In this document: positions 1 through 64,000 of the stretch, piece after piece | Numbering within the stretch: position 1 is the first letter of the stretch | Layout of the letters: each line of letters begins with the position of its first letter | From: Microbacterium sediminis | GTDB lineage: Bacteria > Actinomycetota > Actinomycetes > Actinomycetales > Microbacteriaceae | DNA length: 64,000 nucleotides | Reading direction: 5' to 3' | NCBI RefSeq assembly: GCF_004564075.1 | Contig: NZ_CP038256.1 | Location: 2,356,001 to 2,420,000, forward strand | The notes under the pieces: model-generated | The model's database searches: none | Seen by the model: only the letters and a program-made list of their open reading frames with translations | Told to the model about the DNA's origin: nothing | Position numbers and translations under genes: made by a program

Positions 1-742
1 CGCGCTCGGTGGTGCCCTGCGGGCTCGTCACGCGGCGGCGGAGCTCAGCGGGCTCCTCGCCCTCGGCGTCGAGCAGCGCCGTCGCGCCGGCGAACGTGCC
101 GCGGGCCAGCAGCAGGGCCTCGTCGTCGCCGAAGCCCTGGTGGCGGGCGGCCTCGGCCAGCTTCTCGATGAGCAGGAACACGTACGCCGGCCCGGATCCG
201 GAGATCGTCGAGATCGCGTCGATGCCGTCGTCGCCGCGCACCTCGAGCACCTCGCCGACGGTCTCGAACAGGCGCCGGACGATCGCGAGATCCTCCGGGG
301 TGGCGTGCGTGCCGGCGGCGATGCCGGTGACGCCCTTGCCGACGGTCGACGGGGTGTTCGGCATGGCCCGCACGACGGCCGCCCCCGGGAGCCCGGCCTC
401 GTAGGTGGCCAGCGGCACCCCCGCCGCCAGGGTCACGACGATCGCGTCGTCGCGCACGTGCGGGGCGATGTCGTGGAGCAGCTCCGGCATGCGCTGCGGC
501 TTGACGCCCAGCACCACCACGCGCGAGGCGGCGATGGCCTCGGCGTTGCCCTCGGGCCGCTCCTCGAGCGCGATGCTCTCCACGCCGTCGATCCCCGCGA
601 GGGTCGCGGCGCGGGCGGCCGTCCGGTTGGTCACCCGGATGGGGCCGTCCACGGGCACGCCGCTCGCCGCGAGGCCGCGCACGATCGCGCCTCCCATCGA
701 TCCGGCACCGATGAACGCGATCGCAGGAAGGGTGTCGCTCAT
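1..742 (-). CDS. proC: Pyrroline-5-carboxylate reductase, C-terminus cut by the window edge
   Basis: ProC reduces 1-pyrroline-5-carboxylate to proline with NAD(P)H, the last step of proline synthesis, in the cytoplasm. The reading frame starts at the ATG at 742 and stays open to base 1, so about 247 residues are visible and the C-terminus is missing. The N-terminus has the dinucleotide-binding fold with the motif FIGAGSMGGAI. The family signature around AMPNTP and the SGSGPAYVF stretch that begins the helical dimerisation domain are both present. It is the last visible gene of the minus-strand block, 58 bases after the DUF4190-like gene, so it may be co-transcribed. Confidence 0.95.
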   Translation of the reverse strand, partial: MSDTLPAIAFIGAGSMGGAIVRGLAASGVPVDGPIRVTNRTAARAATLAGIDGVESIALEERPEGNAEAIAASRVVVLGVKPQRMPELLHDIAPHVRDDAIVVTLAAGVPLATYEAGLPGAAVVRAMPNTPSTVGKGVTGIAAGTHATPEDLAIVRRLFETVGEVLEVRGDDGIDAISTISGSGPAYVFLLIEKLAEAARHQGFGDDEALLLARGTFAGATALLDAEGEEPAELRRRVTSPQGTTER

Positions 743-800
743 GACCCCATCGTAGGTCGTCGGCCCCGGCGGCCGAAGGGCATCGCCGGGCCGGATCGGA

Positions 801-1217
801 TCAGCCGGCGGAGACGGCGTTCAGCTGCGTGATGATCCAGCCCACCCAGAACGACGCGCACGCCGCCCCGGCGATCCCCAGGCCCAGGCCCCACCACGCC
901 GGCTCGCGCTGCTCCCACGTGCGGCGAAGGGCGATGATGGCGAGCACGGAGCCCAGGATCGACACCGGCATGGCCAAGGGCATCAGCCACGACAGCGTCA
1001 GGCCGAACACCGACGCGGTCAGCGAGGCCGCGGCCAGCGGGCGGCCGCGGCGACGGGCCGGGGGCGGGGCCGCGGCGGATTCGCGCGCGGGCAGCGGCGG
1101 CGGCGCGTCGTGGACGAGGTTCTCGATGAGCTCCACCGCGTCCGTCGCCACGCGTTCGTACGCCCGGCGGCGGGTCTGCACCGCGGGGTCGTCGGCGTCG
1201 CGGACGGCGTCGCTCAC
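801..1217 (-). CDS. Small membrane protein, DUF4190-like
   Basis: This 138-residue protein of unknown function has a charged N-terminal half of about 65 residues, including a run rich in Pro, Ala and Arg. Two hydrophobic segments follow, separated by a short Arg/Glu/Trp loop with the motif ALRRTWEQ. That layout resembles the DUF4190 family of actinobacterial membrane proteins. I chose the GTG at 1217 because it overlaps the tsaD stop as GTGA, a 4-base coupling used repeatedly in this window. A longer upstream reading is only the shadow of tsaD. The cytoplasmic N-terminus and membrane location are predictions. Confidence 0.75.
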
Positions 1218-2326
1218 GACGAGCCGCTCCCGGCGAGGTGCGGCTGCGCCACGGCGGTCGGGCCGGACTCCGCCACCTGGATCTCGGTCACGGGCAGCGT
1301 CGAGTCGGCACCGAAAGCCAGCGTGGAGGCCGGGCGGCCCGAGGCGATGAGCTCGGCGGCGAGGCCGGCGATCATCGCGCCGTTGTCGGTGCACAGGCTC
1401 AGCGGCGGGATGCGCACGGTCACGCCCTGCGCGGCCGCGCGCTCGAGCGCCACCTCGCGCAGGCGGCGGTTGGCGATCACGCCGCCGCCGAGCAGCAGGC
1501 GCGGAACGCCGTGCGCCGCGCACGCGTCGAGCGCCTTGCTCACGAGCACGTCGACCACGGCCTCGCGGAAGCTCACCGCGACGTCGGCGAGCGGGATCTC
1601 CTCGCCGGCCGCCTCGCGCTGCTCGATCCAGCGCGCCACGGCGGTCTTCAGGCCCGAGAACGAGAAGTCCCAGCGGTGCTTCTCGCGATCGCTCGCCCGC
1701 GACAGCCCGCGCGGGAAGCGGATCGCGGTGGGATCGCCGCCCTGCGCGGCCCGGTCGATCTGCGGACCGCCCGGGTAGGGCAGGCCGAGGATCCGGGCGA
1801 CCTTGTCGAAGGCCTCCCCCGCCGCGTCGTCGACGGTCTCGCCCAGCAGCTCGACGTCGGTGGTGAGATCGCGCACGAGCAGCAGCGACGTGTGTCCGCC
1901 GCTGACGAGCAGCGCGACGGTCGGGTACTCGAGCGGTTCGGAGTCGGCGGTGAGGATGTCGGCGGCGATGTGCCCGACGAGGTGGTTGACCGCGTAGAGC
2001 GGCTTGCCGAGCGAGACGGCGAGCGCTTTGGCGGCCCCGACGCCCACCATGAGCGCGCCGGCGAGGCCGGGGCCGCTCGTGACGGCGACGGCGTCGAGAT
2101 CGGCCAGGCGGATGCCGGCCTCGGCCACGGCGCGCTCGATGGCCGGCTGCAGCGCCTCGAGGTGCGCGCGGGCGGCGACCTCGGGCACGACACCGCCGTA
2201 GCGGGCGTGCTCGTCCATGCTGCTGGCGATCGTGTTGCTCAGCAGCGTGCGACCCCGCACGATCCCGATGCCGGTCTCGTCGCAGCTGGTCTCGATGCCG
2301 AGCACGAGGGGTTCGACGCGGTTCAT
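1214..2326 (-). CDS. tsaD: tRNA N6-threonylcarbamoyladenosine transferase TsaD
   Basis: TsaD transfers the threonylcarbamoyl group from threonylcarbamoyl-AMP to A37 of tRNAs that read ANN codons, working with TsaB and TsaE. The 370-residue product is of normal to slightly long length. It opens with [10 protein letters not shown], has the metal-binding pair in NHLVGH (H-x3-H), the LVSGGHTSL stretch and the later metal ligand in CTDNGA, the expected Kae1/Qri7 ATPase-fold motifs. Its ATG at 2326 overlaps the rimI stop as ATGA. tsaB and rimI lie directly upstream and the DUF4190-like gene overlaps its end. Confidence 0.98.
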
Positions 2327-2829
2327 GTGCAGGCTCCCGCCTCGGCCGGGATGGCGGCGCGGGCCGCGTCCCAGGCGCGCACGTCGAGCTTCATGATGAT
2401 CGCGTCCACGCCGTCGGGCTGGTAGTAGTTCGGGCGCACGCCGATCTCGGCGAACCCCTCGGAGGCGTACAGGCGCTGCGCCACGGGGTTGTCCGCCCGC
2501 ACCTCGAGGAACAGCTCCCGCACGCGGCGCCGGGCGGCCTCGTCGATCACGTGCCGCAGCAGGGTGCGGCCCTGGCCGCGGCCGCGCGCCTCGGCGCTCA
2601 GCGCGATCGTCTGGATGTCGCCGTCGCTCGCGCCCGGGAGCGCGCGCAGGCCCGCGTAGCCGACGATGCGGCCGGCCTGCTCCACGACGACGTAGGCGCC
2701 GTAGGGGCTGCGCAGCTCCTCGGCCATCATCGCCTCGCTCCAGGCGTCGGTGGGAAACGACGCCCGCTCGATCGCCATGATCGCGGCGAGGTCGTCGATC
2801 GTGGCGGGCCGGATCGCGGCGGCGCTCAT
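2323..2829 (-). CDS. rimI: Ribosomal-protein-alanine N-acetyltransferase RimI (GNAT)
   Basis: This 168-residue GNAT enzyme probably N-acetylates ribosomal protein S18 or similar N-termini. In actinobacteria rimI is commonly embedded between tsaB and tsaD, as here. The acetyl-CoA loop appears as ARGRGQG near residues 88-94, preceded by the IQTIAL beta strand. The [13 protein letters not shown] stretch is the usual GNAT C-terminal motif. The ATG at 2829 overlaps the tsaB stop as ATGA; the frame extends further upstream, but that part overlaps tsaB and is not real. Substrate assignment rests on family and context. Confidence 0.93.
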
Positions 2830-3482
2830 GCGCTCACCCGCTTGGGCGTGTGGCCCTCGACCACGTCGGGCGAGCGCAGGTACAGCGGCTCGGCCATCGG
2901 CTCGACGCGACCCGCCGCGATCATGCGCGCGGCGAGGGCGCCGAGCGCCCCGGCGGAGACGGCGGTGGTGAGCACGGGGACGTAGCCCTCGGTCCGGGCC
3001 GGCTCGAGCTCCGGTCCGCGCGTGCGAAGCGGGATGCCGTCGTCGTCGAGGGTGGTGTACGACGACACGGCCCATTCGCGGCGGCGCGCGTCGGTGACGA
3101 TCGAGAACGTGGGGTCGGCGTCGGCGGGCACCATCGCGTGGCCCGCGGCCGCCTCGTCGTCGGCCCGGCGCAGCAGGTGGGCGAACGCGATCGCGTCGTG
3201 GCTGACGACGGGGATCACCGGCAGGCCCCGGCCCTGCGCGAAGGCGCGGGCGGCGGCGATGCCGATGCGCAGGCCGGTGAACGGGCCCGGCCCCATGCCG
3301 GCAGCGACGTGCGTGATGTCGCCGGGGGTCGCGCCCGCCTCGGCGAGCGCGCGCACGAGCAGATCGCCGATCACCTCGGCATGCCCGCGGGGGCTCTCGC
3401 TCGCGGCCGAACCGCGCACGGAGCCGTCGAGCCCGACCACCGCGACGGCCGAGCCCAGCGACGTATCGACGGCCAGGATCAC
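2826..3482 (-). CDS. tsaB: t6A biosynthesis protein TsaB
   Basis: TsaB is the inactive TsaD paralogue that scaffolds the TsaD-TsaB-TsaE complex. The 218-residue product begins ILAVDTSLG and carries the family motif [12 protein letters not shown] near residues 62-73; it lacks the His pair of TsaD. I placed the start at the GTG at 3482. A GGAGG lies very close upstream, closer than usual, so the start is slightly uncertain. In most relatives tsaE lies immediately upstream. Here tsaE is about 4 kb away, separated by the radical SAM/Lgt-like cassette. Confidence 0.95.
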
Positions 3483-3523
3483 CCCTCCAGGGTATCCGCG
3501 CGCGATCCGGGGATCGCTGAGGG

Positions 3524-4048
3524 TCAGCCCAGCAGCAGCAGCAGCGGCGAGATCAGGTCGACGAGACGGCTGAACACCAGCAGGGGCGCGAAGGGCAGGC
3601 TCACGAGGGCGCCGATCCCGAAGCTGCAGGTGCGGCGGATGCACGTCAGCACGAGACCGGCGGCGAGCAGGACGAGGAGCGTGTGCTCGGAGGAGAGGGG
3701 AAACCCCTCCTCGGTCCACAGCGACGCGTACTGGAACACGATCCCGCCCAGCCAGCCGATCGCCACCCCGACCCCGAACCAGATGCCGCCGATCTGCCGG
3801 GGCATCCACCCGCGGGGGACGACCTCGGCGGGAGGGAGCCCCGGCAGCAGGGCGGGCTCCGGCTCTGGCTCGGCTTCGGGCTCAGGCTCGGGCTCGGGCT
3901 CGGGCTCCGGCTCGGGCTCGGGCTCCGGTGGCGCGGGCAGCGGCGGCTCGGGCGGCACGATCAGCTCGTCCGCGTCGGCGCGCGCGCCCGGACCGGCCCC
4001 GGGCGCGCCCGGATCGGGCCAGGTCCCCGAGGTCGCGCTCGCCGTCAT
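3524..4048 (-). CDS. Proline/glutamate-rich membrane protein (paralogue A)
   Basis: I do not recognise a named family for this 174-residue protein. The N-terminal half is acidic and proline-rich and contains about eleven Pro-Glu dipeptides, encoded by a hexanucleotide tandem repeat. The C-terminal half has three to four hydrophobic segments. From residue about 80 the membrane part aligns by eye with the neighbouring 4112-4660 product: IGGIWFGVGVAIGWLGG here against VGGLAFGWGVLIGLLGA there, with CIRRTCSFGIGALVS against CLRATRSLGVGVLIS. The two are therefore probably a tandem duplication. It lies 41 bases upstream of tsaB on the same strand. Function unknown. Confidence 0.75.
   Translation of the reverse strand: MTASATSGTWPDPGAPGAGPGARADADELIVPPEPPLPAPPEPEPEPEPEPEPEPEPEAEPEPEPALLPGLPPAEVVPRGWMPRQIGGIWFGVGVAIGWLGGIVFQYASLWTEEGFPLSSEHTLLVLLAAGLVLTCIRRTCSFGIGALVSLPFAPLLVFSRLVDLISPLLLLLG
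3855..3928. repeat. Hexanucleotide tandem repeat coding for Pro-Glu repeats
   Basis: About twelve imperfect copies of GGCTCG or GGCTCC stand in tandem. Read on the minus strand they encode the alternating Pro-Glu tract of the 3524-4048 protein. The 6-base unit changes length in frame, so slippage would alter the length of the spacer but not break the protein. Confidence 0.85.
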
Positions 4049-4086
4049 GCCGCCACGCTAACGACGCCCGCCCCGCCCGCGCGGGA

Positions 4087-4097
4087 CTTATCCACAG
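4087..4097 (+). other. Consensus DnaA box (copy 1)
   Basis: The sequence CTTATCCACAG contains a perfect TTATCCACA DnaA box. It lies in the 63-base gap between the two paralogous membrane-protein genes. The identical 11-mer recurs at 7440-7450. A single box does not make an origin; it could bind DnaA, be a recombination trace or be chance. Confidence 0.5.
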
Positions 4098-4111
4098 GGC
4101 CGGGCGGGCGG

Positions 4112-4660
4112 TCAGACCCCCGAGAGGACCACGACGCAGGTGCCGAAGATGACGATCGGCATCGCCGCGACGCTGATCAGCACGCCGACGCCGAGGCTCC
4201 GGGTGGCGCGGAGGCAGACGAGGACGATGCCGGCGACGAACAGCAGCGCGATGAGGAGGAGACCGAAGAAGCCCGACGGGGTCATCAGGATCGTGATCGC
4301 GGCCACCTGCACGAGCACCGCGCCGAGGAGGCCGATCAGCACACCCCACCCGAAGGCGAGACCGCCGACCTGACGCGGCGGCGCCGCCGGGGCGGGGTAG
4401 GCGTACGGGTACGGCCCGGCGTACGGCTGCCCCGGCGCCGCGCCCGGGGGCCCGTACGGTGGCATCGCCCCCTGCGGCCCCGGTTGCGCATACGGCTGCG
4501 CGTGCGTCGGCGCGGGCGGGATCGGCGGCGCCTGCGGGGCGTCGCCGCCAGGCGGGGTCCACGCCGGCGGGTCGGCGGCGGGCTCGGGCGGCACGACGCG
4601 CTCGGGCTCCGAGGGCCCCTCGCCGGGCGGCACGGCGGGCTGGTCAGGCGGGTTGCTCAT
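4112..4660 (-). CDS. Proline-rich membrane protein (paralogue B)
   Basis: This 182-residue protein has an N-terminal region of about 95 residues dominated by Pro, Ala, Gly, Gln and Tyr (PYGPPG, PYAYP), of the type seen in actinobacterial proteins with disordered cytoplasmic tails. Three or four membrane segments follow. The membrane half matches that of 3524-4048, while the tails differ (Pro/Tyr/Gly against Pro/Glu). The gene begins inside the last codons of the Lgt-like gene (17-base overlap), so the two are probably translationally coupled. Function unknown; a role with the neighbouring lipid enzymes is only an inference from position. Confidence 0.75.
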   Translation of the reverse strand: MSNPPDQPAVPPGEGPSEPERVVPPEPAADPPAWTPPGGDAPQAPPIPPAPTHAQPYAQPGPQGAMPPYGPPGAAPGQPYAGPYPYAYPAPAAPPRQVGGLAFGWGVLIGLLGAVLVQVAAITILMTPSGFFGLLLIALLFVAGIVLVCLRATRSLGVGVLISVAAMPIVIFGTCVVVLSGV

Positions 4661-5465
4661 CCGGGACGGTCCTCTCTGTCGGGGCGGCGGCCGGGGCGGC
4701 GCGGAAGCGGCCGGTGCGGATCATCCAGGCGATCCGGGCGAACAGGAGCGGCATCGTCACGAGCAGGAACAGCTGCGGCCGGGTCAGCCCGAGCCACGCG
4801 ATCTCGTTGCCGCGGACGAACTCCACGAGGAAGCGGAAGACGCCGTAGGCGGCGACGTAGAGCGTGAGGGTCTCGCCGGCGGCGATGGCGCGATGGCGCA
4901 CCCAGAACCACAGCAGCGCGAAGGCCGCGAGGTGGAAGACGATCTCGTACACGAAGCTCGGGTGCAGCGGCACGCCCGCCACGCTGCCGGTGTACGCGGC
5001 GGCGGCCTCGTCGAGCACGATGCCCCAGGGTGCGTGCGTGGGGGTGCCGGGGTTCTCGGTGAGCAGGCAGCCGAACCGGCCCACGCCCATCGCGAGCGCG
5101 ACGGCGGGCGCGAACAGGTCGCCGGAGCGATCGGGGTAGCGGACGATCCGCTTCGCGACGTGCACGCCGAGCCACGCCCCCACGAGCGCCGAGAGCATCG
5201 ACGCGTTGCCGTACGACAGCTGCTCCACGAGGCTGAGGTTCTTCGAGGGGTCCAGGTGCTGGGCCCACGTGCCCAGCCGGGCCAGGATCGAGGCGCCCAT
5301 CAGCGCACCGAGCAGGAGATACCAGACGCGGTAGTCGGTGATCCCGCGGCGCCGCTTCTCGACGACGAAGACGAGGGCGCCGAGCGTCACACCGAGGGCG
5401 ACGAACGCGGAATGGGTGTCGAGCGGCGGCAGCCAGCCGGCGAGATCCTGCAGCGTGGGGAACAC
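4644..5465 (-). CDS. Lgt-like (prolipoprotein diacylglyceryl transferase family) membrane protein, non-canonical
   Basis: The 273-residue product has about seven hydrophobic segments. It carries clear Lgt-family landmarks: VGRFGCLLTENPG where classical Lgt has GRxGNFxNxE, HPSFVYEIVFHL, and FRFLVEFVRGNE near the end. Canonical Lgt moves diacylglycerol from phosphatidylglycerol to the lipobox cysteine. Here the HGG loop (E. coli His103 region) is not seen, the equivalent stretch reading YGNASMLSALVGAWLG, and the GN of the signature is GC. It may be a divergent paralogue acting on a different acceptor. It is followed by the two paralogous membrane proteins and preceded, 4 bases away, by the small membrane protein and radical SAM gene. 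Confidence 0.8.
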   Translation of the reverse strand: MFPTLQDLAGWLPPLDTHSAFVALGVTLGALVFVVEKRRRGITDYRVWYLLLGALMGASILARLGTWAQHLDPSKNLSLVEQLSYGNASMLSALVGAWLGVHVAKRIVRYPDRSGDLFAPAVALAMGVGRFGCLLTENPGTPTHAPWGIVLDEAAAAYTGSVAGVPLHPSFVYEIVFHLAAFALLWFWVRHRAIAAGETLTLYVAAYGVFRFLVEFVRGNEIAWLGLTRPQLFLLVTMPLLFARIAWMIRTGRFRAAPAAAPTERTVPDEQPA

Positions 5466-5469
5466 GGCC

Positions 5470-5781
5470 TCACCCGACCAGCCGGATCCAGAGCATCACC
5501 CACAGCGGGATCGCCGCCGCGGCGAGCGCCGCGATGACCGCGAGGTAGAGCAGCACGAGGCGAGTGTCGCCCAGCTTGCACCGCGAGCGGAGCAGTCCGG
5601 CGCGGCGCGCGCGGGCGTACCCGGCGATCGCGACGAGGGCGAACGCGAGCACCGCCACCGGTCCGAGCAGGCAGGCGAGCACCGCGACGGTCGTGTAGAC
5701 GCAGAGCCGAAGCGGATCGAAGGCCGGCTTGGGGTCGCCGACCGTGGCGTCGTACTGGTTCAGGCCGTCGTAGGCGCTCAT
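5470..5781 (-). CDS. Small membrane protein of unknown function
   Basis: This 103-residue protein has a short polar N-terminus (MSAYDGLNQYDATVGD), a long hydrophobic stretch at about residues 30-55, an Arg-rich loop with one Cys, and a second hydrophobic stretch at about 75-102. Its ATG at 5781 overlaps the radical SAM stop as ATGA, which ties its translation to that enzyme, and the Lgt-like gene starts 4 bases after its stop. I do not recognise a family. A membrane partner of the radical SAM enzyme is a reasonable but untested guess. Confidence 0.75.
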   Translation of the reverse strand: MSAYDGLNQYDATVGDPKPAFDPLRLCVYTTVAVLACLLGPVAVLAFALVAIAGYARARRAGLLRSRCKLGDTRLVLLYLAVIAALAAAAIPLWVMLWIRLVG

Positions 5782-7403
5782 GTCGCCACCAGCGGCAGGG
5801 TCTTGCGCACCGGGCCGAGGCTCGGCTCGAGCCGCCGCGATCCCGTGGCCGTGGACAGGCGCGTGCGCGAGAGCGGCGCCCACGCCTGCACGGCGCAGAA
5901 CGGGGCGCACTGGTGGGCGTCGGTGGTCTCGTTCACCGTCGCCACGTGCACGCAGCACTGCGTGAGGCGCTCCTCGATCATCGTGTTGATGTCCATGAAG
6001 GGCTTGATCGTGATGCGCTTGACGCGCGCGCCGAGCAGCTTGCGCAGCCGGCCGTGCTGGCCGGGCAGCTTCGAGGCGGCGAGGGTGGCGAGGGTGCCGA
6101 TGCCCAGGTCGCAGGCCTGGCAGATGTCGCGCCAGATGTCGATCATCGACGGGTGCGACAGCGAGGACTGCTCGCTGAGCAGATCGAGCAGGGAGGCCTT
6201 GACGACCTCGCGGATCTTCTTGTTGACGTTCGAGTCGGCGATCCGGTTGGCGATGAGGTCGGGCTCGAGCTCGAGGAACTCCTTGAGCCGGTCGTGCCCG
6301 ATGAGGCCCACGAGCGACTTCCACTCCCCCGCGTCGTCCTGCAGCAGGTAGCCCACCGAGCAGCAGTGCGGGTGGCTGCACGGCAGGGCCGTGAGATCGC
6401 GCCACGTCACGAGGTCGTCGGTCTGCGGGCCCAGGCGCGCCAGCACGCCGCCGTGGGTGAGCCGGTCGTCGGGGTCGATGCCGGCCGAGCGACCGGAGCC
6501 GAACACGGGCTGGATCGTGACGCCGCCGACGAACGGCGTCTCGAGCGCGCGCCGGATGACCGCGCCGATCTCGCCGTCGTTGACGCCGAGGGCCGCCGTC
6601 ATCGTGAGGGTTGTGAACACCCCGGCGGCCGAGAGCCGCTCGAGCGCGCGCTCCTTGAACCGGCGGATGTCGGCGCCGCGGTGATAGGCCGACGCCTCCT
6701 TCGACTCGCCGTCGTACTGGAGGTAGATCTCCACGCGCTCGCGGTGGCGCTTGAGCACCTCGACGAACGCGTCGTCGTTGGCGATCCGCAGCCCGTTCGA
6801 GTTGATCAGGATGCGCACGATCGGGCGGGTCACGAGGTGCTCGAGCAGCTGCTCGAGCCACGGGTACAGCGTCGGCTCGCCGCCCGAGAGCATGAGCACG
6901 TCGATCCGGCCGTTCTCGCGTGCGAGCCGGGCATCGACCGAGGCGAGCACCTCGGCCAGCGGCGCGACGGCCGCCTGGGCCGGGCTGGACTCGGCGAAGC
7001 AGGTGGGGCAGCGCAGGTTGCAGTGATCGGTGATGTCCTCGAGCAGGATGCACGTGTGCTGCGTCTGCATCTGCGGCAGCCCATCCTCGTACGCCGACGG
7101 CACCGGTTTGAAGTTGCCGATCATGTCGGGCTCGTGCACCTTCGTCGGCGCCGTCCACTGCTCGAGGTACGTCAGGATCTCGGCCGACTCGTCGTACAGG
7201 GTGCGGATGAGGCCGTGATCGGGGCAGCCGCGCTCGAGCCAGATCCGCCCGTCGCGGTTGGCGAGCCAGCCCGACAGCCGCCGCACCTCGGCGAGCGGCC
7301 GATCGGGGTCCTCCTCGTGGCAGCGGGGACAGAACGCGTTGACGTAGCGATGGATGCGGTAGTCCCGCAGCGGCATTCCCGGTCCTGCCTGGCTCCCCGT
7401 CAT
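5778..7403 (-). CDS. Multi-cluster radical SAM protein, COG1964 / Tes (MJ0619)-like
   Basis: The 541-residue protein has a radical SAM core with CNLRCPTC at residues 128-135 and GGEPT near 174. It also has an N-terminal rubredoxin-like site (CPRC at 25-28 plus CPDHG at 60-64) and further cysteine groups: PCSHPHCC (342-348), CQAC (428-431), QCC (482-484) and CAPFC (499-503). This layout matches COG1964, which includes archaeal tetraether lipid synthase Tes and the pterin-annotated MJ0619; Tes joins lipid tails and uses several Fe-S clusters plus a mononuclear iron. It starts at the ATG at 7403 and leads the cassette inserted between tsaE and tsaB. Acting on membrane lipid, alongside the Lgt-like gene, is an inference. 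Confidence 0.85.
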   Translation of the reverse strand: MTGSQAGPGMPLRDYRIHRYVNAFCPRCHEEDPDRPLAEVRRLSGWLANRDGRIWLERGCPDHGLIRTLYDESAEILTYLEQWTAPTKVHEPDMIGNFKPVPSAYEDGLPQMQTQHTCILLEDITDHCNLRCPTCFAESSPAQAAVAPLAEVLASVDARLARENGRIDVLMLSGGEPTLYPWLEQLLEHLVTRPIVRILINSNGLRIANDDAFVEVLKRHRERVEIYLQYDGESKEASAYHRGADIRRFKERALERLSAAGVFTTLTMTAALGVNDGEIGAVIRRALETPFVGGVTIQPVFGSGRSAGIDPDDRLTHGGVLARLGPQTDDLVTWRDLTALPCSHPHCCSVGYLLQDDAGEWKSLVGLIGHDRLKEFLELEPDLIANRIADSNVNKKIREVVKASLLDLLSEQSSLSHPSMIDIWRDICQACDLGIGTLATLAASKLPGQHGRLRKLLGARVKRITIKPFMDINTMIEERLTQCCVHVATVNETTDAHQCAPFCAVQAWAPLSRTRLSTATGSRRLEPSLGPVRKTLPLVAT

Positions 7404-7439
7404 GCGGTCAGGCTATCGGCACGCGCCCCGCGCACCGCG

Positions 7440-7450
7440 CTTATCCACAG
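7440..7450 (+). other. Consensus DnaA box (copy 2)
   Basis: CTTATCCACAG, identical to 4087-4097, lies in the 48-base gap between the tsaE stop and the radical SAM start, at the upstream border of the inserted cassette. It could also lie in the promoter region of the radical SAM gene. Function uncertain. Confidence 0.5.
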
Positions 7451-7451
7451 A

Positions 7452-7955
7452 TCAGGGCATGCGGGTGATCGTGACCACGCGGGGCGCGTCGGCGTCGAGC
7501 TCCTCGGCCGACCGCGTGACGTCGCAGCCGTCCATGCCGCGGCCGCCGACGGGGCGCTCGATCTCGATGTCCCACCACGTCTCGCGCAGGCCCTCGACCT
7601 TGCCGCGGCCCCACTCCATCACCACGACGGAGGCGTCGGCGTCGATGTCGAGGTCGTCGAGCTCCATCGCATCTCCCACGCGGTACGCGTCGGCGTGCAC
7701 GAGCGGCGCGCCGCCGACGAGCGACGGGTGGGTGCGGGCGATGACGAACGTCGGGCTCTGGATCGGCCCGCGCACGCCCAGCCCGGCCGCGATCCCGCGC
7801 GTGAGGGTCGTCTTGCCGGCGCCGAGCGGGCCGGTGAGCACGAGGAGGTCGCCGGCGACGAGGCCGCGCCCGATCCGCTCGCCCAGCGCCTCCATGTCGG
7901 CGGCCGAGGCGATGTCGTGCCGCCCCAGCAGCTCATCGGGGATCATCTGTCCCAC
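7452..7955 (-). CDS. tsaE: tRNA t6A biosynthesis ATPase TsaE
   Basis: TsaE is the P-loop ATPase that drives turnover of the TsaD-TsaB complex. The 167-residue product has a Walker A motif GPLGAGKTT at about 42-50, followed by IQSPTFVI and the later MEWGR motif, all typical of the family. I kept the start at 7955; the next Met (MIPDELL) is an alternative only three codons later. alr lies upstream beyond a GC-rich repeat. The usual partner tsaB is displaced about 4 kb downstream. Confidence 0.96.
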   Translation of the reverse strand: MGQMIPDELLGRHDIASAADMEALGERIGRGLVAGDLLVLTGPLGAGKTTLTRGIAAGLGVRGPIQSPTFVIARTHPSLVGGAPLVHADAYRVGDAMELDDLDIDADASVVVMEWGRGKVEGLRETWWDIEIERPVGGRGMDGCDVTRSAEELDADAPRVVTITRMP

Positions 7956-7965
7956 CTCCGACGGA

Positions 7966-8112
7966 CTCGATTGGGTTCGCTTCGCTCACTCCGTTCGACC
8001 CGTCTCCGCTCCGCGGCTTCGCCGCTCCGGTCGACGAGCCCGAGACCCCGCGGCTCGTCGACGGAGCGAAGCGAGCGGAGACGGGTTGAGCGAGCGAAGC
8101 GAGTCGAAACCA
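7966..8112. repeat. Intergenic inverted repeat, copy 1
   Basis: This GC-rich imperfect inverted repeat of about 147 bases lies between tsaE and alr. The left arm runs from GACTCG through CCCGTCTCCGCTCC to GTCGACGAGCC. The right arm runs from GGCTCGTCGAC through GAGCGGAGACGGG to GCGAAGCGAGTC. The single transcript could fold into one long hairpin. The same building blocks recur at 11574-11857 and 26530-26714. No convincing gene overlaps it. Confidence 0.85.
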
Positions 8113-8115
8113 CCC

Positions 8116-9213
8116 CTACACCTCCGTCCGCACGACGCGGTTGCCGATGCGCGTGACGATCTCGTAGTTGATCGTGTCGGCGGCGGCCGCCCACTCCTCC
8201 ACGGCGGGTGCCCCGGTCGCGGGATCGCCGAACAGCACCACCTCGTCGCCCACCGCGACGGGCGCGTCGCCCACGTCGACGACGAACTGGTCCATCGCGA
8301 TCCGTCCGGCCACCGTGAAGCGTCGGCCTCCGATCGTCACCGGCCCGCGCCCCGACGCCTGCCGCGGGATGCCGTCGGCGTAGCCCAGGGGCACGAGCGC
8401 GAACGTGGTCTCGCGCTCCGCGCGGTGCAGGTAGCCGTACGAGGCGCCGTGGCCGGCGGCGACGCGCCGCACGGCGGCGACCCGCGTGCGCAGCGTCATC
8501 GCCGGGGTCAGCCGCAGGCCGGCGGAGGTGAGGTCGTGCAGGGGCGAGAGCCCGTAGAGCCCGATCCCCACGCGGACGGCGTCGAAGCGGGTCTCGGGCA
8601 GCGTGATCGCCGCGGCGGTCGCGGCGAGATGGCGGATCACCGGGCGCACGCCGCGCGCGGCGGCGCGGGCGATGCCGTGCTCGAACACCCGCACCTGCGC
8701 GCGGTCGTCGTCGGGCGAGGTGCCGCTGAGGTGGCTGAACAGGCCCTCCACGCGGATCGCGCCGCGCGCCTGGAGGTCGGCGGCGAGGTCGAACAGCGCC
8801 TCCCACTCGTCCGGCGCGGCGCCGTTGCGCCCCAGCCCGGTCTCGAGCTTGAGGTGCACGCCGACCTCGCGCCCCGCGGCCGCGACCCGCTGCAGCTGCG
8901 CGACGCTCGAGACGCCGAGCTCCACGCCGGCCGCCGCCGCGCGCGCGAAGTCCGCGTCGGGCCCGTGCAGCCAGGCGATGACCGGCGCGTCGATCCCCGC
9001 GCCGCGCAGCTCGTGCGCCTCGGCCAGGTCGGCGACGCCGAGCCGCGTCGCCCCGCCCGCGAGCGCCGCGCGGGCGGCCGTGACCGCCCCGTGCCCGTAG
9101 CCGTCGGCCTTGACCACCGCGATGAACTCGCGCGTGTGCGCCAGCCGCCGCAGCTCGCGGGTGTTGCGCTCGATCGCGCCGGCGTCGATCACCGCCTCGC
9201 GCAGCTCACTCAT
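8116..9213 (-). CDS. alr: Alanine racemase
   Basis: This PLP enzyme interconverts L- and D-alanine for peptidoglycan. The 365-residue product has the PLP lysine in VVKADGYGHG near residue 35 and the C-terminal-domain tyrosine region GASYGYLHRA, giving the two-base racemase mechanism. I chose the ATG at 9213 (MSELREAV); the frame continues upstream into acpS but only as a shadow. The start overlaps the acpS end by 8 bases. Confidence 0.97.
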   Translation of the reverse strand: MSELREAVIDAGAIERNTRELRRLAHTREFIAVVKADGYGHGAVTAARAALAGGATRLGVADLAEAHELRGAGIDAPVIAWLHGPDADFARAAAAGVELGVSSVAQLQRVAAAGREVGVHLKLETGLGRNGAAPDEWEALFDLAADLQARGAIRVEGLFSHLSGTSPDDDRAQVRVFEHGIARAAARGVRPVIRHLAATAAAITLPETRFDAVRVGIGLYGLSPLHDLTSAGLRLTPAMTLRTRVAAVRRVAAGHGASYGYLHRAERETTFALVPLGYADGIPRQASGRGPVTIGGRRFTVAGRIAMDQFVVDVGDAPVAVGDEVVLFGDPATGAPAVEEWAAAADTINYEIVTRIGNRVVRTEV

Positions 9214-9631
9214 CGGCGGACTCCGTCGGTTCCGATGCAGGGAGCCGCTCGCCACCGGCTTCCCGCGTCGATGCGTCGTCGCCCTCGAGCACCGCGTACG
9301 CCACGGCGAGGCCGCCGTCGTGCGACAGCGACAGGTGCGTGCGCGTGATGCCGCGCGCGGCGAGGGTGGCTGCCGTGGCGCCCGTGAGCACGTAGGCGGG
9401 CGCGCGGCGCTCGCCCAGACGCGGCACCTCGATCTCCTGCCAGCTGACGCCGTCGGATCCGCCCAGCGCCTTGATCAGCGCCTCCTTGGCGGCGTAGCGG
9501 GCGGCGAGCGAGCGCAGCGGCAGCTCGCGCTCGTGCGCGCTGAACAGCCGCTCGGCCAGGCGCGGCGACCCCTCGATCTGCTTCTGGAAGCGATCGATGT
9601 CGACCACGTCCACGCCGATCCCGATGATCAC
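9206..9631 (-). CDS. acpS: Holo-[acyl-carrier-protein] synthase
   Basis: AcpS transfers 4'-phosphopantetheine from CoA to the acyl carrier protein of fatty-acid synthesis. The 141-residue product has IGVDVVDIDRF at the N-terminus, holding the Mg-binding Asp, and RYAAKEALIKALG around residues 44-56, holding the catalytic Glu-Ala-Lys region. It starts with GTG at 9631, 13 bases after the glmS stop. The C-terminal 15-20 residues, rich in Glu and Ala, are an extension over the short family form and overlap alr. Confidence 0.96.
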   Translation of the reverse strand: MIIGIGVDVVDIDRFQKQIEGSPRLAERLFSAHERELPLRSLAARYAAKEALIKALGGSDGVSWQEIEVPRLGERRAPAYVLTGATAATLAARGITRTHLSLSHDGGLAVAYAVLEGDDASTREAGGERLPASEPTESADE

Positions 9632-9644
9632 GCGCGGGCCCCGC

Positions 9645-11498
<1,854 letters not shown>

Positions 11499-11573
11499 GC
11501 GAACGATTCTAGGTTCGCGCGCCTGGGAGCCGGCGCGGGGCGCGGTTGCGGCGCGCGGTGGGTTGCGGCTCGC

Positions 11574-11857
11574 GCTCTCGACTCCGCTGCGCTCCGCTCG
11601 AGCCGTCTCCGCTCGCTTCGCTCGGTCGACGAGCCCGCGGGGTCACACTCGCGATGCGCCGCAAGCACCACGGCTCGAGGTCCCGAGCTCTCGACTCGCT
11701 GCGCTCGCTCGAGCCGTCTCCGCTCGCTGCGCTCGGTCGACGAGCCCGCGGGGTCACACTCGTGATGCGCCGCAATCACCACGGCTCGTCGACCGGAGCG
11801 GCGCAGCCGCGGAGCGGAGACGGGTCGAGCGGAGCCGCGAAGCGGCGGAGTCGAGAC
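11574..11857. repeat. Intergenic repeat, copy 2: 113-bp direct repeat plus inverted arm
   Basis: Two direct copies of a 113-base unit start at 11574 and 11687. Each begins GCTCTCGACTC, passes through CTCGAGCCGTCTCCGCTCGC and CGGTCGACGAGCCCGCGGGG, and ends near ATGCGCCGCAA-CACCACGGCTCG. An inverted arm follows from about 11788 to 11857 (GTCGACCGGAGCGGCGCAGC... to GCGGAGTCGAGACC) and can pair with the second copy. The whole 368-base gap between glmS and coaA is essentially this element; I see no gene or clear promoter in it. Confidence 0.85.
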
Positions 11858-11866
11858 CTTGAGGCC

Positions 11867-12811
11867 TTAAACCTTCCGCAGGAGCACCGACTCGACGCCG
11901 TGGTCGGCGCCCTTGCGCAGCACGAGGGTGGCGCGGTGCTTGGTGGGCAACACGTTCTCGATGAGGTTCGGCATGTTGATGTCGTTCCAGTAGCCGAGCG
12001 CGGTCTGCACGGCCTCCTCGTCGCTGAGGTTCGCGAAGACGTTGAAGTACGACGCCGGGTTCGAGAACGCGCCCTCGCGCAGGGCGAGGAAGCGGTTCAC
12101 GTACCAGTTGGTGATGTGCTCGGTCTCGGCATCGACGTAGATGGAGAAGTCGAAGAAGTCGCTCACCGCCACCTCGTTGGGCGACGGCGGCGGCTGCAGC
12201 ACGTTGAGCCCCTCGACGATCACGACATCGGGCCGGCGCACCGTCACCTGCGCGTCGGGAACGATGTCGTAGCGCACGTGCGAGTAGAACGGCGCGTGCA
12301 CGACCTCCTCGCCGCTCTTGACCTTCGTGAGGAACTCCACGAGCGCCCGCCGGTCGTACGACTCGGGGAAGCCCTTGCGCGCCATCAGGCCCCGGCGCTC
12401 GAGCTCGGCGTTGGGATAGAGGAAGCCGTCGGTCGTGATCAGCTCCACGCGCGGCGTGGCCGACCAGCGGCTCATGAGCTCGCGCAGCAGGCGCGCGATC
12501 GTCGACTTGCCCACGGCGACCGATCCGGCCACGCCCACGACGAAGGGCGTGGTGGTGTCGTCCTCGCGGAGGAAGCCGCTCACGTCGCTGCCGATCGCGC
12601 GGTGCGCCTTGGCCCAGATGCTGAGCAGGCGGCTCAGCGGCAGGTACACGTCGCGGACCTCGGTGATGTCGAGGCGGTCGCCGATGCCGCGGATCTGCAC
12701 GATCTCCTGCTCGGTGAGCGGCTGATCCATGCCGGCCGCGAGCCGCGCCCAATCGGCGCGCGCGATCTCCCGGTACCGGGAGTGCGGGAGGGATCCGTCT
12801 GCGGCGCTCAT
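11867..12811 (-). CDS. coaA: Type I pantothenate kinase
   Basis: CoaA phosphorylates pantothenate, the first step of CoA synthesis. The 314-residue product has the P-loop [12 protein letters not shown] near residues 90-101 and the family stretches TTDGFLYPN and IVEGLNVLQ; its length is close to that of E. coli CoaA. I used the ATG at 12811 (MSAADGS); an ATG three codons earlier is possible. It is divergent from ppx over a 76-base gap. CoA made here is the substrate of AcpS two genes away. Confidence 0.96.
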
Positions 12812-12829
12812 CCGCAACATCGTAGCCGC

Positions 12830-12847
12830 GCGGCCGGCGCCGGCCGC
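12830..12847. repeat. Perfect 18-bp GC palindrome between coaA and ppx
   Basis: GCGGCCGGCGCCGGCCGC reads the same on both strands and sits in the divergent coaA-ppx promoter region. It could be an operator or a hairpin in the coaA leader. GC palindromes also arise by chance in such DNA. Confidence 0.5.
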
Positions 12848-12887
12848 ACGGGCGGTGCACCCCGGTCTCTGCGGATACCGTTGCCGT

Positions 12888-13823
12888 ATGCGTCTGGGCG
12901 TCCTCGACATCGGATCGAACACCGTGCATCTGCTCGTGGCCGACGCCCGTCCCGGCGGGCGCCCCCTCGCCACCACGAGCGAGAAGAGCGTGCTGCGCCT
13001 CATGCGCTACCTCGACGACCGCGGCGCGATCACCGACGCCGGCGTGACGGCGATCCTGCGGGCCGTGCGCAAGGCCAAGCGCGTCGCGGCGCAGGAGGGT
13101 GTGGCCGAGCTCGTCGCCACGGCCACCTCCGCGGTGCGGGAGGCCCGCAACGGCCCCGAGGTGATCGCCCGCATCGAGGATGTGATCGGTCAGCCCCTGC
13201 AGGTGCTCGGCGGCGCGGACGAGGCGCGGCTGACGTTCCTGGCCGTGCGCCGCTGGTTCGGGTGGTCGGCCGGGCGGATCCTGCTGTTCGACATCGGTGG
13301 CGGCTCGCTCGAGATCGCCGGCGGCAGCGAGGAGCTGCCGCAGGCCGCGGAGTCGGTGCCGTTGGGCGCCGGACGGATGACGATCGGCTTCCTGCCGAAG
13401 GATCCGCCGGGAGAACGGGCGCTCGAGCGCCTGCGCGAGCACGCCGCCGAGGTGCTGCGGCCCGTGGCGAAGCGGTTCGCGAAGCTGCCGCGTCCGGATC
13501 ACGTGGTCGGCTCGTCGAAGACGATCCGTTCGCTCGCCCGGCTGGCGGGGCACCGCCGCCCGGGCTGGTCGGAGATGGAGCGGTGGATGCTGCCGCGCGA
13601 GTCGTTGGCGTCGTGGATCCCGGTGCTCGCCCGCATCCCGGCGACCGCGCGTCAGGAGCTGCCGGGCATCACGGCCGACCGCACGTTCCAGATCACGGCC
13701 GGGGCCGTGGTGCTGCACGAGGCGATGGCCTCACTCGGCGTCGAGGAACTCGAGGTCAGCCCGTGGGCGCTGCGCGAGGGCGTCATGCTGCGGCGCATCG
13801 AGGAGCTCGAGATCCGCGGCTGA
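12888..13823 (+). CDS. Ppx/GppA-family phosphatase
   Basis: This 311-residue protein has the actin-like ATPase fold of exopolyphosphatase / pppGpp phosphohydrolase: [13 protein letters not shown] at the N-terminus, a central [13 protein letters not shown] and the [10 protein letters not shown] turn. It is the short Ppx1-like form without the C-terminal HD domain. It would hydrolyse polyphosphate or pppGpp; which one cannot be told from sequence. The start is the ATG at 12888. It is the only plus-strand gene inside the minus-strand housekeeping block, divergent from coaA and convergent with glmM. Confidence 0.88.
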
Positions 13824-13846
13824 CGCGTCGACCGATCGGGTTGCCC

Positions 13847-15202
13847 TTACAGCGCGAGACGCTCCCGGACGACCTCGGCGAGGGCGTCGGCGTGGCGGTG
13901 CGCGGTCGCCTCGTCGGCGGCCTCCACCATCACGCGGACGAGCTGCTCCGTGCCCGACGCGCGCAGCAGCACGCGCCCGGTCTCGCCGAGCTCCGCCGTG
14001 ACGGCCGCCACGGCGTCCTGCACGACGGGGTCGGAGACGCGCTCGCGATCGACGTCCTTCACGTTCACGAGCACCTGCGGGTAGACCGTCATGATCGAGG
14101 CGAGCTCGGCCAGCGACTTGCCGGTGCGCGCCATCTCGGCCACGAGGTGCAGGCCTGTCAGCACGCCGTCGCCGGTCGTGGCGAACTCGCTCATGATGAC
14201 GTGCCCGGACTGCTCGCCGCCGAGGGAATGGCCGCCCTCGGTCATCGCCTCGAGCACGTAGCGGTCGCCGACCGCGGTCTGCACCACGTCGATGCCGCGC
14301 TCGCGCATGGCCCGGTGCAGGCCGAGGTTGCTCATCACGGTGGCGACGAGGGTGTCGTTCGCGAGGTGGCCGCGCTCGTGCATCGAGGCGGCGAGGATCG
14401 CCATGATCTGGTCGCCGTCGACGACGCGTCCGTTCGCGTCCACGGCGAGGCAGCGATCGGCGTCGCCGTCGTGCGCGATGCCCACGTCGGCGCCCAGCCG
14501 CACGACCGCCTCGGCGAGGTGGTCGAGGTGCGTGGATCCGACGCCGTCGTTGATGTTGATGCCGTCGGGATCGGCGCCGATCACCGTCACGCGCGCGCCG
14601 GCGTCGCGGAACGCGTCGGGCGAGACGCCGGACGCCGCGCCGTGGGCGCAGTCGAGCACCACGTGGATGCCGTCGAGGCGGTTGGGCAGCGACGCGAGCA
14701 GGTGGATCAGGTAGCGGTCCTCGGCGTCGCTGAAGCGGCGGATGCGGCCGACGTCGGCGCCGGTGGGCAGCAGGTCGGGGCCGCCGAGGTTGGCCTCGAT
14801 GCGGCGCTCGACCACGTCGGGCAGCTTGACCCCGCCGCGCGCGAACACCTTGATCCCGTTGTCGGGAGCCGGGTTGTGCGAGGCCGAGATCATGATCCCG
14901 AAGTCGGCCTCGAAGTCGCCGATGAGGAACGCCAGGGCCGGCGTGGGGATGACGCCGGCGTCGTAGACGTCGACGCCCGACGAGGCCAGGCCGGCCGAGA
15001 CGGCGGCGGCGAGGAACTCACCCGAGATGCGGGGATCCCGGGCGATGACGGCGCGAGCGCGACGGCCCTGGGCGCGTCGCTGCTCGGCGGAACGGCCCTG
15101 GCCCAGGACGACGGCGGTCGCCTGGGCCAGGGACAGAGCAAGGTCGGCGGTGAGGGTGCCGTTGGCAAGCCCTCGCACGCCGTCCGTGCCGAAAAGCGGC
15201 AT
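13847..15202 (-). CDS. glmM: Phosphoglucosamine mutase
   Basis: GlmM converts glucosamine-6-phosphate to glucosamine-1-phosphate for UDP-GlcNAc. The 451-residue product has the phosphoserine loop ISASHNP near residue 105, the metal loop DGDADR and a C-terminal phosphate-binding RASGTE. It starts 15 bases after the rpsI stop, the usual actinobacterial order rplM-rpsI-glmM. In a GDP-type legionaminate route a phosphoglucosamine mutase is also needed, so GlmM could serve the cluster at 50-58 kb. Confidence 0.98.
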
Positions 15203-15217
15203 CGGAGGAGGCTCCGA

Positions 15218-15694
15218 TTAACGCTTCGAGAACTGCGAGGCCTTGCGGGCCTTCTTGAGACCGGCCTTCTTGCGCTCGATGACGCGGGCGTCACGCGTGA
15301 GGAAGCCGGCCTTCTTCAGGGTCGGACGGTTGTTCTCGCGGTCGATCTCGTTCAGCGCACGGGCGATGGCGAGGCGCAGGGCGCCGGCCTGGCCCGAGGG
15401 GCCGCCACCCGAGATGCGCGCGATCACGTCGTACGCACCGGTCAGGTTGAGGACCGTGAACGGGTCGGTGATGAGCTGCTGGTGCAGCTTGTTCGGGAAG
15501 TAGTCCTCGAACGTGCGGCCGTTGACCGTGATGGTGCCGGAGCCCGGGACCAGGCGCACGCGGGCGATGGCCTCCTTGCGGCGACCCACGGCGGCGCCGG
15601 GGACGCTCACGACGGGACGGACGGTCTCGACCGCGGCCTCAGCGGGCGTCTCGGTCGAGTAGTTCTGCGGGAAGTCGGTGGTGTCGTTCGCCAC
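15218..15694 (-). CDS. rpsI: 30S ribosomal protein S9
   Basis: The 158-residue product carries the S9 core from about residue 35 ([16 protein letters not shown]) to the conserved tail [12 protein letters not shown], whose last Arg reaches the P-site tRNA. An N-terminal extension of about 30 residues is common in actinobacteria. Start GTG at 15694, 27 bases after rplM. Confidence 0.98.
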
Positions 15695-15721
15695 GATGAA
15701 TCCTTAGCTGCGGATCGGCGC

Positions 15722-16168
15722 TTACTGCGCGACCTGGTCGAGGGTGTACGTCTTGGGCTGCTGCGCGGCGTGCGGGTGCTCGGCACCGGCGTACACCTTC
15801 AGCTTCGAGAGCTGCTGACGACCAAGGGAGTTCTTGGGCAGCATGCCGCGGATCGCCTTCTCGACGGCGCGGACGGGGTTCTTCTCCAGGAGCTCCGCGT
15901 AGGAGACCGACTTCAGGCCGCCCGGGTAGCCCGAGTGACGGTAGGCCATCTTCTTCTGCAGCTTCTGACCGGTGAGCGCGACCTTGTCGGCGTTCACGAC
16001 GATCACGAAGTCGCCCATGTCCATGTGGGGGGCGAAGGTCGCCTTGTGCTTGCCACGCAGGAGAGCGGCGGCGTGCGAGGCCAGGCGGCCGAGGACCACG
16101 TCGGTGGCGTCGATCACGAGCCACTCGCGCTGGGCCTCACCGGCCTTCGGGGTGTAAGTGCGCGTCAC
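15722..16168 (-). CDS. rplM: 50S ribosomal protein L13
   Basis: The 148-residue product matches L13 with RTYTPK at the N-terminus, [14 protein letters not shown] and [10 protein letters not shown]. The GTG at 16168 gives the normal family length; the longer upstream frame runs into the untranslated leader. A purine-rich GAAAG stretch lies a little far upstream. It is the first gene of the rplM-rpsI-glmM operon. Confidence 0.97.
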
Positions 16169-16187
16169 AGTAGTGCTGCTTTCTTTT

Positions 16188-16203
16188 CGAACGGAGACGT
16201 TCG
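16188..16203. promoter_or_regulatory. Small hairpin in the rplM leader
   Basis: CGAACG-GAGA-CGTTCG forms a 6-bp stem with a 4-base loop, 20 bases upstream of the rplM start. It may affect rplM translation; no known ribosomal-protein binding site was recognised. Confidence 0.35.
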
Positions 16204-16299
16204 TGAATCCCACTCCGGGGCCGTTCTCCCGACGATCTCGGGCCAACGTGCCGGTGGAGGGCTCACGTTCGCGGTGCCCGCAGTGGACACCAAAGAGCA

Positions 16300-16329
16300 A
16301 TCCTAGCACGGCGCGACACGCCCGGTCAC
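16300..16329 (-). promoter_or_regulatory. Candidate rplM promoter
   Basis: Read on the minus strand, GTGACC (16324-16329) and TAGGAT (16300-16305) are separated by 18 bases, resembling a vegetative sigma promoter. It gives an rplM leader of about 125 bases. The -35 box overlaps the last codons of the neighbouring gene. Confidence 0.4.
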
Positions 16330-17024
16330 ACCGTGCGGATCGACTCCGTCGGCGTCGTGCGGTATCCGGCGGTCACGAGGATCGGCAGATGGTCGCTCGA
16401 GCCCTGGGGCAGCGTGACGACCTCGCCGATCGAGAGCCCCTTCGAGGTGACGAAGTCGTAGTGGCCGCGGAAGAAGCGGTAGCGCATGTAGGTGCGCGAG
16501 TCGCTGAGGGTGAGGTCGTAGCCGCGGCGGCGGATCCGCTCCCCCAGGCTCTCCTTGAACACCGGGTAGTTGTAGTCGCCCACCATGAGCGTGGGCGTGC
16601 CGGGGCCGAGCACCTCGAGCGCCTCGAGCGCCGACTTGATCTGGCTGCGACGGAGGGAGTTCAGCGCGGTGAGGGGCGCGGCGTGGAACGAGGCGATCGT
16701 CACCTCTCGGCCGGCGTCGATGTCGTGCAGCTGCACCCCCAGCACGCGCTCGTGCGCGGGCTTGAGCACGATGTCGTGCAGCGACTTCTTCAGGCCCAGC
16801 GACACGCTCTCCTTGAGCCGGAACGTGTTCTCGCGGTAGTACACCGCCAGCCCCAGCCGGTTGCGGTCGGTCGCCGCGGCGAGGCGCATGTCGTCGACCC
16901 GATCGGGCAGGGCCGACACGTCCGCCTCCTGCAGGCACATCACATCGGGCTCGTAGCGGTCCTCGAGCTCCTCGAGCTCGGTCGCCGCCCGGTGCTTGCG
17001 CAGGTTGTACGAGAGCACCTTCAT
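16326..17024 (-). CDS. Endonuclease/exonuclease/phosphatase family protein
   Basis: This 232-residue protein begins with the EEP fold (VLSYNLRKH) and shows CLQEAD with the metal-binding Glu, [16 protein letters not shown] (the GDxN motif) and SSDHLPI with the catalytic Asp-His pair. Such metal-dependent enzymes cleave DNA, phospholipids or phosphosugars; the substrate is not evident. I chose the ATG at 17024 over a GTG three codons upstream. It is the gene upstream of rplM on the same strand. Confidence 0.88.
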
Positions 17025-17090
17025 GCGGCCCACGCTACGCCCGGCGCCTTGGCGCCCGGTACGGGTTGACTCCGGGCTCGCTCCGAATCC

Positions 17091-18086
17091 CTATTCGAGG
17101 TCGCGGCGGTTGCGGGTGCGCTCGGCGCGGGCCGCGAGCTGGTCGTCGGCGGGGTAGCCGACGGCGGTGAGCGTGAGCCCGCGCGCCTCGAGCACCTTGA
17201 ACGCGCTCGTGCGCTCGCGGGCATCGCGCAGCACCTCGAGATCGGCCGGCCGCAGCTTGCCCTCCCCCACCGCCACGCACGCGCCCACGAGCGCGCGCAC
17301 CATGCTGTGGCAGAACGCGTCGGCCTTGACGTTGGCCACGAGCACGCCGCGCTCGTCGCGCCGCCAGTCGAACTCCAGCAGGGTGCGGATCGTGGTGGCC
17401 TCGGGCCGCGGCTTGCAGTAGGCGGCGAAGTCGTGCAGGCCGATCAGGCTGCGGGCCGCCTCGTCCATCGCGCCGACGTCGAGGTCGGCGCGCACGCGGG
17501 TGGTGCGGTGGCGCTGCAGCGGGTCGTAGCCGGACCGGTCGTCGGCGATCCGGTACTCGTAGCGGCGCCACGCCGCCGAGAAGCGCGCGTCGAAGCCCGC
17601 AGGGGCGGTGCTGACGCGGTGAATCGCGACATCCGAGTACGGGCCGAGCACGCCGGTCGCGCGGCGGGCGATCGCGGCGGCGGGATCGGCGGGGCGCGGC
17701 TCGTTGCGGCGGCGGTGGGTCATGCGCGCCCACTGCTCCTCGGTGAGGTCGGCGTGCGCCACCTGACCCGTGGCGTGCACGCCCGCGTCGGTCCGCCCGG
17801 CCACGACGAGCAGCACGGGCGATCCGGCGATCCGGCTGAGCGCCGCCTCGAGCGTGCCCTGCACGGTGCGCAGCCGCGGCTGGCGCGCCCAGCCCTTAAA
17901 CCCCGACCCGTCGTAGGCGAGGTCGAGGCGGATCCGGTGGGCGGGCTTCGCCGGTTCGCGAGGGGATCCCGCGTCGCGAGGATCGATCGCGGCCGATTCC
18001 TCCTCGCCGGCCGGGATCGACTCGGCAGCTGGGGTCTCCGCCGGGATCGCCTCGTCAGGCGAGGCCCCGGCCGCGTCGGCGGTCAC
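17091..18086 (-). CDS. truA: tRNA pseudouridine(38-40) synthase TruA
   Basis: TruA makes pseudouridine at positions 38-40 of tRNA anticodon arms. The catalytic Asp lies in GRTDAGVHATGQ, with RLDLAYDGSGFKGWARQP before it and FCHSMVRALVG later. The 331-residue length exceeds the usual ~270 because of a disordered Ala/Glu/Pro-rich N-terminal extension of about 45 residues. Start GTG at 18086, overlapping the nucleosidase stop as GTGA. If the extension is not translated, no obvious alternative start lies just before the core. In many actinobacteria truA follows rplQ; here it does not. Confidence 0.93.
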   Translation of the reverse strand: MTADAAGASPDEAIPAETPAAESIPAGEEESAAIDPRDAGSPREPAKPAHRIRLDLAYDGSGFKGWARQPRLRTVQGTLEAALSRIAGSPVLLVVAGRTDAGVHATGQVAHADLTEEQWARMTHRRRNEPRPADPAAAIARRATGVLGPYSDVAIHRVSTAPAGFDARFSAAWRRYEYRIADDRSGYDPLQRHRTTRVRADLDVGAMDEAARSLIGLHDFAAYCKPRPEATTIRTLLEFDWRRDERGVLVANVKADAFCHSMVRALVGACVAVGEGKLRPADLEVLRDARERTSAFKVLEARGLTLTAVGYPADDQLAARAERTRNRRDLE

Positions 18087-18769
18087 AGGCGCCCCAGCGC
18101 GGCGATGACCACGCGGGCGGAGCGCTCCGCGGCGTCGTCGACGTGCGTCTCGAACTGGCTGGCGTCGGGGGCGCACAGATCGCTCACCCCGCGGGCGACG
18201 GCGAAGCGGGCGCCGTGGTTCCCGGCGGTCTGCGCGACCGCGGCGGTCTCCATGTCGATCGACAGCAGCGCGGGGAACAGCTCGCGCAGCCGGTGCGCGA
18301 GGTCGACCGTGACGAACTTGTCGCCCGCGCCGGCGGAGCCGACTCGCACCGAGACCCCCTCGGCGCCCGCGGCGAGCGCCGCGCGCAGCCGCTCGTCGGC
18401 GGGGTAGCTCGCGGGCATGCCGGGCGTCTGCCCGAGCACGTAGCCGAACGCGCGCGCGTCGGCCTCGACGTTCACGGCGGCCTCGCCCACGATCACGTCG
18501 CCCACCGCGACCTCGGCCGCGAGCCCGCCCGCGGTGCCGGCGCTGATGATCGCGACGTCGGGGCCGTAGCGGTGGATCGCGCCGGCCGCGGCGTCGGCGG
18601 CGTTCACCATGCCGATTCCCGAGACCACGAGCACGACCGTGCGGCCGTCGATCACGATGCCGCGATGCTCGGCGCGGCCGATGCGCAGCGGCTCGCTGGC
18701 CTCGCTCGCGGCGGCCAGGAACGGCTGCGCCTCCTCGGGCATGGCGACCTGGATCACGAACGCTGTCAC
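18083..18769 (-). CDS. 5'-methylthioadenosine/S-adenosylhomocysteine nucleosidase family protein
   Basis: The 228-residue product belongs to the PNP/UDP phosphorylase fold. It shows SGIGMVNAA, SAGTAGGLA, the purine-site SIDMETAAVAQ with the catalytic Glu, and RGVSDLC with the Asp that protonates the purine. It probably hydrolyses MTA and SAH, recycling methionine and clearing radical SAM by-products. The GTG start at 18769 gives VTAFVIQVAMPEEAQ, matching the family N-terminus. It is coupled to truA by a 4-base overlap. Confidence 0.88.
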   Translation of the reverse strand: MTAFVIQVAMPEEAQPFLAAASEASEPLRIGRAEHRGIVIDGRTVVLVVSGIGMVNAADAAAGAIHRYGPDVAIISAGTAGGLAAEVAVGDVIVGEAAVNVEADARAFGYVLGQTPGMPASYPADERLRAALAAGAEGVSVRVGSAGAGDKFVTVDLAHRLRELFPALLSIDMETAAVAQTAGNHGARFAVARGVSDLCAPDASQFETHVDDAAERSARVVIAALGRL

Positions 18770-18801
18770 ACCACGAGCGTAGGCGACCGCGCCGGGGCGG
18801 A

Positions 18802-19596
18802 TCAGCGCCCGGCGGCCGCCAGGTCGGCCTCGACGGCCGCCGCACACGCGCGCAGCGCCGGCAGGAACGTCAGCAGCTCGTCGCGCTCCTGCTCGCGCGA
18901 TCGGCCGATCCCCGTGCGCATCGAGATGTTCAGTGCCGCGGCCACGCTGCCGTCCGGCCGCCGCGCCGGCATCGCGAGCGCCTTGAGCCCCGGGTCGAGC
19001 TCCTGCACGATCACCGCGTAGCCGTCGGCGCGGGCGCGGCGCACGGCCTCGCGCACGAGATCCGGATCGGTCGTGGTCACCTCGGTGAGGCGCTCCAGGC
19101 GCGCCCGGCGCAGGTAGGCGTCGAGCTCGGCGTCGGGCAGCTCGCCCAGCAGCACGCGCCCCATCGCCGTGACGTAGGCCGGCAGGCGCGATCCCACCTG
19201 CAGCTCGAGCGAGACGAGCCGGTCGGAGCGGACGCTGGCCACGTAGCGCACGTCGTCGCCGTCGAGCACGCACGCGGCGGTGTGCTCGCCGACCTCGCGC
19301 GCGAGCTCCGCGACGCGGGCCTGCAGCAGCTTGGCCTCGGGCTGCGAGGCGAGGAACGCGTAGCCGAGCTGGAGCACCGCGGGGGTGAGCCGGAACACGC
19401 GCCCGTCGTCGCTGGCCATGTAGCCGAGCTCGGCCAGGGTCAACGCGAAGCGCCGCGCCGCCGCGCGCGAGACGTCGGCGCGCTGGGCGATCTCCGGCAG
19501 CGTCAGCTCGGGGTGGTCGGCGTCGAACGCGCGCAGCACCGCCAGCCCGCGCGCGAGCGACTGGACGAAGGATCGGGAGCCGTCGGCGTCGGGCAT
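18802..19596 (-). CDS. IclR-family transcriptional regulator
   Basis: This 264-residue regulator has an N-terminal winged helix-turn-helix (LTLPEIAQRADVSRAAARRFALTL, about 32-55) and a C-terminal GAF-like effector domain. The overall form is that of the PcaR/PobR/PcaU branch, which typically controls degradation of aromatic or other small acids. It starts 1 base after the YciI stop, in an apparent atoE-yciI-iclR operon divergent from the cyclase-SDR-dehydrogenase operon. The double palindrome at 21399-21431 is the likely binding site. Confidence 0.92.
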   Translation of the reverse strand: MPDADGSRSFVQSLARGLAVLRAFDADHPELTLPEIAQRADVSRAAARRFALTLAELGYMASDDGRVFRLTPAVLQLGYAFLASQPEAKLLQARVAELAREVGEHTAACVLDGDDVRYVASVRSDRLVSLELQVGSRLPAYVTAMGRVLLGELPDAELDAYLRRARLERLTEVTTTDPDLVREAVRRARADGYAVIVQELDPGLKALAMPARRPDGSVAAALNISMRTGIGRSREQERDELLTFLPALRACAAAVEADLAAAGR

Positions 19597-19597
19597 G

Positions 19598-19894
19598 TCA
19601 GAGAAAGCTCCGGCCGTCGACGTAGGCCTTGCGCCACCGCTGCACGTGCACGCGGTCGAACAGCCCGCCGCGGGCGAACGGGTCGGCGGCGATGAGGGCC
19701 TCGGCCTCCTCGCGGGTGTCGACGTCGACGAGGTAGATGCCGCCGTCGGCGGTCTCGCCGTCGTCGGACAGCTTGGCGCCGCACGCGATCAGCTTCGGCG
19801 CCACCGTGGCGAGGTAGTCCAGGTGCGCCGGGCGCAGCTTGGTGCGCAGCGCGACGTGATCGGGCTTGTCGAACGTCTCGATGAGGTAGGGCAT
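19598..19894 (-). CDS. YciI-like protein
   Basis: The 98-residue protein has the ferredoxin-like YciI fold: a MPYLIETFDKPD start, RPAHLDYL with the family His, GGIYLVDVDTREEAEALIAADPFA in the middle and RWRKAY near the end. Members are often small accessory or lyase-like enzymes in catabolic operons. It lies between the AtoE-type transporter and the IclR regulator, which suggests a role in the same pathway. Confidence 0.9.
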   Translation of the reverse strand: MPYLIETFDKPDHVALRTKLRPAHLDYLATVAPKLIACGAKLSDDGETADGGIYLVDVDTREEAEALIAADPFARGGLFDRVHVQRWRKAYVDGRSFL

Positions 19895-19929
19895 CTCGTT
19901 CCTTCTGTCGCGGGGCCAGGTCCATCCTG

Positions 19930-19977
19930 CCGCTCGGGGCCGGCGCCCGCGTACCGCGTGGCGCCGGCCCCGAGCGG
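19930..19977 (-). terminator. Hairpin terminator or attenuator after the transporter gene
   Basis: A perfect 18-bp stem (CCGCTCGGGGCCGGCGCC with its complement) encloses a 12-base loop, 14 bases after the transporter stop and before yciI. There is no long T run. It could end or reduce transcription so that yciI and iclR are expressed less than the transporter. Confidence 0.7.
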
Positions 19978-19991
19978 GAGCACGGCCGATG

Positions 19992-21359
19992 TCAGCCGAT
20001 GAAGCCCCACAGCAGCATCGCGGCGCCGTAGACCAGGCCGATCCAGAACATGCAGACCACGGTGTGGCCCATGATGTCCTTCAGCTTCAGCTTCGAGATC
20101 GCCAGCGCGGGGAGGATCCAGAACGGCTGCACGAGGTCGTTCCACGCGTTGCCCAGCTGCACGCTGACGGCCGTGGCGGCCATGTTCGAGCCGAGCTGGT
20201 TCGCCGCGTCGATCATGAACGGGCCCTGCAGCACCCAGTGCCCGCCGCCCGAGGGGGCGAAGAAGTTGATCACGAAGCTCGCCACGTAGCCCCAGAACGG
20301 CAGGGTCTCGGCCGTCGAGAAGCTCGCGAACCACGCGGCGATGGTCTCGACGAGACCCGAGCCCTCCATGATCGCCATGATGCCGGCGTAGAAGGGGAAC
20401 TGCAGGATGATGCCCGAGACGGTGCCGATGCCGCCCGCCAGCTTCTCGACGTAGCGCTGCGGGGTGCCGACGAGGATGATGCCGAGGAACAGGATCAGGA
20501 AGTTGATGAAGTTCAGGTCGGCGGCGCCGCCGGTGAGCAGGTGCTGGACCGACCAGCCGATGCCGAGCGCACCGATCACGTAGGCGATCACGCGCGAGTG
20601 GTTGAGGCGGTTCGCGAACGTGAGCGTGCCGCCGTCGGCCTCGCGCAGCCGGGCGATCTCGTCGCGGTGCGAGATGCGGGGCTGCTCCATCTCGCCGCGG
20701 AACCGGTCGCGGTCGATCTCGACGATGTCGGCGCCCGGCTTGGGGTGCAGCCAGGCGTTCAGCAGCGGCAGCGTGATGAGCACCACCACCGCGGTGACGA
20801 GCATGATCGGGTGGAACAGCGTCTGCGCGACGGGGATGAGGCCCATGCTGCCCTCGAGCGCGTGGCCCGCGGTCGAGATGGTCAGCGGGATCGTCGCCGA
20901 CAGGCCCAGGCCGTAGAGAGTGAAGCCCGAGTAGGCCGAGGCGATGATCGTCGGGTAGTGCACGCCGCGCACGCGGTAGGCGAGCTTCTTGGCGATGATG
21001 CCGCCGACGACGAGGCCGAAGCCCCAGTTCAGGTACGAGCCGATCGCGCCCACGAGGGTGGCGACGATGACGGCGCCGCGCGGCGTGCGCACCTTGTCGG
21101 CGAGGCGGTCCAGCAGGCGGTCGGTGACCGGCGCGACGGCCAGGACGTAGCCCATCGCCAGGATCACGGCCATCTGCGTGGTGAACGCCAGCAGGTTCCA
21201 GAAGCCGTCGCCCCACGAGGCGACGATGTCGATCGGGTTGCTGCGCTCGATGACGATCGCGAGCAGCGCCGTCAGCAGCGTCAGCAGGATCGCGAACACG
21301 AACGGATCGGGAAGATACTTCCGCATCAGCTGGGTGAAGAACCCGGTCACCTTCGTCAT
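19992..21359 (-). CDS. AtoE-type short-chain fatty acid transporter
   Basis: The 455-residue membrane protein has about twelve hydrophobic segments. Its family features include RKYLPDPFVFAILLT at the N-terminus, SYLNWGFGLVVGG, NFFAPSGGGHW and QPFWILPAL near the C-terminus, typical of the AtoE/short-chain fatty acid transporter family. It probably imports a small carboxylate used by the neighbouring enzymes. The ATG at 21359 is preceded by a strong AGGAGG 7 bases away, which decides the start over a longer frame. Divergent from the cyclase gene. Confidence 0.9.
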   Translation of the reverse strand: MTKVTGFFTQLMRKYLPDPFVFAILLTLLTALLAIVIERSNPIDIVASWGDGFWNLLAFTTQMAVILAMGYVLAVAPVTDRLLDRLADKVRTPRGAVIVATLVGAIGSYLNWGFGLVVGGIIAKKLAYRVRGVHYPTIIASAYSGFTLYGLGLSATIPLTISTAGHALEGSMGLIPVAQTLFHPIMLVTAVVVLITLPLLNAWLHPKPGADIVEIDRDRFRGEMEQPRISHRDEIARLREADGGTLTFANRLNHSRVIAYVIGALGIGWSVQHLLTGGAADLNFINFLILFLGIILVGTPQRYVEKLAGGIGTVSGIILQFPFYAGIMAIMEGSGLVETIAAWFASFSTAETLPFWGYVASFVINFFAPSGGGHWVLQGPFMIDAANQLGSNMAATAVSVQLGNAWNDLVQPFWILPALAISKLKLKDIMGHTVVCMFWIGLVYGAAMLLWGFIG

Positions 21360-21398
21360 CGTCGACCTCCTGAATCGTCCGGCTTTGGACGCCTGCAC

Positions 21399-21431
21399 GT
21401 GCGCTTTGCGCACGCATGCGCTTTATGCGCA
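21399..21431. promoter_or_regulatory. Double palindromic operator, probable IclR site
   Basis: GTGCGC-TTT-GCGCAC (21399-21413) and TGCGC-TTTAT-GCGCA (21417-21431) lie side by side in the 136-base divergent region, with the shared core TGCGCTTT repeated 17 bases apart. This is placed to control both the transporter and cyclase operons. Regulator assignment follows from the IclR gene in the locus. Confidence 0.6.
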
Positions 21432-21495
21432 CAGTGGGGTAGCGTAGCCCACCGCCGGGCCGATTGCGGAATCGGCCCGAGACGAGGAGGCGCGC

Positions 21496-22566
21496 ATGGC
21501 GACGACGCGGTGGACCAGGCGACCCGAGGGGTCGACCTGGGGCGATTTCGGGCCCGACGACACCCTCGGCCGCCTCAACCTCATCGGCCCCGAGCAGGTG
21601 CGCAAGGGCGTGGCCGAGGTGCGCGACGGCGTGACGTTCTCGCTCTCGCTGCCCCTGGATCTGCCCGGCGGCACGGCGATGAACCCCAACCGCTTCCCGC
21701 CGATCGTGCGCCCGAACCTGCGCGCCGGTCACGCGAACTTCAACGTGCCGATGTCGGTGGCCTACCCCGGCGCCTCCGACCTCATGTGCGACGACCTCGT
21801 GGTGCTGCACACGCAGTACTCCACGCAGTGGGACGCGTTCGGTCACGAGGGCGCCTTCTTCGACGCCGACGGCGACGGCGTCGCCGAGCCGGTCTACTAC
21901 AACGGCTGGCGTGCGGGCGCCGACGTGACGGGCCCCGCCTCGCCCGCCGACGCCGGCCTGGGCTCGCTCGGCCGCGTGGACGGCGCCGCCGACGGCTCGG
22001 CGTCGACCTCGCACGCCGGCCCCGTCGACATCTCGCACGCCGCCGCGCACGGCATCCAGGGCCGCGCGGTGCTCGTCGATCTCGAGGCGCACCTCGGGCG
22101 CGACCGCACGGTCGTCGGCGGCGACGCCCTGCGCCGCATCCTCGACGCCGACGGCATCACCGTCGAGCCGGGCGACATCGTGCTGCTGCACACCGGCTTC
22201 GCCGACGCGATCCTCGCCGCCGGCGGCTCGCCCTCCGCCGACGTCATCGGCTCGTGTGCCGTGCTCGACGGCGCCGACCCGGCGCTGCAGGCCTGGATCC
22301 GCGACAGCGGCGTCGCGGCGATCGCGGCCGACAACTACGCCGTCGAGGCGTTCCCCGCCACGCGCGCGGGCGACGGCGACCCCGTGCTGCCGCTGCACGA
22401 GCTGTGCCTGTTCCGCCTGGGCGTGCACCTCGGCGAGCTGTGGCACCTGACGCCCCTCTCGCGGCACCTGCGGCGGGCCGGGCGATCCCGGCTGCTGCTG
22501 ACCGCCCCACCCCTGCGGCTGCCCGGCGCAACCGGGTCGCCCGTGACCCCGATTGCGACGGTGTGA
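21496..22566 (+). CDS. Cyclase family protein (PF04199, kynurenine formamidase-like)
   Basis: This 356-residue hydrolase-like protein has the family motif region HTQYSTQWDAFGHEG near residues 105-119, TSHAGPVDISHAAAHGI, GDIVLLHTGF and ADNYAVEAFP. These metal-dependent enzymes hydrolyse or cyclise small ring or amide compounds. The STQWDAFGH variant marks a large environmental subgroup with unknown substrates. Start ATG at 21496 after a GAGGAGGCG site. It leads the plus-strand operon with the SDR and dehydrogenase. Confidence 0.88.
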   Translation: MATTRWTRRPEGSTWGDFGPDDTLGRLNLIGPEQVRKGVAEVRDGVTFSLSLPLDLPGGTAMNPNRFPPIVRPNLRAGHANFNVPMSVAYPGASDLMCDDLVVLHTQYSTQWDAFGHEGAFFDADGDGVAEPVYYNGWRAGADVTGPASPADAGLGSLGRVDGAADGSASTSHAGPVDISHAAAHGIQGRAVLVDLEAHLGRDRTVVGGDALRRILDADGITVEPGDIVLLHTGFADAILAAGGSPSADVIGSCAVLDGADPALQAWIRDSGVAAIAADNYAVEAFPATRAGDGDPVLPLHELCLFRLGVHLGELWHLTPLSRHLRRAGRSRLLLTAPPLRLPGATGSPVTPIATV

Positions 22567-22567
22567 C

Positions 22568-23281
22568 ATGACCCCCTCCCGCATCCTCATCACCGGCGGA
22601 GCCGCCGGGATCGGCCTGGCCATCGCCCGCGAGGCCGCCGCGGCCGGGCACGACGTGGTCGTGATCGACCGCGCCGCGGCGCCCGTGGGCACCTCGATCC
22701 AGGCCGATCTGTCCGACCCCGCCTCGACGGCGCGCGCGCTCGAGGAGGCGCTCGCGGGCGGCCCGATCACCCGGATCGTCAACAACGTCGGCGCGGTGTT
22801 CCCGCACCCGGTCGAGGAGCAGACGCTCGACGAGGTCGACGCCGCGTTCGCGCTCAACCTGCGCTGTGCGATCCAGTGCACGCAGGCCCTCCTGCCCGGC
22901 ATGCGCGAGGCCCGGTTCGGGCGGATCGTGAACATGGCCAGCCGCGCCGCGCTGGGCAAGGAGCTGCGCAGCGCCTACGCCGCCACCAAGGCCGGGCTCA
23001 TCGGCCTGACCCGCGTGTGGGCGCTCGAGCTGGGCGCCGACGGCATCACGGCCAACGCGATCGGTCCCGGCCCCATCGCGACCGAGCTGTTCGAGAAGGC
23101 GAACCCGCCGGGGCATCCGCGCACCCAGGCGATCGTCGACGCCGTGCCCGTGCGCCGGGTCGGCACGCCGGAGGACGTCGCGCACGCGGCGGCGTTCTTC
23201 CTCGACGAGCGCAGCGGCTTCGTCACCGGCCAGACGCTGTACGTCTGCGGCGGCATGACCGTCGGGGTGGCGCCGCTGTGA
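22568..23281 (+). CDS. Short-chain dehydrogenase/reductase
   Basis: The 237-residue SDR has the cofactor motif TGGAAGIGLA, the NNVGAV segment, the catalytic Ser in NMASRAAL and the YAATK active-site Tyr-Lys. It begins one base after the cyclase stop; a longer upstream frame is a shadow. It likely oxidises a hydroxyl group on the same substrate that the cyclase and downstream dehydrogenase handle. The C-terminus overlaps the next gene as GTGA. Confidence 0.92.
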   Translation: MTPSRILITGGAAGIGLAIAREAAAAGHDVVVIDRAAAPVGTSIQADLSDPASTARALEEALAGGPITRIVNNVGAVFPHPVEEQTLDEVDAAFALNLRCAIQCTQALLPGMREARFGRIVNMASRAALGKELRSAYAATKAGLIGLTRVWALELGADGITANAIGPGPIATELFEKANPPGHPRTQAIVDAVPVRRVGTPEDVAHAAAFFLDERSGFVTGQTLYVCGGMTVGVAPL

Positions 23282-24198
23282 CCGCTCCCCTGGCCGTCCT
23301 GGGCGGCGGATCGATCGGCGTCGCCTTCGCCCTGCAGTTCGCGCTCGCCGGCCGCGCCGTGCGCGTGTACGAGCCGTCGCCCGACCGGCGCACGGCCATC
23401 CCCGGCGAGCTGCGCGCCCGCCTGGCCGAGCTGGCCGCGCACGGGCTGCTCGACGACGACCTCGACGCGGTGGCCGGACGCGTGGTGCTGACCTCGGCGG
23501 TGGCCGAGGCGGTGGCGGGCGCCGCGATCGCGCAGGAGTGCGCGCCCGAGCGGGCCGAGATCAAGCGGGCCCTGTTCGCCGAGGCCGCCGCGGCGGATCC
23601 CGACGCGATCCTCGCGAGCTCGTCGTCGGCGATCGTGCCGAGCGCGATCACGGGCGAGGAGCCGTGGGCCGACCGGCTGATCGTCGCCCACCCGGGCAAC
23701 CCGCCGTACCTGATCCCCGTCATCGAGCTCGTGCCGGGGCCTCGCACCGCGGCCGGCGTAATCGATCGGGCCGCCGCCGTGTACGAGGCGGTGGGGTTGC
23801 GGCCCGTGCGCCTGACGCGCGAGATCGAAGGCTTCGTGTTCAACCGCCTGCAGGGCGCCGTGCTGCGCGAGGCATACTGCCTGCTGCGCGACGGCATCGC
23901 GTCGGTCGACGACATCGACGCCGTGATGCGCGAGGGCCTCGGGCGGCGCTGGTCGTTCATGGGGCCGTTCGAGACGAGCGACCTCAACGTGCGCGGCGGG
24001 CTCGAGGCCCACGCCGCGCGCATGGCGCCCGCCTACGAGCGCATGGGCGCCGAGCGCGGCCAGCACGATCCCTGGACCCCCGAGCTCGTGGCCGAGGCGC
24101 ACCGCCAGCGCCGCGAGATCCTGCCGCTCGAGGAGTGGGAGGACCGCGTGCTGTGGCGCGATCGGGAGCTCATGCGGCGCAAGCGCCTGCTCGGCTGA
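23278..24198 (+). CDS. 3-hydroxyacyl-CoA dehydrogenase family protein (L-gulonate dehydrogenase-like)
   Basis: This 306-residue protein has the NAD-binding VLGGGSIGVAFA at its start, ASSSSAIVPS, RLIVAHPGNPPYLIPVIEL and the second-domain stretch EGFVFNRLQGAVLREA. Single-domain proteins of this size belong to the lambda-crystallin / L-gulonate or carnitine 3-dehydrogenase branch. HPGNPPYLIPVIE is typical of hydroxy-acid rather than CoA-substrate members. Start GTG at 23278. Last gene of the operon. Confidence 0.9.
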   Translation: MTAPLAVLGGGSIGVAFALQFALAGRAVRVYEPSPDRRTAIPGELRARLAELAAHGLLDDDLDAVAGRVVLTSAVAEAVAGAAIAQECAPERAEIKRALFAEAAAADPDAILASSSSAIVPSAITGEEPWADRLIVAHPGNPPYLIPVIELVPGPRTAAGVIDRAAAVYEAVGLRPVRLTREIEGFVFNRLQGAVLREAYCLLRDGIASVDDIDAVMREGLGRRWSFMGPFETSDLNVRGGLEAHAARMAPAYERMGAERGQHDPWTPELVAEAHRQRREILPLEEWEDRVLWRDRELMRRKRLLG

Positions 24199-24241
24199 GC
24201 CCGCCGTCCGCGTCGCCGGGGCGCGCCGCTATCCTCGGCTC

Positions 24242-25033
24242 ATGCTGATGACCCCGTTCACACCGACGTGGACGCTCTTCCTCCTCGCGATGCTCGGCTT
24301 CGGCCTCGCCCTGTGGGCCGTGCTCCGGCGCGCGCCCGACCGCACGCGCCGCCTCGCGCTCGTGGCCGTCGCGGTGGCGAACTGGGCGATGTCGACGTAC
24401 TTCACGTTCGATCGGATCCTCGACCCGGCGATCCCCGACTTCGTGTTCAGCCAGAACTGGCCGTCCCACTTCTGCACGCTCGTGACGATCCTGCTCGTGC
24501 CGGCCATGTGGTTCCGCCCCGATCCGGCGAGCCGGTGGCGGTTCTGGGTGCGGCCGCTGCACACCCTGCTGTTCTTCCCGGGGGCGCTCGCCGGGTTCCT
24601 CGTGCTGTTCTCGCCGGCGGCCGAGTACACCGAGCTGCCGGTCTTCCACGAGAACACGCTGTTCTACCTCGTGCACGCGCTCAACGTGGTGCTGCCGTTC
24701 GTGCACGCCGCGCTGGGCTACTACCGACCGCGGTACCGCGACGCCCTGCTCTCGCTCGTGTGGTTCGCGATCGTCGCGCTGGGCGTGCTGGCGATCACCC
24801 TCTTCGCGCGCGCGTTCGTCGATCCCGCGGCGAACTACATGTACTTCTTCGATCCGATGGGCGCCGGCATCCTCGTCGTCCTCTGGGACCTGATCGGCAT
24901 CCCGGTGCTGTACGAGCTGCCGCTCGTGCCGATCCTCGCCCCGGTGCTGCTGCTCATGTGCGCGATCCACCACGGCATCGAGGCGCTCGCCCGCCGGGCC
25001 TCCCGGCGCCCGCTGGAGGCCGTCCCGGCGTAG
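24242..25033 (+). CDS. YwaF-like (TIGR02206) integral membrane protein
   Basis: The 263-residue protein has about seven hydrophobic segments and the hallmark FSQNWPSHFCTLVTILL of the YwaF/TIGR02206 family, plus YYRPRYRDA and FFDPMGAG loops. The family is widespread in Gram-positive bacteria and of unknown function; eukaryotic TMEM164 is a distant acyltransferase relative. The ATG at 24242 follows the dehydrogenase after 43 bases. Whether it shares that promoter is unclear. Confidence 0.82.
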   Translation: MLMTPFTPTWTLFLLAMLGFGLALWAVLRRAPDRTRRLALVAVAVANWAMSTYFTFDRILDPAIPDFVFSQNWPSHFCTLVTILLVPAMWFRPDPASRWRFWVRPLHTLLFFPGALAGFLVLFSPAAEYTELPVFHENTLFYLVHALNVVLPFVHAALGYYRPRYRDALLSLVWFAIVALGVLAITLFARAFVDPAANYMYFFDPMGAGILVVLWDLIGIPVLYELPLVPILAPVLLLMCAIHHGIEALARRASRRPLEAVPA

Positions 25034-25057
25034 CCGCGCGCCGCGGGAGAATGGAGC

Positions 25058-26518
25058 GTGCCCTCCGTTCTCGATGCCCTCCGATCGCCGCGCCTGCTGG
25101 TGCGTGAGGCGCTGGCGGGCCTCGTCGTCGCCCTCGCGCTGATCCCCGAGGCGATCGCGTTCTCCGTGATCGCCGGCGTCGATCCGCGCGTGGGCCTGTA
25201 CTCGTCGTTCGTGATGGCCGTGGCGATCGCGTTCGTCGGCGGGCGCTCCGCGATGATCTCGGCATCGACGGGCGCGGTCGCTCTCGTCGTGGCCGACGTG
25301 GCGCCGACCTACGGGCTCGACTACCTGCTCGCCACGATCATGCTGGCGGGGGTGTTCCAGATCGCGCTCGGCGCCCTCGGCGTGGCCAAGCTGCTGCGCT
25401 TCATCCCTCGCAGCGTCATGGTCGGCTTCGTGAATGCCCTGGCGATCATCGTGCTCATGTCGCAGCTGCCACAGCTGATCGGCGTGCCCTGGCTCACCTA
25501 CCCGCTCGTGGCGCTCGGGGTCGTCGTCATCGTGCTGTTCCCGCGCCTCACGACCGCGGTGCCGGCCCCGCTGATCGGGGTGATCGCGGTCACCGCCGTC
25601 GTGCTCATCGCCGGCATCGACGTGCCGACGGTGGGCGACCAGGGCGCGCTCCCCTCGGCGCTGCCCGTGCCGCTCCTGCCGGCCGTGCCGCTGACGGGCG
25701 AGACGTTCGCAATCATCGCCCCCTACGCCGCCGGCGTCGCCGTGGTGGGGCTCGTGGAGTCGCTCATGACGGCCAAGCTCGTCGACGACATCACCGACAC
25801 CCGCTCGTCCAAGACCCGCGAGGCGGCCGGCCAGGGCATCGCGCAGATCCTGTCGTCGCTGTTCGGCGGCATGGGCGGGTGCGCGGTGGTGGGCCAGACG
25901 ATGATGAACGTGAAGATCTCGGGCGCCCGCACCCGCATCTCGACGTTCCTCGCCGGGGCGTTCCTGCTGCTGCTCGTGATCGTCTTCGGCGACTTCGTCG
26001 CCTCGATCCCGATGGCGGCGCTCGTGGCCGTGATGCTCATGGTCTCGTACGCGGCCTTCGACTGGCACTCCGTGCGCCCGTCGACGCTGCGGCGCATGCC
26101 GCTGAGCGAGACGACCGTGATGATCGTGACCGTGGCGCTCACGGTGGCGACCGAGAACCTCGCGATCGGCGTGGGCGCCGGCATGCTCACGGCGGCCGTG
26201 CTGTTCGTGCGACGCGTGGCGCATTTCACCACGGTGACGCGGCGGCTGTCGGACGACGGATCGACCGCGCACTACGACGTGGTGGGCGAGCTGTTCTTCG
26301 CCTCGTCGAACGACCTCACGACGCAGTTCTCGTACGCCGACGATCCCTCGCGCGTGGTCATCGACATGTCGCGCTCGCACGTGTGGGATGCCTCGACCGT
26401 CGCGGCCCTCGACGCGATCGTGCACAAGTACGCCCAGCGCGGCACGGCGGTCGAGATCGTCGGCATGAACGAGGCCAGCGGCGACTTCCACACCCGCCTC
26501 ACGGGCAATCTGCCGTAA
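25058..26518 (+). CDS. SulP-family inorganic anion transporter with STAS domain
   Basis: The 486-residue protein has a transmembrane SLC26/SulP core (LALIPEAIAFSVIAGVDP, GRSAMISASTGAVALV) over about residues 20-380. A C-terminal STAS domain follows, with VVIDMSRSHVWDASTVAALD. It could carry sulfate, bicarbonate or another anion; substrate is not decided by sequence. Start GTG at 25058, 24 bases after the previous gene. It is convergent with rplQ across a 400-base repeat-rich gap. Confidence 0.92.
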   Translation: MPSVLDALRSPRLLVREALAGLVVALALIPEAIAFSVIAGVDPRVGLYSSFVMAVAIAFVGGRSAMISASTGAVALVVADVAPTYGLDYLLATIMLAGVFQIALGALGVAKLLRFIPRSVMVGFVNALAIIVLMSQLPQLIGVPWLTYPLVALGVVVIVLFPRLTTAVPAPLIGVIAVTAVVLIAGIDVPTVGDQGALPSALPVPLLPAVPLTGETFAIIAPYAAGVAVVGLVESLMTAKLVDDITDTRSSKTREAAGQGIAQILSSLFGGMGGCAVVGQTMMNVKISGARTRISTFLAGAFLLLLVIVFGDFVASIPMAALVAVMLMVSYAAFDWHSVRPSTLRRMPLSETTVMIVTVALTVATENLAIGVGAGMLTAAVLFVRRVAHFTTVTRRLSDDGSTAHYDVVGELFFASSNDLTTQFSYADDPSRVVIDMSRSHVWDASTVAALDAIVHKYAQRGTAVEIVGMNEASGDFHTRLTGNLP

Positions 26519-26529
26519 CCCGGCTCCCG

Positions 26530-26714
26530 GGGCTCTCGACTCGCTTCGCTCGCTCGAGCCGTCTCGGCTCCCTCCGGTCGCTCGACGAGCCCGGGTGGTT
26601 CCGGCGCGGCTACCCGCCATCACGACCGAAGCTCGCACGGGCTCGTCGACCGGAGGCGCGCAGCGCCGGAGCGGAGACGGGCCGAGCGGAGCGCCGCAGG
26701 CGCGGAGTCGAGGC
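26530..26714. repeat. Intergenic inverted repeat, copy 3
   Basis: The left arm from CTCTCGACTCGCTTCGCTCG through GAGCCGTCTCGGCTCC to CTCGACGAGCCCG and the right arm from GGGCTCGTCGACCGGAG through GAGCGGAGACGGGCCGAG to GCGGAGTCGAGGCC form an imperfect hairpin with a spacer of about 45 bases. It is related to the copies at 7966 and 11574. A shorter partial arm follows at about 26731-26766. It lies in the sulP-rplQ convergent gap, which otherwise holds two palindromes and the rplQ terminator. Confidence 0.82.
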
Positions 26715-26783
26715 CAAGGCCTCAGGCCCCGCTCTCGGCTCCCTCCGCTCGCTCGCCGCGCCCGGGTGGTCACGGCACAACAG

Positions 26784-26844
26784 CGCAGATCTGCGATTCC
26801 GCGCAGCCGATCCCCACCCCGATGCGCCACAACGCAGATCTGCG
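26784..26844. repeat. Two copies of a 12-bp palindrome
   Basis: CGCAGATCTGCG occurs as a perfect palindrome at 26784-26795 and again at 26833-26844, each a few bases after CACAAC. Both are in the sulP-rplQ intergenic region. They may be protein-binding sites or part of the repeat element beside them. Confidence 0.7.
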
Positions 26845-26861
26845 CCGCGACGCACGCCCGG

Positions 26862-26901
26862 GAACGACGAAGGTCCCGCACCCTGACGGATGCGGGACCT
26901 T
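26862..26901 (-). terminator. Terminator of rplQ
   Basis: The stem AAGGTCCCGCA / TGCGGGACCTT (11 bp, 10-base loop) ends 18 bases from the rplQ stop. On the minus strand it is followed by CGTCGTTC, the same tail as the terminators at 28617 and 45231. It closes the alpha operon. Confidence 0.85.
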
Positions 26902-26918
26902 CGGTCAGCGGTGCTGAG

Positions 26919-27500
26919 TTACTTCTTGTCCTCGTCCTCGACGACGGCGTCCTCGGCGGCCTCCTCGGCAGCCGCGCCCTCCTCGGGCGACTCGGCACCG
27001 GCGTCGGCGGCGGCCTCCTCGGCCGGAGCCTCCTCGACGACCTCGGTCTCCTCCGCGGGGGTCTCCTCGGCCGGAGCCTCCTCGGCCGCAGCGGCCTTCT
27101 TCGAGGAGGACTTCTTGGCGGCCGGGGCGGCCTTCTTCTCGACGGGCTCGAGCACGAGCTCGATCACGGCCATGGGCGCGTTGTCGCCCTTGCGGTTGCC
27201 GACCTTCGTGATGCGGGTGTAGCCGCCCTCACGGTCGGCCACCTGCGGCGCGATCTCGGTGAAGAGGACGTGCACGACTTCCTTGTCACCGATGACCGAC
27301 AGCACGCGACGGCGGGCGTGCAGGTCGCCGCGCTTCGCGAACGTGATGAGGCGCTCGGCGAGCGGACGCAGGCGCTTGGCCTTGGTCTCGGTCGTCTTGA
27401 TCGACTTGTGCGTGAAGAGCGACGCCGCGAGGTTGGCGAGGATCAGACGCTCGTGGGCGGGGCCGCCGCCGAGGCGGGCACCCTTCGTGGGCTTAGGCAT
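26919..27500 (-). CDS. rplQ: 50S ribosomal protein L17 with acidic C-terminal tail
   Basis: The L17 core spans about residues 1-120 ([44 protein letters not shown]). A further ~70 residues, almost only Ala, Glu and some Lys, make 193 in total, longer than the usual 115-150; long acidic tails occur in other actinobacterial L17. Last gene of the alpha operon, 38 bases after rpoA. Confidence 0.97.
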
Positions 27501-27538
27501 TTCTTGTTACTCCAGGATGTTCGTCAAGTCGAAGAGGA

Positions 27539-28528
27539 TCAGAGGGTCTCGTCGTCGTAGCCGCCGTAGAAGTTGGCGCCGTCGAAACCGGGCACCGAGT
27601 CCTTCAGCGACAGACCGAGCGAGACGAGCTTGTCGCGCACCTCGTCGACCGACTTCTGACCGAAGTTGCGGATGTTCATGAGCTGCGTCTCCGAGAGGGC
27701 GACGAGCTCGCTCACCGTGTTGATGCCCTCGCGCTTGAGGCAGTTGTACGAACGGACCGACAGGTCGAGGTCCTCGATCGGCATCGACAGCTCGTTCGAG
27801 AGCACCTGCTCAACCGGCGCGGGGCCGATCTCGATGCCCTCGGCCTCGACGTTCAGCTCGCGGGCGAGGCCGAACAGCTCGACGAGCGTGCGGCCGGCCG
27901 AGGCCACCGCGTCGCGCGGGGCGATCGACGGCTTGGTCTCGACGTCCAGCACGAGCTTGTCGAAGTCGGTGCGCTCACCGGCACGCGTGGCGTCCACGCG
28001 GTAGGCGACCTTGAGCACCGGCGAGTAGATCGAGTCGATCGGGATCTGACCGGCCTCGGCGTACTCGTTGCGGTTCTGCACGGCCGAGACGTAGCCGCGA
28101 CCGCGCTCGATCGTGAGCTCGAGCTCGAACTTGGCGGTGTCGTTCAGCGTGGCGATGACCAGCTCGGGGTTGTGGATCTCGACGCCCGCGGGAGCCGAGA
28201 TGTCGGCAGCCGTGACCTCGCCGGCGCCGGTCTTGCGCAGGTAAGCCGTGATGGGCTCGTCGCGCTCGCTCGACACCACGAGCTGCTTGATGTTGAGGAT
28301 GATCTCGGTGACATCTTCCTTGACACCGGGGATCGTGCTGAACTCGTGCAGCACACCGTCGATGCGGATGCTGGTGACGGCCGCACCCGGGATCGACGAG
28401 AGGAGGCTGCGACGCAGCGAGTTGCCGATCGTGTAACCGAAGCCCGGCTCCAGCGGCTCGATGATGAACCGGCTGCGGAACTCCGAGATCTTCTCCTCGG
28501 TGAGAGTCGGACGCTGTGCGATGAGCAC
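27539..28528 (-). CDS. rpoA: RNA polymerase alpha subunit
   Basis: The 329-residue protein has the assembly N-terminal domain ([20 protein letters not shown]) and the C-terminal DNA-binding domain ([25 protein letters not shown]). The GTG start at 28528 is supported by AAAGGA upstream. The 146-base gap to rpsK, where rpsD often sits, holds a terminator hairpin, so rpoA-rplQ probably also has its own promoter. Confidence 0.98.
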
Positions 28529-28616
28529 TATGTGTTCCTTTCGATCAAGTGCCCGCTATATGACACTTGGTTGTTCGAGGTCTTGAGTTTTACTCGTGCG
28601 AGCCGAGCCCGCGGTG

Positions 28617-28667
28617 GAACGACGAAGGCCCCGGGGCGGCCGGCACGAGGCCGGCGGCACCCCGGGG
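28617..28667 (-). terminator. Terminator-like hairpin between rpsK and rpoA
   Basis: CCCCGGGG at 28629 pairs with CCCCGGGG at 28660, with inner GGCCGGC/GCCGGC pairing. On the minus strand the stem is followed by CCTTCGTCGTTC. It lies 8 bases after the rpsK stop and may partly end the infA-rpmJ-rpsM-rpsK transcript. Confidence 0.7.
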
Positions 28668-28674
28668 TGACGCG

Positions 28675-29073
28675 TCAGACGCGGCGGCGCTTCGGCGGAC
28701 GGCAGCCGTTGTGCGCCTGCGGCGTCACGTCCGAGATCGAGCCGACCTCGAGGCCGGCGGCCTGCAGCGAGCGGATCGCGGTCTCGCGACCCGAGCCCGG
28801 GCCCTTCACGAAGACATCGACCTTCTTGACGCCGTGCTCCTGCGCCTGGCGGGCGGCCGACTCCGCGGCCATGCCGGCGGCGTACGGCGTCGACTTGCGC
28901 GAGCCCTTGAAGCCCACGCCACCCGACGAGGCCCAGCTGATGACAGCGCCCGACGGGTCGGTGATCGAGACGATCGTGTTGTTGAACGTCGACTTGATGT
29001 GGGCCTGGCCCAGCGCGATGTTCTTCTTCTCCTTGCGGCGCGGCTTGCGCGCAGCAGTCTTGGGGGTAGCCAT
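28675..29073 (-). CDS. rpsK: 30S ribosomal protein S11
   Basis: The 132-residue product shows [36 protein letters not shown] and the C-terminal CRPPKRRRV typical of S11. An AGGAGA site precedes the ATG at 29073. It is 27 bases downstream of rpsM. Confidence 0.98.
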
Positions 29074-29100
29074 TATTTAGTCTCCTGAACCAATCCGCGC

Positions 29101-29475
29101 TTAGCGGGCCTTCTTCTTACCGGCGACGGTGCGCTTCGGACCCTTGCGGGTACGCGCGTTCGTCTTGGTGCGCTGACCGCGCACCGGAAGGCCGCGACGG
29201 TGGCGGAGACCCTCGTACGAGCCGATCTCGACCTTGCGGCGGATGTCGGCGGCGACCTCGCGGCGCAGATCACCCTCGACCTTGTAGTTGGCCTCGATGT
29301 AGTCGCGGAGCGCGACGAGCTGGTCGTCGCTGAGGTCCTTGACGCGGATGTTCTCGTCGATGCCGGTGGCAGCGAGGATCTCGTTCGAGCGGGTACGGCC
29401 CACGCCGTAGATGTACGTGAGTGCGATCACCACGCGCTTGTCGCGCGGGATGTCGACGCCGGCAAGACGTGCCAT
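29101..29475 (-). CDS. rpsM: 30S ribosomal protein S13
   Basis: The 124-residue product has [26 protein letters not shown] and the [22 protein letters not shown] tail segment of S13, which contacts S19 and the tRNAs in the small-subunit head. An AGGAGA site precedes the ATG. The 141-base leader to rpmJ contains a long-range inverted repeat. Confidence 0.98.
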
Positions 29476-29507
29476 GCGGTTCTCCTGTGTGTTGGTGGAG
29501 GTGTGGA

Positions 29508-29568
29508 GCAGGATCGGTGCCCGGGCCTCCGCCCCGAGGTGTCCCCCACGTGTGGGTTCTGATCCTGC
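29508..29568. promoter_or_regulatory. Long-range inverted repeat in the rpmJ-rpsM gap
   Basis: GCAGGATC (29508-29515) pairs with GATCCTGC (29561-29568), enclosing a smaller CCCAC/GTGGG-type stem at about 29545-29556. It could form a structured leader upstream of rpsM. No known ribosomal-protein leader was recognised. Confidence 0.4.
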
Positions 29569-29616
29569 CGTGATGTGTGAAGTTGTAAGCCTGCGGATCC
29601 GCCGAAGCGGAAGACG

Positions 29617-29733
29617 TCAGCCCTGGCGCTGCTTGTGGCGCGGGTTCGACTTGCAGATGACCATCACGCGGCCGTTGCGGCGGATGACCTTGCAGTGGTC
29701 GCAGATGGGCTTGACGGAGGGGTTGACCTTCAT
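29617..29733 (-). CDS. rpmJ: 50S ribosomal protein L36, zinc-binding form
   Basis: A 38-residue protein reading [19 protein letters not shown] and ending in NPRHKQRQG. Cys11, Cys14, Cys27 and His33 make the zinc site of the C+ type of L36. It lies between infA and rpsM as usual. Confidence 0.97.
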
Positions 29734-29801
29734 GGCGCGTTCCTTATCGCTGTCTTCACCGGGCCGCTCGCGCGGGGGTGTTACTTCTCGGCCGGCTGAA
29801 C

Positions 29802-30020
29802 TCAGCGGTAGCGGTAGACGATGCGGCCGCGGGTGAGGTCGTAGGGGCTGAGCTCCACGACCACGCGGTCCTCGGGGATGATGCGGATGTAGTTCTGCCG
29901 CATCTTTCCCGAGATCGTGGCGAGCACCTTGTGACCGTTCGTCAGCTCGACGCGGAACATCGCGTTGGGCAGCGCCTCGGACACCGTGCCTTCGATCTCG
30001 ATGACACCGTCTTTAGCCAT
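29802..30020 (-). CDS. infA: Translation initiation factor IF-1
   Basis: The 72-residue S1-fold protein reads [19 protein letters not shown] at the start and ends [12 protein letters not shown], normal for IF-1. The ATG at 30020 gives the family length; the longer frame above it is leader. A well-formed promoter and a 16-bp palindrome lie upstream, so infA starts a transcript that continues into rpmJ-rpsM-rpsK. Confidence 0.98.
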
Positions 30021-30038
30021 AAACTCGCTTACGCTGGG

Positions 30039-30054
30039 CAGACCGGCCGGTCTG
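30039..30054. promoter_or_regulatory. Perfect 16-bp palindrome in the infA leader
   Basis: CAGACCGGCCGGTCTG is a perfect palindrome 18 bases upstream of the infA start codon and downstream of the predicted transcription start. It may be a hairpin near the ribosome-binding site or an operator. Confidence 0.55.
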
Positions 30055-30116
30055 CGGTGGATGGGGTGGTGGTGCCCTATGACACGCCGAAAATAGGCGC
30101 AAGGCACCAAAGATCT

Positions 30117-30145
30117 ATGGTAGACCACCCGCCGCCGTTCGGCAA
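30117..30145 (-). promoter_or_regulatory. Predicted infA promoter
   Basis: On the minus strand TTGCCG (30140-30145) and TACCAT (30117-30122) are 17 bases apart, close to the vegetative sigma consensus. Initiation would fall near 30110, giving a leader of about 90 bases. Confidence 0.6.
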
Positions 30146-30159
30146 ACGGGCGTGTCGCC

Positions 30160-30837
30160 TCACTGCAGCTGGTCGACGATGTTGGCCTGCGGGTCGCCCG
30201 AGAGCGAGACGAACTCGTCGTTCAGCAGCACCGTGGGCGTGCCGATGCCCTGCGCGTTCGGGGCCACGGGGGTCTCGGGCGTCATCTTGGTGACGTAGTC
30301 CTTGTACTCCCCGGCCGCGATGCAGTCGGCCGCGCCGCCGGCGCCCGCCTGGGACGCGTAGTCCGCCAGCTCGTCGTCGGTCAGGCCCGTGCTGCCCTCG
30401 GCGGGCTGGTTGCGGAACAGCAGGTCGATGAACGGGTACACGGCGTCGGGGTTCTCGTCCGCGACGCAGTACACGGCGCTCGCCGACCGCGTGGAGTACT
30501 CCGTGCCCTGCGAGTACCGGTCGAGGATCGAGATGGGGTGCACCTTGAGGGTGACCTCGCCGTCGGCGACGAGGTCGGAGACCGTCTCGCTGTACCCCTC
30601 GTGGTACCGCTGGCAGACCGGGCAGAACAGATCGATGTACTCCTCGACGACGTTCTCGCCGTCGCCGAAGGTGATCGCGCCGGTCGCCTCGTCGACGACG
30701 GCGCTGGCCGGCGACTCCGCGCCGGCGAGGGCCTGGCGGTTCATCTGCACGACGAGCACCGCGATCACGGCGATGGCGACGACCACGGCCGCCGAGATCC
30801 AGATCGCGAGCCAGTTGGTCTTGCGCGCAGCGGCCAT
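30160..30837 (-). CDS. Membrane-anchored DsbA-like thioredoxin-fold protein
   Basis: The 225-residue protein has an N-terminal signal anchor (about residues 8-30, [21 protein letters not shown]) and an extracytoplasmic DsbA-like domain with the redox motif FCPVCQRYH near residue 72. A later cis-Pro region GTPTVLLND and two further cysteines are present. Such proteins form or shuffle disulfides in exported proteins. It starts 19 bases after the map stop on the same strand, an actinobacterial-style neighbour. Confidence 0.88.
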
Positions 30838-30856
30838 GGGGTCCTCCGAGGAAGGG

Positions 30857-31705
30857 TCAGTTGATCGGGGCGGGCGTCACGCCGAACGGCGCGAGCCCCT
30901 CGGCGCCACCGTCGGGGGCGGTGAGCACCCAGATACCACCAGCATGCACCGCAACGCTGTGCTCCCAGTGTGCGCCGTCCGAGCCGTCCTCGGTCGTCAC
31001 CGTCCAGTCATCGTCCTCGACGAACACGGCCTCCGAGCCCGAGGTCATCATCGGCTCGACGCAGATCGTCAGCCCCGGCTTGACCTTGGCGCCCGGCTGC
31101 GCGGTGCGGTAGTGGAACAGCGTGGGCGGCTCGTGCATCTTGCGCCCGATGCCGTGGCCCACGTAGTCGCGCAGGATGCCCGCGGGGGCGCCGCTGAACG
31201 ACAGCGGGTTGTCCTCGATGTAGTCCTGGATCACCGCGCCGACGCCGGCAAGGTGACTCGCGCTCGCGAGCGCCGCGATCCCCGCCCACATCGATCCGCG
31301 GGTGACGTCGCTCAGCTCCTGCCGGCGCGCAACGACCTCGGGGTCGCCGCCGGGCAGCACGATCGTGATCGCGGAGTCGCCGTTCCATCCCTCGGGCGTC
31401 TCGGCGCCGCAGTCGATCGAGACGATGTCGCCCGGCTCGAGCACGCGCTCCCCCGGGATGCCGTGGACGACCTCGTCGTTCACCGACACGCAGATCGTGT
31501 GGGCGTAGCCCGGCACGAGCTGGAAGTTGGAGTGCGCGCCCCGCTCGACGATCGCGGCCTCGGCGATGCGGTCGAGCTCGAGCGTGGTCATGCCCGGCCG
31601 GATCGCGGCGCGGACGGCCTCGAGGGCGGCGTGGGTGATGAGGCCGGCCTCGACCATCCCGCGCAGCTGCTCGGGGGTCTTGTACGCGCTGCGGCGGAAG
31701 ACCAC
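30857..31705 (-). CDS. map: Methionine aminopeptidase, type I
   Basis: Map removes the initiator Met from new proteins. All five metal ligands are visible: Asp in IVSIDCGAE, Asp in WNGDSAIT, His in GHGIGRKMHE, Glu in ICVEPMM and Glu in HWEHSVAVH. The GTG at 31705, 5 bases after the adk stop, gives 282 residues, normal for type I; the frame above it overlaps adk. It is the third gene of secY-adk-map. Confidence 0.97.
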   Translation of the reverse strand: MVFRRSAYKTPEQLRGMVEAGLITHAALEAVRAAIRPGMTTLELDRIAEAAIVERGAHSNFQLVPGYAHTICVSVNDEVVHGIPGERVLEPGDIVSIDCGAETPEGWNGDSAITIVLPGGDPEVVARRQELSDVTRGSMWAGIAALASASHLAGVGAVIQDYIEDNPLSFSGAPAGILRDYVGHGIGRKMHEPPTLFHYRTAQPGAKVKPGLTICVEPMMTSGSEAVFVEDDDWTVTTEDGSDGAHWEHSVAVHAGGIWVLTAPDGGAEGLAPFGVTPAPIN

Positions 31706-31709
31706 GGCG

Positions 31710-32303
31710 TCAGGCGCTGACGCGCGCGATGCCGCGGGCCTCGAGGGCCGCGAAGATGCGCGCGGTGATCTCGTCGAGCGAGCCCACACCGTCGATGCGG
31801 TCGACGATCCCGCGATCCTCGTAGAGGTCGATGATCGGCGCGGTCTCGGACTCGTAGATGTCGAGGCGCTTGGCGATCGCCTCTTCCGTGTCGTCGGAGC
31901 GGCCCTCCTGCTCGGCGCGGAGCGTGAGGCGCTGCAGGCTCTCGGCGCGCGGCACGTCGAGCAGGATCACGGCGTCGAGCTTCTCGCCGCGACCGGCGAG
32001 GAACTCGTCGAGGTGCCCCACCTGGGCGGCGTTGCGCGGGTAGCCGTCGAGCAGGAAGCCGGCCTGGGCGTCGTCCTGCGACAGGCGGTCGCGCACGATC
32101 TCGCTCGTGACGGCGTCGGGCACGAGCTCGCCGGCGTCGGTGATCGCCTTGACCTTGAGGCCCAGCTCCGTGCCGCCCTTGATGTTGGCGCGGAAGATGT
32201 CGCCCGTCGAGACGACGGGGATCGAGAGGGCCTCGGCGATGCGGACGCCCTGGGTGCCCTTGCCCGAGCCCTGGGGGCCGACGATGAGAAGACGTGCGGT
32301 CAT
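31710..32303 (-). CDS. adk: Adenylate kinase
   Basis: Adk interconverts ATP, AMP and ADP. The 197-residue protein has the P-loop GPQGSGKGTQ, the AMP site STGDIFRANI and the DGYPRN motif. The LID region (about 125-140) is short with no Cys, i.e. the short non-zinc form usual in actinobacteria. The ATG at 32303 overlaps the secY stop as ATGA; the longer frame above is a shadow of secY. Confidence 0.98.
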   Translation of the reverse strand: MTARLLIVGPQGSGKGTQGVRIAEALSIPVVSTGDIFRANIKGGTELGLKVKAITDAGELVPDAVTSEIVRDRLSQDDAQAGFLLDGYPRNAAQVGHLDEFLAGRGEKLDAVILLDVPRAESLQRLTLRAEQEGRSDDTEEAIAKRLDIYESETAPIIDLYEDRGIVDRIDGVGSLDEITARIFAALEARGIARVSA

Positions 32304-33625
32304 CGGAGGAGCCCTTCGTAGTGGCGCTGCTGCAGCTGCGCATCGATCTGCTTCACCGTCTCGAGACCGACGCCCACGATGATGAGGATCGAGGCCCCGC
32401 CGAAGGGGAAGTTCTGGTTCGCCTGCACGGTGGCGAGGGCGATGAGCGGGATCAGCGCGATCAGGCCCAGGTAGATCGAACCGGGGAACGTGATGCGCGT
32501 GAGCACGTAGTCGAGGTACTCGGCCGTGGGGCGACCCGCGCGGATGCCGGGGATGAAGCCGCCGTACTTCTTCATGTTGTCGGCGACGTCGACCGGGTTG
32601 AAGGTGATCGCCACGTAGAAGTACGTGAAGCCGATGATCAGCAGGAAGTACACGAGCATGTACAGCCAGTGGTCGCCCGTCGTGAAGTACGTGTTGATCC
32701 ACGTGACCCACTCCGGCACGTTGCCCTCGGCGTCGGGCGTCGCGTTGAACTGCGCGACGAGGGCGGGCAGGTACAGCAGCGACGAGGCGAAGATGACGGG
32801 CACGACGCCGGCCATGTTCACCTTGATCGGGATGTAGGTGTTCGTGCCGCCGTAGGTGCGCCGGCCCACCATGCGCTTGGCGTACTGCACGGGGATGCGC
32901 CGCTGGGACTGCTCGACGAAGACGACGAGCGCGACAATCACGATGCCGATCGCGAGCACGAGCAGGAAGACCTCGAAGCCGCGGGCCTGCCAGATGGCGC
33001 CCATCGCGCCGGGGAACGTGGCGGCGATCGAGGTGAAGATCAGCAGCGACATGCCGTTGCCGATGCCGCGCTCGGTGACGAGCTCGGCGAACCACATGAT
33101 CAGGCCGGTGCCGGCGGTCATGCAGATGATGATGAGCAGCTGCGCCCACCACACGTCGTTCACGAGCAGCTGGTTGCACTCCGCGATGCCCGTGACGCCG
33201 AACAGCTGACCGCTGCGGGCGACGGTGACGAGGGTGGTCGACTGCAGCAGCGCCAGCGCGATCGTGATGTAGCGCGTGTACTGCGTGAGCTTGGCCTGCC
33301 CCGACTGGCCCTCCTTGTAGAGGGTCTCGAAGTGCGGGATGACCACGCGCAGGAGCTGCACGATGATCGTCGCGGTGATGTACGGCATCACACCGAGCGC
33401 GAAGATCGACAGCTGCAGCAGCGCACCGCCGGAGAACAGGTTCACGAGCGAGAGGAGACCCTCGGCGCCGGCCGTCTGATCGAGGCAGCTCTGGACGTTC
33501 GGGAAGTTCACGAACGGAGCAGGCACGTGCGCGCCCAGGCGGTAGATCACGATGATCGCGAGCGTGAAGCCGATCTTCCGACGCAGATCCGGCGTGCGGA
33601 AGATCCGCGCGATGGCACTGAACAA
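32300..33625 (-). CDS. secY: Protein translocase subunit SecY
   Basis: SecY is the channel of the Sec translocase. The 441-residue protein has ten hydrophobic segments, the early IFRTPDLRRKIGFTLAI, the plug-adjacent VNLFSGGALLQLSIFALGVMPYITATI and the conserved cytosolic loop ending RIPVQYAKRMVG. Its start is 106 bases after the rplO stop; the hairpin at 33690-33723 separates it from the ribosomal genes and may tune its expression. Confidence 0.98.
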   Translation of the reverse strand: MFSAIARIFRTPDLRRKIGFTLAIIVIYRLGAHVPAPFVNFPNVQSCLDQTAGAEGLLSLVNLFSGGALLQLSIFALGVMPYITATIIVQLLRVVIPHFETLYKEGQSGQAKLTQYTRYITIALALLQSTTLVTVARSGQLFGVTGIAECNQLLVNDVWWAQLLIIICMTAGTGLIMWFAELVTERGIGNGMSLLIFTSIAATFPGAMGAIWQARGFEVFLLVLAIGIVIVALVVFVEQSQRRIPVQYAKRMVGRRTYGGTNTYIPIKVNMAGVVPVIFASSLLYLPALVAQFNATPDAEGNVPEWVTWINTYFTTGDHWLYMLVYFLLIIGFTYFYVAITFNPVDVADNMKKYGGFIPGIRAGRPTAEYLDYVLTRITFPGSIYLGLIALIPLIALATVQANQNFPFGGASILIIVGVGLETVKQIDAQLQQRHYEGLLR

Positions 33626-33689
33626 GGAAATGCCTTCCTGAAAACTGGTGGCTGCCGCCCGCGGCGGAGCCTGGTCAAGCCTAACGCAA

Positions 33690-33723
33690 GAGGGGCCGGG
33701 GGCCTTCCGGCTCCCGACCCCTC
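33690..33723 (-). terminator. Hairpin between rplO and secY
   Basis: GAGGGGTCGGGAGCC and GGCCCCCGGCCCCTC (minus strand) form a near-perfect 15-bp stem with a 4-base GGAA loop, followed by TTGCGTTAGG. It lies 8 bases after the rplO stop. It looks like an attenuator or processing barrier rather than a full stop. Confidence 0.65.
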
Positions 33724-33731
33724 TGCGTGCG

Positions 33732-34193
33732 TTACTTGACGCTGCCGCCGGCGGCGACGATCTTCTGCTCAGCCGAGCCGGAGACCTTGTCGACCTCGAC
33801 GTTCAGCGCCACGGCGATGTCGCCGTTGCCCAGAACCTTGACCTTCTCGTTCTTGCGGACCGCGCCCTTGGCCACCAGGTCGGCGACGGTCACGTCGCCA
33901 CCCTGCGGGTAGAGCTCGGCGAGCTTCTCCAGGTTCACGACCTGGTACTCCACGCGGAACGGGTTCTTGAAGCCGCGCAGCTTGGGCGTGCGCATGTGCA
34001 GCGGCATCTGGCCACCCTCGAAGCCGGTCTTCACGGTGTTGCGGGCCTTGGTGCCCTTCGTGCCGCGACCGGCCGTCTTGCCCTTCGAGGCCTCACCGCG
34101 ACCCTTGCGGGTCTTCGCGGTGTTGGCGCCCGGGACCGGACGGAGGTGGTGGACCTTCAGAACGCCGGGGCGCTCCTCGTTGTTCTCGGCCAT
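33732..34193 (-). CDS. rplO: 50S ribosomal protein L15
   Basis: The 153-residue product has [36 protein letters not shown], the Gly/Lys/Arg-rich N-terminal extension of L15, then [20 protein letters not shown]. Its ATG overlaps the rpmD stop by one base. Confidence 0.98.
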
Positions 34194-34378
34194 CAGTCGA
34201 TCTCCTCAACCTTGACGAGGTGAGCGACGGTGCGGACGTAGCCGCGCGTCTGCTGGTCGTCGGGACGGACGACCGAGTCGCCGATCCGCTTGAGACCGAG
34301 CGAACGCAGCGTGTCACGCTGGTTCTGCTTCTCGCTCACCTTGGACTTGATCTGCGTCACCTTGAGACGCGCAGCCAT
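34193..34378 (-). CDS. rpmD: 50S ribosomal protein L30
   Basis: A 61-residue protein reading [16 protein letters not shown] and [17 protein letters not shown], the complete L30 domain. One-base overlaps join it to rpsE upstream and rplO downstream. Confidence 0.98.
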
Positions 34379-35067
34379 CAGGCACCTACCTTCGCGGCAG
34401 CGGCGGCCTCGGCCTCCGCACGAACCAGACGAGCCGGCGCGACCTGGTCGAAGTCGAGGCCACGGCGCGCGGCGACCGCACGCGGCTCCTCGAGCTGCTT
34501 CAGGGCCGCGACGGTCGCGTGCACGATGTTGATCGTGTTCGACGAGCCGAGCGACTTCGACAGCACGTCGTGGATGCCGGCGCACTCGAGCACGGCACGC
34601 ACCGGGCCACCGGCGATCACACCGGTACCCGCAGCGGCCGGACGGAGCAGCACGACACCGGCGGCGGCCTCACCCTGCACCGGGTGCGGGATGGTGCTGG
34701 CCACGCGGGGCACGCGGAAGAAGTTGCGCTTGGCGTCCTCGACACCCTTCGAGATGGCCAGGGGCACCTCGCGGGCCTTGCCGTAGCCGACGCCCACGAC
34801 GCCGTTGCCATCGCCCACGACCACGAGGGCCGTGAAGCTGAAGCGACGACCGCCCTTGACGACCTTCGACACGCGGTTGATGGTCACCACGCGCTCGAGG
34901 AACTGGCTGTCGGCGCCGCGGCCACCGCGGTCGTTGTCACGACGGCGGTTGTCGCGGCCACCGCGGCCACCGCGACGGTCGTCGCGCGGCTCGGTGCCGG
35001 CGGCCTGCTCGGCCACGGCCGGAGCGGCTGCTTCGGTGGTCACTTCGGTCTCCTTGTTGTCACTCAC
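34378..35067 (-). CDS. rpsE: 30S ribosomal protein S5
   Basis: The S5 core ([60 protein letters not shown]) begins near residue 57. The first ~55 residues are a charged Asp/Arg/Gly-rich extension, giving 229 residues against about 165-200 elsewhere. The start overlaps the rplR stop as ATGA. Confidence 0.98.
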
Positions 35068-35423
35068 AGGTTCAGCCCTCCTTCGCGGGCGCCATCGGCA
35101 ATCGCGGCGACGCGACCGGCGTAGCGGTTGCCGCCGCGGTCGAACACCGCGTCGGTGACGCCGGCGGCCTTCGCGCGCTCGGCGAGGAGCTCGCCGACCT
35201 TGCGGGCCTTGGCGGTCTTGTCACCTTCGAGCGAGCGCAGCTCGGTCTCGAGGGTGGAGGCGCTGGCCAGGGTGTGACCCTTGCTGTCGTCGACGAGCTG
35301 CACGAAAACGTGGCGCGCCGAACGGGTCACGACCAGACGGGGGCGAACAGGCGTGCCCACGACCTTCTTGCGAAGGCGAACGTGGCGGCGCTTGCGAGCG
35401 ACGGACTTCGACTTCACAGCCAT
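35064..35423 (-). CDS. rplR: 50S ribosomal protein L18
   Basis: The 119-residue product has [23 protein letters not shown] and the C-terminal [24 protein letters not shown] that binds 5S rRNA. It sits 2 bases after the rplF stop. Confidence 0.98.
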
Positions 35424-35425
35424 GA

Positions 35426-35962
35426 TTACTTACCAGCCTTTCCGGCCTTGCGACGCACGACCTCGCCGGCGTAGCGCACACCCTTGCCCTTGTAAGGCTC
35501 GGGCTTGCGGATCTTGCGGATGTTGGCGGCGACCTCGCCCACGGCCTGCTTGTCGATGCCGCTCACGGTGAGCTTGTTGTTGCCCTCGACCGTGAACGTG
35601 ATGCCTGCCGGCGGCTCGACGGTGACCGGGTGCGAGAAGCCCAGAGCGAACTCGACGGCCGAGCCCTTCTGCGCCACGCGGTAACCGGTTCCGACGACCT
35701 CGAGGCCCTTGGTGTAGCCCTCGGTCACGCCGATGATGTTGTTGTTGATGAGAGTGCGGGTCAGACCGTGCAGCGAACGCGACTCGCGCTCGTCGTCGGG
35801 GCGGGTGACGAGAACCTGGTTCTCCTCGACCTTGACCTCGATCGGCTTGGCCACGGTGAGCGAGAGCTCGCCCTTGGGGCCCTTGACGGCGACCTGCTGC
35901 CCGTCGACGGTCACAGTGACGCCGGCGGGGATGTCGATGGGAAGACGTCCAATACGCGACAT
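35426..35962 (-). CDS. rplF: 50S ribosomal protein L6
   Basis: The 178-residue product starts [15 protein letters not shown] and has the duplicated L6 fold, ending near [22 protein letters not shown]. The ATG at 35962 is 7 bases after rpsH; the longer frame overlaps rpsH and is not real. Confidence 0.98.
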
Positions 35963-35969
35963 TAGGTGA

Positions 35970-36368
35970 TCACCACACGTAGGCGAGGACTTCCCCACCC
36001 ACGCCCTTCTGCTCGGCCTGGCGGTCCGTGAGGAGGCCCGACGAGGTGGACAGGATGGCGACGCCGAGGCCGCCGAGCACCTTGGGGAGCTCGTTCGACT
36101 TGGCGTACACGCGGAGGCCGGGCTTCGAGACACGCTTGATGCCGGCGATCGAACGCTCACGGTTGGGACCGTACTTGAGCGTCAGCGTGAGGTTCTTGCC
36201 GACGCGGGCGTCGGTCTCCTCCCACGCCGCGATGTAACCCTCCTGCTTGAGGATGTCCGCGATGTGCGTCTTGAGCTTGCTCGACGGCAGGGTCACGGAG
36301 TCGTGGTGCGCCGAGTTCGCGTTGCGCAGCCGGGTCAGCATGTCTGCGACCGGGTCTGTCATGGTCAT
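35970..36368 (-). CDS. rpsH: 30S ribosomal protein S8
   Basis: A 132-residue protein with [21 protein letters not shown] at the start and the [12 protein letters not shown]-terminus of S8. AAAGGA precedes the ATG at 36368. The 152-base gap above it, where rpsN often lies, holds a hairpin instead. Confidence 0.98.
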
Positions 36369-36459
36369 ATGAGTTGTCCTTTGTTCATGAGGTTTCGGCT
36401 GCCGTTACACGACAGACGACCTTCCACGACCGGATTGAGCAATATTCGATTGTCCGTGG

Positions 36460-36494
36460 GAATGCCGGGCCCGACAAAATCGAGCCCGGCATTC
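36460..36494. promoter_or_regulatory. Hairpin in the rplE-rpsH gap
   Basis: GAATGCCGGGC and GCCCGGCATTC form a perfect 11-bp stem with a 13-base AT-richer loop, 27 bases after the rplE stop. It may be an attenuator, processing site or terminator with restart. The rest of the 152-base gap shows no gene. Confidence 0.65.
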
Positions 36495-36520
36495 ACAGCG
36501 GTTTACCCGAGACCGAGGCC

Positions 36521-37114
36521 TCAGGCAGCCTGCGTGGCCTTGTTCACGAAGGGGAAGCCGAGGTGGCGGATCAGCGCCCGGCCCTCGTCGTCCGTCTTCG
36601 CGGTGGTCACGATGGTGATGTCGAAGCCGCGGACGCGATCGATCTTGTCCTGGTCGATCTCGTGGAAGATCGACTGCTCCTGCACACCGAAGGTGTAGTT
36701 GCCGTTCCCGTCGAACTGCGCGTCCGACAGACCGCGGAAGTCGCGGATGCGGGGCAGGGCGAGCGAGATGAGGCGGTCCAGGAACTCCCACGCGCGGTCA
36801 CCGCGGAGGGTGACGTGCGCGCCGATGGCCTGGCCCTCGCGCAGCTTGAACTGCGCGATCGACTTGCGGGCCTTGGTCACGAAGGGCTTCTGGCCGGTGA
36901 TGGCCTCGAGGTCCTTGATGGCGCCCTCGATCACCTTGCTGTCGCGAGCTGCCTCGCCGACACCGGTGTTCACGACGACCTTGACCAGGCCGGGAACCTG
37001 CATGACGTTGGCGTAGCCGAACTCGTCCTGCAGCTTCTGACGGATCTCCTCGCGGTAGACCCGCTTCAGGCGCGGCTGGATCTTGCCAGCCTGCGCGGCG
37101 GTGTCCGTGCTCAT
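36521..37114 (-). CDS. rplE: 50S ribosomal protein L5
   Basis: The 197-residue product has [41 protein letters not shown] and the [17 protein letters not shown] region typical of L5. Its start overlaps the rplX stop by one base. Confidence 0.98.
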
Positions 37115-37473
37115 CAGATGTCCTTACCCGACTTCTTCGCGTAGCGAACGCGAACCGTCTTCTTCACGCCGTCCTTGACCTGCTCCTCGAGACGGAAGCC
37201 CACGCGGGTCGGCTTCTTGGTCTCGGGGTCCACCAGCGCGACGTTCGACACGTGGATCGGGGCCTCGAAGGTCTCGATGCCGCCGGTCTTGGTGCCGCGC
37301 TGAGTCTGGCCGACTCGGTTGTGCTTGGTGATGAAGTTCACGCCCTCGACGACGACGCGGTTGCCGCCGTCGATGACCTCGAGAACCTTGCCCTGCTTGC
37401 CGCGGTCGCCGCCGCGGTCCTGCTTGGCGCCGGTGATGACCTGAACGAGGTCACCCTTCTTGATGTTCGCCAT
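37114..37473 (-). CDS. rplX: 50S ribosomal protein L24
   Basis: A 119-residue protein with the KOW motif [29 protein letters not shown] at the N-terminus and the [12 protein letters not shown] strand. The acidic insertion [10 protein letters not shown] is slightly longer than in E. coli. It lies 3 bases after rplN. Confidence 0.98.
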
Positions 37474-37476
37474 GGC

Positions 37477-37845
37477 TTACAGCACCTCCGGGGCGAGCGA
37501 GACGATCTTCATGAACTTGCGGTCACGAAGCTCGCGGCCGACCGGGCCGAAGATGCGGGTGCCGCGGGGCTCCCCGTCGTTCTTCAGGATCACGGCGGCG
37601 TTCTCGTCGAACTTGATGTACGAGCCGTCTGCACGGCGCGTCTGCTTCACGGTGCGGACGACGACGGCCTTGACCACGTCGCCCTTCTTCACGTTGCCGC
37701 CCGGGATCGCGTCCTTGACCGTCGCGACGATGGTGTCGCCCACGCCGGCGTAGCGGCGGTTGGAGCCACCGAGCACGCGGATGGTGAGCAGCTCCTTCGC
37801 GCCGGTGTTGTCGGCGACCTTGAGGCGGGATTCAGTCTGAATCAT
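37477..37845 (-). CDS. rplN: 50S ribosomal protein L14
   Basis: A 122-residue protein beginning [20 protein letters not shown] and holding [21 protein letters not shown], a near-invariant L14. First gene of the spc-type section, 3 bases after rpsQ. Confidence 0.98.
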
Positions 37846-37848
37846 GGA

Positions 37849-38151
37849 TTACTTCGCCTTCTCGAGGATCTCGACCAGGCGCCAGTTCTTCGTGGCGCTC
37901 AGCGGACGGGTCTCGTGGATCAGAACGAGGTCGCCGATGCCGGCGGTGTTCTGCTCGTCGTGCGCCTTGAGCTTCTTCGAACGACGGATGACCTTGCCGT
38001 AGAGGGGGTGCTTCACGCGGTCCTCGACCTCGACGACGATCGTCTTGTCCATCTTGTCGCTCACGACGTAGCCGCGGGCCGACTTGCGGTAACCGCGGGC
38101 CTCGGCGTCGCGCACGTCGTGCTCGGCGCCGGCCTGCTTCTCGGTGGCCAT
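37849..38151 (-). CDS. rpsQ: 30S ribosomal protein S17
   Basis: A 100-residue protein with [35 protein letters not shown], the S17 OB fold, after a ~20-residue N-terminal extension. One-base overlap with rpmC. Confidence 0.98.
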
Positions 38152-38456
38152 TACTCAGCCTCTCCCTCGGCGACAGCCGGCTCTTCGGCCTTCTTCGCCT
38201 TGCTCTTCTTGGGCTTCGCCTCGACCGGAGCGGGCGTGGCACGGATGCCGAGCTCGCGCTCACGGATGACGGTGTAGAGCCGCGCGATGTCGCGCTTCAC
38301 GGCGCGGATGCGGCCGTGGCTCTCGAGCTGGCCGGTGGCCGACTGGAAGCGCAGGTTGAACAGCTCCTCCTTGGCCTTGCGCAGCTCCTCGACGAGGCGC
38401 TGGTCCTCGAACGTGTCGAGCTCGGTGACAGCGAGCTCCTTGGTGCCGATCGCCAT
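38151..38456 (-). CDS. rpmC: 50S ribosomal protein L29 with Lys/Ala/Glu tail
   Basis: The L29 helical hairpin ([36 protein letters not shown]) fills residues ~18-70. A charged tail of about 30 residues makes 101 in total against the usual 65-75. The ATG at 38456 shares one base with the rplP stop; the longer frame above is shadow. Confidence 0.97.
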
Positions 38457-38875
38457 TACGCGTCGCCCTCCTCGCGCTTGATGATGCGTGCCTTGAGCGG
38501 CAGCTTGTGAATGGCACGGGTCATGGCCTCGCGAGCGAGCTGCTCGTTGACGCCGGCGACCTCGAAGAGGACGCGACCCGGCTTGACGTTGGCGACCCAC
38601 CACTCCGGCGAACCCTTACCGGAACCCATTCGGGTCTCGGCCGGCTTCTTCGTGAGCGGACGGTCGGGGTAGATGTTGATCCACACCTTGCCGCCACGCT
38701 TGATGTGACGCGTCATGGCGATACGAGCTGCCTCGATCTGACGGTTCGTCACGTAAGCGGGGGTGAGGGCCTGGATGCCGAACTCACCGAAGGAGACCTG
38801 CGTCCCACCCGTGGCCGCGCCATCCCGCTTGGGGTGGTGCTGCTTGCGGTACTTGACCTTGCGAGGGATGAGCAT
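38456..38875 (-). CDS. rplP: 50S ribosomal protein L16
   Basis: A 139-residue protein reading [43 protein letters not shown] and [19 protein letters not shown], normal L16. One-base overlaps with rpsC and rpmC. Confidence 0.98.
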
Positions 38876-39627
38876 TACGCCGTCGCTCCTTCCGCGACCT
38901 TCGGGGCAGCGTCGTCACGACGCGGGCCACGGCGGCCGCCACGGTCGCGAGCGGGCTTCATGTTGGCCTGCTCGCGAGCGAGTTCCTTGTTGGTGAGATC
39001 ACCCTTGTAGATCCAGACCTTCACGCCGATGCGGCCGAAGGTGGTCTTGGCCTCGTAGAAGCCGTAGTCGATGTTCGCGCGCAGCGTGTGCAGCGGCACA
39101 CGACCCTCGCGGTAGAACTCCGAACGGCTCATCTCCGCGCCGCCGAGGCGGCCCGAGACCTGGATCCGGATGCCCTTGGCGCCGGCGCGCTGGGCGCCCT
39201 GGAGGCCCTTGCGCATCGCGCGGCGGAATGCCACGCGGGCGCTGAGCTGCTCCGCGATGCCCTGGGCGACGAGCTGGGCGTCGGCCTCGGGGTTCTTGAC
39301 CTCGAGGATGTTGAGCTGGATCTGCTTCTTGGTGAGCTTCTCGAGCTCGCTGCGCAGACGCTCGGCCTCCGCACCACGACGACCGATGACGATGCCCGGG
39401 CGTGCGGTGTGGATGTCGATGCGGACGCGGTCACGCGTGCGCTCGATCTCGATGCGGCTCACGCCCGAGCGGTCGAGCGTCTCCTGCAGGTACTTGCGGA
39501 TCCGAACGTCCTCGGCCACGTAGTCCGCGTAGCGCTGACCCGGCTTCGTCGAGTCAGAGAACCAGCGCGAGACGTGGTCCGTGGTGATGCCGAGGCGGAA
39601 GCCGTAGGGGCTGACCTTCTGTCCCAT
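38875..39627 (-). CDS. rpsC: 30S ribosomal protein S3
   Basis: A 250-residue protein with [13 protein letters not shown], the KH domain around [17 protein letters not shown] and [25 protein letters not shown]. The C-terminal ~30 residues are Arg/Gly/Ala rich. One-base overlap with rplV. Confidence 0.98.
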
Positions 39628-40025
39628 TACTTGCTCGCCTTCTTCTCAGCACCGGCGGCAGCGGTCTCCGCGACCTCCGGCGTCGAAAGCACGACCGTGA
39701 TGTGGCTCGTGCGCTTCTTGATCTGGAACGCGCGGCCCTGGGCGCGGGGCTGGAAACGCTTGAGCGTCGTCCCCTCGTCCACGAAGGCGTTCTTCACGAA
39801 CAGATCGCGCTGATCCAGGTACTCACCGTCGCGGTCGGCCTTCACCTGCGCGTTGGCCATCGCGGACTCAACGAGCTTGAAGATCGGCTCCGAAGCGGCC
39901 TGCGGCGCGAACTTCAGGATGGCAAGGGCCTCTTCGGCCTGCTTGCCCTTGATAAGGGCCACGACACGACGAGCCTTCTGAGGGGTCACGCGGATGTGTC
40001 GCACGCGTGCGATGGACTCCACCAT
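39627..40025 (-). CDS. rplV: 50S ribosomal protein L22
   Basis: A 132-residue protein with [30 protein letters not shown] and the tunnel loop [23 protein letters not shown] short Ala/Lys tail follows the domain. It is 25 bases after rpsS. Confidence 0.98.
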
Positions 40026-40050
40026 TTCTCTCTCCTCTTGCGTCCCCGCG

Positions 40051-40332
40051 TCAGCGGCGACGGCCCTTCTTGTCGTCCTTCTCGTGGCCGCGGAAGGTGC
40101 GGGTGGGCGAGAACTCGCCCAGCTTGTGGCCGACCATGGCCTCGGTCACGAACACGGGGATGTGCTTGCGACCGTCGTGCACGGCGATGGTGTGTCCCAG
40201 CATGGCGGGGACGATCATCGAACGGCGCGACCAGGTCTTGATGACGTTCTTGGTACCCGCCTCGTTCTGCGAGACAACCTTGCGAAGCAGGTGCTCGTCG
40301 ACGAAGGGGCCCTTCTTCAGACTGCGTGGCAT
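40051..40332 (-). CDS. rpsS: 30S ribosomal protein S19
   Basis: A 93-residue protein reading [19 protein letters not shown] and [35 protein letters not shown], complete S19. 11 bases after rplB. Confidence 0.98.
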
Positions 40333-40343
40333 CTTCTTGACTC

Positions 40344-41183
40344 CTACTTACGCTTCTTGCCGGCGGTACGGCGACGAACGATGAGCTTGTCGCTTTCCTT
40401 GTTGGCGTGACGGGTACGGCCCTCAGGCTGACCCCACGGGGTGACGGGGTTGCGTCCACCCGAGGTCTTGCCCTCACCACCACCATGGGGGTGGTCGACC
40501 GGGTTCATGGCGACACCGCGGACAGTCGGGCGCACGCCGAGCCAGCGCTTGCGGCCCGCCTTGCCCCAGTTGATGTTCGACTGCTCGGCGTTGCCGACCT
40601 CGCCGATCGTGGCGCGGCAGCGGGCGTCGACGTTGCGGACCTCGCCCGACGGCAGACGGAGCTGCGCGTAGGGGCCGTCCTTGGCGACGAGACGCACCGA
40701 GGCGCCGGCCGAGCGAGCCAGCTTCGCACCGCCGCCGGGACGGAGCTCGATCGCGTGGATCACCGTACCGGTCGGGATGTTGCGCAGGGGCAGGTTGTTG
40801 CCCGGCTTGATGTCGGCGTTCGGGCCCGACTCGACGACGTCGCCCTGCTGCAGCTTGTTCGGCGCGAGGATGTAGCGCTTCGTGCCGTCCACGTAGTGCA
40901 GGAGCGCGATGCGCGCCGTGCGGTTGGGGTCGTACTCGATGTGAGCGACCTTGGCGTTGACGCCGTCCTTGTCGTTGCGACGGAAGTCGATGACGCGGTA
41001 CTGGCGCTTGTGGCCACCGCCGATGTGGCGGGTGGTGATGCGGCCCTGGTTGTTGCGACCACCGGTCTTCGACAGCGGGCGCAGCAGCGACTTCTCGGGC
41101 GTCGACCGGGTGATCTCGGCGAAGTCAGCCACCGACGAGCCGCGACGGCCAGGCGTCGTGGGCTTGTAGTTGCGAATAGCCAT
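40344..41183 (-). CDS. rplB: 50S ribosomal protein L2
   Basis: A 279-residue protein with [25 protein letters not shown] and the peptidyl-transferase-adjacent [21 protein letters not shown], whose His is conserved. 28 bases after rplW. Confidence 0.98.
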
Positions 41184-41211
41184 ATTCGTTCTCTCTAGTC
41201 CTTCCCGGCGA

Positions 41212-41508
41212 TCAGGCGACGGCCGTGAAGATGTCGATGGTGCCCGACTTGAGCGTGACGATCGCGCGCTTGGTGTCCTTGCGCTTGCCGATGCCGAAGC
41301 GGGTGCGGCGCGCCTTGCCGACGCGGTTGATCGTGTTCACCGAAGCGACCTCGACGCCGAAGATCTTCTCGATCGCCAGCTTGATCTCGGTCTTGTTCGA
41401 GCGCGGGTCCACCAGGAAGGTGTACTTGCCCTCGTCGATGAGCCCGTAGCTCTTCTCCGAGACGACCGGCTTCAGGATGATGTCGCGCGGGTCCTTGTTG
41501 ACGGTCAT
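41212..41508 (-). CDS. rplW: 50S ribosomal protein L23
   Basis: A 98-residue protein with [42 protein letters not shown], the L23 core at the tunnel exit where SRP and trigger factor bind. The start overlaps the rplD stop by 4 bases. Confidence 0.98.
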
Positions 41509-42164
41509 GCCGAGACCTCCTTGGCGCCGACCGTCTTGAACGCGACGAACGTGTCGACGGCGGCCTTGGTGAAGACGATGTCGTCCGAGACGAGCACGTC
41601 GTAGGCGTTGAGCTGGTCCGGGGTGAGGACGTGAACGTTCGCGAGGTTGCGAACGCTCAGCCAGCCGTAGTCGTCGGTGCGGTCGAGCACGACGAGGACC
41701 TTCTTCGACGGAGCGACCTGGGCGAGGTACGCCGCGGCAGCCTTGGTCGAGGGAGCGTCGGTGCCGAAGGACTCGACGACGTGCAGGCGGCCACCGCGCA
41801 GACGGTCGCTGAGCGCGCCCGCGAGGGCGGCGGCGATCATCTTCTTGGGGGTGCGCTGCGAGTAGTCGCGCGGCTTCGGGCCGTGGACGATGCCACCGCC
41901 GCGGTGCTCGGGCTGGCGGATCGAGCCCTGGCGCGAACGGCCGGTGCCCTTCTGCTTGAACGGCTTGGCGCCGGTACCCGAGACCTCGCCGCGACGCTTG
42001 GTCGAGTGCGTGCCCTGGCGAGCCGCCGCGAGCTGCGCGACGACGACCTGGTGGATGAGCGGGATGTTCGTCTTGACGTCGAACACCGAGGCGGGCAGCT
42101 CGACCGAGCCGGCCTTCTTGCCGTCGGTGCCCTGGACGTCCAGAGCGAGAGTCGAGTCAGTCAT
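41505..42164 (-). CDS. rplD: 50S ribosomal protein L4
   Basis: A 219-residue protein with [53 protein letters not shown], the extended tunnel loop of L4. In E. coli L4 represses the S10 operon; whether it does so here is unknown. 5 bases after rplC. Confidence 0.98.
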
Positions 42165-42169
42165 CTAAC

Positions 42170-42829
42170 TCAGGCCCCCTTCACAGCGTTGCGGACGTAC
42201 ACGGTGCGGCCGCGCGCGCCGGGGACGGCGCCCTTGACGAGCAGCAGACCCTTCTCGGCGTCGACGGCGTGAACCGTGAGGTTGAGGACGGTCACGCGCT
42301 CCGAGCCCATGCGGCCGGCCATGCGCATGCCCTTGAACACGCGGCTCGGGGTCGACGAGGCGCCGATCGAACCGGGCTTGCGGTGGTTGCGGTGCGCACC
42401 GTGCGAGGCGCCGACGCCAGCGAAGTTGTGGCGCTTCATGACACCCGCGGTGCCCTTGCCCTTGCTCGTGCCGACGACGTCGACGAGCTGGCCGGCCTCG
42501 AAGGTGCCATCGACCGTGAGCTCCTGACCGAGCGTGTACTCGGCGGCGTCCGCGGTGCGGATCTCGGCGATGTGACGACGCGGGGTGACGCCGGCGGCCT
42601 CGAAGTGGGCCGTGAGCGGCTTGTTCACCTTGCGCGGGTCGATCGCGCCCGCGGCGATCTGGATGGCCTTGTAGCCGTCCTTCTCGGGCGTGCGGATCTG
42701 GGTGACGACGTTCGGCTGGATCTCGATCACCGTGACGGGGATGAGCTTGCCGTTCTCGTTCCACACCTGGGTCATGCCGAGCTTCTTGCCCAGGAGACCC
42801 TTGGAAGTCTTCGTGTTGATGTCAGCCAT
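42170..42829 (-). CDS. rplC: 50S ribosomal protein L3
   Basis: A 219-residue protein with [25 protein letters not shown] and the loop [40 protein letters not shown] of L3 near the peptidyl-transferase centre. 8 bases after rpsJ. Confidence 0.98.
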
Positions 42830-42837
42830 GTCGAACC

Positions 42838-43146
42838 TCAGAGCTTGATCTCGATGTTGACGTCGGCCGGCAGGTCCAGACGCATGAGCGAGTCGACCGC
42901 CTTCGGGGTCGGGTCGACGATGTCGATGAGGCGCTTGTGCGTGCGCATCTCGAAGTGCTCGCGGCTGTCCTTGTACTTGTGGGGCGAACGGATCACGACG
43001 ACCACGTTCTTCTCGGTCGGAAGGGGCACGGGGCCCACGACCTGGGCGCCCGCGCGCGTGACCGTGTCGACGATCTTGCGCGCCGAGGAGTCGATGACCT
43101 CGTGGTCATACGACTTCAGGCGAATGCGGATCTTCTGTCCCGCCAT
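42838..43146 (-). CDS. rpsJ: 30S ribosomal protein S10 (NusE)
   Basis: A 102-residue protein beginning [29 protein letters not shown] and carrying [35 protein letters not shown], complete S10, which also acts as NusE in antitermination. It leads the whole superoperon; the 407 bases upstream hold its leader. Confidence 0.98.
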
Positions 43147-43342
43147 AGTCTGCTCACTCTCTTTACGCGTCGTACCTCAGGGGCATTGGACGCACGTACC
43201 CTCCGGATACCCTTCGGGCCTCTGTTCACATGTCAGACCCGAACACGCGCGACAATGCCTCGCGAGTTGGGGTGTGTGATTGATTCCCTGCCCGCGGCCC
43301 AGAACCCTGCATCCTGGATCCGAGGATCCGGTGCCGTCTGTG

Positions 43343-43358
43343 CACTGTCGTGACAGTG
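43343..43358. promoter_or_regulatory. Inverted repeat in the rpsJ upstream region
   Basis: CACTGTC-GT-GACAGTG lies about 190 bases upstream of rpsJ, just downstream of the candidate promoter. The 407-base gap 43147-43553 also holds GGATCC-GA-GGATCC and the terminator of the 43554 gene; no coding region was seen. Confidence 0.45.
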
Positions 43359-43399
43359 ATCCCGCTGCGCGAACGCACGCAGGAATGTGGAACCTGTCT

Positions 43400-43429
43400 A
43401 TTCTGCCATCCGGTCCGCACTTGCTGCAA
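43400..43429 (-). promoter_or_regulatory. Candidate promoter of the S10 superoperon
   Basis: On the minus strand TTGCAG (43424-43429) and CAGAAT (43400-43405) are 18 bases apart. This would give a leader of about 240 bases before rpsJ. The -10 box is a weak match, so the call is tentative. Confidence 0.3.
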
Positions 43430-43502
43430 CCCGGGCGTGTCGCGCCGGCTTCCGCGTCGTTCCGCGGTTCCCGCCGGGGGCGTCAGTGGTCTCCCAGGAA
43501 CG

Positions 43503-43540
43503 CCGAGGCCCCCGGGAGCGGGTGCTTCCGGGGGCCTCGG
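43503..43540 (-). terminator. Terminator of the 43554-43769 gene
   Basis: CCGAGGCCCCCGG and CCGGGGGCCTCGG form a perfect 13-bp stem with a 12-base loop, starting 14 bases after the stop codon. It insulates the small gene from the S10 promoter region. Confidence 0.8.
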
Positions 43541-43553
43541 GGGATCGATCAGA

Positions 43554-43769
43554 TCACTGGTTGCCGATCTTGTCGTCCAGGTTCGCGCGGACCTCGTCGA
43601 CCTTCGAGTCGACCGAGTCGGGCAGGACCTTCTTGGCGAAGTCCGAGACGCCGTCGAGGACCTTGTCGCTCACACCCTCGGCCTGCTCGCTGTTCAGGGC
43701 GTCCTGAACCTTGTCCTTGTTCTGCTCGAAGAGCTCCTTGCCCTTGTTCACGAGATCGTCGAGACCCAT
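43554..43769 (-). CDS. Small acidic helical protein, MT0933/Rv0909-antitoxin-like
   Basis: A 71-residue protein, MGLDDLVNKGKELFEQNKDKV at the start and then Asp/Lys/Ser-rich amphipathic helices, resembling the MT0933 antitoxin family (Rv0909). Such genes are common single-copy stress-related loci. No toxin gene lies next to it, so an antitoxin role is not supported here. A good AGGGGG site precedes the ATG. It has its own terminator and a leader hairpin, and is monocistronic. Confidence 0.75.
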   Translation of the reverse strand: MGLDDLVNKGKELFEQNKDKVQDALNSEQAEGVSDKVLDGVSDFAKKVLPDSVDSKVDEVRANLDDKIGNQ

Positions 43770-43790
43770 GGTTCCCCCTACGGAGTTCGT

Positions 43791-43813
43791 GCGCGCTCCC
43801 CCTCGGAGCGCGC
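43791..43813. promoter_or_regulatory. GC hairpin upstream of the small acidic protein gene
   Basis: GCGCGCTCC and GGAGCGCGC form a 9-bp stem with a 5-base loop in the 154-base gap between the 43554 gene and ugd. It may be a leader hairpin for the minus-strand gene. Confidence 0.4.
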
Positions 43814-43923
43814 CTGCGGCTCAGTCTGGCATCGGACGCGGGCGGGGCGCCAGAGGATCGTCATGAGCGTTCACGGATCGCGACCGGCTAGCGTGGTACA
43901 CGCCTCGACCCGAAGGAGTACGG

Positions 43924-45228
43924 ATGAAGATCTCGGTCATCGGATGCGGTTACCTCGGTGCCGTCCACGCCGCCGCCATGGCGTCGCTCGGGCACGAGGT
44001 GGTGGGCATCGACGTGGACGCGGCGAAGATCGAGTCGCTCTCCGCGGGCGTGCCGCCGTTCTTCGAGCCGGGGCTGCCCGAGATCCTCAAGGCCGGCATC
44101 GACTCGGGTCGCCTGCGCTTCTCCACCGACTTCGCCGACGCCGCCGACGCGCGCGTGCACTTCATCGGCGTCGGCACCCCGCAGCGCAAGGACGGCCAGG
44201 GCGCCGACCTCACTTACGTCAACGCCTCGATCGCGTCGCTGAAGCCGCACCTGGCGGCCGGATCGCTCATCGCCGGCAAGTCGACGGTGCCCGTGGGCAC
44301 GGCGGCGCGCCTGGCCGAGGAGGTCCGCGAGACCGGCGCGCACCTGGCCTGGAACCCGGAGTTCCTGCGCGAGGGCTTCGCGGTGCAGGACACCGTCGAC
44401 CCCGACCGCCTGGTCTACGGCGTGGCCGACGAGACCCACGACGAGGACGTCGCCACGCTCGACGAGGTCTACGCGTCGATCATCGCGAAGGGCACCCCGC
44501 GCCTGGTGATGAACCACGCGACCGCCGAGCTCGTGAAGATCTCGGCGAACTCGTTCCTGGCCACGAAGATCAGCTTCATCAACGCCATGGCCGAGATCGC
44601 CGAGGTCGCCGGCGCCGACGTGACGCAGCTGGCCGACGCGATCGGCCTCGATGCCCGCATCGGCCGCCGCTTCCTCAACGCCGGCGTCGGCTTCGGCGGC
44701 GGCTGCCTGCCCAAGGACATCCGCGCGTTCGCGGCCCGCGCCGAGGAGCTCGGCAAGGGTGAGTCGCTCGCGTTCCTGAAGGAGGTCGACCAGATCAACC
44801 TCCGCCGCCGCCAGCGCATGGTCGACATGGTGGTGGACTCGTTCGACGGCCAGCCGTTCGGCCGCCGCGTGGCTGTGCTCGGCCTCGCGTTCAAGCCCGA
44901 CAGCGACGACGTGCGCGACTCCCCCGCCCTCGACGTGGCGGTGGGCCTGCACGGCCGCGGCGCCGAGGTGGTCTCATACGACCCCGAGGCGATGGCCAAT
45001 GCCAAGCGCCTGCACCCGCAGCTGTCGTACGCCGCCAGCATCGACGAGGCGCTCGAGGGCGCCGAGGCCGTGGTGATCGTCACCGAGTGGAAGCAGTTCC
45101 GCGAGCTCGACCCGGCCGCGACCGCCGCGAAGGTCGCGCGCCCGTTCGTGTTCGACGGCCGCAACATCCTCGACCCCACCGTCTGGCGCGAGGCGGGCTG
45201 GACCTACCGCGGCATGGGCCGCATCTGA
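43924..45228 (+). CDS. ugd: UDP-glucose 6-dehydrogenase
   Basis: The enzyme oxidises UDP-glucose to UDP-glucuronate in two NAD-dependent steps. The 434-residue product has ISVIGCGYLGAVHA (Rossmann fold), GKSTVPVGTA, WNPEFLREG and the catalytic cysteine in GVGFGGGCLPKD, then FKPDSDDVRDSPALDV in the C-terminal domain. Start ATG at 43924 after CGAAGGAGTACGG. It opens the polysaccharide locus and is closed by the strong terminator at 45231. GDP-mannose dehydrogenase is a less likely reading. Confidence 0.92.
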   Translation: MKISVIGCGYLGAVHAAAMASLGHEVVGIDVDAAKIESLSAGVPPFFEPGLPEILKAGIDSGRLRFSTDFADAADARVHFIGVGTPQRKDGQGADLTYVNASIASLKPHLAAGSLIAGKSTVPVGTAARLAEEVRETGAHLAWNPEFLREGFAVQDTVDPDRLVYGVADETHDEDVATLDEVYASIIAKGTPRLVMNHATAELVKISANSFLATKISFINAMAEIAEVAGADVTQLADAIGLDARIGRRFLNAGVGFGGGCLPKDIRAFAARAEELGKGESLAFLKEVDQINLRRRQRMVDMVVDSFDGQPFGRRVAVLGLAFKPDSDDVRDSPALDVAVGLHGRGAEVVSYDPEAMANAKRLHPQLSYAASIDEALEGAEAVVIVTEWKQFRELDPAATAAKVARPFVFDGRNILDPTVWREAGWTYRGMGRI

Positions 45229-45230
45229 TC

Positions 45231-45276
45231 GAACGACGAAGGGGGCGCGGCTTCGGCCGCGCCCCCTTCGTCGTTC
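45231..45276. terminator. Bidirectional terminator between ugd and the sugar transferase
   Basis: A perfect 21-bp stem (GAACGACGAAGGGGGCGCGGC with its complement) closes a TTCG-type loop, 2 bases after the ugd stop and 6 bases before the end of the convergent gene. It should end transcription from both sides. Confidence 0.92.
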
Positions 45277-45282
45277 CCCGGG

Positions 45283-46734
45283 TCAGTGGGCGGTGTCGCC
45301 CGGATCGACCACGGCTCGGACGGTGCGGAAGAGGATGACGATGTCCTGCGTGAACGACCAGTTCTCCACGTAGTAGAGGTCGAGGCGCAGCGCGTCCTCC
45401 CAGTCCAGCGAGGATCGCCCGCTCACCTGCCACAGGCCGCTCATGCCCGGCTTGACGAGCAGGCGGCGCTTGGCGTCGTCGTCGTAGAGCGCGACCTCGG
45501 CGGGGCGCTGCGGGCGCGGGCCGACGAGGCTCATGTCGCCCTTGAAGACGTTGACGAGCTGGGGCAGCTCGTCGAGCGAGTAGCGCCGCAGGATGCGGCC
45601 GACCTTGGTGATGCGCGGGTCGTCGGTCACCTTGTGCAGGGGCTTGTCGCTCGTGCCCTGCGCGTCGAGCAGCGACGCGAGCTGGTCGTCGGCGTTGACG
45701 ATCATGGAGCGGAACTTGATCATCCCGAACAGGCGGCCGCGGCGGCCCACGCGCTCCTGCTGGTAGAAGAACGGGCCGCGCCCCTCCGAGCGGATGGCGA
45801 TCATCACGCCGAGGAAGACCGGCGACAGCAGGATCAGCAGCAGGCCTGAACCGATGATGTCGAACGTGCGCTTGGCCACGCGGCGACCACCGTCGAGCCG
45901 CGGGTACGAGATCTGCACGAGCGGCAGGCCCGCGACGGGGCGCGAGTGAATGCGCGGACCGGCGATCTCGGTCATCGCCGGCGCCACGATCACGTCGACA
46001 TCGCGATCGGCCATCGCCCATCCGAGCCGGCGCATCTCCGCCGGCGGCAGGTCGTCGGCCGACGCGAAGATCACGCTGTCGATGCGCTCTGCGTCAATGA
46101 TTTTGCCGAGCTCGTCGTAGCTGCCGAGCACCTCGATGTCGTCGTCGGGGTCGATATCGTCGCCGCGCTCGGTGACGATCCCCTTGATGAGCAGGCCCGT
46201 GCCCTCGGTGCCGTGTACGGTGCGGACGATGTGCTCGGCCTTGCGCTGCTCCCCGACCACCACCACACGGTGGACGAAGTCGCCCTGCGCCTGCTGCCGG
46301 CGCAGCCAGCGCCGCCACACCCAGCGCGAGAACATGAGCAGGATCGCGCCGACGGGGATGGCGACGATCAGGATGCTGCGAGCCAGATCGATGCGCAGGA
46401 AGAACGCGATCGCGATGATCGTGGCGAACAGCGTGCCCGACGCCCGCGCCACGCGCTGATACTCGGCGACGCCGTGGCCGACCACCCGCTCGTCGCGCGA
46501 GTCGAAGATCTCGAGGCAGAGCCACCACACGGCGCCGATGACGATCAGCCCGGCCCAGTAAGGAATCTCCGGACCGGTCGGCCATTCGATCAGTCGTTCG
46601 TCGCCCGGCGCCCACAGCACGTCATAGACGACGAGGACCGCGGCGATGACGGCGAGATCGCTCAGCAGCAGCAGCGCGGCATAGCGACGCGTCCACGGAA
46701 TGCGCGAAGGGCGTGAGGAATCTGAGGAGGACAT
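45283..46734 (-). CDS. Polyprenyl glycosylphosphotransferase (initiating sugar transferase)
   Basis: The 483-residue protein has four to five N-terminal membrane segments (to about residue 130), a central nucleotide-binding-like domain and a C-terminal bacterial sugar transferase domain. The last shows FYQQERVGRRGRLFGMIKFRSM, YSLDELPQLVNVFKGDMSLVGPRP and SGLWQVSGRSSLDW. It is a WbaP/CpsE-type enzyme that loads a sugar-1-phosphate onto undecaprenyl phosphate to begin a repeat unit. It is the likely first step for the Wzx/Wzy system at 59.6-62.3 kb. Confidence 0.94.
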   Translation of the reverse strand: MSSSDSSRPSRIPWTRRYAALLLLSDLAVIAAVLVVYDVLWAPGDERLIEWPTGPEIPYWAGLIVIGAVWWLCLEIFDSRDERVVGHGVAEYQRVARASGTLFATIIAIAFFLRIDLARSILIVAIPVGAILLMFSRWVWRRWLRRQQAQGDFVHRVVVVGEQRKAEHIVRTVHGTEGTGLLIKGIVTERGDDIDPDDDIEVLGSYDELGKIIDAERIDSVIFASADDLPPAEMRRLGWAMADRDVDVIVAPAMTEIAGPRIHSRPVAGLPLVQISYPRLDGGRRVAKRTFDIIGSGLLLILLSPVFLGVMIAIRSEGRGPFFYQQERVGRRGRLFGMIKFRSMIVNADDQLASLLDAQGTSDKPLHKVTDDPRITKVGRILRRYSLDELPQLVNVFKGDMSLVGPRPQRPAEVALYDDDAKRRLLVKPGMSGLWQVSGRSSLDWEDALRLDLYYVENWSFTQDIVILFRTVRAVVDPGDTAH

Positions 46735-46791
46735 ACCGGCGAAATCCTATCCGCACGGTGAGAGTTTCCTGGAACCCTTCGCTGCCGGGCC

Positions 46792-47292
46792 CTACCGTGG
46801 GGAGACGGCGAACTCGCGCTCGGCCTCGTACCGCGCGATCACGCGCTCGTCTCGCATCGCGACCATGGCCCGCAGCGTGAGCGCGATCAGAACGCCGATC
46901 GTGGACCCGATCGAGTTCGCGACGACGTCCGAGACGGTCGAGTACCGTTCGTCGAGCACCTGCGACTGCGCGAACTCGATGCCCGCGGAGAGTGCGGGCC
47001 CAAGGATCAGCGTCAGCAGCGTCCATCGCATCGGGATCGCGAGGCCGAGCAGCACGCCGACGGGCAGGAACAGCGCGATGTTGGCCCCGAACTCGATCAC
47101 TGCGTAGTCCACGAACTCCGGGACGCCGCGCTCGTGCAGCTCCTCGATCACGCGGTCGAGCAGGCCGCGAACCGGCCGGTCGATCGGCGTGGGCCAGAAC
47201 ACGACGACCGCGAGAAAGACCCCGTAGATGACCGCGAGGGTCCCTACCATGGCGTGGCGCACGCCCGACGTGGACGGCAGTCGCCGAGACAC
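46792..47292 (-). CDS. VanZ-family membrane protein
   Basis: The 166-residue protein has four hydrophobic segments and the VanZ-like stretches VIEFGANIALFLPVGVLLG, LSAGIEFAQSQVLDERYSTVSDVVANSIGSTIG. The GTG at 47292 is one base after the DUF4012 gene's stop, implying co-transcription. Family function is poorly known, linked to the cell envelope. Confidence 0.9.
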   Translation of the reverse strand: MSRRLPSTSGVRHAMVGTLAVIYGVFLAVVVFWPTPIDRPVRGLLDRVIEELHERGVPEFVDYAVIEFGANIALFLPVGVLLGLAIPMRWTLLTLILGPALSAGIEFAQSQVLDERYSTVSDVVANSIGSTIGVLIALTLRAMVAMRDERVIARYEAEREFAVSPR

Positions 47293-47293
47293 G

Positions 47294-49126
47294 TCAGAGC
47301 CCGCCGCAGGAGGCGTCGATCGTGACGGGCGTCTCGCCGACTGTGGGCGCGTGACGCACCGCCAGCGGGCCCAGCTCGCCCTCGGGCAGGGTGCTGGTGA
47401 AGCTCACCGTGCGCGTCTCGCCCATCGGCAGCGCCACCGACACGCTCTGCACGGGGTGGCCCTTCTCCGCGCCGGCGCGATCCCAGCCGTCGAAGTCGCC
47501 CGCCGCGGGCTCGAAGCCGGTGATCGTCGACCCCGGAGGAGCGAAGTACATGACGTCGAGGATCATCGTCGTCCGCGGCAGGCCGAGGCTGTTGTTCCGC
47601 CAGCCGAGCGTGTAGCCGTTGAGGTTCGGGTCGGTGATGGTGTTCCGCATCGTCAACGTCGTCGTCATCGTGCGGGCCGCGGTGTCGCAGGTAACCGCGA
47701 CATCCTGCGAGTAGAAGTACTCGAGCTTGCTGTACGCCGCGTCGTTCACGTAGACACCGACCTGAGTCTCGGCCTCGTTGTCGCTCGACAGGGCGCCGTC
47801 GATCCCGAGCTCGAGCGACACGGCCTGCTCCTCCTCGCGGGGGAACCACGCGTAGATGCGCTGCTCCTCCACGCCCCATTGCAGCGCCTTGAGCATCGCC
47901 ATGGGATCCCAGTCCCCAGAGGTCACCTTCTCGAACACGCGGTCAGCGACGTCTGCGAAGTACGCATCCGCAGAAGCGCCGTCGAGACCGAACCGCTCAT
48001 ACGTCTCGAAGAGCAGCATCGACACGGCGTTGTCCGCATTAATCTCGGAACCGTCCGCGAGGGTGACCGGGCCCGTTACCGTCAGCATGCGCGCGAGGGC
48101 CGGTGGGTCGATCGAGATGACGCCATCCAGAGGCTCACCCGACGCGTTCTGCCAAAGGGAGTTGAAGAGATGAGCCGTGGTCGGGAAGTCCGGCGTGCGG
48201 CTGTAATTCTGCGAGAAGCGGGCGAAGTCCCACTCATACAGATCCAACGTCTCCTGGGGCATGTCGGCGTATTGCACGCCGGAGATGCCCATGTTGAACG
48301 CCTGCGCGCTGACCCAGTCGTCTCGCTTCTCGACGTCTCCCGCTTCGACTTGCATCACATTGAAGGTGGCCGGATTGCCGCCGGTGGCACGGATCTCCGC
48401 GTTGTTCTGGAAGATCACCATGTATTCGCGGGGCTCGTCCTTGCCGAGCATCTGCAACAGCGTCGGCAGGTACTTCTCAAGCATCTCCAGCGCGGGAGCT
48501 GCCTGATCGACGACCTCGATGAGCTCACGTAGCGCGTCGGACACAACCGGGTGGAGCGCGTCGAGCTCGATCGGTTCGATCTTGGCCTTGGCAGCGCCGA
48601 AGGCGGCGGTGATAGCGGGGAGGTCGCTCTGGGCTTGCTCGAAAGGATCGAGGTTGATCCCGCCCCCCTCGAGCTTCAGCTTGCTCGGATCGATCGTTTC
48701 CAGCAGCCGCACGCCCACGGGCACCGCGTCACGCACGAGGATGTGCGTCGCCTGTGTAGCGCTCTTGACCGCGGCGATGTTCTGACCCACGAACGGCACG
48801 CCTGCAGCGAAGTCCCAGAGCGGTCCTGCGACCGTCTTGTCCGCGCGCGCGGTGAGCTCGAGGGTCTCCTGCGCGACGCGCTGAACGCCCTCGGTGTCAC
48901 CGGCCGAAACCAACGACGTGATCTGCCCGACTTTGGACTTCGCTGCCATCAAATCGTCGCGGACGGACAGTGCTTCGCGGGCGAACACCGCGCCCACGAT
49001 GCCGACCACGAGCACCAGCGCGAATACACCAGCTGTCACCCATGGCCAGATTCGGCGCCGCGCAAAGCGCGCGTGGTCACCGGCACGCCGGGCGCGGTAG
49101 CGGAAGCGGGGGCGGGAGGAGGACAT
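47294..49126 (-). CDS. DUF4012 domain protein
   Basis: A 610-residue protein with an N-terminal Arg/Lys-rich cytoplasmic stretch and one membrane segment (about 28-50, WPWVTAGVFALVLVVGIVGAV). A large exported domain follows, with the DUF4012 hallmark EYMVIFQNNAEIRATGGN near residue 235 and DGVISIDPPALARMLTVTGPV. DUF4012 proteins are frequent in actinobacterial exopolysaccharide loci but without a defined activity. First gene of the minus-strand transcript with the VanZ and perhaps the sugar transferase genes. Confidence 0.92.
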   Translation of the reverse strand: MSSSRPRFRYRARRAGDHARFARRRIWPWVTAGVFALVLVVGIVGAVFAREALSVRDDLMAAKSKVGQITSLVSAGDTEGVQRVAQETLELTARADKTVAGPLWDFAAGVPFVGQNIAAVKSATQATHILVRDAVPVGVRLLETIDPSKLKLEGGGINLDPFEQAQSDLPAITAAFGAAKAKIEPIELDALHPVVSDALRELIEVVDQAAPALEMLEKYLPTLLQMLGKDEPREYMVIFQNNAEIRATGGNPATFNVMQVEAGDVEKRDDWVSAQAFNMGISGVQYADMPQETLDLYEWDFARFSQNYSRTPDFPTTAHLFNSLWQNASGEPLDGVISIDPPALARMLTVTGPVTLADGSEINADNAVSMLLFETYERFGLDGASADAYFADVADRVFEKVTSGDWDPMAMLKALQWGVEEQRIYAWFPREEEQAVSLELGIDGALSSDNEAETQVGVYVNDAAYSKLEYFYSQDVAVTCDTAARTMTTTLTMRNTITDPNLNGYTLGWRNNSLGLPRTTMILDVMYFAPPGSTITGFEPAAGDFDGWDRAGAEKGHPVQSVSVALPMGETRTVSFTSTLPEGELGPLAVRHAPTVGETPVTIDASCGGL

Positions 49127-49245
49127 CGTCCTGATCGTAGTCGGCGCTGACTGAGAACAGAGGGCGGCGCGGCGAGCGTAGCGTCGCTGCGCCCCATATG
49201 CTGATCAGTCGGGTCGATCGACCGCCATATCGAGGAGAGTTGCCG

Positions 49246-50004
49246 TTGTCCCTTCGCGTCTTCGTTGCTGCGCACAAGCCGTACGACATGCCGGATGACG
49301 GCGTCTACGAGCCGATCCACGTCGGCCACGCAAATGCGACTGTCAAGACCGGTTTCACTGCCGATGACACTGGAGACAACATCTCCGCCCGCAACGCCTC
49401 GTACTGCGAGCTGACGGGCCTCTACTGGTTCTGGCGCAATACGAACCACGATGCGTACGGACTCGCTCACTACCGCCGATACTTCGCGGGTTCCGGGTGG
49501 CGAGGCGTCGCCACCGGCGAGGAGATGCGGGATTGGCTGAACGCGGCCGATGTGATCGTCCCGCGACGCCGGAACTACGTCATCGAGACCGTCCGTTCGC
49601 AGTACACGCGAGCGCACCACGGGTCTGATCTCGACGCCGCCAGGACCGCGATCGCAGAGCTCAGCCCGGATTACCTGCTCGCGTTCGATCGGGTGATGGC
49701 CCGACGCACGCTGTCGCTGTACAACATGTTCCTCATGCGTCGCGAGCTGCTCGATGACTACGCGAAGTGGGTCTTTACCATCCTCGAGCGCGCGAGCCGG
49801 GACATCGATGTCTCGTCCTACGGCCCGCAGCAGAAGCGCGTCTTCGGATACCTGGGCGAGCGTCTCTTCAACGTGTGGCTCGAGAAGAACGCGGACCGGC
49901 TGAAGGTGCAGCGACGCCGCATCGTGGCACTAGAAGGCGAAAACCTGGTCAAGAAGGCTTGGGGCCTCATCAATCGACGTTTCGGACGGGGGCGCGCACA
50001 TTGA
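49246..50004 (+). CDS. DUF4422 glycosyltransferase
   Basis: The product has the DUF4422 core: RVFVAAHKPYDMP, NISARNASYCELTGLYWFW, YGLAHYRRYF, and SLYNMFLMRRELLDDYAKW. The family comprises probable glycosyltransferases of capsule and exopolysaccharide loci. I chose the TTG at 49246 because GAGGAG stands 8 bases upstream and the family begins with this stretch; an ATG at 49198 in the same frame would add 16 residues without a clear site. It is divergent from the DUF4012 gene. This is likely one of the transferases that build the repeat unit. Confidence 0.85.
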   Translation: MSLRVFVAAHKPYDMPDDGVYEPIHVGHANATVKTGFTADDTGDNISARNASYCELTGLYWFWRNTNHDAYGLAHYRRYFAGSGWRGVATGEEMRDWLNAADVIVPRRRNYVIETVRSQYTRAHHGSDLDAARTAIAELSPDYLLAFDRVMARRTLSLYNMFLMRRELLDDYAKWVFTILERASRDIDVSSYGPQQKRVFGYLGERLFNVWLEKNADRLKVQRRRIVALEGENLVKKAWGLINRRFGRGRAH

Positions 50005-50032
50005 GCGGAGCGCCTCCTGTGGCTCAGGAGTA

Positions 50033-51169
50033 CTAGGCCGCCCCGAAGAAGTCACGGACGGCGGCGATGACGCGGTCCTGTTCCTCATCGGTCATGCCTG
50101 TGGAACTCGGCAGCGACACGCCTCGCTCGAACAGCGCGCGTCCGACATGGCCCCCGATATGGGCCGGCTCGCCATACGCCGGCTGCATGTGGAGCGGCCT
50201 CCACAGCGCCCGCGCCCCGATACCGGCCGAGTCGAGCGCTTCGAGCAAGCGGTCCCGTTCCATCTCGTCGGCGGTCAGCACCGAGTACAGCCAGTATGTC
50301 GAGTCGAACCCCTCGACTCGCGGCGGCACGACCAACGGCAGGTCGGAGAATGCCTGGTCGTAACGTGCAGCGAATCGTCGCTTGGCCGCGACGAAGTCAT
50401 CGATGCGCGCCAGCTGCGCATTGCCGAGTGCGGCCGCGAGGTTCGTCAGACGATAGTTGTAGCCGACGACATCGTGTAGGTAGCCAACTCCTGGAACCTT
50501 GGCTTGAGTGGTGAGGTGCCGAACAGCCGCTGCGAGCTCGGCGTCATCGGTGACCACCATTCCGCCGCCACCGGTCGTTGCGATCTTGTTGCCGTTGAAC
50601 GAGAAGCAACCAATCGTTCCGACCGTTCCCGTATGGCGTCCGGCGAGTACGCCACTCGACCACCGCGCCCCGAGACTCTCGGCAGCGTCTTCAACCACCG
50701 GGATGCCGTATCTTGCGCACACTTCGAGGATCGGTGCGGCGTCGGCCGGCTGGCCGAGAACATGCACGATCTCCACTGCGGCCGGCTGGGGCTCACCGGC
50801 GGCGGCGCGCCGCTCGATCTCCTCGACAACCAGCTGGGGGTCCATGTTCCAGGTCCGCCACTCCGAGTCCACGAATACCGGTTGAGCGCCGAGATAGGCG
50901 ATGGGATTGCCGGAGCCCGCGAACGTGAAGTCGGCACAGATGACGTCGCGCTCGCGCGTGACGCCCACTACCTGGAGTGCGACATGAAGCGCAGCGGTAC
51001 CGCTCGCGCAAGCGACCGCATACTTCGCGCCGACATACCGTGCAAACGTCTCCTCGAAGGAGCTTACGTCTGGTCCGACCGAGGACACGAAGCCCGACTC
51101 CAGCGCACGATTGACGTGCTGAGCCTCGAGCTCTGAGAGGTTGGGAACAGAAAGCGGGATGTAGCTCAC
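50033..51169 (-). CDS. legC: LegC-type PLP aminotransferase
   Basis: The 378-residue DegT/DnrJ/EryC1 protein starts YIPLSVPNLSELEAQHVNRALESGFVSSVG, close to the LegC subfamily. It has ACASGTAALHVAL and DAAESLGA, with the PLP lysine in FSFNGNKIATTGGGGM. It would aminate the C4 ketone of the LegB product. The GTG at 51169 overlaps the legB stop as GTGA. Subfamily assignment rests on the N-terminal match and on the complete neighbouring pathway. Confidence 0.88.
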   Translation of the reverse strand: MSYIPLSVPNLSELEAQHVNRALESGFVSSVGPDVSSFEETFARYVGAKYAVACASGTAALHVALQVVGVTRERDVICADFTFAGSGNPIAYLGAQPVFVDSEWRTWNMDPQLVVEEIERRAAAGEPQPAAVEIVHVLGQPADAAPILEVCARYGIPVVEDAAESLGARWSSGVLAGRHTGTVGTIGCFSFNGNKIATTGGGGMVVTDDAELAAAVRHLTTQAKVPGVGYLHDVVGYNYRLTNLAAALGNAQLARIDDFVAAKRRFAARYDQAFSDLPLVVPPRVEGFDSTYWLYSVLTADEMERDRLLEALDSAGIGARALWRPLHMQPAYGEPAHIGGHVGRALFERGVSLPSSTGMTDEEQDRVIAAVRDFFGAA

Positions 51170-52182
51170 GTGTGGTACCTCAGCGCAGTCTCGGCGTCGA
51201 CGCGGCCCTCGAGCCAATCAGCGGTCTGCTTCAGCCCTTCCTCAAGACCCACGGCGGGTTCCCACCCGAGCTTTTCCTTCGCTCGCTGAGGGTCGGAGAG
51301 CAGGATCTCGACTTCGGAGTTCGCGGGACGGATGCGCGCCTCGTCGGTCTCGATGGTGGCGTTAGATCCGGTGACCGCCTTGCAGAGGTCAACCAGCTCG
51401 CCAATCGACACGGTGCGGCCGGTGCCGAGCTGAATGACCTCGCCGTTCCCGACCTGCGCTACGGCAGCGCGAAGGAACCCTTCGGCTGTATCCGTTGCGA
51501 ACGTAAAGTCGCGTTGCGGGGACAGCGCGCCAAGGCGGATGTTCTGCACACCGGCAAGCATCTGCGAGAGCACCGTGGGGATGACAGCGCGCGCGGACTG
51601 GCGCGGGCCAAAGGTATTGAACGGACGCAGAGTGACGACCGGCAGGTCGAACGAGCGGGCGTACGACTCCGCCATCTTGTCCGCCGCGATCTTCGAGGCT
51701 GAATATGGCGACTGCCCCTTGAGAGCGTGGTCCTCCCGAATGGGCACACTATCGGGTGTCCCGTACACCTCCGACGTGGACGTGTGAACCATGCGAGACA
51801 CACCCGCCGCTCGAGCAGCCTCCAGCACATTCAGCGTCCCGATCACGTTCGTCTCCACGTAGGAGCGAGGCGCGACATACGAGTACGGGATGGCAATCAG
51901 GGCTGCCAGATGCAGCACGATGTCGTGCCCGGCGATCGCCGTGCGCATGTGCTCCGCATCCCTGACGTCCCCAAGCACGGTGCGCACCTGACCGTCCCGC
52001 TCAGCTGCTGCAAACGTCTTCGACTCATCCAGCCAACCACGGGAACCGAACGAGTTGTATACGCACAGCGCCGTGACGTCTGCACCACGCGCAATGAGCG
52101 CGTCCACGACGTGTGAACCGATGAAACCATCGGATCCTGTGACGAAGACCTTCCGGCCCCTGAGTTCAGTGTCGAGGTCCAT
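51166..52182 (-). CDS. legB: LegB-type NAD-dependent 4,6-dehydratase
   Basis: The 338-residue extended SDR has FVTGSDGFIGSHVVDAL, TSTSEVYGT and YSASKIAADKMAESY with the Tyr-Lys pair, and FNTFGPRQSARAVIPT, a pattern typical of LegB. It would turn GDP-GlcNAc into the 4-keto-6-deoxy sugar. Start ATG at 52182, one codon after a possible GTG; GGAGAG lies upstream within the ptmE end. Substrate is inferred from the gene set. Confidence 0.88.
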   Translation of the reverse strand: MDLDTELRGRKVFVTGSDGFIGSHVVDALIARGADVTALCVYNSFGSRGWLDESKTFAAAERDGQVRTVLGDVRDAEHMRTAIAGHDIVLHLAALIAIPYSYVAPRSYVETNVIGTLNVLEAARAAGVSRMVHTSTSEVYGTPDSVPIREDHALKGQSPYSASKIAADKMAESYARSFDLPVVTLRPFNTFGPRQSARAVIPTVLSQMLAGVQNIRLGALSPQRDFTFATDTAEGFLRAAVAQVGNGEVIQLGTGRTVSIGELVDLCKAVTGSNATIETDEARIRPANSEVEILLSDPQRAKEKLGWEPAVGLEEGLKQTADWLEGRVDAETALRYHT

Positions 52183-52187
52183 CACGT

Positions 52188-53249
52188 TCAATGCTCTCCT
52201 TTGGCGCGTGCGAGATCGGCCGGAGTGCCGACATCGATCCATTCAGAAGTAAGAGGCCAGGCCTGGACACGACGGTCGCTGTCCAGGCAAATCTGTGCGA
52301 GCTCCGGCATTGTGCTCGGCTCGCCGACGGGCAGCTCGCGAACGAGCTCGGGATCGATGCAGTACACCGCAGCGTTGACTTCGACAGCCACTTCCGGTTT
52401 CTCAACGATCGACGTGATGAGTCGTGCCTCATCCATCTCGATCACACCGAACGGCACAGTGTGCTGGTAAAGCTTGGTGCCGATCGTCATCTTCGCCTTG
52501 CTCTGCGCATGCTCTTCAAGCAGCGCGCGGGCACTGAACTCCACCATGATGTCGCTGTTCAAGACGATGATCGGGTCCGCGCCAGGCTCCGTAAGGTGGG
52601 GCGGAAGCAACGTCAACGAGCCGGCGGTTCCAAGGGGGAGTTCGGGCGTCTCATGTAGGTACTCGATGCGACATCCGAGAGCGGTTCCATCGCCCAGGTG
52701 CTCGATGATCTGGTCTGCCATATGGTTGACGCTGACGAAGATGTTGCGAACACCATCGCCCACCAAACCGAGAATGACCCACTCGATGATTGCCCGCCCC
52801 GCGACCATCATGAGCGGCTTCGGCCGATGCTTCGTCAGCTCGCCCAGGCGGGTGCCTTTTCCGCCCGCCATGATCACCGCGTAATTCGGCAGGACTCTCC
52901 CGCCGACGATGTCGGAGAGTGTGTGGATCGCACGCAGCCTTCCCGACTCGTCGATCTCGGGCACTGCGCTGATACGCAGCGACTTCATGAGATCGAGCAC
53001 GCTCGCACGCGATGTTCCGCTGGGAACGGTGTGCGGGTTGCGCACAGCGAATCTCTCGGCAGGGTCCTCGAGTGCCGCACCGCCGAGCAAGGCGCGACGC
53101 ACGTCGCCGTCCGTGAGAACCGCGACCAAACGGCCGTCGTCGTCGACAAGACACGAAAGCCCGCCCGCCCCGCGATCAATGGCACCGAGAGCGTCGATCA
53201 GCGTCGCGGTGCTCGCGGAAAGCACCGCCTGCAGGTTCTCATTCAGCAT
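52188..53249 (-). CDS. PtmE-like nucleotidyltransferase with CBS domains
   Basis: A 353-residue protein with an N-terminal CBS pair (to about residue 118: LSCLVDDDGRLVAVLTDGDVRRALL, LRISAVPEIDESGRLRAIHTLSDIV) and a nucleotidyltransferase domain beginning YAVIMAGGKGTRLGELTKHRPKPLM. This layout matches Campylobacter PtmE, which makes GDP-glucosamine or GDP-GlcNAc for CMP-legionaminate. The CBS domains could sense nucleotides. It lies between legB and the epimerase gene. Confidence 0.85.
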   Translation of the reverse strand: MLNENLQAVLSASTATLIDALGAIDRGAGGLSCLVDDDGRLVAVLTDGDVRRALLGGAALEDPAERFAVRNPHTVPSGTSRASVLDLMKSLRISAVPEIDESGRLRAIHTLSDIVGGRVLPNYAVIMAGGKGTRLGELTKHRPKPLMMVAGRAIIEWVILGLVGDGVRNIFVSVNHMADQIIEHLGDGTALGCRIEYLHETPELPLGTAGSLTLLPPHLTEPGADPIIVLNSDIMVEFSARALLEEHAQSKAKMTIGTKLYQHTVPFGVIEMDEARLITSIVEKPEVAVEVNAAVYCIDPELVRELPVGEPSTMPELAQICLDSDRRVQAWPLTSEWIDVGTPADLARAKGEH

Positions 53250-53253
53250 CTGA

Positions 53254-54381
53254 TCACCGATCTATGAATTTCTTGCTCATGGGCAGCTCTCTGGCGCGCA
53301 GGATGACGTCACGGATTTTGGCCGCAGCGTCACCATTCCCGTAAGGGTTGGCGCGGGCGCGAGCCCGCGCCCGAACGACATCTGAGAGTGCCTCTGCCAG
53401 CGCGGCGGCTACCGATGGCCCATCCCCACTTGCATGGACAACAGTATCCGCTCGCAAGCGGCCTGCTTGACGCCGCCCGATGTCGACAGCCGGCACACCC
53501 GCGCTCGCCGCCTCAATAACGCCCGACGAGGAGTTGCCAACCACCACGTCGACCGCGGCGAGCACCGACGGGTAGCGCGCTCCCAGCGAACTGATGCGCG
53601 TGATTCGACCGTCGCGTGCAGCCATCTCGTCGATCACACCGAGAATCACGTCTCGTCCCGCATCCATGCCCGGATCGGTCACGATAACGCTCGGACACGA
53701 AGCGACGGCTGCAGAAAGGCTCACGCGCACAGCTTCGGCAAGATCGACAAACTCGTCCGCTGTCGGCGGGTGAAACGTGAAGAGCGCAAGGGGCCGCGCG
53801 ACCTCGTGTCCGAGCAGGTTCTCGAGCGCTCGATCGTTCATCGGGATCGCGTTGACAATGCGATCGAGTCCTGGCGCACCCGTGAGGAACACACGGTCAT
53901 CCGGCTCGCCGAGCTGCTTTACCCGCTGGGCCGCGTCCTCGGACGCTACACAGTGAATGTCAGCAAGTTTCGTGATTGCGTGGCGGACGCGCTCATCGAG
54001 CGCCCCTTCCGTGACCTCACCACCGTGTACATGGATGATCCGCAGACCGGCCAGATATGCGGCCGTGGCGACCGCTAGCAGCTCCCAGCGATCGCCGAGC
54101 ACGACCACGCGATCGAGCGACAGCCGCTCGATCTGCCGTTGCATTCCCTGGAGGAGCACGGCGGACTGCTCAACCATGACGGTTGCATCCACCTGCTCGA
54201 CCGTGTCGGCAAGCGCAACGACCCTCACATCAATGCCGAGAGCGTTGAGGTTGGTCGATAGTTCAGCTTCCGTGAATGCCACGCCGCAGAGCACAACGAC
54301 ATCGTCTGAAGCGCACGCGCGGATGACCGGCTCCAGTGGCCCAAGATCTGCCCGCGTGCCGACGAATATCGCCGTCGTCAT
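53254..54381 (-). CDS. legG: LegG/NeuC-type hydrolysing 2-epimerase
   Basis: The 375-residue GT-B-fold enzyme shows IFVGTRADLGPL, VLGDRWELLAVA, IIHVHGGEVTEGALDERVRHAITKLADIH and VVGNSSSGVIEAASAG, the hydrolysing epimerase signature. It would release the mannosamine-type sugar and NDP. In a LegG role the substrate is GDP-2,4-diacetamido-2,4,6-trideoxyglucose. Its start shares one base with the neuB-type stop (TAATG). Confidence 0.88.
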   Translation of the reverse strand: MTTAIFVGTRADLGPLEPVIRACASDDVVVLCGVAFTEAELSTNLNALGIDVRVVALADTVEQVDATVMVEQSAVLLQGMQRQIERLSLDRVVVLGDRWELLAVATAAYLAGLRIIHVHGGEVTEGALDERVRHAITKLADIHCVASEDAAQRVKQLGEPDDRVFLTGAPGLDRIVNAIPMNDRALENLLGHEVARPLALFTFHPPTADEFVDLAEAVRVSLSAAVASCPSVIVTDPGMDAGRDVILGVIDEMAARDGRITRISSLGARYPSVLAAVDVVVGNSSSGVIEAASAGVPAVDIGRRQAGRLRADTVVHASGDGPSVAAALAEALSDVVRARARARANPYGNGDAAAKIRDVILRARELPMSKKFIDR

Positions 54382-55412
54382 TACACCTCGCCAACAAGGT
54401 CTGCTGCGCGCACTGCGCTACCCGGTGCCACGTCGCCCTGGAGCGTGCGCCCCACGATGTCGATGCTCGGCGAGATGCCGTCCTCCGGGCGGAGCGCCAC
54501 GAGGTCGCCGACGGACACGATCTCACCAGCGCGCAAGGGCCGTGCAGCATGCCAGGACCGACGCACGAGTGGCGCGTTCTCCTCCTCAGCTGGCATCCGA
54601 CGCTTCACTCCATCGCCGAGCATCGCAGGCACCGCCTTGAGCTGCGCAACATAGGAACGCAGCTCCTCAGGCTCGAGGCTCGCGGCGTGGTCCGGACCCT
54701 CCATTGCGCGGTCCATTGTGAAGTGCTTCTCGAAAAGTCGCGCTCCGAGAGCCGCGGCAACGAGGGCCGACTCCGCACCCGGAGTGTGATCCGACCAGCC
54801 GACCGGTACGCCGGTCTTCGCAGCAAGCACGGGGATGGCCTGCAGATTGCACTGTTCCACGGGGGCCGGATAAGCCGACACGCAGTGGAACATCGCGAGA
54901 AACGGGGCCGCCGAACACGCATCAGCGGCCGCGAGGACCTCTGCTTCGGTCCCCATGCCCGTTGAGACAAGCAGGTCGATACCCATCGCCGCGAGCTCTC
55001 GGAGGTACGGGAGGTTGGTGAGCTCCCCGGACGACACCTTCATCGCGTGAACCCCGAGGCTGGCCAGCAAGCGCGCACTGTCGAGGTCAAACGGCGTACT
55101 GAGGAATCCGATGCCCACGTCCTCTGCGTGGTCGCGAAGCTCGATCCAGACCTTCTCCGGCAGCGCGAGCGCCGCGAGAAGGTCGCTCTGGCTCTTGGCT
55201 CCGCGTTCGCGCTGGTACGGGGTGGCCTCGGTATTCGGCGCGACGAGCTTCGACGGGTCGAACGTCTGGAACTTGACGAAGTCAGCACCAGAAGCCCTCG
55301 CGACTTCGATGAGTTCGTGGGCGATGGCGGGATCGCCGTTGTGGTTGACTCCCGCCTCGGCGATCACCACCACACGGTCGCCACCGTTCACGGCTTCTCT
55401 GAGACTGCTCAT
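54381..55412 (-). CDS. legI: LegI/NeuB-type N-acylneuraminate synthase family protein
   Basis: The 343-residue protein has the TIM-barrel NeuB motifs VIAEAGVNHNGD, FVKFQTFDPSKL, LSTPFDLDSARLL, KVSSGELTN, FHCVSAYPAPVEQCN and DHTPG, plus a C-terminal SAF (antifreeze-like) domain from about residue 283. It condenses the 6-deoxy mannosamine with phosphoenolpyruvate into legionaminic acid, or a close nonulosonate. The pathway assignment, rather than sialic acid proper, follows from LegB/LegC/PtmE. Confidence 0.9.
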   Translation of the reverse strand: MSSLREAVNGGDRVVVIAEAGVNHNGDPAIAHELIEVARASGADFVKFQTFDPSKLVAPNTEATPYQRERGAKSQSDLLAALALPEKVWIELRDHAEDVGIGFLSTPFDLDSARLLASLGVHAMKVSSGELTNLPYLRELAAMGIDLLVSTGMGTEAEVLAAADACSAAPFLAMFHCVSAYPAPVEQCNLQAIPVLAAKTGVPVGWSDHTPGAESALVAAALGARLFEKHFTMDRAMEGPDHAASLEPEELRSYVAQLKAVPAMLGDGVKRRMPAEEENAPLVRRSWHAARPLRAGEIVSVGDLVALRPEDGISPSIDIVGRTLQGDVAPGSAVRAADLVGEV

Positions 55413-55429
55413 TCGCTCCCTTTCGGCTC

Positions 55430-56056
55430 CTAGCCCACAATTCGGGCAGGAACGCCGACTGCCGTCGCTCCCGCCGGGATGTCCTTCACCACGACTGCCC
55501 CCGCGCCGACCACTGCGCCGGCGCCGACCACGACGCCCGGGAGTACACGCGCACCCGATCCAATGAACGCCCCCTCGCCGACACGCGCGGCGCCGAGAAG
55601 CACCGCGCCCGGTGCGATGTGGGCACCATCGCCCACCACCGCCTCGTGCTCAATGATCGCTCCCGTATTGACGATCACCGCTTCCCCAACCGAGGCAGAC
55701 GGCCCAACGTGCGCGTGGTGATGGACGACGGTACCGACGCGGAGCTCACCGGCGACAGTCGCGGTCAACGCAACAATCGCCTCCGCGAGACGACTGGGCG
55801 CGAACGCGCGATGCAAGCGCAGACGCGTCACGTTGTCCCCGATTGCAACCACGATCGGGTAGGCGCCAAACCGGCTCGACCCGGCGAACTCCGCTTCATC
55901 AATAATCGGCGGGTCTGCACCTTCGGCAGCCGATCTCGATACGAACGCTGCTACGACCCCACCCCGGGATGCAATCACGTCCGACACGCTGCGGGCATGC
56001 CCACCTGCGCCGAGAAGCACGTAGCCGCGCGGATTCGCGCCAGGATGGTCGGACAC
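55430..56056 (-). CDS. legH: LegH/NeuD-type acyltransferase (PglD-like)
   Basis: A 208-residue protein with an N-terminal sugar-nucleotide domain (YVLLGAGGHARSVSDVI) and a left-handed beta-helix of hexapeptide repeats (GEAVIVNTGAIIEHEAVVGDGAHIAPGAVLLG) ending in the coenzyme-A region VKDIPAGATAVGVPARIVG, as in PglD and NeuD. It would N-acetylate the 4-amino sugar made by LegC. Short divergent gap to the Gfo/Idh gene. Confidence 0.85.
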   Translation of the reverse strand: MSDHPGANPRGYVLLGAGGHARSVSDVIASRGGVVAAFVSRSAAEGADPPIIDEAEFAGSSRFGAYPIVVAIGDNVTRLRLHRAFAPSRLAEAIVALTATVAGELRVGTVVHHHAHVGPSASVGEAVIVNTGAIIEHEAVVGDGAHIAPGAVLLGAARVGEGAFIGSGARVLPGVVVGAGAVVGAGAVVVKDIPAGATAVGVPARIVG

Positions 56057-56105
56057 TGGAAGATAGTACCGAACCGGAACATTCGCTCACTTGAAAGGGG
56101 CCGTC

Positions 56106-57074
56106 GTGCGCATCTTCATCGCTGGGCATGGTTCGATCGCTCAGCGACACATGAAGAATCTCGCCGCGTTGGCGCCGAGCACCGAGTTCGTGGTTCAGCA
56201 ATCTCGTCATGGGCGCGCCGTCGCACTTCCTCCCAACGCGAAGGTCGTCGCCTCGCCTGAAGAAGCGACGGCACGTGGAATCGACGCCGCCGTCATCGCG
56301 ACCGCATCGGCCGAGCATGCCGACGCACTTAGGCACCTGATCCCGGCATCAGTGCCACTCTACGTCGAGAAACCCGTGCTGACCTCAGAAATCGATGCGG
56401 CTGAGATCTCGCAACTCATGCGCGAGGTGGGGTACGACGCTCCGTCGTTGGTGGGGTGCAACCTGCGCTATCTCCCCTCCCTGATCAAGACTCGCGAACT
56501 GATCACCAGCGGTGCCGTGGGTCGGATCGTTCGTGCGCATTTGGAGGCGGGTCAGTGGCTGCCGGATTGGCGCCCCGAGCGCGATTACCGGGCCAGTTAT
56601 AGCGCCTCGTCCGAAGCAGGCGGCGGGGTGGTGCTGGATCTCATCCATGAGTTGGATGTCGCCCGCTGGATGCTCGGTGAGTTCGACCGCGTTCAGGCTG
56701 ACCTCGCGCAGAGGTCGTCCCTGGAGATCGACTCGGAGGACACCGCAGGCATACTGCTGTCGCAACGAGGCGGCGCCCTCGCAGTCGTCGCGCTTGACTA
56801 CGTGAGCCGACGCCCCGTCCGCCGATACTGCTTCACCGGCGAGGAGGGCACAATCGTTTGGGATATGCCTTCGAAGCAACTCGTCATCACCCGCGCAACC
56901 GGGATTGAGCAAATTCGGCTCGATGATGACGCATTCGACGTGTCAACGACCTACATGCGAGCGATGTCAGAGTTCCTCCGCGCGATAGACTCCGGGCTGC
57001 AAACTTCTCAGCCTCTCTCCGAAGGCTTGAGCACTCTCGCGCTCGCGCTCCGCGCGAAGAAGGCAGCACTGTGA
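56106..57074 (+). CDS. Gfo/Idh/MocA-family oxidoreductase (PtmF-like position)
   Basis: The 322-residue protein has RIFIAGHGSIAQRHMKNLAAL, an NAD(P) fold, and the EKPV motif in LYVEKPVLTS near residue 89. The second domain carries the GGGVVLDLIHELDVARWMLG stretch. The GTG at 56106 follows AAGGGG with 5-base spacing; a TTG at 56091 also opens the frame. In Campylobacter the ptmF-ptmB-ptmA order places an oxidoreductase before LegF, as here. Its reaction in this pathway is not proven. Confidence 0.8.
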   Translation: MRIFIAGHGSIAQRHMKNLAALAPSTEFVVQQSRHGRAVALPPNAKVVASPEEATARGIDAAVIATASAEHADALRHLIPASVPLYVEKPVLTSEIDAAEISQLMREVGYDAPSLVGCNLRYLPSLIKTRELITSGAVGRIVRAHLEAGQWLPDWRPERDYRASYSASSEAGGGVVLDLIHELDVARWMLGEFDRVQADLAQRSSLEIDSEDTAGILLSQRGGALAVVALDYVSRRPVRRYCFTGEEGTIVWDMPSKQLVITRATGIEQIRLDDDAFDVSTTYMRAMSEFLRAIDSGLQTSQPLSEGLSTLALALRAKKAAL

Positions 57075-57769
57075 GCACTATCGCAACAATCTGCGCCCGC
57101 GGCGGTTCGAAGGGCGTGCCCGGCAAGAACTCGCGACTCATGCTTGGGCGCCCCCTCATTGCGTACACCATCGAGCAGGCGTTGAGCGCCACGGGTATCG
57201 ACGGCGTGTTCGTATCAACCGACTCTCCATCGATCGCCGCCATCGCGGAGCGTGAGGGGGCAACTGTGCTGAGCCTCCGCCCGGCGCACCTCGCGACCGA
57301 CACCGCGCCGAAGATCCCCGTGATCGAGAATCTCGTCGAGACCGTCGAGGCGACCGGAATCGTCGTCGACCGCATAGTGGACCTCGACCCGACATCACCG
57401 CTGCGTTCCGTAACCGACATCGATCGAGCTCTCGAGCTCCTCGATCGAGACACTGACGTCGTCATCACCGGATATGTGTCCGATAAGAACCCCTACTTCA
57501 ACATGGTCGAGGACAAGGGCGAGGGACGCTTCGGCCTGGTGGTGTCACCGGCGAATCCGATCGTCGGCCGCCAGGCCGCGCCGCGCGTGTACGCCATGAA
57601 CGCCTCGATCTACTGCTGGTGGCGCCATACGCTTCCGCGTGGGCTGTGGACAGGAAACGTCCGGCTGCACGAAATGCCGCGCGAAAGGTCGATCGACATC
57701 GATCATGAGATGGATTGGCTACTCGTGGAGCGGCTTCTCCACGAGCGACAGAAAGATGGACTTCGATGA
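57071..57769 (+). CDS. legF: CMP-nonulosonate (legionaminate) cytidylyltransferase
   Basis: The 232-residue protein matches the NeuA/LegF family: TICARGGSKGVPGKNSRLMLGRPLIAYTIEQAL, STDSPSIAAIAEREGA, DLDPTSPLRSVTDIDRAL and the C-terminal SIDIDHEMDWLLVE. It activates the nonulosonic acid as CMP-sugar. The GTG at 57071 overlaps the Gfo stop as GTGA and it couples onward to the SDR. Confidence 0.92.
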   Translation: MSTIATICARGGSKGVPGKNSRLMLGRPLIAYTIEQALSATGIDGVFVSTDSPSIAAIAEREGATVLSLRPAHLATDTAPKIPVIENLVETVEATGIVVDRIVDLDPTSPLRSVTDIDRALELLDRDTDVVITGYVSDKNPYFNMVEDKGEGRFGLVVSPANPIVGRQAAPRVYAMNASIYCWWRHTLPRGLWTGNVRLHEMPRERSIDIDHEMDWLLVERLLHERQKDGLR

Positions 57770-58545
57770 CCCAGCAGGCAGTCACGCTTCTCACCGGTGG
57801 GGCCGGCATCCTGGGCTCACGCATGGCCGCCCGCCTGATTGCCGAGGGACACGTCCTCGTTGTCGTCGACCGAAATCAGGAGGCCCTGGAGAAGCTCGCG
57901 GCGGATCTTGGGCCGAGCGAGTCGTTCCGCGGCCTCGCGGCCGACGTCGCGTCACGCACCGATATGGAAGCGGTTCGCGACGAAATCGAAGCAGAACTCG
58001 GCGCTGTCTCCACGCTCATCAATGCTGCTGCAGGCAAGAGCGAGAATTTTTTCGAGCCCTTCGAGGAATTCCCGATCGGTGATTGGGACGAGGTAATGCG
58101 GATCAACCTGACGAGCGCGATGGTTTGCTCCCAGGTATTCGGCAAGGGCATGGCAGAACGCGGCGCGGGCAACATCGTCAACATCCTGTCGATCTACGGC
58201 ATTGTGGCTCCGGACCAGCGGATCTACGAGGGCTCAGAGTATCTCGGCCGCGCCATCAACACTCCCGCGGTGTACAGCGCCTCCAAGGCTGGCCTCTGGG
58301 GGCTCACGAAGTATCTCGCAGCGTACTGGGGGCATCGCAACGTTCGCGTCAACGCCGTGACTCCAGGCGGGGTGTTCAGCGGACAGAATGAAACCTTCGT
58401 GGAGCGCTACTCGGCGCGAGTGCCGCTGGGCCGCATGGCCGAGCCGTTCGAGATCGCCGATGCAGTGGCTTTCCTCGCGTCCGACCGCTCGGCGTACATC
58501 AGCGGGCAGAACATCGTTGTGGATGGCGGCCTGAGCACCTGGTGA
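57766..58545 (+). CDS. SDR oxidoreductase (PtmA-like)
   Basis: The 259-residue SDR has TLLTGGAGILGSRMAARL, NAAAGKSENFF, the catalytic Ser in NILSIYGIVAP and the YSASKAG active site. It ends in ISGQNIVVDGGLSTW. The ATG at 57766 overlaps the legF stop as ATGA. Its place after legF mirrors ptmA in the Campylobacter legionaminate cluster, where PtmA and PtmF are needed early in the GDP-sugar branch. Convergent with the 58564 gene. Confidence 0.85.
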   Translation: MTQQAVTLLTGGAGILGSRMAARLIAEGHVLVVVDRNQEALEKLAADLGPSESFRGLAADVASRTDMEAVRDEIEAELGAVSTLINAAAGKSENFFEPFEEFPIGDWDEVMRINLTSAMVCSQVFGKGMAERGAGNIVNILSIYGIVAPDQRIYEGSEYLGRAINTPAVYSASKAGLWGLTKYLAAYWGHRNVRVNAVTPGGVFSGQNETFVERYSARVPLGRMAEPFEIADAVAFLASDRSAYISGQNIVVDGGLSTW

Positions 58546-58563
58546 CTGGCGCCGTCGCAGCTT

Positions 58564-59649
58564 TCAGCGTCGAACCAGCCCAGCGAGCGCCGCACTCGCG
58601 GTATCGAAATCTACCCGACTAAACACTTCGACCGCCGGTCGCGTCGACGACAGGTCGCCGTCGAGAATCTCATCGATCGACCGCGCATCGATACCCAGCC
58701 GCTCGTACATGTGAAAGTATGCCTTCGTTGCGACCGGATCAGCATAGAAAACGACCGTGCGCCCAAGGTGGAGAGCCTCGAAGGCCAGTGTCGACAAAGG
58801 CGTGATGAGCACGTCATCGGCTGTCAAGCTCGTGAGAAAGTCGCCCGGCAAATCGCGGTTAAGTTCCACACGCGCGAAGGCAGGATCCGTCTCGTACGGG
58901 TAGTTGTCTCGCGGATGGACACGCAGGGCGAATCGCTTCGTACCGCGCCATTCCCCAGCCAGCCGACGGGTGATGCGCAACTGCGCCTCGTGCTCTTCCG
59001 ATCGCCCATGCGCTTCCCACGCGCCGGTGACGAAGTAGGCGGTGCCCCTGTTGCCACGGTCGCCGGCGTCGCCCGCCCGCTCGGCAGATGAGGATCCATC
59101 GAGCCATACGGGCCCGACGACATGGATCGCCTGATCCGAAAGTCCGCGGCCCCTTAGGAACTGGCGGTTGAGCTCCCCGATCGTCAGCACCGCGTCTGCC
59201 CAATAAGTTGCAACGATCCGCCTCGGAACAAGGCGCCGAAGTGCGCCGAACCGAAGCTTGTCAGAGATCCCCACGACCACTTCGGGATCGAAAACGACCC
59301 CGCGTATGTACGCCGCATGCGGAACACGAGTGAGCCACGCCGCCAGACGATGCTTCATCATCGAGAACCCGGAGAACACCATGATCGGCCGGCGCCGCAC
59401 CAGTCGCCATGAGAAGCTCACCAAGCTGCGCAGCTTGTCCGGGACGCTGATTCCGGTCGCGTAAGAGTAGGGCACCGCGACCACACGTGCGCCGGCGACC
59501 GCCGCGGGAAGGTTCATCGTCGCCAGGACCGATTTCGGCGCATCGACCAGGATCTCGTCAGCGTCCAATGGCGTCCGCTCGAGAATCAAGAGGATCTCCT
59601 CGATCTCCTCACGGATCTCGGCGCTGAGCCAGATCGTGCGCTTCACCAT
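58564..59649 (-). CDS. Unnamed GT-B-like transferase, candidate nonulosonate transferase
   Basis: I do not recognise a named family for this 361-residue protein. The C-terminal half has RVHPRDNYPYE and, about 45 residues later, ITPLSTLAFEALHLGRTVVFYAD. An HP motif followed by a Ser/Thr motif is the arrangement of CMP-sugar sites in bacterial sialyl- and polysialyltransferases of the GT-B type. The N-terminal half has no signal peptide; an internal stretch (YFVTGAWEAHGRS) begins the second domain. It sits between the CMP-legionaminate genes and the polymerase, overlapping the latter's stop by 7 bases. Leg transfer is a proposal. Confidence 0.55.
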   Translation of the reverse strand: MVKRTIWLSAEIREEIEEILLILERTPLDADEILVDAPKSVLATMNLPAAVAGARVVAVPYSYATGISVPDKLRSLVSFSWRLVRRRPIMVFSGFSMMKHRLAAWLTRVPHAAYIRGVVFDPEVVVGISDKLRFGALRRLVPRRIVATYWADAVLTIGELNRQFLRGRGLSDQAIHVVGPVWLDGSSSAERAGDAGDRGNRGTAYFVTGAWEAHGRSEEHEAQLRITRRLAGEWRGTKRFALRVHPRDNYPYETDPAFARVELNRDLPGDFLTSLTADDVLITPLSTLAFEALHLGRTVVFYADPVATKAYFHMYERLGIDARSIDEILDGDLSSTRPAVEVFSRVDFDTASAALAGLVRR

Positions 59650-60854
59650 TCCGTGCTACCGCTTCCCGTGGGCTTAATCATCACATCACCGCTATTCCGC
59701 ACCACAGCGCCTTCCGCGGCCGCGTCCCTATGCTCTACTCCTCGATAACTCACCCAGAGAAGTAGGAGAAGTCCGAGAGACGCATACGTGAGGTAGTTGT
59801 TCGCAAGGTTGGCTATCACGACGGCGACGATCAGCGTGGCGGCTGTCGTGTCTCTGTTTCGAGCGGCGCGTACAACTGCCATGACGATCAACGCCGCAAA
59901 AAGCAGGATTCCCACGGCGCCACGGTCGAAGAACACCTGGATGAATCCGTTATGCGAGTGAATGGCAGTCGTCAGCTTCGCGAGATCGGGCTCCACACCG
60001 GCGCCTGCCCCCAGAACCGGATGGCTCATCGCCTGTGCGAGAGTCTCGGCCCAGAGGTTTACGCGCCCGGTGAGGTTCGAGGAGCGCCCCAGGAGGCCGA
60101 GCAGTCGGTCTAGGAATCCGACGGGGGTCAAAGCGAGCATTCCTGCCGCCGCTCCGATGATGGCCACCGCTCCGAGACCCACTGCCCACCGCCAGCCTTG
60201 CATGAGCAGGAGAGCGAGTGACGCTATCAGCAAGGTGATCATCGACGCGGCCGAGTTCGAGTACCAGACCATGAACCCGTTGAAGGCGACAACAAGCAGC
60301 AGCCACCAAGACCTCTTGGTAAACGCAGCAGCCAACGCCAAAATGGCAGCGACGGCGGCGCTAAACCCCAAGTCGCTGTTCCAAGCGAAGAGGCCGATCG
60401 GTTGAAACGTGAGCCCCTCCGTGGGGTGCGACACCCAGACGGCGCCCACCTGAGGGGCAGCGATGACGAGCAAGAGGGAGCCCAAGGATGTGGCTGTGAA
60501 CGTCCACATGAGCACCATGCCGATATCGAGGGACCGACCGAGCAGGGCCATTGCGGCTCCTAGAAGCGCGATCGCCCCCAGCCCGGCCACGGTGGTGAGC
60601 GTGGAGATCCGATCCTCGGACCACACGAGGCCGACCAGGCTCCATGCGACGAATCCAACAACCAAGTAGTTGCGAAAAACGAAGCGAACGAGGTTGCGGA
60701 ACATCGCGCCGACCAGCACGAGCGTGAGCAAGAGAGTAATCACTCGTAACGGCACATAGCCGGTAGGCGGCGCTACTGAGCGGAGGAGACCGGCTCCGAC
60801 GCCCGCAGTGGCCAGTACCGCCGCAACTGCGACCCCCGCACGCCAGTTCTTCAC
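59643..60854 (-). CDS. Wzy/O-antigen-ligase-like polymerase
   Basis: The 403-residue protein has about ten to twelve hydrophobic segments and the Wzy_C-like motif LTGRVNLWAETLAQAMSHPVLGAGAG followed by IHSHNGFIQVFFDRGAVG, characteristic of PF04932 polymerases and ligases. It would polymerise the flipped repeat units outside the membrane. Start ATG at 60854, 41 bases after the flippase stop. Confidence 0.88.
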   Translation of the reverse strand: MKNWRAGVAVAAVLATAGVGAGLLRSVAPPTGYVPLRVITLLLTLVLVGAMFRNLVRFVFRNYLVVGFVAWSLVGLVWSEDRISTLTTVAGLGAIALLGAAMALLGRSLDIGMVLMWTFTATSLGSLLLVIAAPQVGAVWVSHPTEGLTFQPIGLFAWNSDLGFSAAVAAILALAAAFTKRSWWLLLVVAFNGFMVWYSNSAASMITLLIASLALLLMQGWRWAVGLGAVAIIGAAAGMLALTPVGFLDRLLGLLGRSSNLTGRVNLWAETLAQAMSHPVLGAGAGVEPDLAKLTTAIHSHNGFIQVFFDRGAVGILLFAALIVMAVVRAARNRDTTAATLIVAVVIANLANNYLTYASLGLLLLLWVSYRGVEHRDAAAEGAVVRNSGDVMIKPTGSGSTEW

Positions 60855-60895
60855 CAGCTCATCCTAGCGACGGCGGTGTCGTGGCCCTTGTACCA

Positions 60896-62332
60896 CTAGG
60901 CCGACGCGACGCGGTTACCCGCGCGGCGCAATATGAGCCACAGCACCGCACCTACGAGAGCTGCGACACCCACGACCACGAAACTCCAAAATGGCTGGGG
61001 GATAAGCACCACGGCCTGCAGAGCCACCACACAAGTCACGCCGAGCACAGCGCTCGCCCGGCCGAGTCGCGCGGGCTCAAGCCCACCTACCCGCGCAAGC
61101 CCAAAGCTTGCGACTGCTTGGAAGAGGTAAAACACCGGCCACACCAAGGTATAGCCGATCAGCGAGTACTCCGAGGGGAACGCAATCCCGCACAGGACGC
61201 CCGTCGACACAGCGAGGGCGGCGGCGAGGGGCGTCGACAAGGCCAGCGGCCAGGTACGACCGCTGATGAAGGTGAGATGGATGTTCGCCAGATAGGCAAC
61301 ATGGAACGCCCCGGCCATCGCGACGATCGCTGACGCACGAACCGGCAGATCGTCCGCGACAGCGGGGCCGCCCACGAGGGGCACAACGAAGGGCGCCAAC
61401 ACGACGTAGCCGCTGACGAGCACCAACGCGACGGCGGCCACCATCACGCTCGACCTGGCGAGCATGTCGGCGCGCTCGTCAGCCGGCGCCTGCATCACCA
61501 TGGGCGCCCATGCGTTGTTGACGGCGTTCAGCACGGTGACCACCGCTGATCCGAGCATCACCGCAACCTGCATCTGCCCAGCCTCGGCAACGCCGCCCAG
61601 ACGGATCACGGCGGCCATCATCACGGTCAAAAGTGCTGGCACAGCGAGGCTATGCGGCACAGCGGGCAGGCCGACACGTATGGCCCGCCATGTGCTCCGC
61701 CAAGAAAGGGCGGGGGCCGCATGCCTGACCGAAACCGCGACGGCGACGGCCGCTGCGATGAGATACCCGACTGCTAACCCGATCGAGTATCGCGCCGCCG
61801 ATGGTGTGCCAACGAGAACCAGCGTCAGTCCGACCACAGGTGGGAGCATCGCCGCCAGCATCGCGATGCTCACGAATGCGGCAACTCGCCCCGCGGCGCG
61901 TAGAACGGCCTGGCCGAGAGTTACGATCGCGAGGCCACCTCCTGCGACCACGCCCATGGCGACCACCAGCTGGTTTACTCCAGGGAACATCGCCGGCCCC
62001 CATGAGCCCGCCGTGCCAGCTACCGCGGCCGCCGCAACCACCACCAGGATCGACCCGATGGCGACGTAGCCCGTTGCACGGTTGAATCCTCCGTCGGCGA
62101 GAAGCGCATCGCGCGTTACCATCATGGGCAACCCGAGAGCGAGCGCTACTGACGCAAGCTGGTACACGCTGATCGAAACGGCCACCCCGCCGTACTCGTG
62201 GGCACCAAGTACTCGCGTGACGAGCGGCGTCACGAGCAACAGGATCAGAATCGGTGCCACCGTGGCGACTGTGTATAGAGCACCATGGCCCAGCAAGCCT
62301 CGACCGAGTCGAGACTTTAAGGGGTTCGTCAC
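60896..62332 (-). CDS. Wzx-like polysaccharide flippase
   Basis: The product has twelve to fourteen hydrophobic segments and a MATE/MVF-like repeat pattern, with the early LLVTPLVTRVLGAHEYGGVAVSISVYQLASVAL typical of polysaccharide transporters. It would flip the lipid-linked unit for the polymerase next to it. I chose the GTG at 62332; a TTG at 62347 in the same frame is equally possible, and neither has a strong Shine-Dalgarno site. Confidence 0.87.
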   Translation of the reverse strand: MTNPLKSRLGRGLLGHGALYTVATVAPILILLLVTPLVTRVLGAHEYGGVAVSISVYQLASVALALGLPMMVTRDALLADGGFNRATGYVAIGSILVVVAAAAVAGTAGSWGPAMFPGVNQLVVAMGVVAGGGLAIVTLGQAVLRAAGRVAAFVSIAMLAAMLPPVVGLTLVLVGTPSAARYSIGLAVGYLIAAAVAVAVSVRHAAPALSWRSTWRAIRVGLPAVPHSLAVPALLTVMMAAVIRLGGVAEAGQMQVAVMLGSAVVTVLNAVNNAWAPMVMQAPADERADMLARSSVMVAAVALVLVSGYVVLAPFVVPLVGGPAVADDLPVRASAIVAMAGAFHVAYLANIHLTFISGRTWPLALSTPLAAALAVSTGVLCGIAFPSEYSLIGYTLVWPVFYLFQAVASFGLARVGGLEPARLGRASAVLGVTCVVALQAVVLIPQPFWSFVVVGVAALVGAVLWLILRRAGNRVASA

Positions 62333-62397
62333 CTTACGAGCGTACAAGGGGTCGCTTCACTTCGCCGCCGATGCCGACCGTCGGCTAGTGTGACGCA

Positions 62398-63450
62398 GTG
62401 CGCGATGCGGCTCCTCACCTTCTCTACCTCGACCTGGTCCGCGCATTGGCGGCGCAGGCAGTGGTGCTCGGTCACGCTGCAGTTCTCGCATTTCCCGAGC
62501 TAATCGGCGCCGAAAAATTCCACATTCAGTCATACGCCGTCGTGATCTTCCTTGCGCTGTCTGGTTTCTTGATCGCTCGCTCGGTCCGCTCACGCATTGC
62601 CCGCGGGACGTTCGCACTCTCAGGCTATGTTTACGATCGGGCAGCTCGAATATTTGTTCCGCTGCTTCCACTCATCCCCTGCATCGTCATCATCGATCAC
62701 ATCGTCCTAGGCTCTCCTCCGACGAGCAGATTCGTCACGGACATGGATGACGGACCACTCGCGATCGTCTCTAATGCGTTGATGCTCCAGGACAACTGGC
62801 TGATCCAGGTGACGGATCGATTGTTCGACGCCGACCTTTCTCGTCGAGCCCTCGGGAGCGCGGCCCCCTGGTGGACAGTGGCGATCGAATGGTGGATCTA
62901 CATTGCCTTCGGGTGCATCGCTGCACTCATGATCCGTCGGACGCAGCGCATCGCGGCGGCCTCCATCTTCGGCGGCTTCGCCCTTGTGAGTGTGTTGGGG
63001 ACGAGCCTCGGAGGCAACATGCTCATCGTCGCCTGGGTGATCGGCGCTGCCCTCGCCTGGTGGTCGCCCGACTTCTCTGCTTCGACGTGGCGCTGGATCG
63101 CAGGCGCGTCGATCCTGCTTGTGGTCGCCTACCTGCTCGTTCTCCCGGACGGCACCTACACCCTCCCCGTGGTCGCGCTCACGGCAGTCGCCGTGGTCGC
63201 ATCGTTCCGTTCATCGTCGTGGCAGATTCTCCAGCGCATCGCAGGCCCGATTCGATGGCTTGCCGACTATTCGTACTCGCTCTATCTCATTCACTTCTCG
63301 GTGCTCGTCTGGGTGGTGAGCGCTTCACCCGGCACCCCGGGTTGGGCGCACGTGGCGATTGGCGTGGTCGCATCGAACGTTGTCGCCATCGGCTGCTGGC
63401 TGGCATTCGAACGTCATCACAAGGCCATTCGCGCTAAGTTTCCTCGCTGA
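62398..63450 (+). CDS. Acyltransferase family 3 membrane protein
   Basis: The 350-residue protein has about ten membrane segments and the acyltransferase-3 marks [19 protein letters not shown] with the catalytic His, [21 protein letters not shown] (here [15 protein letters not shown]) and [10 protein letters not shown]. It probably O-acetylates the surface polymer. The GTG at 62398 lies 66 bases from the divergent flippase start. Codon use is slightly less GC-rich than in the housekeeping genes. Confidence 0.9.
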
Positions 63451-63466
63451 CTTATCTCCTCCCCCA

Positions 63467-63507
63467 GGTAGCAATTACGGGGCCCGGCAGAGCACCCCGT
63501 TACTACC
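63467..63507 (+). terminator. Hairpin after the acyltransferase gene
   Basis: GGTAGCAATTACGGGG and CCCCGTTACTACC form an imperfect stem with a GC-rich loop in the 94-base gap before rfbA. It could end the acyltransferase transcript; there is no T run. Confidence 0.5.
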
Positions 63508-63544
63508 CGTGGAGCCGCGAATCCCGCGTGGAAGAATCGGCCGC

Positions 63545-64000
63545 ATGAAGGGCATCATCCTTGCGGGCGGTTCCGGCACCCGCCTGCATCCGGTGACGCG
63601 CGGCGTCTCCAAGCAGCTGGTGCCCGTCTACGACAAGCCCATGGTGTACTACCCCCTGTCGACGCTGATGCTGGCCGACATCCGAGACATCCTGGTGATC
63701 ACAACGCCCCACGATGCGGCGGCGTTCGAGCGGCTGCTGGGCGATGGGTCGCAGTTCGGGGTGAACATCACCTTTGCGCAGCAGTCGTCGCCGGATGGGC
63801 TGGCGCAGGCGTTCACGATCGGTGCGGACTTCATCGGGGACGACAAGGTCGCTCTCGTGCTCGGCGACAACCTGCTCTACGGCCCCGGGCTCGGCACGCA
63901 GCTGGGACGGTACGCGAGCATCGACGGGGGCGCGATCTTCGCGTACTGGGTGGCCCAGCCTCAGGCGTACGGCGTGGTCGAGTTCGACGCGGACGGGATG
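63545..64000 (+). CDS. rfbA: Glucose-1-phosphate thymidylyltransferase, 3' end beyond the window
   Basis: RfbA makes dTDP-glucose, the first step of dTDP-rhamnose synthesis. The visible 152 residues start [43 protein letters not shown] and carry GDNLLYGPG, the catalytic loop typical of RfbA/RmlA. The frame runs through the right edge, so the C-terminal half is missing. Rhamnose genes are expected next. Confidence 0.95.

Follow-up and report, generated by a model that had tools for sequence, protein, structure and literature searches.

Introduction

Joining lipid tails end to end is the activity of tetraether synthase (Tes, also GDGT-MAS; MJ0619, PDB 7tol/7tom), a radical SAM enzyme. In proteins, the classical lipobox closes an N-terminal signal peptide as [LVI][ASTVI][GAS]C, with a small residue at -1, and the MYXO-CTERM signal has an Arg cluster after its hydrophobic part. 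MYXO-CTERM and kindred C-terminal sorting signals are described as a C-terminal helix with an invariant Cys (PMC11980579). For Tes, Met439 and Tyr459 are reported to be completely conserved in 1000 archaeal homologues, the M439A, Y459F and Y459L variants stay active, and, when produced in E. coli, the enzyme carries bacterial phospholipids (PMC9433317). For bacterial genomes, Tes homologues have been reported without proven function (PMC11868695). In E. coli Lgt, Asn146 is reported to be essential, and low Lgt activity is presumed for a second Lgt homologue of M. smegmatis, MSMEG_5408, with Y26H and N146C (PMC13251419).

Here we analysed a 64,000-nt stretch of the Microbacterium sediminis genome (the window), for which an earlier note had proposed a five-gene lipid-modifying cassette between tsaE and tsaB. 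We conclude that four co-travelling genes probably attach or tailor lipid on a dedicated membrane protein. No description of such a cassette appeared among the matches listed in a search of open-licence literature by title and start of abstract.

Results

Five co-directional reading frames lie between tsaE (7452..7955) and tsaB (2826..3482, start inferred from VILAVDTS); these flanking genes, which are outside the cassette, and all five frames are on the minus strand. From the tsaE side, they are rSAM (5778..7403; 541 aa), a divergent radical SAM enzyme by Pfam, NCBIfam and structure comparison; smp (5470..5781), a small membrane protein of 103 aa; lgtL (4644..5465; 273 aa, GTG start), an Lgt paralogue; mem1 (4112..4660), the proposed substrate; and its paralogue mem2 (3524..4048). 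The coupling is as close as had been described, with a 4 nt overlap between rSAM and smp, a 4 nt gap between smp and lgtL, a 17 nt overlap between lgtL and mem1, and a 63 nt gap between mem1 and mem2.

That tsaE and tsaB are usually consecutive holds with exceptions, because, of 22 relatives' loci with both genes visible, 15 have the two directly adjacent (7-156 nt) and the other seven have them ~1 kb apart (30 loci examined including that of this genome, eight of them without both genes visible). The insertion between tsaE and tsaB has no bearing on the interpretation. The tsaE neighbourhood was seen, within the stretches fetched, only in this genome among 108 cassette loci. Recent foreign origin of the DNA was rejected on the cassette G+C content (0.70-0.755), which falls inside the range of window positions 1-14000 (0.693-0.773). 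Among 20 of 29 repeat families, no exact repeat was found to flank the cassette; two imperfect direct repeats (about 70-80%), at 4037-4111 and 7392-7464, lie on either side of the segment from rSAM to mem1, and we read them as kindred sequences upstream of mem2 and rSAM, not as a duplicated target site. An insertion signature was dropped. So was a conserved promoter motif: of the 108 loci, L120 alone has DnaA-box-like sites such as those of the window close to the cassette (two, at most 100 nt from rSAM), and L053 and L057 have them ~1.5 kb upstream.

The cassette genes stand together in 105 of 108 loci, at differing genomic places, in many actinobacteria and, in one case (L144), in Chloroflexota. 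The genes do co-occur as a unit, as had been proposed, but the unit is rSAM, lgtL and mem1, plus smp in most loci, and not all five genes. That unrelated genes came together in the tsa operon by chance, with which the adjacency of mem2 to tsaB and the lack of a conserved insertion site would agree, is refuted by this recurrence, and its probability is close to nil. The system is compact and patchy in its distribution, and its carriers belong to harmless genera, with Microbacterium lacticum DSM 20427 (L077) as one example.

We could not detect smp in 22 of the 108 loci, one of which is a contig end and another of which (L150) carries a diverged relative. In Microbacterium sp. 8M (L087), no G-x-C protein follows lgtL; the open frame in its place begins Pro-rich and ends like a histidine kinase. 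Among the gene families found repeatedly next to the cassette, in a survey that missed short genes, we recognised none for lipid biosynthesis. One recurring neighbour group, of 22 loci, turned out to combine a Streptosporangiales syntenic gene with antisense artefacts and was set aside. With the mem1 profile at E<=1e-3, no further mem1-like substrates were found outside the cassette stretch in 30 cassette-bearing genomes.

The description of lgtL as a divergent Lgt-like gene is borne out. Its product matches PF01790 (1e-27, 97.4 bits against a gathering score of 24.9), has the Lgt fold and keeps the phosphatidylglycerol-site residues tested, and it falls short of the Lgt equivalog TIGR00544 (61.5 against a cut-off of 118.9). 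This genome also encodes its own Lgt. In a residue mapping confined to E. coli Lgt 103-282, the essential Arg143 and Arg239 are each kept in 104 of 104 LgtL proteins; the position of the essential Asn146 is Cys in all 104 (Cys133 here, codon 5067..5069, minus strand), and that of His103 is Leu in 103 of 104. We take Y26 to correspond to LgtL His18, on a gapless register with E. coli numbering. The Y26H and N146C pair described for MSMEG_5408 (PMC13251419) is the LgtL signature, and we infer from these residues that the M. smegmatis protein is an LgtL. Unlike cassette LgtL, which is paired with rSAM, MSMEG_5408 is not linked to a radical SAM gene in those parts of PMC13251419 that treat it. M. 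smegmatis encodes a mem1 relative (P0176).

The smp, mem1 and mem2 products match no Pfam family above cut-off. In mem1, a Pro-rich N-terminus and transmembrane helices are followed at the C-terminus by positive Lys/Arg residues, a helix and then G-x-C, with Cys175 (IVIFGTC175VVVLSGV; codon 4136..4138, minus strand) as the proposed modification site. The helix runs a few residues past Cys175, which may lie inside the membrane. The motif of a lipoprotein N-terminal signal peptide is absent, the Cys being C-terminal, and the residue at -1 is P (49/108), F (17/108), V (14/108) or others, in contrast to the small residue of the canonical lipobox. MYXO-CTERM signals share the C-terminal helix and invariant Cys, but they are described with the Cys motif before the hydrophobic part; in mem1 the order is reversed, with the basic residues first and the Cys last, and mem1 does not belong to this type. 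We noticed no intramembrane protease among the cassette genes.

Since many mem1 proteins were gathered by a pattern that required the Cys and Gly at -2, the case for Cys conservation comes only from searches outside that pattern, in part with a profile itself built from Cys-bearing rows. In these, one Cys in mem1 is kept only where the cassette is present. Cys-less mem1 homologues are few (four), and three of them (G443, G511 and G529) look like one family from one genus. The two membrane proteins of this locus are indeed paralogues, with ~40% identity over 87-88 aligned residues; FGTC of mem1 reads FSRL in mem2, with no Cys there, and mem2 is a local copy and probably not a substrate. One mycobacterial mem1 weakly matches a mycobacteriophage helix protein (PF24191; E 0.00054, 20.9 bits where the cut-off is 31). 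A phage link was dropped, as this was borne out neither in 50,697 phage records, where rSAM and the mem1 tail had no match (BLAST masks low complexity), nor in viral contigs, where 0 of 37 pattern stretches were confirmed.

Two Cys residues of smp (in DPLRLC and S.C.LgDTRLV) are invariant in 86 of 86 aligned sequences. With conserved Cys next to helices in each membrane part, and with an rSAM that needs electrons and keeps its rubredoxin-type Cys in 108 of 108 loci, the Cys residues of mem1, smp and LgtL might instead act as metal or redox ligands within a single membrane complex that passes electrons to the Cys-rich rSAM or takes them up from it, without any lipid transfer. We consider this very unlikely: a single Cys per mem1 makes a poor metal site, the Lgt residues that are kept are the phospholipid-binding ones, and from the loci in which smp is undetected it follows that two of the ligands would be dispensable.

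The rSAM protein combines a rubredoxin-like N-terminal domain, a radical SAM core and a Cys-rich C-terminal domain (PF04055, 9.5e-18; PF23545, 1e-11). The earlier note had called it Tes-like, and Tes is its nearest PDB relative by sequence and by fold: a Foldseek search with the rSAM model, of moderate quality (pLDDT 70.9), places Tes first (7tom, E 6e-26) and SkfB next (2.6e-6), so the Tes fold is predicted to be present, with the same domain order. The rubredoxin motif (C25, C28 and C60) and the radical SAM CX3CX2C motif (C128, C132 and C135) are common to cassette rSAM in 108 of 108 loci, C347, C483, C484 and C503 are likewise shared, and the His of the rubredoxin CX2C...CX2H (H63) is invariant in 43 rows. 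Relative to Tes, rSAM has extra Cys residues at 118, 342, 431 and 499 (99-100%) and at 428 (96%). Missing are the ligands of the Tes N-terminal auxiliary [4Fe-4S] cluster, C73, C77 and C80 (aligned with K99, D107 and P110), as well as Met439 (Lys467) and Tyr459 (Val487). These absences, together with a score of 149.5 bits against the Tes equivalog NF045702 (cut-off 450), rule out a Tes orthologue.

The best NCBIfam match is to TrsS (NF045646; 190.5 bits, 3.8e-56), also below cut-off (490), against which two scored members of a Streptomyces-type group reach 335-337 bits. That group adjoins a methyltransferase (140-143 bits against DVU_1556, cut-off 155, in the three loci scored), and no similar methyltransferase was seen to recur with the cassette. 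The note had also pointed to the phylogenetic grouping of the enzyme. Tree building separates the cassette family (100/100, on long branches) both from Tes and from the Streptomyces-type group. With branches of ~8 changes per column leading to Tes and to the cassette family, the tree shows separateness and not the order of kinship. A defence system was considered and dropped: at E<=0.01, PADLOC gives viperins alone, matched through the common radical SAM core.

Kinship with an enzyme that holds bacterial phospholipids, beside an LgtL that keeps its phosphatidylglycerol-site residues, could mean modification of bulk membrane lipid, in which rSAM joins or alters phospholipid acyl tails, LgtL moves a head group or a glyceryl unit, and mem1 and smp are scaffolds. 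Such a role is unlikely. It does not account for a single mem1 Cys that is retained only alongside the cassette, the recurring neighbour families include no recognised lipid-biosynthesis gene, and rSAM is without the Tes residues and cluster ligands named above, although the active Met439 and Tyr459 variants of Tes make the absence of these two residues compatible with activity.

The second PDB relative, SkfB, matures the sporulation-killing factor, a RiPP. An rSAM that forms thioethers or other cross-links on the Cys of mem1, smp or both, with LgtL only binding or presenting the product, would account for the invariant Cys of smp and LgtL and the conserved Cys of mem1, which resembles a substrate that varies around a constant signal. 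We regard this as distinctly unlikely, as the similarity to SkfB does not extend beyond the radical SAM core (profile positions 122-287), which is expected for many radical SAM enzymes, and the mem1 Cys is predicted to lie outside, away from a cytoplasmic enzyme.

Discussion

So, what does the cassette modify? We favour, at a probability of roughly 0.45, a self-contained membrane-protein lipidation system in which LgtL lipidates the mem1 Cys and rSAM modifies the lipid or the Cys region. The lipid-modifying system of the earlier note stands in its co-occurring genes, Tes-like rSAM and Lgt paralogue; as its target, a dedicated membrane protein with a Cys is likelier than bulk membrane lipid. 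We know of no described lipoprotein pathway that covers such a four-gene scheme.

Under this lipidation reading, the last mem1 helix would start after the cytoplasmic Lys/Arg residues and, in the topology we propose, bring the G-x-C Cys to the outer face, making the mem1 C-terminus resemble a lipoprotein signal peptide that is C-terminal and uncleaved. The LgtL pocket should open to the same face, where LgtL would bind phosphatidylglycerol and transfer its diacylglyceryl part to the mem1 Cys. Presumably in a later step, rSAM would act from the cytoplasmic side on a saturated carbon, either in the lipid itself or in the Cys region that carries it, a target that we can only guess at. In lineages with smp, this protein may perhaps serve as a membrane dock or redox partner of rSAM. 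Several observations speak against lipidation: the Cys and Leu in place of Asn146 and His103, the low activity presumed for the Y26H/N146C homologue (PMC13251419), the lack of a classical small residue at -1, a mem1 Cys that may be intramembrane, L087 with no G-x-C protein after lgtL, and the loci in which smp is undetected.

A bolder version is a long shot: the acyl tail ends of a diacylglyceryl placed by LgtL on the outer-face Cys of mem1 would be joined by rSAM, mid-membrane, to the tails of an inner-leaflet phospholipid, stapling the protein across the bilayer. To our knowledge, no pathway combines tail-end joining with protein lipidation.

Should the lipidation reading hold, bacteria would possess a second way to lipidate proteins, C-terminal and uncleaved, served by a dedicated Lgt paralogue and by a radical enzyme able to attack unactivated carbons. 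Lgt paralogues at present regarded as weak spare copies would gain a function, and an orphan tetraether-synthase relative in actinobacteria would gain a substrate.

Conservation and context of the cassette

Five co-directional genes lie between tsaE and tsaB, all on the minus strand of the window, as the earlier note had read them. rSAM (5778-7403) encodes a radical SAM domain preceded by a zinc-ribbon/rubredoxin-type N-terminal domain (PF23545), and lgtL (4644-5465), an Lgt paralogue, encodes a PF01790 member. The small membrane protein gene smp (5470-5781), mem1 (4112-4660) and mem2 (3524-4048) have no match above Pfam cut-offs. rSAM and smp overlap by 4 nt, smp and lgtL are 4 nt apart, lgtL and mem1 overlap by 17 nt, and mem2, a copy of mem1 with FGTC changed to FSRL, follows after 63 nt. 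The host is Microbacterium-like, its closest named proteins being from that genus, and a separate Lgt of its own is encoded elsewhere in the genome.

Cassette loci were collected from GTDB genomes (97 of 111 stretches encode a relative, and the best 80 of the 97 were retained) and from other genomes (28). The 108 loci include three repeats, leaving 105 distinct rSAM proteins. lgtL adjoins rSAM in 105 loci, and the remaining three (L019, L118 and L131) reach a contig edge. Gene order is rSAM-smp-lgtL-mem1 in Microbacterium, Agromyces and Leucobacter, lgtL-mem1-rSAM-(smp) in Mycobacterium, Nocardia and Microbispora, and lgtL-rSAM-smp-mem1 in Knoellia. By tblastn, smp was detected in 86 of 108 loci; the 22 misses include one contig end, L150 with a diverged relative, and all Mycobacterium loci of the GTDB set. 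Other big neighbour groups, in a survey whose ORF picker overlooks short genes, were generic transporter-type families, lineage synteny (Streptosporangiales, Mycobacterium) and antisense artefacts.

Strong rSAM matches, the own genome included, occur in 4 of 35 same-genus, 4 of 299 family and 24 of 394 class-sample genomes; only a relative at 30-33% identity was found in 13 more of the class sample. The expected co-occurrence was borne out, since, under identical search settings, the same 24 of 394 genomes contain every strong LgtL match (E<=4.8e-36); the match after these, at 3e-17, scores as an ordinary Lgt. LgtL is present in 41 of 148 Mycobacterium genomes; one (G804) has a partial match with an internal stop. 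The cassette is thus almost certainly (probability about 0.97) a working unit.

Its position at tsaE-tsaB is accidental. Both genes are visible in 22 of 30 tsaE loci from relatives and the own genome, with a spacing of 7-156 nt in 15 and about 1 kb in seven same-genus relatives (L169, L171, L172, L178, L179, L184 and L188). Within the fetched stretches, tsaE lies near the cassette at the own locus only, among 108. The L169 interval appears on reading to hold an opposite-strand alpha/beta-hydrolase-like frame.

Two large plasmids, pS2b of Mycobacterium avium (L165) and pJCM12687 of M. branderi (L166), carry the row lgtL, two proteins with the C-terminal motif G-x-C, and rSAM. Three of 72,556 plasmid records match at E<=1e-60, the third being an 11.85-Mb Nonomuraea record. 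The sole locus labelled outside Actinomycetota in the GTDB-derived set is on a MAG contig labelled Oscillochloris (Chloroflexota; L144, 2655-5757; rSAM identity 64%), possibly a binning error.

The DnaA-box-like word TTATCCACAG has its only two window sites at 4088-4097 and 7441-7450 (expected 0.00), 38-40 nt 5' of the mem2 and rSAM start codons and inside two similar upstream stretches; the genome total is 12. Among the other cassettes, a shorter such word was seen nearby at L120 alone (two sites) and, ~1.5 kb upstream, at L053 and L057. The alr-tsaE intergenic region (7980-8110) contains repeats rich in GAGCGAAGCGAGCGGAGACGGG-like words, and similar repeated words were seen in translations near glmS, perhaps at 11500-11780.

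A variable membrane protein with a fixed cysteine

The N-terminal part of mem1 is rich in proline (median 28%), there are mostly two or three helices, and the tail is short. A pattern search requiring G-x-C found mem1 in 97 of 108 loci, with two or three copies in eight of the 97. Among the 11 misses, L067, L125, L126 and L131 carry mem1 at a different place, L150 has a one-helix G-x-C frame directly before lgtL (pattern-guided), the contig of L019 yields just a weak profile match (G046, E 0.033), and L085, L089, L113 and L118 break off at contig ends. In L087 (Microbacterium sp. 8M) a G-x-C protein is absent; mem1's place after lgtL is taken by a 660-residue open frame (12912-14891) that begins Pro-rich, has many helices and ends like a histidine kinase.

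Where Cys was not required, BLASTP clusters retained G-x-C in 44 of 44 (42 distinct tails) and 9 of 9 members. The motif occurs in 9 of 68 other C-terminal-helix ORFs, seven of which are, by reading, cassette proteins. A C-terminal profile, likewise not requiring Cys, matched, at E<=1e-3, 29 of 30 genomes with the cassette and 2 of 28 without it. Both cassette-free matches (G595, G443) and the weaker G511 and G529 (E 0.002-0.003) are without Cys; G595, whose genus includes two carriers, has VLSYGVGTG versus SAGFCTG/TAGFCTG in carriers such as Microbispora proteins. Other weak matches inspected (L199-L206) read as unrelated membrane proteins matched seemingly by chance, and L200 and L201 (E 0.002-0.003) have a Cys, in DPC rather than G-x-C. 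Against 5.8 billion proteins, the same C-terminal profile, which by its own make-up favours Cys, matched 192, with G-x-C in 120 of 120 among the matches listed.

The last Lys/Arg lies 20 to 21 residues from the Cys (5th to 75th percentile). Every one of the 108 entries (106 distinct genes) carries a charge of +1 to +4 in the stretch preceding this distance, and tails have almost no net charge. The positive-inside rule therefore predicts the Cys to be on the outer side.

The radical SAM enzyme and its relatives

The proposal that rSAM is like tetraether synthase (Tes) stands for nearest solved structure but not for family membership. Tes is the sole sequence match among solved structures (3e-36), and it leads both the profile search (5.8e-41, then the sporulation-killing-factor maturase SkfB, 2.4e-8) and the fold comparison (6e-26, then SkfB, 2.6e-6; moderate model, pLDDT 70.9). 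The NCBIfam scores are below cut-off for both TrsS, a radical SAM (seleno)protein (190.5; cut-off 490), and Tes (149.5; cut-off 450). All 108 sequences retain the rubredoxin and radical SAM cysteines, and cysteines 118, 342, 347, 431, 483, 484, 499 and 503 are 99-100% retained. Unlike Tes, these enzymes do not retain the N-terminal auxiliary cluster cysteines, and they have Lys at Met439 and Val at Tyr459. Published work on Tes places lipid tails in hydrophobic pockets, has the tail radical stored as a carbon-sulfur bond on the C-terminal cluster, and reports M439A and Tyr459 variants as still active (PMC9433317).

The 13 weaker class-sample relatives form a separate branch, a second actinobacterial set of Tes/TrsS-like radical SAM proteins, from which six loci were fetched (L157-L162). 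Two scored members reach 335-337 bits for TrsS and 319-331 bits for Tes, and four aligned rows retain the N-terminal auxiliary cluster cysteines. An arsenite-methyltransferase-like gene (140-143 bits versus DVU_1556; cut-off 155) adjoins rSAM in all three loci with a scored neighbour. A 20-row tree splits the cassette family from Tes plus this branch (100/100), with very long branches.

A proposed modifying system and its substrate

Conserved enzymes, a mem1 that varies except for a Cys at a measured distance from the inner face, extra mem1 copies, and absence of the Cys from the few homologues that lack the enzymes together make the pattern of a modifying system and its substrate. That pattern rests on calculations, whereas the transfer and the rSAM step are what we infer. 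LgtL would lipidate the mem1 Cys, as its pocket should face the correct side and known relatives lipidate a Cys; we give this acceptor even odds. rSAM would then work on the lipid or close to the Cys, and the lipid part is a tentative, somewhat doubtful choice of target. Against a simple Lgt-plus-Tes scheme count the change at Asn146 in LgtL, the unusual -1 residue before the Cys, the helix extending beyond it, L087 lacking a G-x-C protein, the 22 loci in which smp was undetected, and the Tes marks absent from rSAM.

The cassette's parts come from known superfamilies, and dedicated protein lipidation is a kind of system already known. Among the literature matches listed, no title or abstract start described these parts in combination, with a C-terminal uncleaved signal and a radical enzyme. 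If tails are indeed coupled on a protein, this would be categorically new.
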